This document shows positions 1-64,000 of a stretch of 64,000 nucleotides of DNA, in pieces. The notes beneath the pieces are model-generated. The model was not told the origin of the DNA. It saw only the letters and a program-made list of their open reading frames with translations, and made no database searches. Within the stretch, counting starts at the first letter, position 1. Each line of letters opens with the position of its first letter. This stretch comes from Branchiostoma floridae (Eukaryota > Chordata > Leptocardii > Amphioxiformes > Branchiostomatidae): contig NC_049981.1 in NCBI RefSeq assembly GCF_000003815.2, positions 24,381,675 through 24,445,674 on the forward strand, in the 5' to 3' direction. A program made the translations under genes and the position numbers.

Positions 1-1599
1 ACGGAGGCAATAATTACAGATACATGAATTATGTATGTGACAGGAGAACGTTGATATAGAGTGGAAAACTACATTTCCACAGAGATGGCCATAGCTGGAA
101 ATTAAAACCATAAATCTTGGGTCTTGTATGGCGATCCGGTGGTAGACATTGGTATTTATCAGATATCTGCATATATAGAAGCAATGACAGTGATAAAGTA
201 GGCATCAGAACGCTCCCTTAACACTTTTCACTTTTAAAGCAATCACAGCAATCAAACAGGGATTGGTTGGTAAGTTTTAATTTGTAATGAAAATTGATGG
301 TTATACTACGCATCTGTATATGACTAGAGAAGAACAGAACTGTTTCTACTATAGCAGTCATATCTGCTTTTAAATTAAAGTAAAACCACAATTAAAATTC
401 TTACGCAAAATGAAAGATAACTTAATATGATGTTGATTTTATCAGCGTTACCAATTCATTAAATGACGTAGAGTCATTCATGATGAAAACAATTATGAAA
501 TGTTGAGCTTTATTTTCCAGCAACCATATTGGTAAATTTTAGCATGTGACATTAATGGATCGTATTTTTTTCTAGAGGTATATATTTTACTCTGCATGTG
601 ACTTGCTATATCCCCAACGTCGCCACGGTACTCATGGAGTGATCTCGGGAAATCGGTTGACTGGCATACAGTTACGCGTACGAACCTAAACTTGCGGATA
701 AACTCTCTATACAAAGTGTTCCATTGTGAATACAGCGGCAAGCACAAATGACTCTATTTGGGCCTAAGACAAATCATCGCGTGTTCGCGTGTAAAAGTGG
801 TCCCGAAGTGCTGATAATTTGCCAACACGCTACTGTCTCTGGAATTGCCATAGTGTGAAAATAACAAATACGTCACCTACTTTCCTACTTCAACGCTTAG
901 CAAATACTTTTGTTTTTTTAAGGATTTTGTCTTTCAAACAATTCAAATGACAAGATGCTAACGATTTCCATGTTGGTTGTCTCATTCTTACATTATTTTG
1001 CTGCGATTGTGTACGAAGAGGACGTTTGTAGAAGAATCCCGTAACAGAATATATCTGATTTCGTCATAAAACGGTTAGGCAAAATAGACTAAACAAGTCA
1101 CTTCGGACACAAATGATAATAGAAACTTGCTTTATGTATGTGCTACCATGTTACGTTGCCTAGAGATACTTGCGGCTTTTGTGGTTTTAGAGTAGATATT
1201 CATATATAATGGAGGTTATTGGCTGTACGTACGCATACGAAGGGAACGCATTATAGATAAAATGCGAAAGGTGATGGTCGCTCAAACGCATAACACGTCT
1301 GGATATGTACTAAGCATTGTTTAGACTAGAACGGTTTACATGGGGCCTGCGCCCTTGACATATTACCAATAATGTATCCCCATACGTATGGGCACTTAGA
1401 ACCACGAACCCTACTTATTTAGCAGCTGTACATAGTCTAATTGAACAGAAGTCGCCCCCCCCCCCGTTGGTTCTGTTGTACCCAGCCATAGTACTGCACT
1501 TACAACTCATATTGTCAAATTTACAAGCCAATCAAGAAATATCGTTTACGTTCTCTAGTCCATGAGTATATAATCATGTCAGCATTTTTCTGTCCGCAG
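1..1599. other. Intronic or upstream sequence with no recognised gene
   Basis: AT-rich sequence upstream of the first recognised receptor exon, presumably an intron of that gene. I see no exon encoding the receptor signal peptide here. An 11-base C run lies at 1455-1465. Confidence 0.4.
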
Positions 1600-3222
1600 T
1601 CTGTTCGTTGATGACCAGCCAGATAGCAGCACTTGTCAGTATCACCAGCCAATCAACAAACAGTGTTCTCCAGTCCATGACAAACACCATGACCCTGCCA
1701 CATCTTTACGTCCCGAGGCCTTCCTGTAACTGCAAGGTCCTCGAGCCGAAAGGGTACAGCCTCAGCATGAGACCTAGGCAATCACAACTCGACCAGGCGT
1801 TATTGACATTAATAAAACAGCAACACTGGAGAAGCATAGTTTTGATATACGACGAATCTTACGGTGAGTCGGCATCTCTTTTATAAAGTCAATAATAATC
1901 ACCTGATGACTAATTTTCTGCTGAATGCATTGTTTCGAAAGAAAGAAATATAGATAGATAGATGGGGGGAATAGAGCAGATAGAGAATGTAGGAAATCTA
2001 CACTTTATATAGCATATACATTTATTTAAAAAAGGTGCCTTTTTACAAATCTTAACATATTTACTGCAAATTGTAGTCGTATCTGTATGTTTGTATGTTT
2101 CAGATTTTGACAGACTCCAGACGTTAATAATTGAGGGCACGAGTCATTCATGGGATATGCTAATACTGAGAGTATCTTCGAGAGAAGAATTGAACAGCAA
2201 AAAATTCCGGAAGAAGCTAAGGTCCATCGACGAAAGGAACTTCAGATACAACAACGTAGTGGTGTTGTGTTCCCCTGATACAACTGTTGAAGTTTTGTAC
2301 CAGGTAGAGAATTTGTATTTTGTAGTACACGTTAAGAGCAATTTTACGAATGTTAATGCTTTAGTGGCCATTTGTAGTTTTTCTACTGACATTCTGTTAA
2401 ACTAAGACATTTACAACCGTTCTCTGAAATAATGCTACCAATTGCCATTTACAGCATCAAATAAACCATACAAACATACGCGATAGACAGAAAAATTATA
2501 TGAAGTATGTCCATTATAGGTAGCCAATTTAAACAACACAACTAGTACGTTAAGCCATATATATATATTGTTATATATATATTGTTTCCCCGACAATGAG
2601 ACGATATCAAATTGATAGATCTGCGTACCTCGACGCGTGCAACATCGTCAATCTCAAAAGTAGAGCCAGTACTTATTTTGTTTAATGAATATTATCCTGT
2701 CCAACCCAAACGCATACGGAGACCTGCAAATGCATAAAGAAAAATTCAGACAAATGCATACAGAGCAATTTAGACAGTCGTTAGCTTTGCTTACGTTAAG
2801 CACTCTTGTCTTAATTGCCAACCTGTATACTTATTCATACATCAAGATTTTGACATTCAATTATTCAAAACTCCTTAGCTATTTATCTTCGCAAATCCAA
2901 CCTTTTATCTGTACATTTCGAACTATATCAACACATAGAAAAGCACGCCCGAATATCAGCTGCAGTCAGCTTTACTAAATGTCAAACCTGCTCGCTCGTA
3001 GCCGCAGGGTTTATCTGTGATTTACCTTTCAATACACATTGAAATTTTATGGAAACGAGGAACGTAGACGTTAGACCGAAGGTAATGGTATTTCCCCGAA
3101 GTCGAACTAAGTATTGTAAAGGCCCTAAGGATATTACTCACGTTTACGTACTTTGACGTAATGCGAAAGCATGAAGTTCTTCAGTATTCCCCACCCTTCC
3201 TCCTTCCCTCAAGTATTAATGC

Positions 3223-3285
<63 letters not shown>

Positions 3286-6200
3286 TACAATATATATATA
3301 TATATATATATATATACTACAGTGTTTCATTGATTGATTTTTACATGCATGAATGCAATTTCAACGTTGATACAGAAATTTCTCTCTTTTATGGACACTG
3401 CGATCAAATTGATGTTCATTGGTTTCTATGCTAATGGTCTCTCAAGCCCTAAATCCACCTCGTGGTGATCGCTCTGCGACCTAAATTAGATTTGTGTTAC
3501 GGTTTGACTAAACATAGAGGTGGAACAAGTAACAGGAAACTTCCGACGTCTAAATCTCATTCAGTTTATTTTGGTTATATATCTTGACAGGCTCCCTGTT
3601 CCTCGCCTGTTACAATAAGTTATACAAATCCGGCAGTGAGGTCAGAATGTTTATTAAGAAAACATCTACATGAATATATTCTCTTTACCTGTCCCTGGTT
3701 CCCTTGAAATCAGAGGCTAAAGGAACAACTTAACTGTATCCAAGATTGATTAGAAAACAATAAACAGTAGTCAACATTTATTCTTTTATCTTCATACAGG
3801 CAAATGAAATGCACATGGTCGGGAACCAGTATCTCTGGGTGATCGCTAATGAGGTAAGTCCGTGAGCTTGCAAGATTGAATTATTTTGCATTTTATCAAG
3901 CCGATTCTTATTGTGATATTTTCTTTATAATGCCAAGCTATGTCGGCTATTTAGCAGATTTGCATCTGAGATTGAATTTGAGAATATACACCGATGATAG
4001 TTGAAAGCTACTTGTCAGGCTGCCTCGGTGAGAATGAATTGTCCATCATTACGAGTGTGGTTAATCGGTAGCCTCAATGCTGCAACACATCATCGATTGG
4101 TACTGTCAACGACTCGCTCTATACGACCCGTAAACCGCAATGTTATAATTAAAACTAGAATGAATCTTTAGGTGACTCAATTATACAAAAAAGTCAAATG
4201 CTTTTGAGTTTGCATTTAAAATACCTACGCGAAGTTAACTTAAAAGCGTCTACATTTACAAGTCAGTGCGTACCTTGTCGGACAACATAGAAATCAAAAC
4301 TTACTTGAAATGGAAACATTTTGAATATCAAATACCTTTACAAAATCCTAAATTAAGTTATGTGCACACATTATAAATAGCATCAGGCGAAAACAAATAT
4401 ACAATAAATCCTACATCAAAATCAAATACATGATTTGACAGATGCCTGGTTCAATAAGCGTGCATCTTTTGCTTTACATGTTACTGTGCTTCAATCTACA
4501 TACAGTTAATTCAATCAGCGTATCAAATGCAAACATCTATCCCATTCATATCCTCCGGTAGGAAATAAGTGATCGACATTTGGACAGCATCAATATCACC
4601 ACTGGCATGATCACTGGCATCAGGAAGAGAATACCAACGGAAGGGTACCACTTAAACGGCTACCTGGCACATCTTCAGAAAACGCATCCTGGATACTCGC
4701 TCAGCTTTCTCTTTCCTACGTTACAAGACTTTCCGGTGAGTGAAATAAAGAATATCAAATATCAAAACGATTTCACATAGTTGTTGTGTTGTCTATGCCT
4801 GTTGGTAATGGTTTGAAACGAAATACAGATATATGCTAAATATGTAGTTGGTATGGATGCTCAAGCGCTTCAAAGCTAGAGGGCACATCACCGAGAGGTG
4901 ATTGGTTTAATTCCTGGCTTTCTTGGGTAAATGCTGCCACAGATTCCATGCTGAAGTTTACATGGCTTTTCTATCTTTACCCGTGTGTAATTGGGTACCT
5001 CACTTTGCTTCGAAGATGTAAAAGGGTGCACTTGGTCGAAGAATGGGATCTGCCTTTCAATACCATGTCAATGACAGTAAAATAACAGTACACCACCTCT
5101 ACAACCTCCACATGGCTACGGACCTCTGCCTTTACCTCGCTACGTCATATGTATTACCTGATAACGTGAGTTGAAAGCATACACAGTAAAATGGCAATGT
5201 CAGTATCTCAACTGAAGCTTCATCTATATTTAACATATCTTATTTGAATGAATGGAAGGTCTTATTACACGGAAAGACGCTCAAAGAGTGACCTTTCCCA
5301 GTTTTGCAACACCTGTTTCTGATTGTGATAAAAAGAAATTGTGTCAGGGTGACACGATGCAGCCTAAGGTTCATTGTTTCTCATTTGATGTGTCTGAGCT
5401 TCAAGTTTTATATGCCAAAGGGCGTCCTAGTGAACGTTCTGCACGCTTTGCTTGTATGGGAAAGGTGCAGTCAGAAATAACCTTTTCATATCGAGGGACC
5501 TTAGACGTCAATGACAAAATGCCACACGGCAACGAATTTCGGCAACATATTCGTCATATTCTATTTTGTTTTAGAAAAGGTGTTTGCAAAAGGCTATGTT
5601 GACTCCATTATGTGGCTGACATCACCTCGGCACTCAAAAACTATAATGCCAGCGTGCAAAAAAATATCCTCGATATGAAGCGTTCAGGAAGGCCTAACAC
5701 AGAGCTTGTATACCAAACACTAAATTCTTCATTTCTATTCTAACAGATTGACAGATCTTACTCATTTGCATCCATTTGTGACGTTTCTTTTGTGCAGTGT
5801 GTATTTGCTTATATTACAGCTTCTCTGTACGCTAAACACTTTGGTTGCAATTATATAAAAATCTGGCGAAAATTGAGGCGTGCTCGGATGTCATGTATAT
5901 AAACAATTCAGTGTGGGCTTACATGATTAACAAAACCTTATACAATGACAATACAGTCACACTATAAATGCCGGTGACCTCTTTTATCAAAGGTCGTTGA
6001 CCTGCACATCGACCTGCTCCTGACGTGTGGCCGGGGGCGCTAACTAATTTTGATTCAACTAAAGTCGCGTCTCGTGAAGTGTCAGTGTGTTCACTGTTCA
6101 TTTCACCTTGTCTGCTTTGTGACAGAAAGGGGGGCTCGAGTCAATACTCGCTCTATACCTGGCGTAGAGCTGGTCTGGTGTTAGAAAGGCATGGCTGTTT

Positions 6201-9200
6201 ATCTGCATGTAGATTCTTATATATAATGCCTATTCGATGTCTTTTCATCTTTGAATCTCTAATAAAGGCGGTGCAAATGTAGCAGTTGCTTTTGTATGGG
6301 AGCCGTCTGTATGGAATCATATTCGAGTGTACGTTGTTGATTTGGGACGGTCACCTTGAATAGAAAACGTCTTTATCAACGGGTCGATGCTCATTGTAGC
6401 CATCCCATATGTTCTTCATTCCCGAACTTTTTAACGTAAAACTTCTCCTGAGAAGGCAATCTGTTCTCCTAATAAACAGTGCTCCAACCGAGCGCATTTT
6501 CCATCTCACTCAATGAAGGGCCCAATTTCAGTAGAAAATTGCCTCCACTGATAGGATGCAGTATGACTTCTAATACACTCCTATACTTCATTGATACCTG
6601 ATTTGTTTGGAGAGTAATGTAATATGGTTGGCAACTTCCGTCCGATGGAGAACTTCCATACAGCTAGTCCGGAATGCAGGACGGTTTTACAACACAAACG
6701 ATAATGATTACGGCTGTCAGAAAATCAATTTACATGCGTTTAGTATTGGAACTTGTTTACAACATCATAGTTTATGATACGGCGCTTTGATTTATTACCG
6801 TTGTTATGGTAAGTAATCTATAAAACGTCATTTGAGGCAAATCATGATTAATATAGGAAAAAAACAGTCGGGTTAAATATTCACTTTTTGTATATTGTAA
6901 AATGGCTTATTGGTGGCTATTTTGCTACGACCATTGCTGTAGATTTATCTGTTTGCTGTCTCCTCTGCATGGAAGTACAATATTACAAACTGATGGTCTC
7001 ACTTCAAATAGCCCATTTATTTCCCCATCCTAGAGTATGGAAAGCAATATTTATGGCATAGTCAAACGTATCCTCTATCTTACCTAGTACACTCACATAG
7101 ATTCATTAATGACAGAAGGCACAGAACAATCTTGGCTAGCTATAGGTCTTATTACTAAGAGAGGGTTTCTGGTTCTGTTCATAAGACGTGCGCATTAAAA
7201 AACGTTTTTGATTCTGTTCATATGACGTGCACTTTTTTGTTTTGTGCGTCAGTGCCGAAAAAGAGAATTTGTGGGCCTCTTTTTTTCATTTCCAATGTGA
7301 CGCACCATGTGCTACTAAGACTCTAAGTCCACTAGAGGCAAAGTGAGGGTCCGAGGGCTTAGATGAATAGCAGCTTTTAAAAACTTATTTTGTGACTTTG
7401 TGTTTTGTTGTCTTTTAGGCCACATTTCTGCATATTGCATCATACTCCAATCATAACAATCAAGGGTAAAACAACTTTGTCGCTGTACGGGCCCAAGTGA
7501 TTGGCCTCAGGTGGAAAGGGATCATGCTATATGTAACCGATACAGCAAACATTTCCTCATAAAAAAAGACCAATTTCCTCTTGCTTATCAACTATCAATT
7601 GTTAATTAAGCAACTTCCTAATTGGTCTGTGAACCACATCCGTAATGACTCTTCTACGGAGAAATGAATATTCTGATAGGTTGGCTTAATGATGATTAAC
7701 AGTGTAATAGTCTCTCAGTGTAAAAGGTGCACATAAAGAATTAGACTTAAACAAGTGACTACATTACTCTCTTTTACCGAACAATTAATGATGCTGATAT
7801 CAGATGAACATTATTATGGCAGAAGCTAGACTTCGGAGACGACAAAGATGATCCGCCGTGCTTTCATGTGCATATCTGTCATGGACTGAAACAGGTCAGG
7901 TTTTGATGAATTGCAATCAACTATCTGGGGAACGCGTGCAATCGGTCACGGTGTCAAGCTTGTGCACTTGTTCTTCAAATTGGAAACTCAAAATAGGTGA
8001 AATGCCAAGTCCCGTACGTAATCAATCATTTTTTGAAATACCATGTCAGGAATATTGAGTATCTAGACCAATGATATAATCCTATGTTATTAGGGAACGA
8101 CTCTAACACCAACATTCAAAACAGCCCTGACGTCAGATACACCCCTTTTCATTACAGACTACGATCGCACTACGATGGCTGACGGATTTCGCAAAGAATG
8201 TCATTGGCGAAGAACATTTTTAGCTTGTGTGTTTTCTTGTATTTGACATCGCATATCTACATAGTGGACAATATTCCAACCATTAAATCAAGGGTCACAC
8301 AAATCCAACTGTGGTCGCTACAAGATCGCTCAGGGATCGATGTCTAGTGGGAAGGGGCCTGTAAGAAACTGAAGATGATTATGTGATATATTTTGCGATA
8401 GAACTTTAATCAAAACTTCACACTTGAAGAACTGATTATTGACTATTTAAAAAGACAGACAAAGCATTCCGTGCACCGATAACACTAATGACAGCCATCA
8501 AATTAATTGGCAGCTACCACTGCTTCTAAGTAACAGGCTGTCGTATCTTAATCAAAAAAGATCTGCTGTAAGAAAGACAACGACCTTTATAGCTATGGAT
8601 ACCTCAACTTCGCCGAAGGACATAAGCAGCGAGAGAATAAACAGTTACTGTGCTATGCCCTCCCTTGAGTGCTTTTATTTGGAAAGATTCGATCCATTCC
8701 CTTCATTCAATAACCATTTATTTCACCTAAATACATTAGCCAAGCTCAAGAGGATAGAATGCCTTTATGTGATTTATATGATATGACCAAAGTGACCTTA
8801 AAACCGCCAGTAATATGATAATATCTCCATAGGCGTCCGAAAAAGGGTTATGAAGAAGCAGGAAGTTGTAAACATACTTGAAGTTTGTTTAGTTGGTGCC
8901 GTATGCAATTTATGCTTTTGATATTATGAAACTACTCGACCCATTTGACAAGTATTTCTTTTTAACTCGCTGTTAAGATGCACAATGTATACCAGGAAAT
9001 ATATATTTGCGTACGACTAAGGAAGTAGTACGATTACAATCATTCTAGATTTTGTCCTAGACTTCCCCCAATAGTGAAGCAATGTCTGTAAAAGAATAAA
9101 AGCTTTATACGAAGGTTTGTTAATTTATGACGAAAATTTCCGTTCGTCAAAAAATCAACTTTATCCAATGCACAAAATTTTCAAATGGATATGAACACGA

Positions 9201-12200
9201 CCTCCGTTCCATCCTTGATTTAGTATAACAAGGAAATATGAAATTTAGAAAAATATAACAATAATGATTGCTTAATATGTCCGTAGGACTGCGTGGGCGC
9301 ATCCTTTAAAAACAATTGATAAGTGCAGAGGTTGTACACATCTTTATGGAGCATAAAAGCAATACAGGTGGCGATCAATGAGTCTGATGTTTTATTACCA
9401 TGATTGCCATTGCTTGCAGCCCTTCTGCTGCGCATAAGAGAACACTTACGGTCACTTAAAGCATCACGGTCTCAAGTCTCAAGGCCAAATATGATATTCA
9501 CATATCAAGACAAAAGGGAAGCCAATACCAATTGCAATACAGGCAAGGCTAGGCATTGCTCCATATTCAGCAGATGCCGATGTTTCTTTTCTGAGAAAGT
9601 TCCAGTACCTGTTTTATACTACGATGCTGTAAAAGTTTTTAAAAACGGTAGTCCCATGAGGTCATGACATTTTTTAACGTACGTAGGGGCAGTACGTTGT
9701 TATCTACTGTGTTCAAGGCTTCTGTGGTGTCATTCCCTCTCCCTCCACCACCTTTCACCTTCACAGTCGGCAGGTACCTATTTCTATACCTCGGTGGATT
9801 GAGAAAAATCTTGTAAAGGACCTCTCCAAGGGACACAACGTCTATCTAGCCAGAAAAGTTTTTAAAAATCGAACCCTTGACCTCTAGAGCCTCGCTTCCG
9901 CTACCACCAAACGGTCTGTATGCCTTAGCATTCTCGAATATCGCTTCATATCAAAATATCGGAAATACTATATATCAATGATGAACAACTTTCTATTTTC
10001 CCCCAAGTGATATTACTTAGTGCTTCTAACACCTCTCCTCCAGCTATCAGCGGCGTACAGCTACGATGCAGTTTGGGCTCTGGCAAGGACCTTTGACAAC
10101 CTCATCAGAGAGAGGAACTGGACAGCCGCAACTCCATTAATCTGTCATAAGCCTACTCCATGGCTGGGTGGAAAGAACCTTCTAGGCTCCTTGCGTAGGG
10201 TAAGTTGTGCAGAGAAAGAAAAGTGCATAGCTTTTCTTTCGTATGTGATATTATTTCATGAGGGTTATATTCTCACAAGCATTTGTGTGTCTTTCTGTCT
10301 GTCTGTCAACAAGATAACTCAAGATGGATCAGTTTCATACTTGGTGAGCTGGTGGGGTGTGACAAAAGCTGCAAATGATTAGATTTTGGCCCCCTGAGAC
10401 TTTTCTTGGTACTACAGCGAATCTTGTGTTCTGAACAAGCTGTGGTTACCATACTTAGGCGTTAGATAGGCATTGTACTCATAAAGAAGTGACATGAGTT
10501 TGGGACCTCTAACAGATAGGGATGCAATTGCAGGGGCATTTTTGTATAAAAAAACATAGAGGATAATTCAAGAATTGAATAACAGATTTTCATGATTTTT
10601 GTACGTAGGTAGCTTAGACCAAAAACGTACAAACTGAAATTCAACTAATGCAAATTGAGGACATTTGCATAATTAGCAAAAATCTTACTACATAGCAGTG
10701 TTTTCCATGTATCGTTTGTCCTGGGCATGATATGATATTTACATCTGGGTGGCAGATAGCTTTGAATGTTAGGACAAGGTGGGGCAGGTTTGATTCCCTT
10801 AACGTTCAATTTTGGAGCTGCAGGAGCATTTCAGTCATGACATTCCGAAGTGGATAACTGCAGAAAGGAACAACAGATTTCCAGCATTTTAGGCATGCAG
10901 TTAGCATAGGAAAGATAATCATCATGATATAAATATAAATGCAAATAAGAAAGAATCAATTTGCATAATCAATTGGGAAATTGCATAATTCCATTGTTTT
11001 CCATAACTTGACTTTGATAAAAGTGATTTATGATAGGTGCAGCATAAACAAACACCAAAAATGCAAGGAAGGAACCGATTTTACATAATCTATGCAAACA
11101 TGGCAAAACAGATTAATGATAAAAGAATTTTATACTTGTGACATGTATAAGTTCGTCAATGATGAACATCACCGTGCACAAATTATGTAAATATGAATGT
11201 CATTATTAGTTATACCATTGCCCCCTAAACTCATACCTTATGATCGCATCATATCGAAATAGAGATCATTATCGCTTCTCTGCGGTATATGAAAATTAAT
11301 AACGGCGTCATTTTGTCTAGACAAGGGCTAAGTAAGAATAACACCTACATCTAGACCTTTGTATGTATGTATATATGTATATATTTGCCTTCAGGCACCA
11401 ATCAAAAGTTGAGAAAGTTTTCCCTGGTGAAATTACTTTACAAGTTCAAATTAATTCCCTCAGTTTATCCATTAGCGGTGGATGGTGATTAAAACGGCAA
11501 TTTCGATGCCAAACGATATCTAAAATTAAAGACATCGAAAAACTTGGTAATTAGGTAACATATGATAGCTTGCTTGTCATTTGGTATTCTTGTACGATTC
11601 GTTTAGCTTCGATTTTAAGTAATTGCAATTATTATACTAATGTCGCTTGTAAAATAAAAAAGGAGTTTGCTTTGCACTTACAAATATTAATCAACAACAC
11701 ACATAATCATTTTTCCATATTCAATATGTTTATCAGAACAACATGTCAGGCCTCAATGGACCGGTGCACTTTAACGGCGAAGGATACAACGACAATGCCG
11801 AGATGGAGATTCTAAGTCTGACGACCAACGACGAAAATATCACTAAATTCTGGGCGGTGAGTACCATCCCATTTGCAGTGTTTTAGATGTTTGTTTATTT
11901 TGCACATTTAGCTAGCTTGAATAAACATGTTAGTACTTCACTAAAGATATCTTTTTCTATCAAAGTTGCAATCTTTGAGATTGTTTACCCAGTATTAACA
12001 CAAATAATGATAATGCTCGAATGATTTATGGTTCTTTTCTGTACAATACATGAGGGAGTAAATAGTACTAAGTATGCGAAGCGCCTTTCCTTATGTAATT
12101 GACGCCGGTGACGTCAGCTTCAGGGTAACTACAAACTTTTGAGTTGTTGAAAGTGCGAGCAAATTCCTTTTTCCTCCAGGGAGAGAAGAAAGTATCTCTG

Positions 12201-15200
12201 ACATATCGATTGTAGTATCGAATCGGTTGGTACATAATACACTCCACTACACATAGTCCCTCACATTCGTTACGGGCTTTAAGGGTCGTGCCCTCAATGG
12301 CACTATGTCTTTTGAACGACGTTGATAAACGAGGCTAGTTAGCATGGCTGCTACTGATATCGTTCTACAACCGATTCCAACCACGCGATTGTAATCGCAT
12401 TAATCCACTTGGTGAAGACGAAAGCACAAACTCAATAAATCAAGACAAGAACATAAAAATGTAATAAGAATAGCACTATGTATGACGTAATGGTCAATTT
12501 ACATTTCTTAGTGAAAATTTATGTTATCCGATTGGTCTTTTCTGCTGATGTAGAAAAGAAAATAAAGGAACAAATTAGACTCTTTGATGACAAGCTGGAT
12601 GGCCCAAATCTATAGCCCTTTTCCCAGGCATTAAAACCTTCGTACTGGACAGGACAAAACAGGAAATATCTGACCAGTTCCTGAACCAAATTGAAGTAAG
12701 AAAACCGTGTCCGGAGAGGCAATTCAAAGACGTTTTACTCCTACAACTGATGTGATCGATCGCCTCACTCCACATTTGTTTCCACACACCAATCCCACTC
12801 ACCAGACGTATCGACCTGTCTGCAACATACTCCTACAGAAGTGTGATCTAGTGACACCTGCTCTCCGTAAATACAGATTGTTATGGAGACGTATGGTTAC
12901 GAGCAAGACTTACTTGTCTTTTTGTCCGTAAATCTTCCTGATAGATCGGGACCTGGAACGTACAGGGAGGCTTGAATCTGACTGAGCCGGCGTTTACCAG
13001 GGAGATACACAGCTTTGAGAACACCACTCTCACTGTGGTTACTCTTACGGTGGGAAACGTCATTATTCTTGAATAAAGAAAATATGTATCACACGTTAAC
13101 ACATTTGACAATTGCTATGATGTATTGTAGGCATTATGAAGTTTGTAATTCCAATTCAACGTTTTGAATACTGCGCCAAAATTTATTTCTTAGTGTCCTC
13201 ATTTATCTATTCTCTTCTACATTTTTCATTCCTAGTTGAAATTTCTCTGATGGCGATGGCAGTTAAGCTAACTTACAAGCTTATAGAATTAAAAAAGGGA
13301 AAATGTTTGACTTTAAATGACGATAACGACTCTCACATAATACACGTAATATACGAAACTCCGATTTGGTGGCTGCTATTGGCGTAACCTAAAAACATGT
13401 ATATGAGTAATATCTGTCTCTAGCACGAAATGAATCCTATAGCCTGGCTAAATTCCCCTTTTAAAAGCGCTTCCACTGACCATGGCCATGCCCCTAGTAG
13501 CTAGACTGCCAACACATCTAAGTCAGGACAATTGTCAACATCCAAAAAGTGTTATTTTGCATTTGTGCTGCCATGGACCAGGTATTGTAAGACTTTGGAC
13601 TGTTTCTTGCCATAATGTTGACAGCTATGGTGACTGGTGTTCATGGTGACAGAGAATCCTGAGCTCCAGTTTGACTGAGTTTTATAGAGACAAATTCAAA
13701 GAATCCCTAGATCCTTTTTGTAACAAAGAGATGAATGTTTTTTCAAGTAAGAGTAAAGGATAAAAAATGGCCACTAGTTCTCGTAGCCCTATACAGCGGG
13801 AGATTGTGTAACAGGCTACAACTGCATGAGATATAGCCAAACACTTGAAGATTGCCAATCCAATTGTAAGCTGACTACAATCCCACAGTGGTCAAAGTGC
13901 TGCTTTACCAAATGCCACGTATTTACACCCACACTAATTCGGAGGTAATTTCCCCATGGAAATATTTTGAGGCCAACTAATTTCCCTTGGGGCGTGATGG
14001 GATTTCTTTTATTTGACGTTAACGTTAAAATTCTATGTTACTTTCCATTCTAGTTGGCTTTCTGGACTGACGTCTAGCAATGCCTTGCTTTGAACACAAC
14101 AAAGAATCACACGTATCTAACGAAGGATTCCAAATAAATCATGTATAAGCTAGGGTATATTTGCGATCTGGCACAATAAAGCACCCTGCCAGTAGAGCTC
14201 CCGATCGGAGTACATTTGTGTCGATTCTTACAAGGATGCAGGGAATGTGCTAGGGTTTTCTCTCATTTACAACTTATAAAGTGCAATTCATTGTACCCGT
14301 TTATTTAAAAGTGAATGCATTTGGGGGAAGTATCTTTAAGTTCGGTAAAATCGGTAACATATATTCAAAGCGGTACAACAGAAATGTTCCTTGACTGGCT
14401 AGGACGTGACCTGTGAAATCATTGTTACTTTCCGTTCCCTGCAGGAGAAACCGTTCATATTCAAGGACATAGCTGAAGATGGGCCACCAGTCTTTAGGGG
14501 GTTCCTCATTGATGTACTCAACGAACTGAAGACGCAGTTAAAGTTCAGGTGAAGGTTACCTCTTTGACGACACCCTTATAAGTTTGCAAATGGCTTTTCA
14601 GTGAGGTGCTATCTAACGGGCGCGGGAACGATGTTAACCTTTTTAACTGCCATTGTCTTTCTCTGTGTTTAAACACAGCAACATCACTGCGTACGCACTG
14701 TGGTCTAAAAGTTGACAAAGATTTCAACAAATTTCATAGATATATAAAAGCTTCTTAAGAACGTATGAAGTTACGTGTGTTCATCTTCGATAGTTAATGC
14801 GGAGTTTTCCTTTACTAATTCAAGTCCTGCAGCAATGAAAAAGGAGAGTAAGAAAGTTAAAGGTCTACTACGCAGTTTTTTGCGCTCAAATTTGAAATAT
14901 TCTAGAACTAAGAAATCTCAGATTTACTACTACTTTTTGACACTTTTTGACACTTTTGTGTCATTATTTCACATTTGCAACGTAGAGAATTAGCCTACAA
15001 ACATTTCGTCCTACGCGCGCTGTAACTTGTTGACCCCCCTAGTTAGGCACTGGTGAGAATTCAAAGAAGAATTAATCATCAAAGGTTATTGGTCGGGAAT
15101 CTCCGGTGAGTTCCGGGTGCGGTGAAAGGTCATGGTAAACCACGTGACCAATCTCCGGGTAGGCTCGGGCAGACTCGGGACTACTCGGATTTCGTCGGTG

Positions 15201-18200
15201 AAGAAACAAAATGGATGAAACCCAGCGCGGGCATGCAGATTCCCAGGTTTTCAAACACGCTCGCACTGGGAAAATATCGACTCCTGACATGCCTTGAATA
15301 GTGTTCCGTAACGTGGTAGGCTTGATTCAACTAACTATGTAAAGAAATGGCCGGAAAATGGATTTTTTGTTTTCAGTTTGAAGCGCAAATAATTGCGTAG
15401 TAGACCTTTAAGCCTTGTGATCCTAATAGTGTATATATAGGAGCCGACATATTATTGCTCGTTCTGATTATTAGGAGTTTTTGTCTTGTTGAGCCGGTCC
15501 AGAAAAACCGGACATGAAAAATATCGATGAAAAAAAAACCCAAAGCAAACAAGCGTAAACGGACGTACATTAAAACAAAACTACAATAAAATATATGTAT
15601 CCATCTATGATATTTTCAATGATATAGGGTGGATGCAACAAAATATTTACTAAATGTAAATACATATTGTGTATTTGTTATGTTTTATAAATACACCAGC
15701 TACACCATTTTCGAAACACCGGACCAAAAGTACGGAGCTAAAAAGGAAGATGGGGAGTGGAACGGAATGGTGGGGCAGCTCGTACAAAAGGTAAGAACAA
15801 TTCATTATCTAGCATGCCCAGGTAGTACCAAGGAAACCCTTAAGTGTACATGTGTCAATGCAAAATTTAATATTTACCGGCCTCTCCTAGACCTACACAC
15901 ATAACATCACAATCTCTAGGTATTGCATAAGAACAATACAAACACACACACACACATAAACATACGGGTGTACGCAACTTTTATTTGCTGCTTTCCTCAT
16001 ACAGAGAGCACACATTGCCGTGTCAGCCCTTACCATAACATCAGAGAGAGAAGACGTAGTGGACTTCACCAAGCCGTACATGGATTACGGAGCAACGATT
16101 CTCCTCAGGAAGCCTGAACAGGTAAAGCCCAGGGGAAAATATTGTGTTTACTGTTACTGTTACGTTGTACTCTGAGATATCGCTTTGCATGAAATTTCAA
16201 TCTGATGTTCATTTTGAAATTATGCTTTCCTAAACCTGACATGGTTATAATTAATCCTGGGGCTATTTTCTTTCAGAAATACAACGTTTTCGCCTTCCTG
16301 GAGCCATTCAACTTCCAAGTGTGGGCGTGCATCCTTGGGTCCATCCTGATAGTAGGGTTTATCCTGTACATCCTGAACAGGATCAGCCCCTACAGCTCCT
16401 TCGGGACGGACGAGCCTGATGCTGACGCCTTTAACCTGTCCAATAGCGTGTGGTTTGCGTATGGGTCTCTAGTTCAACAAGGTACGAGAAACCAGACTTG
16501 CATTTATGGGCTGTGACTTTCACAGACGCCTTTTTCCTTCCTTTCGTAAATAAGGTTAGGGTATCGTTATTTAATGTTTTAATATCGTTAAAGTAAAGTA
16601 TATCTAAAGTGATTTTTGAAGTACCTGAATGAACCGTACCGTATATTACAATAAAATTGCAAAATGTCTTCAGTTAGCATCATTTCTTTCATAAGGTGGT
16701 GAATCGAACCCCCGTGCATCGTCGGGCCGCATGTTGAGCGGCTTCTGGTGGTTCTTCACCCTCATCATGATCTCCACCTACACCGCCAACCTCGCGGCTT
16801 TCCTCACCGTCACACGGATGGACACTCCCGTCAGATCAGTCGATGATCTCGCCGCCCAGACATCCATGCCCTACGGGACCGTAGAAGACAGTAGTCTGTA
16901 CACGTTCTTCAAGACTTCTAAGATAGGCGTGTACGAACGGATGTGGGACTTCATGAACAACTCCAACACATTCGTCAATACGGTCGAGGCTGGGTATGAT
17001 AAGGTCTTATCGGAGGAGTATGCTTTCATTTGGGAAAACCCTTCCTTGGACTATCTGAAGCTGACTAACTGTGACTATACCACCATAGGAAGACCGTTCA
17101 ATATGAAAGGTTATGGGATTGCGCTGCAAGAAGGCATGAGCTTAAGAGATCAGCTATCTATCAGGTAAATCAAATGCTAACTATGTCATTCAATCTACAC
17201 GCAGCTTAATGTATGAGCAGATAAACATATATGAGAAACACAGACAGACACACAAGCACAGAGAGAGGGGGTACGGTGATTTAGAAGGAAACCATTAACT
17301 TACAGATGATTTTGAATGTTGAATACAGTCTTAAAGTTTTTATGTAATAAACAAATTCACCACTGTCTTTTGTCACACATGCCATTTAGATTATGCTGTA
17401 GAACAGTGGATCAAACGTATCAGATAGTTTGTGTCTTCCCCTGTCTGGGCTATTTCGAAATTTCACAAACTAGGTTTATTCGTTTTGAAAGTTCTTGTTT
17501 AGATAATGAATTTCACCAAGAAAGATGAATTTTGAAGCTTTCATTGAAAAAAAGATAAATCACCTCCGGCCCGGTCATGATGACTATAAAACCTGAGACT
17601 TTTTTCGAACACAATGATTACAAAAATATTCAAAATTCTGTATGCATGTAAGCATCATGTCGGCTACCTCTGGTATCCATGAAATATTCATTTTTAGATC
17701 ATTTGTAAATATGTGTTGTTATTTATGTTACACCTACGTCCAAGCGTGTACTCATGTTTTTTTTATTGTTCAACGATGGATTGCTTGGTGGTAGCTCCTT
17801 TCCCTTTGGTTTCTTTTTGTGGTTTCTCCTCTATATAGATATTCACACAACACCATTCCCATTTCTTTCCTTCTACCCAGCATCCTGAAGATGCAGGAGT
17901 CTGGAAAGATGGACGAGTTAAAGGGGAAGTGGTGGCCGTCAGAGAACGCAAACTGCCCTGCCGAGTCTTCCTCACAGAAGAGCAAGGCTAGTGAGTTGGG
18001 CCTGAACAGTGTAGCAGGGGTGTTCTATGTGCTAGCTCTGGGAGTCGGGATTTCCATCGTCATCGTCCTCATAGAGATCATCTGGTGGCTGCTGCGGGGG
18101 GAGGGGAAGCTGAAACGACCGAAGCCGGTAGGTTTACATTCTTTGCAAACACGATTCTAACAAATAGAGACAAAAACTCGACATCGCAAGCTTACAAGAT

Positions 18201-18622
18201 TTTGGAATGGAAATATTTCGTACGACCTATTGTTCCAGATGTTCAGCAGATTATATTTCGATACATTTTAGTAGATACATGTCAAGTTGTTTCACATTTA
18301 GCAAACAAAATGTTAATTTCAACGCATAGAACTAAACATATTTTTATCATTAGGTTGATCTGATGATTTATTGCAGGACAAGTACCGCTAGACATTAGAC
18401 TCGTTGCCAGCGATACGGAAGACTTTTTAAAGTAAATCATTTGTTGAGTATGGCATACGGCAGCTGGCAATCGATCAAAAGCGATTGATGTATGTTTTTC
18501 AGAAGAATGACAAGATCGTCTTGGAAGAAGTCGAAAGAATTGAGATCAAACACATCCCGAACGACTCGACATCGAGCAACGGCAAAAGGAAGATATGGAC
18601 TCACGTAGGCAATAGCGTGTAG
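1600..18622 (+). CDS. Ionotropic glutamate receptor, AMPA/kainate/delta group, 5'-partial
   Basis: Ligand-gated cation channel subunit of the plasma membrane. Fourteen exons join in frame with GT/AG borders: 1600-1863, 2104-2303, 3800-3853, 4562-4735, 10044-10199, 11737-11856, 12945-13049, 14445-14548, 15700-15790, 16005-16121, 16277-16481, 16696-17164, 17881-18127, 18503-18622. They give about 807 residues. Residues 1-340 are the amino-terminal domain (IAALVS, then [10 protein letters not shown] and [10 protein letters not shown]). S1 begins at EKPFIFKD and contains [16 protein letters not shown] and the ligand arginine in LTITSERE. M1 is in the exon at 16277, followed by a pore loop ending VQQG (unedited Q at the Q/R site). 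M3 carries [12 protein letters not shown]2 contains [12 protein letters not shown] and [12 protein letters not shown], and M4 is in the exon at 17881. The two S2 cysteines (LTNCDY, ENANC) are present. S2 resembles kainate receptors, while VQQGGES and GYGIALQ resemble delta receptors. Subfamily is therefore open, including the lancelet phi class. The signal peptide and first exons lie upstream of the window. Confidence 0.93.
3230..3317. repeat. (TA)n microsatellite
   Basis: Nearly pure TA dinucleotide repeat interrupted once by ctaca, in a glutamate receptor intron. It creates a spurious Ile-Tyr open frame. Confidence 0.97.
4852..5105 (+). mobile_element. tRNA-derived SINE copy (diverged)
   Basis: The head has a degenerate B-box (ggtttaattcc). 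The body repeats the family's pattern of a gggtacc-like block followed by cttggtcgaag and a trailing variable tail. It matches in layout the better copies at 9690-9913, 24020-24225 and 63790-64000. Confidence 0.5.
9690..9913 (-). mobile_element. tRNA-derived SINE copy
   Basis: Read on the minus strand, it starts with a tRNA-like head (ggtggtagcggaagcgaggc, then B-box gggttcgat). The body contains cccttggagaggtcctttac, ctcaatccaccgagg and ggtacctgccgactgtgaag, and ends with ggtggagggagaggg. The same modules in the same order occur at 63790-64000 and 24020-24225. Confidence 0.7.
10283..10390 (+). repeat. Dispersed repeat, same family as the 26.7-27.4 kb pair
   Basis: Contains gtctgtctgtcaacaagata, actcaagatgg and cagtttcatacttgg followed by tggtggggtgtgacaaaagc. 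These match the core of the tandem pair at 26711-27385. It lies just after a receptor splice donor. Confidence 0.6.
14861..15407. mobile_element. 547-bp non-autonomous DNA transposon with TTAA flanks
   Basis: Terminal inverted repeats of about 30 bp begin aggtctactacgca and continue to a gcgc-containing block. The same sequence occurs inverted at 15380-15407. TTAA flanks both ends (14857-14860 and 15408-15411), as expected for a piggyBac-type target duplication. No transposase is encoded. It sits in the intron between the receptor exons at 14445 and 15700. Confidence 0.75.
18377..18391 (+). other. Possible alternative short terminal exon of the glutamate receptor
   Basis: After the M4 exon (ending 18127, phase 0), the first good acceptor (tttattgcag) is followed by GAC AAG TAC CGC TAG, which would end the protein at DKYR. 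Skipping it and splicing to 18503 gives a 39-residue tail instead, ending GNSV. Both are in phase. The longer tail is the better coding exon. The short one may be a real alternative C-terminus or a chance acceptor. Confidence 0.3.
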
Positions 18623-18892
18623 AAAACCTCCGGTGATTTTCATGTGGAAGTATGTAATGTAACATCCCTTTTGTGCAATCCCAATCCCACTTTCCTACTC
18701 CATCTTTTTCACACGAGTGTATATACGAAAGGACAAGAAAGAGATTTCCCAAATGCGGCATACAGAAGACGTTACCAAGATAGACTGATGTAGTATCAAG
18801 AAGGCCAGATTATTGTGATGTCAAGAGGGTCATCAAGTTACTACACAGAGAATTAATGCTAGTGATTTTCAAAGTAAAAAGACAGCAAGTCT

Positions 18893-18898
18893 AATAAA
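18893..18898 (+). terminator. Putative polyadenylation signal of the glutamate receptor
   Basis: AATAAA about 270 bases past the long-tail stop codon, before the foldback element that begins near 18939. Confidence 0.5.
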
Positions 18899-18938
18899 GT
18901 AAGTTAGTCTCTACCAGACTCCCTGGGTTGTTGGTAAG

Positions 18939-19178
18939 GCCCTCTTTCCACTAGAAGGTGATCGCGATGCGCTCTCTCTGCGACCTAAATAGGACATGTG
19001 TAACCTTCTCTTTCACACTGGGTATATCAAACAAAACGTAAAAGTGTGACTGAGAAGTAAACAAAACACACAAAGTATAAAAAGAGCCGTTTCTTTTCTA
19101 TACAATTTGTTGAGCGATATGTCAAATCTTAGGTCGTAGAGAGAGCGGCGAGAACGCCGTCCTGGTGGAAAGGGAGTA
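18939..19178. mobile_element. 240-bp foldback element (MITE-like)
   Basis: Imperfect inverted ends of about 45 bp: ctctttccactag...gctctctctgcgaccta at the left, and its diverged reverse complement at 19130-19178. Related fragments lie at about 3440-3600, 8265-8365, 30195-30310, 34650-34862 and 44345-44420. They share the gcgacctaaattagatttgt, gtgacccttaaat and ttggaatat blocks. Confidence 0.65.
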
Positions 19179-20884
19179 TAAGATAGGCTGACTGATGAGG
19201 CAGTTACCGGGTCATAGAGTTACACATACACAACCCAGGCGTCTGTCGGTAACCGCTGAGACAGGCGGCAAATCAGACCACTTCTAATCGTCAGAAAAAC
19301 GCATTATCTTGTAATAATCATTATCAGATTAATTCATACACATGCGATATACATTGTGGTAAAGGTCGAAATCAAATGACAAAACTAAACACGTCTAGAC
19401 ATTTATGAAACATGGTCGAGACAAGAACGGTTTACAATTTATAGACGTAACGTTACGCCTTTACCCACAATGCATTTTGGTGTGCATGCGTACTTAGAAT
19501 CATGAGCCTTCTCACTCATTGCGCAATAAACCACTGATTGTCTGTATACGGACCCTGAAAAATTCTGTTATCTTAAAAACAGACATGTAGCAGCAGGGCG
19601 CTCAAAATGAAACGAAACAATCAAGAATATCAAAACACAAGTAGTGAATAGTTCTATTGCTGGCTGACTCATCTGACATAATATTAAATCGATTTGGAAA
19701 ATCTGTAGCATTTTGCCGGCAACGCAAAGAGTCTGGATTAGAAAAAAAACGTAACAATACAGCTGCTTCAAATTGTAAGAAGTGTATATCAGAACTACAA
19801 TGTGATCTCTGCATGACTGCCAACGGTATTTAGCATAACACAAATTGTGTCCAATATGTTGCCAAATGTACAATCCATTTTACATCTGAGAACAACTATC
19901 AGCCACAGCTATAGCTGGACGTAGACTGTAATTATGATACCGTGTTTAAGGAAAACCTGTCACGTATCTCTATTCACGACTCTACAAAGGGTTTTACTAA
20001 TTACGGTAACAGCTTGAAATGACAGTACGTAAAATGGCACAAAACTAGAGCTTGTACATTCTGCCAAGGAACCGATAATATACATAGCAAAATCCTCAGA
20101 TATGGTTTAGTACACAAGCTATAATACGATAAAAACATTGCTACAATAGAATGATGCACTAGAAGATGTTGATCTAGATTTTTCAGCTTTGATTGGTAAA
20201 ATTGATCTTTTGGGCTTTTAGGATATCCTTACTCACGATATAGGAGGGATAATGTACGCTTAGATTAGTAGCACCGGAGGCTGGTACTGTCGATAAATGT
20301 AGAACCAATCCACGCTGTATTTTAGTGAGTTAATTAGTTCTGATACATCAGTGTTATTTATGATCAAACAAGATTCATAGAACATGTTTCTGAAACAATA
20401 TTGCGTGAAAAAGTATGTCTTGTGTGCTTTTGTATTTCAATAATTGTCAACGCAAAACGTGATTAATCAGTTAAACAGGGACATAAAATTGGCAGAAATT
20501 CAAGCATCTGATACAAAAAGTTAATTCACTGCCTCTGCCAATTCAAGGTTCCAAGAAAATTTACATGAAAAGGGTAATTAGCGATTCAATGCACAAGAAC
20601 TTATCTCTGAATGCGAATTTTATTTTTATTGTTCATGAATTCTGCTTTACATATGCTTTCTGAGTACTAGATATGTGCTTAGAGATGAGGCTTCATGTAT
20701 TGATTTGCTTTTGGGGATGAAAAAATAGCACACGAATTTTCAGTTCTGAACTTTCATCAAATATTCAAAAGTTGCCTATGGCTTCATATTAAAATAACTG
20801 CTGTAAACATGTCGGTGCATTATAACATACTAAGTGAAGCATGTTCGTTATATCATTGTGATTCTTGTCTGACCTGTTTCACAG
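19179..20884. other. Intergenic sequence, nothing recognised
   Basis: AT-rich sequence between the receptor 3' end and the orphan exon at 20885. I see no convincing exon, RNA gene or repeat unit in it. Confidence 0.4.
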
Positions 20885-21121
20885 TACGGTAAATATAATA
20901 CCCTGATCAACTGCTGTGAAAAAGCAATAAGTCGTCTCGTCTATCTCCATGGCCTCGCAAAATTTGTGCATGGCATATCGCTGGGGATTATTACTGAAAT
21001 CCCAGACAACGCAGCCGGAACTTTCATATCAAGGCAAATCCGACGCCTGGTCGAACAGCGAAACAAATCTCTCTGTGAGGCTTTTCTTTACATTAAGATT
21101 GCCACTTTGGCTACGGAGTAA
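20885..21121 (+). CDS. Orphan terminal coding exon, unknown protein
   Basis: A strong pyrimidine-rich acceptor (tgacctgtttcacag) is followed by 78 open codons and TAA. The segment is richer in C at third positions than its surroundings. The predicted peptide starts YGKYNTLINCCEK, has a central run with GISLGIITEIPDNAAG, and ends LYIKIATLATE. I do not recognise a family, and I found no upstream exon to join it to. It could be the last exon of an unrecognised gene, a transposon remnant, or chance. An overlapping frame (20949-21245) is also open but reads less like protein. Confidence 0.35.
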   Translation, partial: YGKYNTLINCCEKAISRLVYLHGLAKFVHGISLGIITEIPDNAAGTFISRQIRRLVEQRNKSLCEAFLYIKIATLATE

Positions 21122-22124
21122 TTTCGCAAGGGGATCAAACAACAGGGGGCATAGGCCGCCATTTGGACATTTTCTGATCCACTCTAACGTCTGCTATATC
21201 ACTGGAACTGTATTGTGGCTGTTATCAAATCCTTTTCTCATCTGATGGGCCCCACAGGACTTAGTAAATGCATGCCCTTTTGGTAAGGAAGAGACTACGG
21301 ACGTGTCTCTCATTCCAAAGATGGCTCTAGGGTATGCTGTGTGTGAAAAGCTCGATGTTTGCATGCGTTCCATGCACAGAGGATGATTATGAGGACTAAT
21401 GCATTGATAATAAGTTTTTCAGACATGCTGATTCTAAATTTGCTAGTCACTGTAATTATAATATCAGTGTACAGAATACATAGCAGTGACTGCAACACTA
21501 CGCTGTTTAGTGGTAAAGGCACCTAAAAAATAACAGCATTTTCCATGTACTATTTATTACAACCCTGTGGAGATTATGCCCGTCGCTTTATCTTTAAGCT
21601 ACCGCACTTTCTCGGCGCTGGCGCATTGTAAAAAAAAAAGAAATAGAAGAAACGTAGACGCTTACCATGGCCAACTTGACGTATTTCTGCTGTATAGCTT
21701 CTATTTCCTCTGTCAGAGATTGAGTGACCTGTCCATACCATATCTATGTACTAAGTAGCATGATAAGGACAGGTGTATGATCTTCACAAAGCATACACGT
21801 ATCTTACGGGGTGATTTGTGACCTAGAGCTCGTCATGCCTTTGCTGGAGCTGAGTGTATATATGTAAAATGTACTTCAAACGGTAGGATGGAAAGGATAG
21901 ACAATGTACAGGGCATCTTTCATACGAGTTTATGTATGTATGTGTCTGCTCAATACTGTGTTATTCTCGTTTGCAACTGCCAGGCCCTTGCCTCATGTAC
22001 TAGGTCTCTTGTCCGTTTGTAGATGTTCTGCCTTAACTATTTCATAAATCAGTGTATAAAGACTTCGTATGGTCATTCACTTTTTTTGTTATTTGCTGGA
22101 AATAGTGGGACAAAATAGTAGAGT

Positions 22125-22260
22125 GTGAGAATGATACAGACCGTAAAACTGGTGCAGAGTATGAGTGGTGCAGAAGGTGTAGGTCGATGCAGACTGTGAA
22201 AGTGGTACAGAGTGTTAGAGTGATACAGACTGTGATAGTGGTACAGAGCTCGAGTGTGAT
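22125..22260. repeat. Degenerate minisatellite
   Basis: Repeated variants of gtggtacagagtgt and gatacagactgtga alternate about seven times with drift in unit length. Confidence 0.6.
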
Positions 22261-24019
22261 GAATAATGTGCGAGTAAACAGAGAGCAAGATAGAAAGTAG
22301 TACCTGTAAATAATGCTAGGGGGCCGAAATCACTGTGTTTCTTTAGGGATTTTTAGTGAAAAATACTGAAACAGCAAGAGTCATACAAATCCATGGAAAG
22401 GATCTAGACGTATATTTGCGAGCATACATACCTAAAAACAATACCACTGCCGAAGGTAAACTTCCATCTTCCCGGAGGTAAACATAGTGTGAGAGTCAGA
22501 AAAAGATAAAGAGTGACACAAAGAAAGACGGTGTGTGACATACTATGTAAAAATGTCACAACTCTTTAATCAAACCAATCTCTTTTTGATAAGTCTCAGA
22601 TACGCTGTACTACGCTGTACCAGGGGATGAAGCAGGAGACCATAACTTGCCAAGCCTACGTGGAAAATAAACCTCATGCAAAAATCAATCATCACGACTT
22701 TCTCACGCAGCGGAAAGATGTGATTCACGTGCACCTTTTCATGCTTTTAGCATCCAGCAGAGAGGAAACAGGAAGGAGACGTCACATGCAGCAGACTGTT
22801 GAGAGAATACGTTCTCTTTACCATACCATGATTGGTATAATGCATGTTCTGCTTGTACGTTCTCTCAATGTTAACACTTCTGTAAAGAGCTTGATTATGT
22901 GTTCATATGTGCTCAGAAGTGACATTTACATAGTATTTTGCTGTTGAGAATTGTGAAAACATGACCAAACATGGACATAATCTTGCAACATCGGTCATCC
23001 TAAATGTTCCAATAGGGGAGGGGTAAGAATCACCTCTTGTATTGGGTCTGACCCTGGTTTATTTGAAATAGCGGCCAAAGTTACCGCAATGTTTCTGTTG
23101 CAGGAGGGGTCAGAGGGAATCACAGTTTGTAGCACGTAAAGTGCTTTGTGTTTGACCCTTGCCAATGGAATCTATAACCAAGATATATGACTCCTGGTAG
23201 AACCGGATGTCTTTGACGTTTTTATCGCTCCTTCTACAGTAACAGCACACTCAGTAATGTTCTTTTTATCCGCAGTGCATCGCATAGGTCACGTGATCCC
23301 ATTTAGTCCTTTTGACATTACCGACCCCGTCTGACAATACGCATGCGTGATCTACGGGATAGGTCCACTGAAGAATTGTCCACAACAACATACGTTTCTA
23401 GACCACCCAAAAGACACTCAAATGTGTTTCATAGTGGGAGTGGGGCAATTTTCCTTACTTGGCCATCTGACCCCTGCCTCCTATCTCATGAAAGCAATGA
23501 AAAGCGGCCTGCAGAACTGATTACAGCTTCTCATAAACAAACGTTCGGACAAATGAATACTCATTCTTTTCTTACAAATGAAACTAACAAAATTACAAAT
23601 TGGCAGAGAGCACGACCCATTGATTATCAAAATAACAGCGGAATATGACTGAGTGAAAACGAATAAATCAGGAAAATTCATTAAAGCACATGTCCAACAT
23701 CTACTAGGTATAAGCTACATAGGCGCTATAGCATTTATTCACCATGTCACGTACAGTATATGAATATCTAAGGTTATTATTTAAGAAAAAGCGCCTGAGA
23801 TCTGCAGCACCCTCAGGTACATTGTACAGTTTATATATATATGAACATCTTACACTGAGGGACATTACATTCGAGATCTCATTAGATGTATTTCAGGCTG
23901 GTGGATGCATGTGCCCTTGAGATATTAACTTAGTAGCCGCTACAGGTAAACGATAAAGTCAAAGGTAACAAGGTCAGTGCCATGGCGTTGTGAGGCCGTA
24001 GGGGCAGTGTTAATGTGCG

Positions 24020-24225
24020 GTATTTGAAGGTAGAGGTCAACCCTCTATTTCCCACGCATCTACCTTCTAAAACTGACGCCAATTTTACACCTTGTTGGAG
24101 TGAGTTGTGTAGTAAAAGTTACATTTTTCAAGGACACAACAGGGATCGAATCGTACCAACAGGATTCGAACCCATGATTTTGGATGTCATGTACGCTAAT
24201 CTCTACACCACTTGCCGGACACGGG
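24020..24225 (-). mobile_element. tRNA-derived SINE copy with clear A and B boxes
   Basis: On the minus strand the head reads caagtggtgtagagattagc (A-box region), then gggttcgaatcc (B-box) near 24161-24175. The body contains gtgtccttgaaaaatgtaac and cactccaacaaggtgtaaaa, as in the other copies. The anticodon loop is 9 nt and the acceptor arm does not close, so it is not a functional tRNA gene. Confidence 0.65.
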
Positions 24226-26710
24226 TTGATAAGCTACAACATGTAGGGCTATGTGACTTACACAGCACTTTTGGTTGTTCCCAGAGGTAGCCATATTTGT
24301 CTTGCAAACGACATCTGTCCTTAGGCGACCCAACAATGCACACCATGAGGATTTTGTGGCCAAGGAAAGAAATCATGTCTCTAAGACAAGACAATCATGC
24401 TGTTCCTCCCAGACAGTCGGTGCTTTAAAGCCTGACTAAAATGTCAGCTCACCCAGCGCATTGTTCTATAAAATATCGTGTAACGTTAGATTCCCAGTGA
24501 GAGAAAAATAATGGCCAAGTTTACAAACTGGACGTAAAAAAAACATTCAAATCTTGTCATCAGGCCTCTTATAAAGATGGACTTTGATCAATGGTTAGTA
24601 CATGTATTTACACACCATGGGCGCCTCTATCTTAAGAGCTAACATTGACACATGCATTTCTGAATCAGATCTGAGCCCTATACTATATATCTTAGCGTTG
24701 TATTTAAAAGAGACCCGTGTCTTTGAATTGGAGCAAAAGCACGTTCCCCAGAGATAGACTGAAGTAAGCCCGTGATTCACAACTCGTGATTCATAGCACT
24801 TTCTCGGTAAGTCCGTGATTAGTGGTGTCGCTAAACCGTCAGGAGTGTCTCGACAACAACCTCGCGATAGGCATCAAGTCTCCGCGTTTTGAAAGTAGGG
24901 GAAGAGGCATATGGTTTCTCGAGTGTCATGACAGTATTCCTTTTCATCAGAGAGACTAAATGCTTTTCGGCTCAATAGCTCTCTACGTTGAGCATACATC
25001 AATCGGCCCATTAGCAGCGGCCGCTTGCGTCAGTGCATGGTGATGTGCACGTAGTGACGGCAAAAGGAAAGGGCAAGCGTCAGATCCGTCAAGTTACCCG
25101 GGCCTGATAATGGTCCATGGAATCTTTACACTGCATCATGGTGCATTCACACAGCACTTGTGAAAAATAAAATATCAACGAAGAAGCAGGGATAAAATAA
25201 ATCACAGGCACAATCACACAAAAAAACTTCAATCTTCTTATAACACTGGTCATCACCCAAGATACCTACATACACCGAAAACCATATCATAAAATGAAAA
25301 CCCCCTCCACCCCAGCTTGAGTTATCCTGTTCTCTACTTTCCAACAAAAGACTCATTGCAGTTTTACAAAAGTCAGTTACTCAGGCTTACTTTTGCCATC
25401 AAATATCGATATACCAAATATCATTAGGAATCAATGGATTCTCGAATTATGCTGTTCACACACAGCCACGAACAAAAACTTCTTGGTAAAAAAAAATGCC
25501 AGGCATCACCCCAACTAACTTCTTGAGAGCGGCACAAGACACAAACACCCCACCTCCCCCAACTATTTACAATGTAACCTTGGTAGGATGTGGTGGTAGC
25601 TATAGCATGCAAGCACGAGTTAAATAAGACCCCTAACGAAACTTTACGGTGTTGCAATTGTACTGGCTTGCCTTATTGCACGTACCCGCTAGGAGGCGCT
25701 TCTGCATTGTGAATGGACTTCATTGGTCAACAATCGCACAATGTACAATGTATGGCAATCAATAACAATTACTAGCTATTAAGACAATAGTATTACGAGG
25801 CTACATACAGAACAACAAAATATTACTGATAACAGCACAGTCATGCAAGGCAATTTACAATACCTATGACATCCTCAATTTCAGATGCAATATGATAGGT
25901 GACATAATAGATCATTAACTGAAACTTTGTTCTACATAAATCATAATGGACAGTCAACTACGTAAAAACTATGATGTATGTTAAAAATAAAGCCAACGAA
26001 ACAAACTTACCGTGATACTCTATACGTCACACTGTAGGACAAGAAATTATTCAGCATATGCTATGAACAATAACAAAGCTGTTCAAATGGAATGCAACTT
26101 AGAAGTACAAATATGTACAATATAAACAAATGTCGTTTATACCATCTCAACACAGGCGACCGTGGGATAATACTCACCTCAGCAAAATGAGCCCGCCATA
26201 TAAATGATCCATAATGTACGTAACGTTAGTCTACGAAACAAGTCAACCCGCAATCGCTGATCTCTAGGAACAAAGCGGTACAGGCACGCAGTATAGCCTA
26301 GCTCATTGAAATATTACACAAGCTGTGTGTTGAAGTCACACTTGTAATATCGTTCAAAAGCATTAGGTCTTGTGAGCTGTACTAAGAAGAAAGATATTCT
26401 TTGAGCTGGCCACCCCCCTCCCTTTTTCAGCACAGTATGAAATACGTTTTTGAACTCGCGAAATCTTTTTGACCGGACTTGCGTACAATGATTGATCAAA
26501 TTCGCTCGCATCTTATCTCCATCCTTCATGAGCAAATCTTATTATCTAAGACAGAACATAGCCAAACAGAGTAATCTGTCCCCATTCGCTTCATCATGCA
26601 ATCAATACTTTCCCACCTCATTGGTGAGTATGGTTCAAAGGTCATACATCCTGATGAGCCAAAGGTCATAGGAACCCGATGACCCAACCCACGGTGCCCA
26701 ACCTCATTTT

Positions 26711-27385
26711 TACCTCCATGAAATGTCATGGAATGGAGGTTATATTTTCTGTTATGTATCTCTGTCTGTGTAGATGATTACTCAAGAACGGCTGGATGGA
26801 TTGGTTTCATACTTGTTGTGTTGGTGGGGTGTGATGAAAGCTCGAATCGATGAGATCTTGGGAGCCGTATCTGTCGTTATAATCGATGTAATAATATCAG
26901 AAATCACCCCAGGCCTATATTTGAGATATATTGGTACAGGCATCGTGCTGTATGTGTTTGTTAATGGGCTTAGCTCAAAGCAGATAGTGAGGTGACAGCT
27001 GTTTGGGGAACCCCCAGTAGTTTTATTTATGTCTGCTTAGGACTGTTTGAAATATTTGTAACAGTTGGCACAGTAGTTACCTCCATGAAATGTCATGGAG
27101 GTTATATTTTCTGTTATGTGTCTCTGTCTGTGTACAAGATTACTCAAGAACGGCTGGATGGATTGGTTTCATACTTGTTGTGTTGGTGGGCTGTGATGAA
27201 AGCTCGAATCGATGTAATTTTGGACGCCGTATCTGTCGTTAGTAATCGATGTAATAATATCAGAAATCCCCCCTATATCTGCGATATATTGGAACAGGCA
27301 TCGTGCTTTAAGTGTTTGTTAATGGGCTTAGCTCAAAGCAGATAGTGAGGTGATTTGTATGACAGCTGTTTGGGGAACCCCGAGT
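26711..27385 (+). repeat. Tandem pair of 310-bp repeats, 367-bp period
   Basis: Copies at 26711-27020 and 27078-27385 share tacctccatgaaatgtcatg, the ttatattttctgttatgt block, actcaagaacggctggatgg, and an end at ggtgacagctgtttggggaa (the second copy has a 9-base insertion there). They differ by scattered substitutions. A partial relative is at 10283-10390. Both copies hold the same reading frame (ITQERLDGLVSYLLCWW), but no protein family is recognised. A dispersed element is more likely than a gene. Confidence 0.8.
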
Positions 27386-27836
27386 TTTTTTAATATGATA
27401 ATTAGTTTTATTCATGTCTGCTTAGGATATCATGGAGATGTGAAGCGTAAGTATAATTGTAAGAAGTTGAGGTACATTTAACGGTAATGCTTAACAGGTA
27501 TGGATGTCTCACATACTGTACTGCTGATTTGAGTGACATGGTGATTAAAATGCCATTAGGTCCTCTCATCTTAGATGGGTTGGGTGTAAGAAGTTTTATG
27601 GGCGATACAGATGTTCTGATTTCGTTACGATAAGGGACAGTTGTTAGTTGTCTCTTTCGTAGCCAATGGTACTTGTTTTTTAGCAGACGGGGTTGGCGCC
27701 AAGTATTCATCTTACATTTGATGTAGGGCTATCAGAGGAAAGTGTGCATCTCATTTTTGTACCGTGTGAACAGCTGATGTTATGACATATTGGTGGAAAA
27801 TCAAATCACCATCTGACTAAAGTTGGCCACATCCCT

Positions 27837-28054
27837 TCTTCTTTCTGAGTTTCCAAACTTCCTCCCACAACACCGCTCTGAGGCACATAGTCGAACCTCA
27901 ATAATGCTGACAACCTTAGACAGTTTAAATGCCAAACATCAAGCTTAAGGAACACCACGCTACCATATGCCGTCGACCTCTTAAACGCACATTACACAAT
28001 TAAGTGTCACATTTTAATAATTACTAATCAGATGGACATCCTCTGTGTCATTAA
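27837..28054 (+). mobile_element. 3' end of a LINE retrotransposon
   Basis: Encodes a typical C-terminal tail of a LINE reverse transcriptase polyprotein. The frame from about 27893 reads NLNNADNLRQFKC, then SSLRNTTLPYAVDLLN, and ends in TAA at about 28054. The upstream frame is broken. The 38-kb copy (37840-38285) is a diverged relative of the same family. Confidence 0.65.
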
Positions 28055-29147
28055 ATAAATACACCACTACTTTCCCATAACATTTATAACCATAACTCTC
28101 AAATACAACCGACTATAAACATACATACCATCCACAAAAAAGCAATAAATATTTCATGGAGGTATGAGGTCCCCGAACTCTAGTTAATATTAAGATCAGT
28201 GGCCCACACCGAATTAGCCTTATAACGGGTATGTTTTGTCACGGCGTCGGAGTATAGCTATGAGCGGCGTCTTCCGATCTTCGATAAATAGAATTAAACA
28301 CATATAACTTTTGGTTGTACACGTGTATTAGCAATGACGTTATCTAAAACAGGCTACTTAAGATCCTCAAGTTTCATTGACTTTTGGTAGTTACTTAAAT
28401 CCCTAAGAAACATGGCGATTTTGGGTTCCCTAGTACTGCAGCATCGCAGGCCGACACTCCCTTCATGAAAGTAGTTTTGTAGTTAATAGACAGTCGGTCT
28501 GCCCAACGAGGTCAATGACCCCGATTTTTGAGACACCCGGGTACCTTCGGGCTTGTTGAGCATCAACTTCCATGGCCATGGTGCATTAGGACTATGGCAC
28601 TCAGAAAAAAATCAAAACTCTAGATATTTCAAGAAAGTTATCATGAGATCCTAAATTCTCGCTGTCTCGTTTATTTTGATAATTTCATTACATGCAGCTG
28701 CAAGGATTGTCAACGAAATTGCATGCTACTGTATAATGTGTATCAGTGTACTTTTCCAATTCTGCTACTGTTTCTAAGCTACATGAAATGCGTGACTTGA
28801 TGTTTGTTTCAAATCTAATCTATGTCTTTTATTCATTTGTATCAGATGCCCAATATCCTGCTCAAGTCTTTATCACGTACTTTTTACTTTCATCACTTAT
28901 TAACGCGTCCACGCCCACGTATTGTTTTATTAGGGAATTTTTTCATTCAATTTTATCTCTCCATCTACTTGCCTATTGGCGGTAGGGTGGAGGGTTTTTC
29001 ACGCACTCCCTGTTCCAATAGCAACAAATCGTTTTATGTTCCGCTGTTTCAATAGCAACCGACTGTCTGTTGTTTGACCCTATCAAATGAGCGTCAGTTG
29101 CGTGGAAGTTCTTTGATTAGAGAAGACGGAAAAGAAGGAAGGTGAAA
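28055..29147. other. Region upstream of the first PLAC8-like gene
   Basis: Likely contains the promoter and 5' UTR of the gene starting at 29148. I cannot point to a clear TATA box. Short open frames at 28746-29055 lack support. Confidence 0.35.
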
Positions 29148-30680
29148 ATGGGCGAGTGGACCTACGGAATTTGCGGCTGTTTCAACAACTTTGGAGTCTG
29201 CATCATTTCATACTTTCTGCCCTGCGTAACAGCCGGGAGAAATGCAGAAAAGGTGAGTTAGATAATTAAGCGTCTGTACATGTGAACCTTATTTGCGTTG
29301 TTGTCTGGGTACATGTAGAACTAGACGGCTACATCTCCCCCAAAGAGGAACTAATTTAGCGGAATTTGTCTTCATTTCTTCACCACCGTATTTTCTATCT
29401 AATAAGTGTTCATGAATGGCGTTAGGATACGTGTATACGTGAAATATTTATAATCAAATGTATCCTGTACAGAAACATACGTAGCAAGTAATTCTGTGTT
29501 TTCTTTTTCCTTTACTGGTCACAGGTAAAATTTGTTTTCATGATCTAACTGTTGCGTCGTTGGCAATACAGATCTAGGTTCAGGAAAGAAAGTAGTTTTT
29601 ATGAATAAAACAGGCTAACGCGTAAAGACAACATTGATCGCGTAAGGGGAACAGTATCGCACCGTAAGTACTTCGGAAATCCTAAGTGCTGTTTTGGCTT
29701 CTTTGCAATTTAAGGCCATTACAAATCAGTCTGATTGTATACGTAACGTATAGAACCACAGCCATTGAATAGTTGAATATGCTGGTATATATTATAACTA
29801 ATAAAAGAACATTTAGACATTCTGCAGGTTTATATAGCGCATATGCATTTCCTCCCTAATATTTACAGGTTGCGTACACCAAATACGCACATACACAGTT
29901 TTTTATTTTTTTTTTATTTACCTAGCTGGTCATTTGAACAACCAACGACGCCCTACTAACTCTTTGGAATGCGAATCAAAATTTCAGAACCCACGTGTTT
30001 TTTCATAATTATTTTAACTGCAGAAAAGATGACTACTAATTTTCTAAAGTAATTCACTTGATCTTTCCATAATTCTTCAGAAAGGAGTAGACTTTTAGTG
30101 AAATAAGTGACGACCCTCGAAGCAGTTCATGGGATCAAAATTGTGATGCCAAAAATTGCTTCGAATGTTGTCGCTTGACAAAATCTTTGTCAAGAAGCTC
30201 GAATCTGCCAGATTAGGGTCACAAATTCTAAACGGCGATCGTTGAGCGACAGGACAGACATCAGAATTAGATTTGTGTGACCCTTAAATTTCTAATTGGA
30301 ATATAATACAAGAGGTAAAGAGTTTGATTTAAAAAAGATACAGAACAAAAAGAATTGTTCTTTCACTACAAAATTCGTTAAGCGCTCCGTCAAATCTTTG
30401 GTCACTCATCGGCCACAGTGTGGTTGCAGCCTCTAGTTATGATAGGAGAGGCTCCACAGGCTGAGTTAGCATAGCAAATATTGCCTAAATTAATAAGTTA
30501 CACTTAAGCCAACAAGCAGACATATGGCCTTTAATTGCAAATGTTTTCAAGGACTTCTAAATCATGTATAACTTTGAGTAAACAGTTCAGCAAGAAGCAA
30601 CGTACAAGGCTTTTACTCCAATTGTTTGTTTATTTGTTTGTTTTGTTTTGTTTGCTTGTATAATTGTATGTGTGTGTGTA

Positions 30681-30733
<53 letters not shown>

Positions 30734-31772
30734 TTGTGTGGCAATGTGGTAATCATCCTTTCTTGTGTTCCTTTGTATTTGAAATCATACGTTTCATCAT
30801 GGATCATAGTCGGATTATAAAACAATGCGCATAGATCATTTAAGCTCTGAACTTTTGGTCGCTTATAATGGTTCACATCCAGTTGGAAAGGGAACCTAAC
30901 CGCCTCGTGTTTTACTTTCAGGCGGGCATGGGATCATGCTTATACTGCGGCCTGATGTCCACCTTGGGCTGTATCGGCTGGTATGTGGTGGCGAAGACTA
31001 GAGAGGAGACTCGTGGGTTGCGGGGGATTGACGTAAGTTGAATTCTGTAAATATCAAGTTTGTAAGGATCAGAGGCAAGGATGGGGGGGGGGGGGCTTGT
31101 CCATAATAGGGATGATCTGAAACAGAGTAAGATAAGTTTTGACAGAAACCCAAATAGATCCAACGTTGCAAAGAGTTATTTTTTATTTATTTTTCATCCC
31201 GACGCGATATTCATTACTTGACTTGCCAATGTGATCTTACTTTGATGCTTTATTGCATAAGGATTGGTGTTGCATTTTGTAGCATTTCACGAACGGACAA
31301 ACACAATTATTGCTATCTTAAGCTTGCAGCGCATTGCTTCTAAAGATTTTTCAGAGTGATATACTTGAACAACATTTGCTAGAAATCAGCTACTTTTGCT
31401 CAAATATTTACTGTATATATTAATTATCCCCATGCTGTTCATACCTTTCCCAGGGCTCTCTCTGTGGTGACCTACTGATGACCTTGGTCTGTCCCTTCTG
31501 CGTGGTCGTCCAGACGGCACAGGTCTGTTTGTTTATTTGTTTGTTTTTATTTGTTTGTCAGTTTGTTTGGCAGAAAGACAGCAATATCATATCAAATTAT
31601 CATTTTCAAAAATTAGAAGTTAAAGGCCTTAGATATATGATTTTGATATCATTGATTTTTGTTGCTTTTTAAATTTTTTTGAAGTTTTCGTTAATGGCAC
31701 TGGAAACTCTATCAATGCACTACACAGGAGTTGGAACTGACGGAGGGCCCACAGTCCATTGCGAGGGAGTAG
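29148..31772 (+). CDS. PLAC8/cornifelin-like cysteine-rich protein, copy 1
   Basis: Small cysteine-rich protein of the PLAC8 family (onzin, cornifelin). The biochemical role is not settled, and members are usually cytoplasmic or membrane-associated. Four exons join at phase 0: 29148-29252, 30922-31032, 31454-31522, 31728-31772 (TAG), giving 109 residues, the usual family length. Diagnostic blocks are WTYGICGCFNNFGVC, YFLPCVTAGRNAEK, CLYCGLMS, ARTREE-like KTREETR, and the CPFCVVVQTAQEL end. The start is the first ATG of the exon (gaaaATGG). An AATAAA lies at 32185-32190. Exon lengths equal those of the second copy at 34903, showing a tandem duplication. Confidence 0.93.
30195..30310. mobile_element. 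Foldback-family fragment
   Basis: Contains gaattagatttgtgtgaccc followed by ttaaatttctaattggaata, and an inverted gggtcacaaattctaa at its left. Same family as 18939-19178. Located in PLAC8-like intron 1. Confidence 0.5.
30665..30738. repeat. (TG)n microsatellite
   Basis: TG dinucleotide run with a few TA interruptions, in intron 1 of the first PLAC8-like gene. Confidence 0.95.
31083..31095. repeat. Poly-G run
   Basis: Thirteen consecutive G, just past a PLAC8-like splice donor. Prone to sequencing error. Confidence 0.9.
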
Positions 31773-32366
31773 TGACTTACATCCGGGACAGTCAGCTGTG
31801 ACCGCTACATCTGACCTTCACCTCTTTTTTGCCTTTGACTGGGAGTGTGTGCAGCTAGAGCCTTAAGTTTTGTGGCATTGTGTTTTGTGTCAATATTTGG
31901 ATTACTTTTTGCATTTAAACGCCACGAATGGTATTTTTTACTGCTTACGTACGATTTGAAAACTTCGGTGCTGCTATAAAGTGCTAATATTCCACTCTGG
32001 GTTTACAAATAGCCTAAAGCAAGATCTTGAAATGCAAGATTTATTGGGAATTGTAAGAAAGCTATATTTTACAGCGTCAATGAATTTTTGCAGTTTTAAA
32101 CCTTTCATCCACTCATCATCATCGGATTTAGACCTCAGCATTGGGTTTTGATGTTTGCCAATCATATCGAGGCTGGAAATGAAAAATAAACTACCTGATG
32201 ACGAAGACCCTGCGTTTGGCCTTAGGCTAATTCTAATAAGGTTGAGCATAATTATCACTTGACACGTGTCAAAATTTTCAAGAATGTGAAGAATTTTTGG
32301 AAAAGTCTAAATCGACAATATCTCCTTTTCCATGAAAAACCCACTACTAAGTTCAACTATTCAAAT

Positions 32367-32370
<4 letters not shown>

Positions 32371-32439
<69 letters not shown>

Positions 32440-32478
32440 TGCGTGCTGGCGTGCGTGCGTGCGTGCGTGCGTGCGTGT
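32371..32478. repeat. (GT)n / (GCGT)n compound microsatellite
   Basis: A GT run with CTGT interruptions passes into gcgtgcgtgcgt. Source of spurious Cys-Val frames on both strands. Confidence 0.95.
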
Positions 32479-32689
32479 TATACACTGCACAGAGACCATA
32501 AGCGTTACACGAGAAACAGTGACGTAATACTTATGGGGGCGGTTTGAGAAGGGGCGTGTGAACCTCACCCTTCCTTCCTACCCATCCTAATTTGAGCAAA
32601 TAGTTCGATCCTCAGTACCAGTCACATGATTTCACTGAGGGTACAAAGGTTCAATGTCTTCATAGAGTACACACCATGAAACTGTAACA

Positions 32690-33130
32690 TTTACCCAGAC
32701 ATGATGGCATTGTCACTGGTCAGCGTACTCATATTTGGACAATTTTCATCAATAGAATGTGTAGTCCTTCCGAAAATAGTTTCATCAGGTTGGTAGAATA
32801 TAGGATAAGGGAGAAATTCTTTGTACACAACCAGTGGGTACTTACATAGCTTACGCTTCCCATGTCTCCTCAAACACCTTACGGCAAAACCTTCCAACTG
32901 GGAGTTCTGCTNNNNNNNNNNNNNNNNNNNNNNNNNNNNNNNNNNNNNNNNNNNNNNNNNNNNNNNNNNNNNNNNNNNNNNNNNNNNNNNNNNNNNNNNN
33001 NNNNNNNNNNNGATGTAGGTGGCGCTTTTGCGGTGAGAAAACAATCCCAGTTAGAAGCTCTGACGAAGGTGTCTGAGAGACATCGAAACGTAAGCTATGT
33101 AAGTACCCACTGGTTGTGTACAAAGAATGT
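32690..33130. mobile_element. Inverted Penelope-like repeat ends around assembly gap
   Basis: The 100-N gap (32912-33011) is flanked by inverted copies of one sequence. At 33090-33127 the plus strand reads gtaagctatgtaagtaccca and then ctggttgtgtacaaagaat. The reverse complement is at 32816-32853. On the gap side of each arm the match continues with divergence (ggtgtctgag...agacat versus ggtgtttgag...gagacat). The right arm holds a hammerhead-like core. Ends of this type are typical of Penelope-like elements, whose terminal repeats are known to carry hammerhead ribozymes. No reverse transcriptase is visible. Confidence 0.5.
33056..33096 (+). ncRNA. Hammerhead-ribozyme-like motif
   Basis: CTGACGA at 33060-33066 and GAAAC at 33085-33089 flank a seven-pair stem (GGTGTCT with AGACATC, one G-U pair, loop GAG). 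Next come GTA and AGCT, and this AGCT can pair with the AGCT just before CTGACGA as stem I. Stem III would be only AC/GU with no loop, so it could work only as a dimer, as proposed for Penelope-type minimal hammerheads. One extra A lies between the core and stem II, so activity is uncertain. Confidence 0.4.
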
Positions 33131-34179
33131 GTAGTGTTTAAAGTACCCTACTCAGCACTGCCGCCCAGTCTTATATGGCAAGTCCTCCTGCACACATTCT
33201 TAACGAATCTTCTAGCAAGTCCCACTCAGCGTTGAGAACACCACACAACTGTGTCGTAACCGGGTGCTCAGGGAAAGGTAGTGGTATGGGCAATCATCGG
33301 TTGGGTGTGATCAGGGTCATACAATCATGTCACTCAACAGGTTTTACTGGCGTAAACAGACGATGTTATTTCGTAACAATATGAATAGTACATTATCATG
33401 TTTTCCTCAATAAGGACTTTTTTACTGGTGTGTTCTTAGAACTATTTCTTCTCAGAACTGCCTTGAACCAATCAGAGCTTAGAACTGCATCATATATTAC
33501 TTGTATTACGATTACAGGTTTGTGATAGCAAACTTACTTTTTTACCGATTCACAATACAAAAGGGTGAACTTTTGGTATAGTACAATCATGTTAATGAGC
33601 TCGACCAAAAACCAAGTAGATGTAAGGTGGCTCTTTTTTGTTACTCGCAACTATTACTATAGGGCAAGCCCAATCGAATGGAACCGTTTTGTGTGCGAGT
33701 AGTTTGACAAAAGAATACTGGGAAAACATTCTGCATCTTTGCGAAAATGTTGCCATTCTAGTTTGGCTTCGTGGCTAATTCGACCAGTAGCCGTATATTT
33801 CTGAATCATTGGAAAGGTGATACGTTTCGCTTACAACATAGATATTCAAATTGAATTTTAACACCCGTATAACGTTTCTTAACCTTCTAGCCTTGCGACC
33901 ATACTGGGTTCACACATTACTCATATATAAACCACGTCACTGGCCATGTACTGCGTGGGAGTTGGGCAACACCTGCAAAATATTCCTCTTTCCCTATCAA
34001 CTTCCTCTTTCTCAAATTCTTGTACTAACATCCTTTTTCCCTTTTAGCGTCTGTGAAGTATTTTTGTCTATTGCGGATGCAAAACACATTAAACTAATAT
34101 GTAAAGTAACAGAAAAACAGAGTGTCGATAAGAAGCATACTTTGAATCTTAGGTATCGAACACGCCTACACTTTTCTAG

Positions 34180-34328
34180 TTTACGTGGCTCAATTGACCT
34201 CTGCTGTGTTCACGTGGGACGCGGACATTGACCTCCTCGTCAAGTCACAAGACTCCCTTACCTCCCTAAAGTTCACTGCTGTGTGTGAGGTGCTCCTGGT
34301 GAACGGAACAAGACTACACATGTATGTA
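34180..34328 (+). CDS. Orphan coding-like exon upstream of PLAC8 copy 2
   Basis: Acceptor cttttctag followed by an open frame with coding-like codon use, reading YVAQLTSAVFTWDADIDLL and then TSLKFTAVCEVLLVNGTRLH. A possible donor (TAT|gtacga) is at about 34328. No family is recognised and no partner exons were found. It may be a remnant of a gene or element. Confidence 0.28.
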
Positions 34329-34649
34329 CGATTAATGCAGCAGCTTAACAAAAGGCAAGCACAAAACTTCCTCTTACTATAGTTACTTCTGCAATACTTA
34401 CCGTAGCATGTATGTTATAACGTTAGATAAACAGAGACACTCGGTGTTATTTCGCAACCGACAAACTGGTTTAACGTTATATCTTTAATTAGCTATGCAA
34501 TATATTTTAGAATTCTTATTTTAATAGTTATGTGTATTTACATTTGAGATTGATATTCGGACTTAATCAAGTCATATAGAATTTTGGCGACTTATGATCA
34601 TCCTGTAATACATCTATTTTCTTTATTTCGTGAAAGAATATATATCATG

Positions 34650-34862
34650 TATATTTAGAGGGAAGGCCTGCGACCTAAGTTAAATTTGTGTAACCCTTGG
34701 TGCCATATTTGGAATATCACTGTACCTTGGTCAAAATGTTAACTTGACTTACAAGACAACAAAACACACAAAGCGTGAAATCGTTTGTCTATTGAGAAAT
34801 CCGTTCAGGGAGGATGCTCGGCTGTCGCAGCGTGATGGCAGCTTCTAGTGTAGAGGAGTAGT
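34650..34862. mobile_element. Foldback-family copy just upstream of PLAC8 copy 2
   Basis: Shares the gcgacctaagttaaatttgtg block, the ttggaatatcac block, acaaaacacacaaag and a terminal cttctagtgtagagg with the element at 18939-19178 and its relatives. It ends about 40 bases before the ATG at 34903, so it likely forms the proximal promoter or 5' UTR. Confidence 0.5.
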
Positions 34863-34902
34863 AAACACCGTTAATGTTTACCTTAGTAGGTGACAAAACA
34901 AG

Positions 34903-35846
34903 ATGGCGGACTTTAAACATGGGCTAATGGGCTGTTTTGACAACTGTGGAATCTGCATCGTCGGGTACTTCCTCCCGTGTGTTCTGGCTGGACAGAACGC
35001 CGAGAAGGTAAGGACTCAGTTAGCATATGACATAATAATTGTACACTTGACTTGGGAAGCTGAAATGTCGGCAATAGCAAGTAAAAGATATCGTAGACAA
35101 AATTTAAAAATCAAAATACAAAATAAGCAAAAAAAAAAAGCAAAATACTGAGCAACATGAAAACGTAAGCCTTAAATGCTTTTTAACCGTAGCTTGGAAC
35201 TGAGGTCAAGAATCAGTCTTGTTACGTACAAACTTGAGAGATGAAAGAATAATGCAATATACCAACAGTGAAAGAAAGGAGGATTCGTCTTAAAATCTGA
35301 TCGCTTTTTCATGTCATTTTCCTTGCCATGTTTAGGTTGGCCTTGGCAGCTGTTGCATGTGCGGGTTCCTGTCCCTGTTTGGATTTCCCGGTCTCTACAT
35401 TGTAGCCAGGACAAGGGAAGAAACACGATATATACACTCTATAGAGGTTGGTGTTATAGTCTTTTGTTTTATCAAAACATTTGCCATGATCGTACTTGTC
35501 ATCGTCATCATTTTTTATAATAATATTTTTGCTATTGCCTCTCTAGGGAACATTCCTTAACGACTGTATCCTGACTTTCTTCTGTCCGTTCTGTGTGATG
35601 GTCCAGACTGCACAGGTACGGCTGGAAAAACATTGCGACCAACTGTAGTTATTCTTATACTTTTCTTATTCGGCGCAACCTAAGGTAAGCATAAAAGCAT
35701 CTGTCTGATTCTATAAGGAGTTTGTTGAGAATCCAAAAAAGGGGTAGACTAGCGAAAATATTTAGACAAATAACATTTATGTGATTTTTTTTAAATTTCA
35801 GGAGCTAGATGAGGGAATGGGGGCGCAGATCATCATTCGGCAGTAA
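34903..35846 (+). CDS. PLAC8/cornifelin-like cysteine-rich protein, copy 2
   Basis: Tandem paralogue of the gene at 29148. Four phase-0 exons, 34903-35007, 35336-35446, 35547-35615 and 35802-35846 (TAA), have the same lengths as in copy 1 and again give 109 residues. Family blocks are GLMGCFDNCGIC, YFLPCVLAGQNAEK, GSCCMCGFLS, VARTREETR and FFCPFCVMVQTAQEL. The introns are much shorter than in copy 1. AATAAA at 36225-36230 is the probable 3' end, only about 35 bases from the opposing poly(A) signal of the RFamide gene. Confidence 0.93.
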
Positions 35847-36262
35847 CATTTCTGCTTTCCGATACGCGTCTGTATAGCCAACCACAAAAAGGATACATTG
35901 TTATAGCTACTGAAAACAGAAGATGTTACAGAAATCATGCAGAGACAACATTTTATCATTTGTATCAAGAGCGCGAAGTTCACATGTTCAAAGGGTTACA
36001 GATCGACAACATGGCGGAAGTTCAGTGACAGTCCGTAAACTGTTTTGAATCATCTTAGCCAAATTTAAATTTGCTTTCTTTTTTAGTTTGATTAAAACTT
36101 TAGACGTTTCATCAAAGCAATGAAGTAAAGAAGCCATCTGTAGGCCTATCTATGCATGCGAAGTAATAAGGAATTCATATGTCATAGAATATTTCTAAAT
36201 CTCCAATATACGAATAGTTTCGAAAATAAAAACCATGACAATAAAAATCATGTCTAATACAC

Positions 36263-36268
36263 TTTATT
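36263..36268 (-). terminator. Putative polyadenylation signal of the RFamide gene
   Basis: AATAAA on the minus strand about 380 bases past the stop codon, facing the PLAC8 copy 2 signal at 36225-36230. Confidence 0.45.
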
Positions 36269-36644
36269 TACCTGCATAATACAATTTTATAAGCATTCAT
36301 CAGTATTTTACCATCCTGTTTTTTTTTTTCATTTTATTTTATTTCTACATCTTTATCTCTTAGACAATTATCATAGCAAAATTCTGTAGTTATTGTAGTA
36401 CATGGGCAGTACAGATTTCTGTGGGCCTCTTAGGAGGACTCATTGTCTTACTATTGCTTCTTCACTGTGTTGGACTCGACCTTAACTCTTGCTACAGGGT
36501 GCATTCTACCAACACCAGTAAATTTTCAAGCTAACCATTTTCTTAGGTAACCAAACCAGTGTTCATGAGTAGACGAGGTATTTTCAACAAGACATTTGGT
36601 GCCAAAAATGGTTCTCTTAGATTAAGAGCAAAGTTGTTATACCG

Positions 36645-37127
36645 CTACACATTACTAGTAGCGATGGCCCTGCCGAAACGGAAAGGACGCTGAAAGCTCA
36701 GCATCGACCAACTTCTCTTTGGTGTTTCCTCTTCTCCTGCTCTGCCGAAACGCCTGGGGACGTCGGAATCCAGCGAGAAACCCCTTCCGAATCTCCGAGG
36801 TATGTCGAAGGGTACCGAAAAGCGGGCTGACCGACCAAATCTGTTGGGGGAATCCAACCACACTGCCGGCGAGCGTCCGAATCGGTTGGGCGGCCGGAAC
36901 AAGGAGGCTGCCGCCGCACGGCTCATCCTGTCGACGCGCTCGGCTTCAGATTCGTCACTGCTGTCCGGACGTAGAGTGAATCTTTGGTGACTTGGAAATT
37001 CGTTTGAGCCATCACTTTCTTCGGGAGAGACGAAATGGTACAGACTTCGCTTCCACTCTGAACTGCTAGGTGTCGCTCCTGACTGCGACACTACCAGTGT
37101 GACGACCATAAGTGCGAATATGCCCAT
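36645..37127 (-). CDS. RFamide neuropeptide precursor, five predicted peptides
   Basis: Secreted prohormone of about 160 residues. The chosen start (37127) follows a possible acceptor (37135-37136) and opens a signal peptide MGIFALMVVTLVVSQSGA. An in-frame upstream Met at 37175 is possible. The acidic spacer is followed by five RFG-R amidation/cleavage sites: AAAASLFRPPNRFG, SPAVWLDSPNRFG, SARFSVPFDIPRRFG, GFSLDSDVPRRFG and, after a KR dibasic site, SWSMLSFQRPFRFG. Glycine supplies the C-terminal amide and cleavage is mostly at single Arg. The peptides would act on class A GPCRs. Variation before RF (PN, PR, PF) does not match the PQRF signature of NPFF-type lancelet peptides, so assignment to a named RFamide family is open (a QRFP-like type is one candidate). 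Upstream 5' UTR exons are likely. Confidence 0.88.
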   Translation of the reverse strand: MGIFALMVVTLVVSQSGATPSSSEWKRSLYHFVSPEESDGSNEFPSHQRFTLRPDSSDESEAERVDRMSRAAAASLFRPPNRFGRSPAVWLDSPNRFGRSARFSVPFDIPRRFGRGFSLDSDVPRRFGRAGEEETPKRSWSMLSFQRPFRFGRAIATSNV

Positions 37128-37839
37128 GGTGTTACCTACAACAATAGTTGAATAAAGCGCACATTGTATATACAAGGTGTGTAAGATTAATGAATTAACG
37201 AATACAAATAGTTAGATTCTATGCAGCCTGAAACACTCAGTCTGCGATTTGAAGCAGCTGTACGTCCAAAGCGTAATTAAGTCATGCACATTTTTCGCTG
37301 ATGGGAATAGGCCTCAAATATAAGTAGAATTTTAACACGTTTGTTATACCCTAGGGTGTATTTGTGTCCTCCTTAGTCCAGAAATGTGATATACAAACAG
37401 TAGGCAGGAAGTATCAATGTTCACGACAGATGAACTTCGCAAAATTACATGTCTAAGGAAGAAAAATGCTTCCTTCTTAAAAATTGTATCAGGCAATAAG
37501 AATCCAACAGATGTGTTGAAACTCACCACATAATAGTAGCAACAAAAACGTCATGATTCTATTGGTGGCGTTAACAATTATCTTCTTTTTCACAACTTCG
37601 TCTTTTATCTTCGAACAGTGCTAGCAGAGCAAATGGAAACCATGGAGAGAAATGTCAGACATGGAAAAATAATAATGCATGGTATGTCATTTTTATCAGT
37701 CTATTCAACACCGTGCGATTTATATTATCGTCGACGTCTATGATGAAGAACTGAGTTACCATCATTGTCCACTTCAGTCTCTCTCTTCCTAACACTCTAC
37801 CTGAAGAGCGTATAAGACTATCGCTCATATCTTAAGTAT

Positions 37840-38285
37840 GCCAGATCTATTGTTCATTCTGAGGTTTTCAACTGCTGGCTATACCACCACGCCGCTCTGA
37901 GGTACATGGTAGGGACCTCAGAAATGCTGACAACTTCAGCCAGTTTAAGTGCCGAACATAGCGTTTCAGGAATACCACGCTGCCATATTGTATCGATCTG
38001 TTAAACTCACATTAGACTTTGAATTGTCTCATTTTAATCATTCAGAATGAGATCGATTTTATAATTGACATAGATATATATTTACCTGATGGTGTGCAAA
38101 TCCACACTTTTAAATTGTAAAGTTTAGTGGAAATTGTGATAAGTATATTTAGATTAATGCATTTAGGCAGGACATTCCATTGTTTTAGTCCTAAGCGCCA
38201 GCCTGTCCTGTACAATGTACGAGGCAATTTAGTCCTTGGACTATAATCTTGTACATAACATTGTGTGTTTAAATAAATAAACCAG
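37840..38285 (+). mobile_element. 3' end of a LINE retrotransposon
   Basis: Decayed polyprotein tail (DLRNADNFSQFKCRT, a stop, then RFRNTTLPYCIDLLNSH) followed by a 3' UTR ending in aaataaataaa. Homologous to 27837-28054, and this copy shows a longer 3' UTR. Confidence 0.7.
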
Positions 38286-38750
38286 TTCTCTCATCTATGC
38301 CTGTCGTTATTCCCCATGATAAATGACTTTTGTATGATACACCTCGACATATGTTCCTGACCGAAGTGGTATTGCACGGCAGTATAAGTAGCGCTACGTT
38401 ACGTGTCAATCCTAGTAAAGCTTTTCAGTTCAGCACCCAGGCCAGCCTGTAGTCATAAACTCGCTGGTGCTGGCACCTGGGGGACTTTTTGTCTCATACA
38501 ATCCCTATTTTATGCATAGGGTCGGGGACGCTAACATAGTCCCAGACCCTCAGGCATGAGGATGGGACTAAGTAAAGATAAAGTTAATGTTATCAGGACG
38601 TCTCAAAAAAGTATTGAGACAGGAATTTCACATACCGGTTGGATATTATCATGACCTTGAAAATTATTACTGCTGACAATTACTGCTAAAGTTAAAGTAA
38701 AATATATATAATGTGTTGTTTTTTTAATCTTTGTAGTGATGCATGGCATC

Positions 38751-38787
<37 letters not shown>
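38751..38787. repeat. (GA)n microsatellite
   Basis: AG dinucleotide run with one AA interruption. Confidence 0.95.
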
Positions 38788-39809
38788 TGTATGGCATATA
38801 GGGGTTATTCATGAGGAAATGAATTACATTAGTGAAATAGAATGTTGTAACATCTGTTCCATTATATAAGAGTCTGGGAACCTAAGGACTGAGAACATGT
38901 ACTGCGCCGAAACCCCAGCGCTTTAATGGCAGTCCATGTTAACTTTCTAAGTAGATTCGAATCGCTCTTTCTACGGTAAATAAGACAGAAGTAGACTAGG
39001 TTGACAGGCGTAGCATTTAGACATTCCAAGGAATTTATATGAAAGGAATAAAATGGTTATGGCAGCATTCTATTTTCGTCTTCACCCCAGCTCGTCGATC
39101 ACTCGATTTGAAGAACGTATGCGCCTTCTCTATGACAAATCTGGTTCTTGGAAGCCTTCATCGACATGTAACTTTATGGGCATACATGTACAAACAACGT
39201 TTTGGCCTTGGAAAATTACAGCCAATGCTCTGTTTTCAAATACTGATACAAAATACGGTCGATTTCTTTCTTTTTTTATATTTGTACCGAAGTGATCCAA
39301 CATAATGCGTAAAAAAACGTTAAAAAAGTAGATGCAACAGGGCAATGGTATTACACAAGTTGTAAATCACAAGATGTCGACATAAAGGGAACTTGGTTTT
39401 GTTTGTTATTGGACCATGGAACAGAAATAAGAAGAACACATGGAAAACGATTCTACAACTTTTTCTTTACTCAGATGTCATGTCAGAAATGTGTCCCCTA
39501 CCAGCGGTTAAACCCCAAAATGCTTTGGTTTGAGGGTTTCTCCTCAGGTCAGTTAGTTTTCTTTAATAGAGTAGAAAATATGTATTTAGAATTTATAGTT
39601 GTATCTAAATTATATGGCCAGTAGCACACCAGTTTTGCAGTCAGTGTCAATATATATTACTGTACACCGAAAGACCTATTACCCCCAATCTTTGCACAAC
39701 CTGCTCTGTTAATACAAAATCATACAAAATCTTACACAAAGTATTTAATATTTGCAAAATAAAACTCAGAAGATTCAAATAGTTATTGAAACAAAGTGTA
39801 TATTCTTAC

Positions 39810-39909
39810 CTTGAACAGCGTAACGAAGTGGGCTATATCCTTGGTGCTGAAAACTGATCGCCCGGGTCCTCTCACGACAGTCGCCTCCTTAGCTCTGCTC
39901 ACCGCTTGG
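39810..39909 (-). other. Possible exon upstream of the RFamide precursor
   Basis: On the minus strand, acceptor ttccccgtag precedes 100 bases that are open in one frame (QAVSRAKEATVVRGPG, then FSTKDIAHFVTLFK) and end at a strong donor AAG|gtaaga. Spliced to 37135 it would leave the precursor ATG in a different frame. It would then be a 5' UTR exon, or belong to another transcript, or be chance. Confidence 0.25.
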
Positions 39910-41734
39910 CTACGGGGAACAGTTAAATACGATCAGTATGGGGCAAATTCAGTTTATTTGTAACCCACAAATAAATGCCGGTTGCTACCCACATAATCCG
40001 TTCTCAACCGTTGAAAGGAAAAGATAACCCAGATCCCTTTGAACTTTTGATCGGAAATGGGTGTTCTAATCCGAGGGATGGGCGGGCAGGATTTGCTTCA
40101 AGAATGTCAGAAGTGGAATGGAGTTATTTGCAGAATTAAGGACACTCAGATAGACCCTTTACTTATAGGTACACGGCACATCATACCCTGTTTATCTTAA
40201 CAACGCGGATGAGGCAAAATAAAACATGAAGTAACTTAATATGTAACATAATGTTGATAGTAATGGTGTCAGAAAAAGAGTTTTAGAAGAAAACATGTTA
40301 GCGATCCCCGTACAGAAGGAAACAACATGGGTAACTGGTTGCGTCAAACGCACTAATCTTTGAGTGAGTCATGCTGATCTTTGGCTTTGTGATCAAAGAC
40401 GAGGTTCAAGGAAAAGGCTTTCCCTTAAACGGCCGCGTTACAATTTCTTACAAGTCATTTTCTTTCCAACTAAAGACCACACATGAATCATAAATGAAAC
40501 TGTTGTTTGCTTTCTTACTTCAATCACTTAGATAAGACATCTCTTCAGACCAGCAACAATATTGTCCTTAAGAACAACGCAGTCTTAAACAAAGACATTA
40601 TGGTTTTCAGCAATATTCTTCCTCTATGAATATATGGAGAATTAGTTTGTAATAACCTGCCTGGTCCTGCAGATTTGCCTGTTCAAACGTATAGAGATAT
40701 ACGGTAGAGTAAAATTCTAATACCTACTTTCCTGTCTTCAGTTGAAAGATGGGGCCTTCTAGATCTAGAGTACGCTTCCCGCAGAAGGTCTCTTCAGAGT
40801 AACCTTTCCAGAAGCTGCATTCAGAACTCGTCTAATGCCAACGTTTCCTCCTTCTTCTATATGGAGGCTGCTGTTAAATCAATTCCACCTACGACTTATG
40901 CCTACAGCCATAGCTGCCAATCTTCATTAGGATATCATCATTAAATTATAAGCTGTGTTACAAAGGAGAATATGATTAGCACATGGGTATCATTCACACG
41001 CATATCCACTCTGCGTCAGTCGTGGTAATTGACATCTCCAAGAAACTTCTCTTAGCCCGGACCATGCCTAAACGCTCATGACTAGTGAAAGTGAACTTTT
41101 CTAGTTATTAAAGGTGTTGCTGATATTCGGTGGAAAGATGTAAGCTGGAGTTTTCTTCCTTTAGCTGAAATAAACCCCTGTGGCGCCGGTGACTTTCCCG
41201 GCCCCGTTCTCTTTGTTGAAACCTATGTATCCGAACGACTGAGCACAGTATCGTATGCTTGCACAAATAGTGAACACGAGGACCTGCGTAAAGGTCTGTT
41301 GACAGCGGTGTTAGGTTGGTTAAAAGAAATATTTTAGCTTTTGCAATGAAAATCCATCCTCGGGTGTGCTCTGTGATGATTCCAGTTTGAGCTTAACTGT
41401 GTTGCTAATGGTAAATCAGTTTGCTAACAAAACTTATCACTGACAGCAAGCAGATGAATGGCTTAAGGGACATCTCACTTTTTTCAACGCCTCTTGCCCT
41501 CTTCCCATTACGTACATATTGATTGAATTATGCATATCGCTCAATTATTGTGAACCAACGTCAAGAAACTGCGTCATATCTATTCAACTCTTCGCAATCC
41601 ATCTTTTCTACACCTGTTGTTTTTACTTCTTTCGAGCAAGGTTAACTTTTCATGAGCAACACATGTATATACGTCTAGATCTTTTGATTAAGCTTGATAT
41701 ATACTAGATGATTGTCCAAAAGATATTTTTCATT

Positions 41735-42273
41735 AGGCCACAGCAAGTAAATTTTATGGATGACATCCGCGCGCTCATTAATTTTGGCCTGATTTCAGAA
41801 AAAATAACAAGAATTTATTTTCTTCTTCGGAGATGGTCAACATGACGAGAATGTACCAAAATGGGAAAGTATGTTGTGCTGTAGCCTAATTTTATTAATG
41901 ATCGTACCTGTAGAAGTGATATTAGCGAGGTAAACATGACTGTAGTTATAGAAGTGAAACCAGCTGGATAGTTGTACAAGTGGGACCACTATGGAAGTCA
42001 TGAGTGTAGTTGCCAACTTGGTAAGTAATACCAGTCTGCCACACCAGTGTCACTTTTACTGCACTAGTTCACTTCTTGAATACAGGAATGAATGATTTGT
42101 TGTCAGTACTACCATGTTTTGTCACTTCAACTCTTGTTCCAGCGTTTATGGTGTCTATTTTGAAAATTTAGCAATCTTGTTTTTTTTTTACCTATCTTGT
42201 TTTTTTTCGCCCTATCTCATTATTTTTGCAGTCCGCAGAGGATGTCATCCATAAAATTTACTTGCTGTGGCCT
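41735..42273. mobile_element. 539-bp MITE with perfect 34-bp terminal inverted repeats
   Basis: The left end at 41735-41768 begins aggccacagcaagtaaattt and ends ggatgacatcc. The right end at 42240-42273 is its exact reverse complement. There is no coding capacity inside. A diverged copy of one end starts at 52302. The perfect ends suggest recent mobility. Confidence 0.88.
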
Positions 42274-44529
42274 TACGACAAATCATAATTATCTGACCGT
42301 ACACCTGCACATATCGTTTATTTATATCTCACAAGGTCTAATAATCCAGATCCTACATATCTAGTGTTAAAAAGTTTGTTTATTTTCATATATTTAATTG
42401 TGATGGAAAACCACTCATAGTCGAGTATGGCATGTCTACTGCGATTTTAATACGTGTGGAACCATACGATTTTTAGTCTATTTCATAATGTGTCTGTCTT
42501 TCAAGTACGGTGTAGATGGATCTATACACGTTTTGAAATGAGGAAATAGACTCTGTAGATATAGATGGAATAGAGCATAATTACTACTCTGCCATTTACT
42601 CTTTTCCTTCAGTTTCTAACTCAATATGTGTAGGCTATGCTTAGCATGAATATACAATAAATTCAATCATTCTTACGTGTAATGTACGTTTATTGTCATC
42701 CTTTACATCTACTACTCAATCAAACAAAGTTTAGCACACCTCTGATACGACTTTAATGGGGCGTCTAAAGATACAACGTGTCAAAGATCCATCATTTTAA
42801 ATTGCCACCTTGCATCCGTTTTTATAATCCGATTTACACTTTACCTTTAAAGTTGGGCAGAATGTGGATCGAGATTTCAAATCCACATCACACCCACTTT
42901 GCCTTTTAGAACTCTAATCTCGTTAGTCCTGTCTTACACGAAGATGTGCTGATGAGACCTACCTAGTGCATCAATCGAAACACTGATCACAGTCAGAGCT
43001 AGAGGAGAAGATGTGCAAGTTTTGGAAACTACTTTGAGGTGCTGAATATTTCTTAAGAACTATGCAATATGCCATCAACTACGTGAAAAAAAAGCCTTTA
43101 AAGCTGACGAAAATTCTAGCGGAAAATTCTAAAAGGGCCAATAACAAGATTTAAAAAAGACAAATCTACCAACGCAAGGATCGGTAATATTGTATCTGAT
43201 GTTGACACCTGAGGGTGGATTGCTAAACATTGCATTAGACCAGAAAAAGACATCTAAATGACATTTCCTGTAGAACCAAAACCTAATTTTTAGATGTTGT
43301 AACAAGGATTACAGGGCAAAATATGGCATCACAGGTACGTATTCAAGAGCAGAAAGTGACAAGAATAACGTGATAGACTAGTGTAACGTGTATAACTACA
43401 ACAACACTCAAGGCAAACGCACTTATGTCACTTCCACAACCCTTGGACCAGTTTCCCTTCTGAAGCTACACTCATGGAAATCTCTCTAGTACTAGTGCCA
43501 CTTTACACCCAAGGTTATTACACGATATATTCAATCATTATAGGTATTTTTGTCATGTTTATCATGCGTCTTTTTTTTGTAAAAAAAAAAGTAATGTACT
43601 TTCACTCACCTGACGCAAATCGAAGATGTCTACTTCTCAAGGATAGGGCCGTCTTTACTATGTCCTTCTCTGGTAACTTATACTCCCGTCATTTTTATGC
43701 ATTCGTATCCCTCAAACATGCTTTTGATCAAATCACATCTGCCCAGCCCACGTTATGATCCCACTTTGAAAAGAATAAAGATTTTATGTGATATCTAAGG
43801 AATAATCATATTCAATCCTGCGAGACGTAATTATCTGCGGAAAATAAAAAGCAACTCTTCTTCAATAACAAAAAAGCTTGAGCAACAGAAGCTAACTGAC
43901 AAAGGGTCATGGCTTTCATATGTCGTCAGTGACATATCAAACGTTTCTGTCCTTTTGAAAACGACTTGTGTGCTCTCAAGCTAATTTTAATGGGTTTGTA
44001 GACGCTTGAAACACATCGCTACTCTTTGAAAGTGCATCTTGTCCTTGTTTTATTAAGCACCGGTGCTAAATAGAATCGACATATTTTCAGTTCACGAAAA
44101 CCGCAATACGTTAGTTAGGCGTTTTCTTCTTTTTGAGTTTTGAAAATTGACTGGCGTCGCCTAAGTCTTCCCAACATAAGTCATTAATTCTGGTACACGA
44201 CGCATAAAAATAACTTATATCCCCTATCCACTTAGGCGGTGACCATTGAGCCGTCAATGGTAGCTAGCATACACGAATTTCAATGATAAAAAAAGTGTGA
44301 CCTTATATATGTCAAATATGTTTTTGTTGCCTTTATACGAATCATACTTTTGCATCATGGATATTCCAATTTCTAAATCATGGGTCATGCAAATCCAACT
44401 TCCAATGAAAAGCCGGCCTGATAATCAAGGATGGAAGTATTGAATAACCACAGGTGTATGGCCATGCAGCAAACTGCACACTCTGCTTACTCTGTCTGAC
44501 TCGCCTCCGACGACTCTTCCCTCTGTCGT
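42274..44529. other. Intergenic, no gene recognised
   Basis: AT-rich DNA. A foldback-family fragment (ttccaatttctaaatcatgg, then gcaaatccaact) lies near 44365-44410. Nothing else is recognised. Confidence 0.4.
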
Positions 44530-44699
44530 CATCGGCGTGGGAAGCGGAAGCCGGTCGTAGGATGTGAGTGGGTGTATGGTACCTGGTTCTGCGTCAACAC
44601 TACTTGGTTGAAGTCAGTCATTTTTTTTATTTGTATTGCAATCACATACCCATTAAACTGGCTCATGGCGTAACATATACCAGATTCGTACCGGGCACG

Positions 44700-44890
44700 T
44701 GCAAGCTGCAAACCCCAACAGACTTATTAATTTTTTTTAGATTCACACGCAACGGGATGGACCCTATCCTCATCAGTAATTGTGGTGGATTCTTTTCCGT
44801 GCTCGTGGTCTGGCATTCTTCAAACAATGGCGCTATACCTCCGTGTAACGTCCATCCAAGGAGTGTCCATAGCCAGAAGCTCCTTTGTGT
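44700..44890 (+). mobile_element. SINE-like repeat copy
   Basis: Shares with 46480-46745 an ordered pattern: gattcacacgcaacgggatg, a gtggattcttttccgtgctc block, then a ggtctggcattcttcaaac block and tccgtgtaacgtccatcc. The block types and order are those of a dispersed SINE of lancelets and other marine invertebrates. Confidence 0.5.
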
Positions 44891-45514
44891 CTAAGTGTAG
44901 CATTGCAAGAAATTTAAAGTCCGCGTAAAGTTCCTTTCCCAATGGCACAACATCAGGAACTGTCAGGAATTTCAACTCAGTACCCCCGTGTCACTATAGT
45001 AGTAGTACGTAGTACCTTAAGCTAAGGGCACAACCCGCAGTACGTGCAATTTGTCCGTACGTTTTTTGGGGGGGGAGACCACGTCCGCCACGTATTTTCG
45101 AAAACGTTCAGGCTGTACGTGGCAGGCGAGTCGCCCGTACTGGGGGTGGGCGATTCTGCAGCCCGATGGCACACAAAGTTTCGCCTGCACATAAAGTTCT
45201 ACGGCGTGTCTGTGTGCTCAAAAATCCGTCGGATTCCCTACGAGTTCGTACGGAGGCGGTACTTACAACTTACGGATCCCTAAAGATGCCCACGTTTTGG
45301 CACGTAGACAGCTTAACCGTGCACCCCTAATAAAATCAACATAATATGTAAGCTTGTCCCATAAAAGCAAGCCATATACGTTTGTGGCGTCGAATGCCTG
45401 AGTAGTGCTAGCAGAAGAAACGATATGGTCGATTTCTGGCATTCTTGACATGATGTTTTGTCTTTAGAGAAAATACGCTTTACACGTCTCACTCCACCAA
45501 GCTTTAATTCAGGT

Positions 45515-45794
45515 ACCTGGATAGCTTCGGTTCGGGAGGTAATATATGCGGAAGAAGCGCCGACCTCACGGTCAGGCGTGCATTTATCAGACCAAGACCA
45601 ACCCGGGGTTCGCCCCGGTCCCTTTGGTGACTCAGCCGATCTTACGGTCTTCGTAACGGCAAAAGATCATTCTAATGTCTGCCAACTGATGGTAGGTTCT
45701 GTGCCTACCATGGTGGCAACGGGTGACGGCCCGGGAATCAGGGTTCGGTTCCGGAGAGGAGCCTGAGAAACGGCTACCACATCCAAGGAAGGCA
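45515..45794 (+). pseudogene. Truncated, diverged nuclear 18S rRNA fragment
   Basis: Sense-strand match to the 5' third of eukaryotic 18S rRNA, recognised from memory. In order it contains cgtgcatttatcagaccaag, aatgtctgcc, ttctgtgcctaccatggtgg, gggaatcagggttcggttcc, then gcctgagaaacggctaccac and atccaaggaaggc. There are several indels relative to the gene (for example a deletion before tgatggtaggttctg, and gagaggag for gagagggag), and it stops abruptly after ggaaggc. The left boundary is uncertain. It is too short and damaged to be functional. Confidence 0.85.
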
Positions 45795-47322
45795 AATGCA
45801 GCTAACAACGTTAAACAATATTGCAAACAATATTTGAAACTTAATCATCTTTAGAATTATTTTGACGCGCATAGGGACTTAATGTAATTATATTAAATGT
45901 ACTTTCTATTCCACAATCACGGCAGATGTGTTTGCTTTCCAATAGATTATAATGGACGCTGATTACTAGTAGTTAGTGCTAACGTGCCATTTTCTAGAAA
46001 GGACTGTTTGCAAGCAATCATTCTCCAACAGTTGCTGTGACTTGACCTTTTTCTTTTGCATGTGCACGTGTTACTGTCTATCTTTTTACTGAGGTGATGA
46101 CTATTGAGCAACCATTGATCATGTGCGACCAAAACGAGCATAATATGAATAAATGAAGGGTTTGTGCAGGTACGTAGCAGCTGTATGGCTGACATATTTT
46201 TACTTACAACAAGTTTTGAAATACACACTAATAAAGTACATGTAGTTGAAGTTTATATGAAACATAATATTCCGTTATTGTGTATATGTAACGCTGGCAT
46301 CAGAATATGCACTTAATATGAGTAGTCAATCATGTTACAGTCGACATATCTTATTTTTCGCTGTTCATAATCTAGTGATTGTATTTATTATAATGTTCTA
46401 TTTTTTGTCTGTTTGTGTGCATGGCATATTCGAAGATTCACAGACCAAAGTAGTAATGAATGATACAGGCTGCAGTCGTCTTATTTGATCCACACACACC
46501 GGGAAGGACCCCTAGTTTTTGATAAATGTGATGGGTTCTTTTACGTCCTCGAGGCGTGGCTATACTCAAATACGATATTTATAGTCCTATCCGATGGACG
46601 TCCGAAACCAAAGATCGGTACCCATTTCCGCGTGAGTGAAGTGAGGAATTTTGTATCGTGCGCTATTCCAAGGGCAAACCATCGATAGCATCGGTCAGAG
46701 GAGTCGAACATCGGAGTCAGAGGAGTCGAACCAAGACTTGTTGGTTCTGCGCCAAACACCTTTGCCGTAACTCCAACACCAAGCCAGGACGGCACTCGCA
46801 TTTGGACACGAGTGATGCGTCCGGCAGCTAGAGTCATTTTGTCAGAGGTTCATAGGTTCCGTTTCCGTCGCCGTGTAGGAGATCTGCTGTGCAGTCTGAG
46901 GTGGTCATCTTTTGGACAGACTTTGTGCAGAGGGTCGCTCGTCTCTCCTCGAGTATTGCGAGTTTGCACAGCCCTAAACCCTTATGTAAATACGCCTCTT
47001 TAGTTTGATGGAGGATATGTTGTTGAAGAGTAATGCAGTTTTTAAATGACAGATTAGAAATGACAACCCTTAGTCAATAGATACGAGTAAAATGACCGAA
47101 TAGTTGGTACACTTTATTATATTGTTGAACAAACGAACGTTAACTGTGACATAACCCTTCACAGGTGTAGCAGAGAGGCACTGTTGGACATGACAATTGA
47201 TTTTGTTCTTGATAAAGGATGCATTCACTTGGCATGCATCATACAATAGACAACAAATTCTATGAAAAAAATGCATACCATACACGTGGACCTTATCTAC
47301 ATATTGTTCAATGTTTCAAGAT
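45795..47322. other. Intergenic, SINE and unique sequence
   Basis: Holds the SINE copy at 46480-46745. The remainder up to the hairpin beside the second gap shows no gene. Confidence 0.4.
46480..46745 (+). mobile_element. SINE-like repeat copy
   Basis: Contains cacacaccgggaaggacccc, gatgggttcttttacgtcct, cgaggcgtggctatactcaa, tatccgatggacgtccgaaa, and later the block ggtacccatttccgcgtgag. The end carries a short direct repeat of cggagtcagaggagtcgaac type. Same family as 44700-44890. Confidence 0.6.
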
Positions 47323-47728
47323 GTTAGGCTCCCCATGGTTCAGAGTACACGCTTAATTTATTCACATATTTTCCTCTGTGTTAGACATGGGGAGCCTAAC
47401 NNNNNNNNNNNNNNNNNNNNNNNNNNNNNNNNNNNNNNNNNNNNNNNNNNNNNNNNNNNNNNNNNNNNNNNNNNNNNNNNNNNNNNNNNNNNNNNNNNNN
47501 NNNNNNNNNNNNNNNNNNNNNNNNNNNNNNNNNNNNNNNNNNNNNNNNNNNNNNNNNNNNNNNNNNNNNNNNNNNNNNNNNNNNNNNNNNNNNNNNNNNN
47601 NNNNNNNNNNNNNNNNNNNNNNNNNNNNNNNNNNNNNNNNNNNNNNNNNNNNNNNNNNNNNNNNNNNNNNNNNNNNNNNNNNNNNNNNNNNNNNNNNNNN
47701 NNNNNNNNNNNNNNNNNNNNNNNNNNNN
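47323..47728. other. Perfect 15-bp inverted repeat and assembly gap of 328 N
   Basis: gttaggctccccatg at 47323-47337 is repeated inverted (catggggagcctaac) at 47386-47400, directly abutting the N run at 47401-47728. It may be the terminal repeat of an unassembled element or a hairpin that blocked assembly. Confidence 0.7.
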
Positions 47729-47941
47729 TATGCGGTATCTATTATATATATTATTTCACTAGTATGTCTGTTTACCATATTCATATACACATATCTTGTT
47801 GCTTTTCCAACAATACATGAATTTCAAATTTACAATTATCACGAATTGCCATTTCTGTGTCAGATCTATATTCTTTTGTTGCTTTTGTGCATACTTTTTC
47901 TTCAATTAAAGCTAAGCATCTCCTATTTGCTACCAAGGAAA

Positions 47942-49387
47942 CTACGTTTTAAATTTCAACAACTTTTTGCAGGCAATCTTTAAATCCCTCCCAACAAACG
48001 CATAGATGAACGGGTTGAGAACGTTGTTCAAATAAACCACATTGTACAGGTTGATTAAAGTTTTAAACAAGGTTCTAGGCTGTTCATTGTACGGCACAAA
48101 ATAGACAAATAAAGTGATTATCCCATGTGGTAACCAGGTGAGGAAGAATATGAGAGTTACCAACATGAATATCTTAGCCATACGGTTCCCTTGTCGCTTC
48201 CATTTCTTCTGTATCCTGTTCTCAGCAGTACCCCTTGCTCTTCCGCTATTTGTCTCTAGGTCTCCGTTTAAAGTACTACTTTCCCTAGACGCTAGTTCAG
48301 TTTTACTAGCGGTATGGAGCGTTTTCTGATGTTGGCCTCTGGACGTACCTTTGCTCTTGGTGTCTGGTGATTTCGTTGTTGGCTCTGGTGGTGCTAACGC
48401 TCGTATTGGTCGATTCCCAGAATAAGTGCTGGCCAATCCGCAATCATCTTGATTTGAATTTTCAACGGTCGAAGTTTCGTAGCCAGACGTTGACTGGTTC
48501 TCTGATTTGAATCTGTAGTGTCCTACCTCTGGTACGGCGAGCTCTGACATTGAAATGGCTGCAATGGATTTGGCTTTGTCGCAACGTTTGTCACCTTCTC
48601 TTCTTCGTCTAGATATTCGGAGAATGTCGCCCAGCCGACTTTTGTCCCACATAGTTTGTGAGGAAGAAGATGTGGTGATCTTTATGACAGGTCTTTTGTC
48701 ACCTCTGCCGACTACGCTACGAAAGGTCCTTATGTACAAAGCAGTAATCACCAAAGAGGCCGCTAAAGTAACGCCCATCAACATGTAGGAGTATGCAGAT
48801 ACTACCTCAGCATACCCATTCTTCATGGTACATACATACACATTCCAGCCAACAGTTGCTTTGTGTACTAGCTTATAAATTGCCAAAAGAGGACAGCAAA
48901 TCGCAGCAGAGGCTACAGCACCTACAGACACAACTACTTTAGATCTAGGTATGGTAGTGGCAAAAGCGATAGGCCTGTGCACGGCTAAGTAGCGCTCAAC
49001 GGCAATGCTTAGCAGCAACACAACGGAATACATGGAGAGGCTGTGCGTTAGGAAGGGAGTCAAGCGACAGAGAAAGTCGCTGGGGTACGAGTATTGCAGT
49101 ACGGAAGCCGTGATGTCCAGGGGAATGAGTAGAGCACATGTCACCAGATCCACGGCAGCCAGGGCCAAAATGTAACAACTTGCCGAGGTCTTCTTTTTCT
49201 GAATGTAGACTACAGCCACGGCGACGTTTCCGAGAGTTCCCATGCACGCAAAGACTGGGAGAACGATGACAGAAGGCAGGAAGATCTGCGTTTGTTGTTG
49301 GTTGAACCACGATGCTGGGTCATGGCAGACGGCACAGTCTGCTGTACTGTTGGATTGCTGGTCTGCTGTAGTATTTGTGGATGCCAT
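47942..49387 (-). CDS. Orphan class A (rhodopsin-like) GPCR, intronless
   Basis: Seven-transmembrane receptor of 481 residues in one exon. The N-terminus has two N-glycosylation sites (NTT, NST). Class A landmarks are GTLGNVAV in TM1, LALAAVDL (D2.50) in TM2, Cys at the top of TM3 (FLCRLTP) paired with Cys in loop 2 (YVCTMKNG), ERYLAVHRP after TM3, FFLTWLPHG in TM6 (Thr for the usual Cys of CWxP) and NPFIYAF in TM7. Intracellular loop 3 is very long (about 180 residues) and rich in Ser, Thr and basic residues, with likely kinase sites. The C-terminal tail is short (KKLLKFKT). The overall look is of a peptide- or amine-type receptor. I cannot assign the ligand. ATG at 49385-49387 is the first Met in frame and precedes the extracellular N-terminus. 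Confidence 0.93.
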   Translation of the reverse strand: MASTNTTADQQSNSTADCAVCHDPASWFNQQQTQIFLPSVIVLPVFACMGTLGNVAVAVVYIQKKKTSASCYILALAAVDLVTCALLIPLDITASVLQYSYPSDFLCRLTPFLTHSLSMYSVVLLLSIAVERYLAVHRPIAFATTIPRSKVVVSVGAVASAAICCPLLAIYKLVHKATVGWNVYVCTMKNGYAEVVSAYSYMLMGVTLAASLVITALYIRTFRSVVGRGDKRPVIKITTSSSSQTMWDKSRLGDILRISRRRREGDKRCDKAKSIAAISMSELAVPEVGHYRFKSENQSTSGYETSTVENSNQDDCGLASTYSGNRPIRALAPPEPTTKSPDTKSKGTSRGQHQKTLHTASKTELASRESSTLNGDLETNSGRARGTAENRIQKKWKRQGNRMAKIFMLVTLIFFLTWLPHGIITLFVYFVPYNEQPRTLFKTLINLYNVVYLNNVLNPFIYAFVGRDLKIACKKLLKFKT

Positions 49388-51536
49388 TCTGTTACCTTAA
49401 CGCAGTCACGCACAGCTGGAGATTAGCTTCTTGGTTACAAAATCCTTTGGTCAATAATCGGAATGTTCGTGGAAGGAGAATATCGGGGATTTTACTGATA
49501 AGAATTGTTCAGAGAAAAAAAATCTTGCTGCTATCAAAGACAAAGCTCTAGCTAACTTGCAACTGATTCTATATAAAGTACTCAACTGTAAACGTTTTAT
49601 CTGCCAGCCTTAGCAAAGTCAATGGTCAAACCTGGTGACGGATTGAGTTGAATGGAACCAGTCGAGGAAAGGGTACTCCTCCGCTAGGAAAACTTGCTGA
49701 CACGTTGCTCAACACAATCTTCGTGTAATATTTGTCAACGCAAAGGTGTCGCAACGTTGCTTCCTCTAAACGCGTGGTCACAATCGTCCGGCGATCTTGT
49801 TCTCGTAGGAGTAAGGCTTTGACTGAACTCGACAGTTGTACAACAGCCGTCACACCCACCACGTCGCAAGACTCAGTTTGACAGACGCTCGGCAGCGAAT
49901 GTTACCGGTTCCTGACACAAGATGATTTATATACTCACTTCTATGCGAGGGGGTGAACTAGGGAAGAAATTACGTAAGCGGATTTTTCCATTACTATCAG
50001 ATTAATAGGAAAATTGACAGCAAACTAGCGCCAAAAGCATGCTAATGGTATTTTCATTATAAAGCCCTCCTAGTCGCCGTTTGCACAGCTGCTATATATA
50101 TGCACATTTATATATCAGTTTACTAAAGTAATGATATCACAATATATAGATGACGACTAGGTAAACAGACAAACCGACACCTTAATGTAAAGGATGAAAG
50201 ATGAAATATGTACATCAAATTCGACTACAAATTTGTGACCGGAAAAAGGAAACTATATGGTTAATGGATGCCGCAGACAAAAATTACGTAACCAAGTGCT
50301 AGGAGAATTTTGAGATTATCATCATATGACTATAAGAATTACCGCTGGGGTCCTTTGATGTCTATAGATTATATTTGTCACTGAGTTCAGCAAACAAACA
50401 ATGAAAATATATGATTTAATTGCAAATATTCTCTTCAATCATCAAATTACATCCTGTTTTCCGAAATAATCATTGCGGAAGGAAAATGATGCTAATGATC
50501 AAGTTTTACAATTACAACAGGAGGTTGTTTATTTTTCAGTATTAAATTTCAACAAAAACAACATTAGCATGTTTTGTTACTTCGCCCCCAAACCATGCTG
50601 TAAGCTTTCAAATTTGCGTGGTGGAATTATGTACAAGGTTTTCTTGGTAACCTCTCATCGCGAACTTAAAACGAACACGAAATATGCTATTTTGTATCCT
50701 AGATCCTGCCCGCCCACCCCTTTAGAGTGAGATTCTGATAGATAGTATTGAATATCGGGGTATTATATACTGTTAAGGGATTGCAGTGGAAGATGAACTA
50801 CATTATATGTCAATATTCATATTAAAATTTTGAAAGAAAAAAAACATTATACCAAACTTTCCAAAGCCTTTCTCACCTTACCGACCAACAAAAAACAATC
50901 TTCTTGCTTAGGTCTTCCAACCACTTCATGTATGACAATTCATCTCCCACTGCCTGCGGAAAAGAAGTCTAACCCATGAAATAGCTTAAGTAGCATTAGA
51001 TTTAGATTAAACGTACGCGTTATTTCCCTTTTGATTTATTTATAAATCTCATTTTTCTTCTCTGTTAAGTATACAGTTATGTATACCACCGCTTTATTTT
51101 GTTTGCAATTAGCCCTCGGGCATCAACGTGCAATAAAGATTAATATCATCAGAAAGTTCATTTGCAAGTTTATGCCCATAGGCTAATTGCAAGTACATGG
51201 TACAAACAAGATAGGGAATTATAATGTAACAATGAACTGTGATAAATATTTATACAAAGAGACTACTGGAATACTGGTGTTGCCTATATCTAGATAGGTT
51301 GGGTTTGATCTTATTTATAAGCAGAGGAAGACCATTCTCCTATGCAGAGGGACCACAGTCGTGTCAAAACTTCCTGTGTTAAGGTAATGCCGTTGGGGAC
51401 CGGGCGTTAGGAGGATGAGGAAGACAAATAGTGCCACTTTTTCTACAATTAGTGGCTTTTGTAATTCTAAGAGGAAAGGCGCTTTCTGTTTGTCTTTAAA
51501 TGTGGGAAAGCTGGAATATAATTGTGATTTCTTTAT
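49388..51536. other. Region upstream of the GPCR
   Basis: Includes the GPCR 5' flank (49388 to about 49950). The rest, to the LINE fragment, is AT-rich with no recognised gene. Confidence 0.4.
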
Positions 51537-51668
51537 ACAATGTGGTTCTTTTCGGTGTGGTTAAATGAACACTTAGAAATTAAATGTGCTTCGTCCTCCA
51601 CTGCTTTAGGTCCACAGTATTTACAAATTCTTTCGCACACTGGTAATCTCTTATATGGATTACCTCAC
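51537..51668 (-). mobile_element. LINE reverse-transcriptase C-terminal fragment
   Basis: On the minus strand it encodes GNPYKRLPVCERICKYCG, then VEDEAHLISKCSFNH. This is the cysteine/histidine motif (C..C, VEDE.H, C) that follows reverse transcriptase in many non-LTR elements. The upstream minus frame is shifted. The 136-codon plus-strand frame over this place is a shadow. Confidence 0.65.
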
Positions 51669-53317
51669 ATAGAGATATCAGTCCGTCTTGTAAAATATTG
51701 GCTACATTCGACACAAATGAACTTTGATACACATCCATTGCAAATAGACGCACTTTCGTTACAGCACAACTTTGCTACAAATGGTCGTCGAAAAAATTGT
51801 TACAGCTTGTCAAAGAAATACTTGACAGTAATGGATACTCATATCTATTGTGCACAGATAACTCACTATGTGACCCTGACTTTTATTATTATTCCTGTTC
51901 TGTCCGCTTTTATCAACCATGCCGCTTACGCTAGACAACTGAGACCGTAAAATATCCTGGTTTCGTGCGATTTGCCATAAATGTGTTTGTGTTTGTTTCA
52001 ACCGAGAACTTGAAACCACTCGAACACTATATCTACCACGAAATAAGAGTTGATGACAATTGCCGTCTAAAAGCTTCACTAGACAGCACAAAGTTCTTAT
52101 GACCGTCGCATGCGCAGCACAGACAGTTTCCATACACAGTTGGTATTGCCCTTTTTCTGGTTATAACGTACTGTTTTTTTTTCTTATACACAAACACCGA
52201 TCCCCCAGTTGTCGGAATGAATAACTCACTGATCGGCTATCAAACAGGTCTGTGAAGCACAACAGAATAGGGATATCAAGCTTTTGTGTTGGTCTTAATC
52301 AAGCCACAGCAAGTAAATTTATGGATAACACCCTTTGCAGACTCCAAATTGAATGAGAGAGGGCGAAAAGAACACGATGGTTAAAAAAAACATTTAGAAT
52401 TGATAAATAGACACCATGATCTTTGTAACAAGAATGTACACTAAACAAAGTTTTGAAGCCAAACAAATGCAGGATCAGGCTTTGTTTCACTTTTTTCTAT
52501 ACCAACCGGTACATCCTTTTGCCCAATTTCTTATTATGTCATTCATTTTCCCTTCATCTTCCATACGGCCGGATAAAATGAAGAAGAAAATGCGCCGCTC
52601 ACAGTCACAGTACAGTATTTATCCGATGACGTAGGCACCGGGTAAAAAAGTAGTGCGGCCGAAATCTGGAAGCGCCTGTGAACACTGTAACGTGAAAGAC
52701 AGCGGGGGATGAGCTTTGCTATATGGTAGTATAAGAAGTCGACTTTCAGGTTGTAACGTTATGTGTAAGGTTATGATGTCTGTTTATTAGGTGTATGTAT
52801 GAATGCGCGTGACCTTTACAGCTGCCTGCCTCGGTGAGACGGCTGCAGTTCCGCATGGCCCCGCATGACCCAATTTCAAAGTGGGCGTCAAATTTTTTTA
52901 TAAAAAAAAAAAAACGATAACTTTTTTTTGCTTTCAGTTATTTTGTAGGTTATATCCTCGACTTCAACATATTGATTTGTCGCGCTTCAGAAGTGCACCC
53001 TGGTATGATTTTATCCGCGTCGATGTCAGTCACCTTGCCGTTTGTTTCACCGAATCGGGAGCTACTTTTCCTCTATCCCATAATACTCTGCAATTGTAAA
53101 GGTCATTTACCTCGTGTGTGGACACGGACACATGTGGAGACGACTTCACTCAAAAAATACCTGATAAAGTACAGTTTTGGGCACATTCTATTTGTGCTTT
53201 ACGCTTCAACCACTTCTTATTGTTGTTGTGACGCTGTCGTGGTTGTCAAAGGTTGGAAACGGGACTTGAGTCGGGAAAAATTGACGGAGAGGTCACAGTG
53301 AACCATAATTTGCCAAG
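51669..53317. other. Upstream of prohibitin
   Basis: Contains a diverged copy of one end of the 539-bp MITE family (starting 52302) and the presumed prohibitin promoter/5' UTR (about 52950-53317). No TATA box is evident. Confidence 0.4.
52302..52420. mobile_element. Diverged end of the 539-bp MITE family
   Basis: agccacagcaagtaaattta followed by tggataacaccctttgcaga matches the end of the element at 41735-42273 (inverted right end). The resemblance continues through gagagagggcgaaaagaac. I cannot see a matching second end. Confidence 0.6.
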
Positions 53318-56300
53318 ATGTCGGCCGCAGCTTCGAGGTTGTTCAACACCATCGGACGGATCGGGTTTGGGATCGCTGTAGTCGGCGGGGTGGTCAACAC
53401 GGCACTGTACAACGGTGAGAATTGCGTGAGAATACTACTAGACGGCATGTGGGGCCTTTAGATACGGATCACAGTCGAAAAAATGCCATTATGGTCCTTG
53501 TGTAACACCGTAAAAAATTATTTTCGTGTGGGGAGGGGGGCGTTTTTTTCTCCCCCTTGCATCATAACGCATCGCGCTTGCATGCGTAGATACACTTAGT
53601 TAAATGTGTCTAGACCTTATAAGCCAGTTCTTGTTTCTGAGGGAAAAAACACAACTTTGTGTTAATACTGTTGTTGGATAGAGCTGCACGGGCAGACTCC
53701 TGTGAGAGATTGCTCCTATTACGCAATTTACGATAACATAGATTAAGTTCTCAAAATGGTACGCAGGAGTGATTTAGATCAAAGCGTTGGTTAATTTCTT
53801 ATAAAGATACTGGTGTAATTCGCACAAGCGTACCATTTAGAGATGAGCCGAGGCAAGTCCGAGAGTGCGGACGTGCCAGTGTGTTCCCGTCCGTTGACAG
53901 TTGGGAACAGTCGTTGGCAAGTGACCAAATTCTCACAGGGCCTATGAAGTGAGTTTACTCGTGAGCTGCCAACTTGGTTTCCTTTTTTTTTTAAATATGC
54001 ATGTAATTCATATGCAATGGGATATTAATATGATATATAACCATCACGCCTGGTACCAATTTTCTTTGTATTAAAAGACAGCTGCTCATCTGTAATATCC
54101 TATTATGTTATAATTTTGCATGCTACAGTTGATGCTGGTCATCGGGCGGTCATCTTTGACCGCTTCACCGGAGTGAAGGAGTCCGTAAGCGGAGAGGGGA
54201 CACACTTCCTGATCCCCTGGGTACAGAGACCCATCATCTTCGACTGCAGGGCCAGACCTCGTAATATTCCCGTCATCACAGGAAGCAAAGGTAGAGTACC
54301 GGTATTTTCTGACATAGGGATATTTGATTTTGACAGCCTGCTTGCTATAACCATGTGCCTCCTCTCTTTTGTTTTCTCACACATCTATCGTGCAATTTTT
54401 CCATAGAAAAAAACCCTGATGTTTTAAGGTTGCCATCAGTAAACAACATCACCAAAATGAAATGCAAAATTTATGTATGGTTTAGGGAGAAAGAAAGCAA
54501 GATCTTTTATCCAGAAAACCAACCCTGTGACGTGATTGCCAAAGGTGGTCCAAAAAATCAGCTTGCATTCTTTAATATATAAGTTTAAACATCATCCTTG
54601 AAAAGAATGGATCAGTACACAACAGGAAAATATTTTGCCTGAAAAGCCCGGGAGATCCAAAGGACCTTTTAGACAGCAGGGCTCGAAATTCATTTTTGGG
54701 ATTAAGTGCACTGGTGCACCCAGCTTAAAAAATTGGGTGCACCAAAAAATTTTTGGGTGCACGACTTAAATTCAAGTACAACTTATGGCAAAACTTAGCT
54801 ACAAGCTATCAAATTCTTAAACAAGTACCATGACAGAAATTTTTATTATCTTTCTAACACTTAGATGTCAAGAATATTATGTATACTAGTATACTTTGAT
54901 ATCTGTACATACATAAACATAAGAAAATAATTGGGTGCACCCTGTGCACCCACAGCTTCAATTTTGGGTGCACCTGCACCCAGTATTTCGAGCCCTGGAC
55001 AGCAACACTGCTGGCATCCTCTGGGCTGTTTGAGGTCATTGACTCAAATGTAATACAAAATACAATATGTACAAATATCATATTGATAGGGCAGAGCAAC
55101 CCACTGTTCCTCATGAGGAATCTATTACCTTTTTCAGATCTCCAGAATGTGAACATCACCCTGCGAATCCTGTTCCGGCCGGTGGCAGCCTCCCTGCCCA
55201 AGTTGTACATGAGTCTGGGTACAGACTACGATGAGAGAGTGCTGCCTTCCATCACTAATGAAGTTCTCAAGGCTGTAGTTGTAAGTACAACATATCCATA
55301 GTCTTTAAATCAAAGGTAAAAATTGTTTCAATGCATAATGGCATTGTCATCAGAGTTGTTAACTATGAATCTAAAGCCTTAATAAAGATTGTGTTTAGCT
55401 AAAGAGTTATCCCATGTTGTGCTCCTTGGAAAGGCACTTAATTAGTCGATTTCCTTTTTTTTTTGGCTCTGGAGAAAATTAACACCTAAGTCTGGTCAAG
55501 AACACTCTATTGAATGGGCACGAAGTCGCATGCTTCATGCTACTAGTACCCCTGTACCCCTGTACTCCATCTTCATGGCTACCTTGTCCCCCCAGCGACC
55601 TGGAGGTCAAGGGACTACCGTAGGTAGGTAGGTAGTGATAATACCCCTGCAAACTGCAATTAGGGATGGCTGATATGATAGCCATTTTCTCATTATCTGC
55701 AGGCAGATTAACACCAGAGTTTACCATGCTCTATTGGAGGTCCCATTCCATGTCGAGCTTCCATGCCTCTATACATGTTTCTCTGTCGTAGTCCACTGGT
55801 AGTGGTCTGTGTTCAAATACCATACTTTTTTTGAAAGTGCTAAGTGCACTATTTAAAATGGTTTTGGATGAGTTTGCAGTCCATAACCTGTCCCATCCCT
55901 CTGTTTTGTGACAGACAAAAATTCCACAGCTTTACATATAAAAAAGTCTGAATTTCATTGCATGAAATTGCAAAAAAAGGATTTTTCTTATCTCAAAAGG
56001 ACAGATCGTCAACATGGGCTCCCAAGCAATGTGCGGTGCAGAAAAATAAAGCTCAACTCACAAGGCTACTGCACTGGTAAAGGGTATACTGCATGGTCAA
56101 AATATGGTTATTTATGTGAAGTATTCAGTAAAGGAACTGAACTGAACTGACTGCACCTATGTTTTCCAGGCACAGTTTGATGCCAGTGAGTTGATCACCC
56201 AGAGAGAGTTGGTGTCTCAGAAAGTATCAGAAGATTTGATGGAGAGGGCAGCACAGTTCGGACTTATCCTGGACGACATCTCACTTGTAAGTTGTTGAAC

Positions 56301-58594
56301 TTGAAGAGCACCACAAAATAGCAAATACACTCAATTTTGTGAAGTCAGAATCAATTAAACTACATGCAAGACATCTTAAATTTAAATATATGATTCTTTT
56401 TTTTTTATGAAGTAAAATGTTACTGCAACTGTAGAGTAGCTGTAATTTGTGAAGATAACTGGTTATTTTTATAAATTTTCAAGTACAATGCTGTGCAGGG
56501 TGCACACTTTACTAAAAAGACATTCAAAAATCAATTGTTTCATTTGATTGCATATTTTTAGTCCCCAATAGAAGGAATTCAGTTGCATTGTTTTGATCAA
56601 TGTATATTACTGCATTTTTAAAGATTTATAAAGTCTCCAAAACAGTTGCTTTTGTGTTCTACGTATACAGTCTAATTGCATATAAAAGCAATACGGGTGC
56701 ACCCTGCATATATAGATATGTTGTTTATGTTACCAATGGAGTGTTTTCCCATCAGACCCATCTGACCTTTGGCCGAGAGTTTACTTCAGCGGTTGAACAG
56801 AAACAGGTGGCGCAGCAGGAAGCGGAAAAGGCGCGGTTTGTCGTAGAAAAGGTAAGGTTGTCTCCATATTCCAATAGTGTCCAGAAGTAACACATATTTT
56901 TAACGTTTGCCTCCGATATTAGACCCATTTGACGTTTGGCCGAGAGTTCACCATTGCTGTTGAGCAGAAGCAGGTTGCCCAACAGGATGCTGAGAAGGCT
57001 AGATTTGTAGTAGAAAAGGTTTGTGCAATACATGTGTATAGATAAGATTGTACTGAGTGTTTCTGCTGGACAGGCTTGCCTCTCAAGGTATGTGCTGAAC
57101 TTGAGCATCTCCCAAACACTCCTGGGTTGAGAAAATCAATGCAGCCATAGTACCATAATCCATAACCCAACCACAAACATAGCCATCAAACTCTAACGTG
57201 CAGTTACAAGAGTGATGGACTAGGTTCAGAAGGTTAGAAAATACCGAACACTGTTAAAGATTGTGCAAGTTTCGGGCCTTCGGTACTCGAAACTGCTGTT
57301 TGAGATGCCCTGTAAGCCATTGGCCAGCAGAAACACTGATGTACATGTACCTGTGCCATTTGTTTTTGTCTTCCACCTATGTTTTGGCAGGAAAAATATA
57401 CCAGAACAGCAAACACTTTGGGGGGAAGCTCAGGAAAAGTTTATAGTAACAGTTTCATATTGTTCTTTCTCACATATAGGTGGGTCACTGGGTGGCGTTG
57501 TTTCAAGAAAAATAAGAATGGACAAACTTTGTTATTTCAGTCTTAACCCAGGGCATTTATTTATCAAGTTCTGTTTTTCTAAACAGGGTCTCACTAAGTG
57601 ACTAAACTCTGCATTTCAGGCCTTTCAGTAAAGAAGCCAACTCGTAATTAAGTGAATACGGGAATTTTAGTCAGAAACAGCTATCACTGATTTTCATGTT
57701 GCAACATTGATAGCATAATTGTACTCATCTTTTGGACTTGTTTTTTTTCTAGAGTACCGAGTATGACATTCCAGCCTCTGCATTTCATAGAAGACAACTT
57801 TCCCAGTTTGTTTGAAAAACAAAATCCTTTGACTACATTTCTGGTCTCATTGATGAGTTTCTTCTTCCCATAGACTTCTATGTTATAATTCGTGGTTTAA
57901 ATGGCATAATGAAGCTACGTGAAATTTCAGCAGATTTTTCATTCTATGTCGAGCACATTTACCCTTTATTGTGGGAAAAAATTGCCAACGTAAACTAGCC
58001 ATTGGAACTTTTTTTATAGCAATTACAAACTACGATTAGTCAATCCCCAAAAAAGGCACTTTTTCGCTGCTGGTGTACAACCGTACCACTCAGAACCCAC
58101 GACTGTGTACCTCCGACCTAGCGCGCAGCTGCAAAACTTTACCTGCTAATTTCTTCAGTTGCAGACAAGCTTTCACCAATCTAACTTTTGAGATCAGTTC
58201 CGCTGGCTGAAAGGGAATTTCTCACCGCTAAAAACATGCGTCCGTGCAGCCGTTTATTTTTTGGCTCGGATCTCTTTTAGGGTACTCACTCGGAGTAATA
58301 CATCAATGAGACCTTCTAATACCGAGGATAAATCTTTTGCCATGTCAAGATAATTTCAACATCCAACAATTTTTCCAGGCTGAGCAACAGAAGCTCGCCG
58401 CCATCATCATCGCAGAAGGCGACTCCAAAGCAGCGGAGCTTCTGGCGACAGAGTTTGCCAAGGCTGGCGACGGTCTGATCGAACTGCGTCGGCTGGAGGC
58501 TGCGGAAGATATCGCCCTGCAGCTCTCCCGATCACGCAACGTCGCGTACCTTCCTCCCGGACAGAACACCCTCCTGTCACTACCCACTAATTAA
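53318..58594 (+). CDS. PHB1: Prohibitin 1 with duplicated alternative exon
   Basis: Subunit of the ring complex with prohibitin 2 in the mitochondrial inner membrane, which stabilises inner-membrane proteins. Exons are 53318-53414, 54129-54290, 55138-55280, 56170-56286, then 56756-56851 or 56923-57018, then 58379-58594 (TAA). With one of the two 96-nt exons the protein has 276 residues, close to the usual 272. Residues 1-32 give the N-terminal hydrophobic anchor ([15 protein letters not shown]). The SPFH/band 7 domain follows ([18 protein letters not shown], then [16 protein letters not shown], then [13 protein letters not shown]). The C-terminal coiled coil spans HLTFGREFT to [15 protein letters not shown]. 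The 3' UTR is split: a donor follows the stop by one base and the next exon starts at 58857. AATAAA is at 59425-59430. Confidence 0.96.
54677..54997. mobile_element. 321-bp MITE in a prohibitin intron
   Basis: Perfect 13-bp terminal inverted repeats cagggctcgaaat / atttcgagccctg, flanked by the direct repeat gacag (54672-54676 and 54998-55002). The CAGGG start is hAT-like, although the visible duplication is 5 rather than 8 bases. The interior carries several gggtgcac motifs in both orientations. Confidence 0.8.
55413..55500 (+). mobile_element. Short SINE body fragment
   Basis: Contains gtgctccttggaaaggcact followed by a T-rich stretch and aattaacacctaag, resembling the body module of the tRNA-derived SINE copies. 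No head is visible. Followed by a short (TAGG)n run near 55620-55640. Confidence 0.35.
56756..57018 (+). repeat. PHB1: Tandem duplicated prohibitin exons, probably mutually exclusive
   Basis: Exon A (56756-56851) and exon B (56923-57018) are each 96 nt, phase 0 on both sides, with an AG acceptor and a GT donor. Both encode [20 protein letters not shown] followed by .[10 protein letters not shown]. They differ at two residues (Ser versus Ile, Glu versus Asp) but at about 16 synonymous bases, so both have been under protein-level constraint. The 71-base intron between them is short, which would disfavour joining A to B. Joining both would keep frame but double a coiled-coil segment. Confidence 0.88.
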
Positions 58595-58856
58595 GGTAAC
58601 ATTTTTTGAGTATCAAGTATCTTGATGAATGTATTCTGTAGTATGCTTCTTTAAGTACAATTTTGCCATTAATTTGATTAAAAAAAGGGATAATGCTAGT
58701 CTAAGTCCAAGGGTGAAATCATTGAGTGAATTTAATCAGAATATTATGATCCCAGACCTGTTTTCATCACTGAGTTTGTATTGATATATATCATTATATT
58801 GCTACTTGAAAGGTATTTTGATGGAAACATTACCTTTTTATGTTTGTTTTTTCCAG

Positions 58857-59445
58857 ATATATCTGAAATGCAGGGATTCCTGCAGTGACTTATGTTGAAG
58901 AGGAGTGGTACCACTGACAGAAGCTTTATACCCTGTCAGTCATCTGCTTGACAAATGTAGAAAATAGCAAGATAGTATTACTGGTAGTTGAATCCGTTTC
59001 TGCATCTTTGTGACATACATGAATAGTGTAGAATATGCGTAATTGATCATTACATCATCAACATGTCAGTATCTTAAATGATGTACAGGGTTATCACAAG
59101 TCCTTTGACAATATTCAACATTGACATTTTAAGGTTTGTAGGAACTTTGGGCTTTTTTTGTTTACGGAGTCAAACAATGTCAGATTTTGGGAAGTGAGAA
59201 AAAAGATGTTAGGGTAAAAAGATTGTACCAGAATCATTGAGAAACAGGAGTAAGAAATGAGGAAAAGAGAAGGATAGCAGAAAGCTCTTTGTTCCTTGCC
59301 ATTTAAAGTGACAAACATGCACATTAGAGTGGCCTGCAAGAAATTGTAAAATGTATGCACGGCAACCATTATGAAATATGTATCTTGTCACTGTCTCCTG
59401 TGAATACTACATTCTGTGTAATGTAATAAACAAAAGACCTTAAAA
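58857..59445 (+). other. PHB1: Prohibitin 3' UTR exon
   Basis: After acceptor ttttttccag at 58847-58856 the sequence has no open frame and runs to AATAAA at 59425-59430. The exon before it ends one base after the stop codon (58595). Confidence 0.55.
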
Positions 59446-59571
59446 GTAGTGGGTTGTTTCATGTTTTCCATGGTGTCTTCATGTATTCCGCACATTGTGC
59501 AAAATGTATGAATGGAAAAATGATGACAAAAATAGGAAGTAACTGACAGCAAAATTAATGCTGAAATGTAG

Positions 59572-59577
59572 TTTATT
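59572..59577 (-). terminator. Putative polyadenylation signal of the CHERP-like gene
   Basis: AATAAA on the minus strand about 560 bases past the CHERP-like stop codon. It faces the prohibitin signal about 145 bases away. Confidence 0.4.
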
Positions 59578-60135
59578 CTGTGCTAGTACTTGTTCAGCAA
59601 GCTGAATGTTCATGTATGTGGCTACACAAGACAAAGCTCTACATGACTTGTGAAGGTTCACTACACATTTTGACTTGTAGTACATAGCTTAACAAAGTTT
59701 GATGGATATGATAAGTATTTATATCAATGGTGAAAAACTACATTTCAGTATGTGGCTGGTCTGAAATGCTTTCCAATAGATAAGTGAGCTTATACTCCCA
59801 GAATGTTTCACCATGGCAGGTCGCTACAGAGAAATAGACAAGTCAAAGTATCCAATAATGAAAGCTGTATTATATCATAGCATCAGCAGAGTAACAAAGT
59901 ATCCTGGAATGAGGTCAGGTCCTGCAACAGAAAGGAACATCGCATTACTTTTCAGCAAGAGTGCTATTACACAGTATACAACATTCACTTCTTACATAAA
60001 GATGCCAAAATTAGATTTAGAAAAAAAAAACCAAACAATATATCATGCGTATGCATCAGAGATACACAAATCAATTCTAATCTACACTTCCAGCAGGATA
60101 TTTTGAACCCTGCTAACAATCCATATATCCAAGAC

Positions 60136-63100
60136 TTACCCCCCTCCTTCCCCTCTGGCCTTCATTCTCTCCACAAATGACTGGCTCTTGCTCTTGCGGA
60201 AGTTCTCGAAGGGATCGTTGACCGTGACCCCCACCCCCTTGAACATGTCTGTCCTGTCCCGGACATCTCCACCTCGGATGGGCTCCTGAATCCCCTGCTC
60301 TGTAGCACCAAGGCCAGCTCCTGACCAACCTGAATTAAGAACACACAGAAAATGCAGAAATCTTTGAACTTTTTGGACAAAAATACCCTGCAGTTCCTAA
60401 GCAAGAGGCAAGGAGGCACAAACCTTCCTCATCCTAAAAGCTATCAGCAACCCCATACAACTTGATTGCATGTTCAGATCAGATTGAGAATATTAAAAAA
60501 AGGCAAGAAAACAATCTCTACATGTGTCTCCCAAGACCTATCCACATACCAAATTTTATCACAGTCAATCTAGAGTTTCTTCAAAGCTGGAGACAGCCCT
60601 GGTTTGAACCCATGACTGCCAAAATGCACAGCAAGCACCAGCTTAAAAAGGTTGGTCATGGCAGTAGGAGGCAAAAGAAGTGTATGAAAGTATTGAGTTT
60701 ATGTATTTACCCATTTTGGTGAGCAGCTGGTGACCTTTGTTGGCAGAACTAATCTTGGTGTCCATGGTAGCTGATTCATAGAATGGCATGGAGCTGTAGA
60801 TAAGACACAAAACAGATTGAACACACTGTCACTACAGTCTCGTTCTTCAAACTTAACAAGTCTAAGGACTCAATCTGTATATTTTTTTCTGTAACTTGTG
60901 TCAAATTGCATGCTATCATTTTTCCTTGCTCTCAGGAAAATGATTCAGCAAATACCCAAGCTGCAGTTTACCACAGCTTCTTAGGCCTGCAGAATACTAC
61001 ATTATCATTGATTTGTAAGTCTTAAGAGTGCCTTTGTACTGTGTCTTAGTTACTGTACAACTAAATAATGACACACAATACAAACTTGTTTTTTAGCATG
61101 CAAAATTACAAGTTGTTTCCAGTTTTTTTTAATGCAATTACAAAAAAATTCTTGCTAAGTGCAAGTGGGCAAGCCAAAAATTATATAATGAAGCAGCAAG
61201 CATCTTCAGGCAGCTACAAAATATTAGTTGTAAGAATGTCGCTACTATAAATCATTGCTATAAATGTACTACATACTACATGACCAGCTCTTGTCAACAG
61301 TTACTTAACATGTACAATGTATATCAGCATTTAGATGGAGTAGATTCTATAGTTAGTGTCATTCTACTTTTAAAAAGTTTGTTCCTTTTTGGAGGACCTG
61401 ATAGTAGTATGTAACATGCAGAATATATTGGGCTGCCTTTTTGCTCAAGATGTGCATGTACATGTATGATTGAGGCCTTTAAACTAGCACTATTCTCAAG
61501 CCACAGTTAGTTGCTGATGTTAACATAATCAATGCATATGACCACTGTACGTCAACATTAGAGCGCATGCAGACGACATTTAGGTAAACTGTGATCTTAC
61601 AAGCTGGCTGGAGAAGGACTCCGTGAATGTGACCTTGATCTTGAGCGGGAGGTACGTTGGTAAGGGAGTGGGGAGTGGGACCCCGCCCTGTGTAGGAAGT
61701 AGCGGGAAGTCTAGTATTAGCCATTTTAGTACACGGGCTGGCTTTACCTTGTCTGGTATCCATCTTATCCCACACATAGGATAGCTCCTCTGAACCTGAT
61801 CACTTCCCTGCTGAATTCTCCAAAACCCATCCCCATCAAATGTTTAGCACTAACAAACGCGCATGTCATTAATCATTCTGGGTATTGAAAATATTTTTTT
61901 AAAGCAGTGTAATGTACATGTAGAACAGATTTCTGAATGCCTGTTTGAACCCTGCTTCCATGTCCATGTAGTTACATAGAACTGGGTGAATCAATGCCAA
62001 CCTAAGCTGTTGTGATGTGCAGCTGTATATACAATGTAATACATTAATGTGCATGTAAATGCCAATCCATACATGTACCATATCAACATACAGGGACCAG
62101 TCCATTTAGCAGGGAACAATCAGAATTGGAGCTAGCATAACACAAACACCAGACTAGGCTTACCAGTATCCAAAGGGTATGCGGGTGGGCTTCTTTTCAT
62201 ACATAAGGACCTATGTACAGGTTGTGCCTACCAAATCCTCCTCGTTCAAAAATCAATATTTCTTCCTTCAACTAAATGTCCGGGGAGCTTGACACTGCAC
62301 ATTCCTTGACGTAATTTATGCAGATTTCACACGCAGAAAAAAATTCCCTTCATGTAATATTTTAGCATACAGGGGCCATGGTTCACAATACTCTGTGCTG
62401 AGAAAACCAAACCTGCAATTTTGTATTACAGGAAAATACATGTCAAGAAAGTGGGAACAGCTTTGATATGATCAAGTCCTAAAAAAAGCAGGATCAGATT
62501 AAACTACAGGACAACACCTAATGTAATTACCTGACAGTGAGTGAGACAAAACACTGTCTAGTATTCGTATCTAAAAGTGCATGTACAGTAGATGTCAAAG
62601 TGCACCGGCATTTCACAAGTTACACGTCTAACATTAAACATACATTTGTCATAGACACTATGCTCTTTCATAAATATTGTTTGAAAAAGAATGTAACAGC
62701 CTATATAACATATTGAACACAACATACCTCTTTCTGCGTGGACTTGGTGATCTTGAACGTGACCTTGACCTTGAGTAGCTGGAACACATAAAAAATTCAA
62801 AAGCAATGCTGTCAGATTAAAAGCAAAATGTGGAAACAATTTTCACAGTCTTTAAAAACTGATAAACATGTATGGAGCAAAACTATTAATACCCAGTTAA
62901 CTAGGCAACTTCAGAACCACAATGATACTATTTGACATTTCCCATGTGAGGATTACCTTCTAGATCTGGATCTGGAGTAGGATCTCTCCCTGGACCTGGA
63001 GCGAGATCTGGAGCGGGACCTGGAGTAGGATCTTCCTCTGGATCTGGAGCGGGATCGGTGCCTCCTTCCTCTAGATCTGGATCTCGACCTACATGTACGA

Positions 63101-63604
63101 CAAAACAGATCAGGACGTATTGTTTGTGTTTTGATTTCAATTTTTTTTAAATAAATGTAAACAAGATATGATCGAAAAACATATCTGGATCTCAACCTAC
63201 AAGTACAACACAACAGATCAGGACTTATTGTTTATATTTCTATTTCATTTTTTAAAAATACTTGTAAACAAGATATGATCGAAAAACATATCTGGATCTC
63301 AACCTACAAGTACAACACAACAGATCAGGACTTATTGTTTATATTTCTATTTCATTTTTTAAAAATACTTGTAAACAAGATATGATCGAAAAACATATCT
63401 GGATCTCAACCTACAAGTACAACACAACAGATAAGGACTTATTGTTTATGCATTGATTTCAGTTTTATAAAACTTCCAACTTTGCAAAAGCAGTGCAATG
63501 GCAGGTCTTACCTCCTGGGTCTCATCTTTTCCTTCATCTTCATCTGTGAATACCTTCTCTTGGCCTTGAAGAACTCGTACAGTCCATTGTGCTCCCAGCC
63601 CTCA
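60136..63604 (-). CDS. CHERP: CHERP-like RS-domain and G-patch protein, 3' part
   Basis: C-terminal part of a homologue of calcium homeostasis endoplasmic reticulum protein, a nuclear U2 snRNP-associated splicing factor despite its name. Minus-strand exons 5' to 3' are 63512-63604, 62957-63088, 62728-62778, 61601-61687, 60711-60793 and 60136-60329. The first encodes EGWEHNGLYEFFKAKRR. The next three encode Arg-Ser repeats (SRSRSRGRRHRSRSRSRG and similar). The last two join NKGHQLLTKMG to WSGAGLGATEQGIQEPIRGG, the G-patch-like region, and end FVERMKARGEGGG. All phases agree. The SURP and CID domains lie beyond the window edge. The TAA sits inside a perfect donor-like ggGTAAGT, so a further exon cannot be excluded, but the length fits the family C-terminus. 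Confidence 0.9.
63075..63465. repeat. 107-bp tandem repeats copying a CHERP splice acceptor
   Basis: Three near-identical 107-bp units (starting 63181, 63288 and 63395, the last partial at its right) plus a diverged 108-bp unit whose left edge lies in the CHERP exon 62957-63088. Each unit holds, on the minus strand, ttgtacttgtag|GTTGAGATCC, a copy of the real acceptor catgtag|GTCGAGATCC and the first exon bases. Confidence 0.88.
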
Positions 63605-63789
63605 CTAGAAAAAAAAAAAAAACTCATGTAATTATAGTAATGGTTGTAACAGCTATGATAACTTCATAATCATTCTACATGTACCTACATGTGTATAAAC
63701 ATATCAAGTTGTGTGTGCCTTTAGCAAAGTATTTTCTACATGCAATACACAGGCCCGAGGGGGAATGAGAAATAATTTTTTCTCACTTT

Positions 63790-64000
63790 AGAGGCATTAA
63801 ATGGCTAAGTAGCTAGGCTAGCAGACACAAGATTGAGAGGTCACAGGATCAGTTTCTAGCAATCTCACTCCACCCAGCTTTAAAATGGGCACTTGACTTT
63901 GGTTGGGGATTGTAAAGTCAGTGGAAGGAGAGGGATGTGGTCAGTTTTACAGTATCTTGCCCTGGACACAGTGTATTACAACCCGCTGCCCCAACAACCT
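63790..64000 (+). mobile_element. tRNA-derived SINE copy running off the window
   Basis: tRNA-like head (tggctaagtagctaggctag, B-box-like ggtcacaggatca), then ctcactccacccagctttaa, cacttgactttggttgggga and gtggaaggagagggatgtgg. Same modules as the copies at 9690-9913 and 24020-24225. It lies in the CHERP-like intron upstream of the 63512 exon. Confidence 0.6.

Follow-up and report, generated by a model that had tools for sequence, protein, structure and literature searches.

Two tandem copies of a coding exon in the prohibitin 1 gene of the lancelet Branchiostoma floridae

Prohibitin is, to our knowledge, usually regarded as one invariant housekeeping form. The prohibitin 1 (PHB1) gene of the lancelet Branchiostoma floridae raises the question of why two adjacent exons should encode the same part of this protein, and whether one, the other or both of them are built into it. 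The duplication of the exon was confirmed by computational analysis of the window (the whole 64-kb stretch of DNA studied here) and of the genome assembly. Judged from the sequence, coding exon 5 was probably duplicated in tandem long ago, with one copy used per mRNA and two nearly equivalent forms of PHB1 as the outcome.

The gene was delimited by tblastn with a solved PHB1 chain (8rrh_A), which recovered all coding parts from residue 30 on, in order and on the plus strand, and by spliced translation (Table 1). The chain 8rrh_A was taken as human PHB1, as its residues R157, F161, K177 and V200 agree with those named in PMC12624060. The best solved match of the lancelet protein (A version) was a PHB1 chain (E 6e-127), as against 3e-77 for a PHB2 chain. 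With one copy of exon 5 the lancelet protein aligned without gaps to solved PHB1, and with 5A or 5B alone its length is 276 residues, compared with 272 in the solved chain. When one exon 5 copy is counted, the coding region contains five introns; mammalian prohibitin also has five (PMC3174169), a likeness of number alone.

Table 1. Coordinates of the PHB1 coding exons, the intron between the duplicated exons and the candidate RNA elements (positions in the window)
Feature	Position	Strand	Basis or remark
PHB1 coding exon 1	53318..53414	+	ATG to split codon, donor acg/GTGAGA; read from sequence and spliced translation
PHB1 coding exon 2	54129..54290	+	tblastn with PHB1 30-271, spliced translation
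PHB1 coding exon 3	55138..55280	+	tblastn, spliced translation
PHB1 coding exon 4	56170..56286	+	phase 0 end, donor ctt/GTAAGT; tblastn, spliced translation
Exon 5A (Ser, Glu version)	56756..56851	+	96 nt, phase 0 at both ends, donor aag/GTAAGG; tblastn
A-B intron	56852..56922	+	GT-AG, 71 nt; best branch-point candidate TTAAC
Exon 5B (Ile, Asp version)	56923..57018	+	96 nt, phase 0 at both ends, donor aag/GTTTGT; tblastn
PHB1 last coding exon (exon 6)	58379..58594	+	to TAA stop; tblastn, spliced translation
Candidate selector in A-B intron	56878..56893	+	14/16 bases complementary to 57057-57072
Candidate docking element	57057..57072	+	39-54 nt downstream of 5B; within 5' arm of inverted repeat
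3' arm core of intronic inverted repeat	57321..57337	+	rival partner of 57056-57072, 16/17 complementary

Exons 5A and 5B are adjacent homologues of equal length and phase, and both encode the same 32 residues (PHB1 171-202). Their local alignment score was 112, the maximum among 300 shuffles being 30. The two copies are identical at 76 of 96 nt, and the 20 differing bases are spread over 17 of the 32 codons; 15 codons (16 bases) differ synonymously and two (4 bases) nonsynonymously. The encoded segments are identical at 30 of 32 residues, with no gap. Codon 11 reads TCA in 5A and ATT in 5B (Ser/Ile, human-equivalent position 181), and codon 22 reads GAA in 5A and GAT in 5B (Glu/Asp, position 192). 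A preliminary description of the locus had reported two adjacent 96-nt exons that differ at two residues and about 16 synonymous bases, separated by a 71-base intron and joined to outer junctions at 56286 and 58379. The exons were borne out, with both reading frames recovered; the counts proved exact (two residues, 16 bases), and the intron and both junctions were correct.

The 263-base stretch with both exons was found at a single place in the 513-Mb genome (431 contigs, the window being on contig C3), by a search that scored only its best candidates. Matches to PHB1 in the genome numbered 12, six in the PHB1 gene itself and six on another contig (C14), and a third copy of exon 5 was found neither in the window nor among these 12 matches. 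The gene on C14 had PHB2 as its best match (3.6e-16, vs 2.8e-10 for PHB1, over 39 residues). No exon duplication was found in this PHB2 gene, as tblastn with PHB1 over 5001 bases returned one copy of the region.

Divergence of the two copies was estimated by Nei-Gojobori counting, which gave pS 0.78 and pN 0.043. In a null model, random unconstrained substitutions were placed on one copy: 20 substitutions caused a mean of 11.5 residue changes, with two or fewer in 0 of 5000 trials, and nine neutral changes gave P 0.006 for two or fewer. The introns provided an internal control for age. Alignment of the A-B intron with the 395 bases before 5A (P 0.50) or with the 397 bases after 5B (P 0.16) was no better than shuffled, and its alignment with the like-placed 66-base stretch before 5A was not significant (P 0.08). 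Because the likeness of the introns is gone while both exons have kept their reading frame, their splice sites and almost all of their residues, the duplication appears to be old. As each copy keeps its frame and splice sites, both have very probably been translated for a long time, and the pS and pN values together with the neutral null carry the mark of purifying selection on both copies. The initial proposal that both copies are old and constrained was upheld on these grounds, that is, by 16 synonymous bases as against two residue changes and by neighbouring introns that can no longer be aligned.

Donor sites matched the consensus at 8/9 positions (A) and 7/9 positions (B), and at 6-7/9 in the gene's four other donors; the B donor is the sole one of the six PHB1 donors with a pyrimidine at +3. 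Both acceptors carry AG, with pyrimidine fractions of 0.61 (A) and 0.67 (B), and 0.61-0.72 in the other acceptors. At 71 nt the A-B intron is by far shorter than the five other coding introns (469-1360 nt). For its branch point the best candidate A is at position 52 of the intron, 19 nt short of the 3' splice site. A weaker candidate, GTAAC, noted by eye, has its A at position 39, inside the limit of <50 nt between donor and branch point that served as the criterion of steric interference in a human survey (57 clusters, 9%; PMC5740500). The idea that this intron disfavours double inclusion stands in so far as the intron is very short, but the best branch point, at 52 nt, lies outside the <50-nt limit, and on these distances the intron would be a borderline rather than a decisive barrier to double inclusion.

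All four splice outcomes stay in frame, with 276 residues for A, 276 for B, 308 for both and 244 for neither. Because the frame is kept with either exon, both or neither, decay cannot police the double form, and enforcement of exclusivity by frameshift plus decay fails here, 96 nt being a multiple of three. Exons not divisible by three are found in 377 of 629 human clusters (60%; PMC5740500). By eye, no U12-type donor was seen among the six PHB1 donors, all of which are GT without the U12 motif; U2/U12 incompatibility is used in five of the 629 human clusters (PMC5740500). Exclusive use of 5A or 5B in each mRNA appears likely.

In human PHB1 the CC1 helix starts at K177, and the part of CC1 whose position changes between closed and open cages extends from K177 to V200 (PMC12624060). 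The exon 5 cassette (human 171-202) nearly coincides with this moving segment. Its earlier assignment to the coiled coil applies to most of the cassette, which belongs to CC1, but not to its first residues, THLTFG (171-176), which precede the CC1 helix. The prohibitin cage has 22 subunits, in which each CC1 helix is bonded lengthwise to its neighbours (PMC12624060); prohibitin has also been modelled with 11 subunits (PMC11991916). Position 181 is Ser or Ile in lancelet PHB1, Glu in solved PHB1, Lys in 9urz_B and Ala in the PHB2 of this genome, and the term E181 is absent from the main text of PMC12624060. Position 192 is Glu or Asp in lancelet PHB1, Glu in solved PHB1 and Asp in 9urz_B. On this comparison the two changed positions are weak candidates for the source of a large effect. 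The proposal in the preliminary description that the pair is a novel means of diversifying the prohibitin ring likewise came out weak: position 181 varies among the few prohibitins seen, and the change at 192 is Glu/Asp.

Joint inclusion of 5A and 5B, always or often, would give a PHB1 with a 32-residue internal repeat. This double form of 308 residues is open in frame, the A donor (8/9 consensus) and the B acceptor look usable for it, and a branch point at 52 nt does not preclude splicing of a 71-nt intron. We nevertheless consider it quite improbable: the lancelet protein with a single copy already aligns gaplessly to solved PHB1, lancelet PHB2 is without a second copy of the region, and the insert would be expected to break the junction of SPFH2 and CC1 and to lengthen CC1 among 22 bonded helices (on the structure in PMC12624060). 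A protein with both copies would carry a second THLTFG segment within the CC1 helix, and it is unlikely that so tightly bonded a cage would accept the insert. Use of only one copy, the other being a silent relic that has not yet decayed, is very improbable in view of near-saturated synonymous sites combined with two residue changes and no gap, a pattern that 20 neutral changes did not reproduce, and of splice sites and frame retained in both copies next to introns that cannot be aligned; what such a relic has in its favour is that about five of the 20 differences could be unconstrained (P 0.15 for two or fewer residue changes after five neutral changes), in a comparison based on one sequence only. 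Lancelets are highly polymorphic and haplotype joins occur in genome assemblies, and the pair might in principle be an artefact in which two haplotypes of one exon were joined in tandem. The near-saturation of synonymous sites and the unalignable intron flanks far exceed expectation for alleles, however, the assembly search located the stretch only once, and a join would not be expected to leave proper splice sites at a spacing of 71 nt; we regard an artefact as extremely unlikely.

A further reading has both exons in use and fully interchangeable, with the choice between them being unregulated noise devoid of isoform function. It overlaps with the explanation that we prefer and has, in our judgement, slightly less than an even chance of being correct. 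It agrees with the variation of positions 181 and 192 among the prohibitins seen, with the conservative nature of Glu/Asp and with the fact that the two versions are still identical at 30 of 32 residues despite long divergence, whereas long upkeep of both copies would be easier to understand with separate uses, for example in tissue-specific splicing. That the exon pair is instead a splice-controlled setting of the prohibitin cage is conceivable, since the swapped segment covers the moving part of CC1, but unlikely. An old tandem duplication, with one copy per mRNA and two nearly equivalent forms of PHB1, is the explanation developed further below.

Complementarity between introns was analysed as a possible aid to exon choice. 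The candidate selector in the A-B intron could pair with the candidate docking element in intron 6 (57019-58378), and this pairing would enclose exon B. Intron 6 contains a long inverted repeat (arms ~57041-57090 and 57300-57350) with an energy of -47 kcal/mol, compared with a shuffle mean of -21, and this repeat would compete, as the much stronger structure, with the candidate selector pairing for the same arm (-47 vs -19 kcal/mol). A 17-mer from the 5' arm occurred at three places in the window at ≤3 mismatches (itself, the 3' arm and the A-B intron; shuffle mean 0.13). The 5' arm is also complementary to the start of intron 4 (56320-56333, 12/14) and to exon B (56957-56972, 13/16), and because these partners would not serve exon choice, its pairing is not specific.

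Full duplex energy of the A-B intron with the first 200 nt of intron 6 gave P 0.10, and that of three other intron combinations showed nothing unusual (P 0.42-0.79). When 24-nt windows were compared by energy, P was 0.03-0.06 relative to 250 shuffles and rose to 0.19-0.31 once 250 real segments of the window served as the reference. Ungapped complementarity was scored against 2000 shuffles and 2000 segments; within the first 200-322 nt of intron 6, P was 0.006-0.013, and with all of intron 6 it was 0.07-0.09. A post hoc comparison, set up once the match was known, took the arm as defined by the inverted repeat and gave P 0.001 and 0.0007; in this comparison the 3' arm had P 0.77-0.79, and the piece from the start of intron 4 scored 10, vs 12 for the A-B intron. 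A search for pairing of intron 4 with the A-B intron, by which exon A could be looped out, found none (P 0.64-0.94). Single-strand folds of 56852-57090 and 56700-57090 had energies near their shuffle means, and the fold of 56852-57345, with the inverted repeat included, reached -137.9 vs -127.3 (sd 5.8). RNA pairing was not accepted as a firm mechanism, because P depends on the measure and the inverted repeat competes; as read from these base matches, pairing around exon B is suggestive only.

The inverted repeat (331-base stretch) was located at a single place in the genome by a search that skipped very common words and would miss diverged copies. A multi-copy transposon was rejected on the basis of this one place, as far as a search blind to diverged copies can tell, and the repeat may be an old transposon or an RNA element. 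A perfect 12-base inverted repeat is present in intron 4 before 5A (56494-56505 and 56697-56708), and its GGGTGCAC core resembles, by eye, repeats in intron 2 (~54710-54990).

In the explanation that we propose, an ancient tandem duplication of coding exon 5 would have produced two interchangeable phase-0 exons of 96 nt. Each mature mRNA would normally have exactly one copy, with 56286 joined to the exon and the exon to 58379, and two PHB1 proteins of 276 residues would be made, with Ser or Ile at 181 and Glu or Asp at 192. The very short intron, with 52 nt between donor and branch point, would slow A-to-B splicing relative to the outer splicing events, and pairing of 56878-56893 with 57057-57072 would perhaps help by looping exon B out. 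As decay cannot maintain exclusivity, selection would do so by acting against a misfolded double form of 308 residues. The two forms are most likely near-equivalent in the ring, and exon choice, if regulated, would at most fine-tune the membrane-proximal segment of CC1.

Tandem-duplicated alternative exons are of a known kind, and duplicates used singly have been described in U2AF1 (PMC5224494) and OGDH (PMC7969005). Exon duplication as an event is ordinary, since internal duplications affect up to 17% of genes in six genomes, as cited in PMC7969005. Exons 4a and 4b of OGDH resemble the PHB1 pair as a tandem exon duplication in the gene of a mitochondrial protein, with a size-restricted intervening intron, and their exclusivity has been attributed to the closeness of donor and branch point, as considered here for PHB1 (PMC7969005). 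The distant branch points of OGDH, however, lie near the 5' splice site, whereas the best PHB1 candidate is near the 3' splice site; the combined length of the OGDH exons is not a multiple of three, whereas the PHB1 exons of 96 nt each offer no frame check; and a functional difference, in calcium sensitivity, is known between the OGDH isoforms (PMC7969005). Exons Ab and 3 of U2AF1 also differ at few residues (seven, vs two in PHB1) and have both been kept over long evolution, but they are 67 nt long, and inclusion of both or neither leads to stop codons and decay, whereas all PHB1 combinations are open (PMC5224494).

Dscam-type clusters share with PHB1 the duplicate exons and an outer-intron element complementary to an internal intron (PMC6071210). 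Duplication of a stem arm has been proposed to give rise to competing selectors in such clusters, where outer introns tend to pair with internal ones, and the second same-sense partner in PHB1 resembles this stem-arm-duplication model (PMC6071210). PHB1 differs from them in having one candidate selector, seen in a single sequence, and no element found for looping out exon A. In vertebrate COE/EBF a helix-coding exon is likewise duplicated in tandem (PMC2394523); both copies are included there, whereas in PHB1 the fold argues against joint inclusion.

A search of the open-licence literature by titles and abstract starts returned no report of an exon duplication in prohibitin. Nothing on prohibitin splicing was found in the portions of PMC4365374 and PMC10665256 covered by the search, and human RNA-seq studies have listed a retained intron and a skipped exon in PHB2 (PMC11346782, PMC12428622). 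Should both exons be in use, lancelets would have two prohibitin 1 forms with alternative versions of the cage's moving part, and they would provide a natural test of the roles of closed and open prohibitin. The locus would also be a clean case of exclusivity without decay of the double form, with an intron at the edge of the steric limit.

Several other repeats were recorded in the window. A tandem duplication of ~316 bases (26710-27025 and 27077-27392) is 88.7% identical between its copies; it was rejected as a pair of duplicated exons, as stops interrupt every one of the six frames of the first copy, which looks non-coding. The pairs at 7387/8216 and 10529/10819 were rejected as well, no frame being open in both copies. 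A direct-repeat array at 63075-63472 has offsets of ~108, 215 and 322 bases and 86-92% identity, and runs of N occupy positions 32912-33011 and 47401-47728.

Elsewhere in the genome, a large fluorescent-protein family gave 68 exon matches (the best with 85-88% identity) when searched with a fluorescent protein of lancelets, and these support the assignment of the DNA to a lancelet. On contig C17, two adjacent matches (14896751-14896834 and 14896849-14896932) cover the same 28 residues (57-84) of the fluorescent protein, and may reflect a further short tandem duplication within coding sequence.
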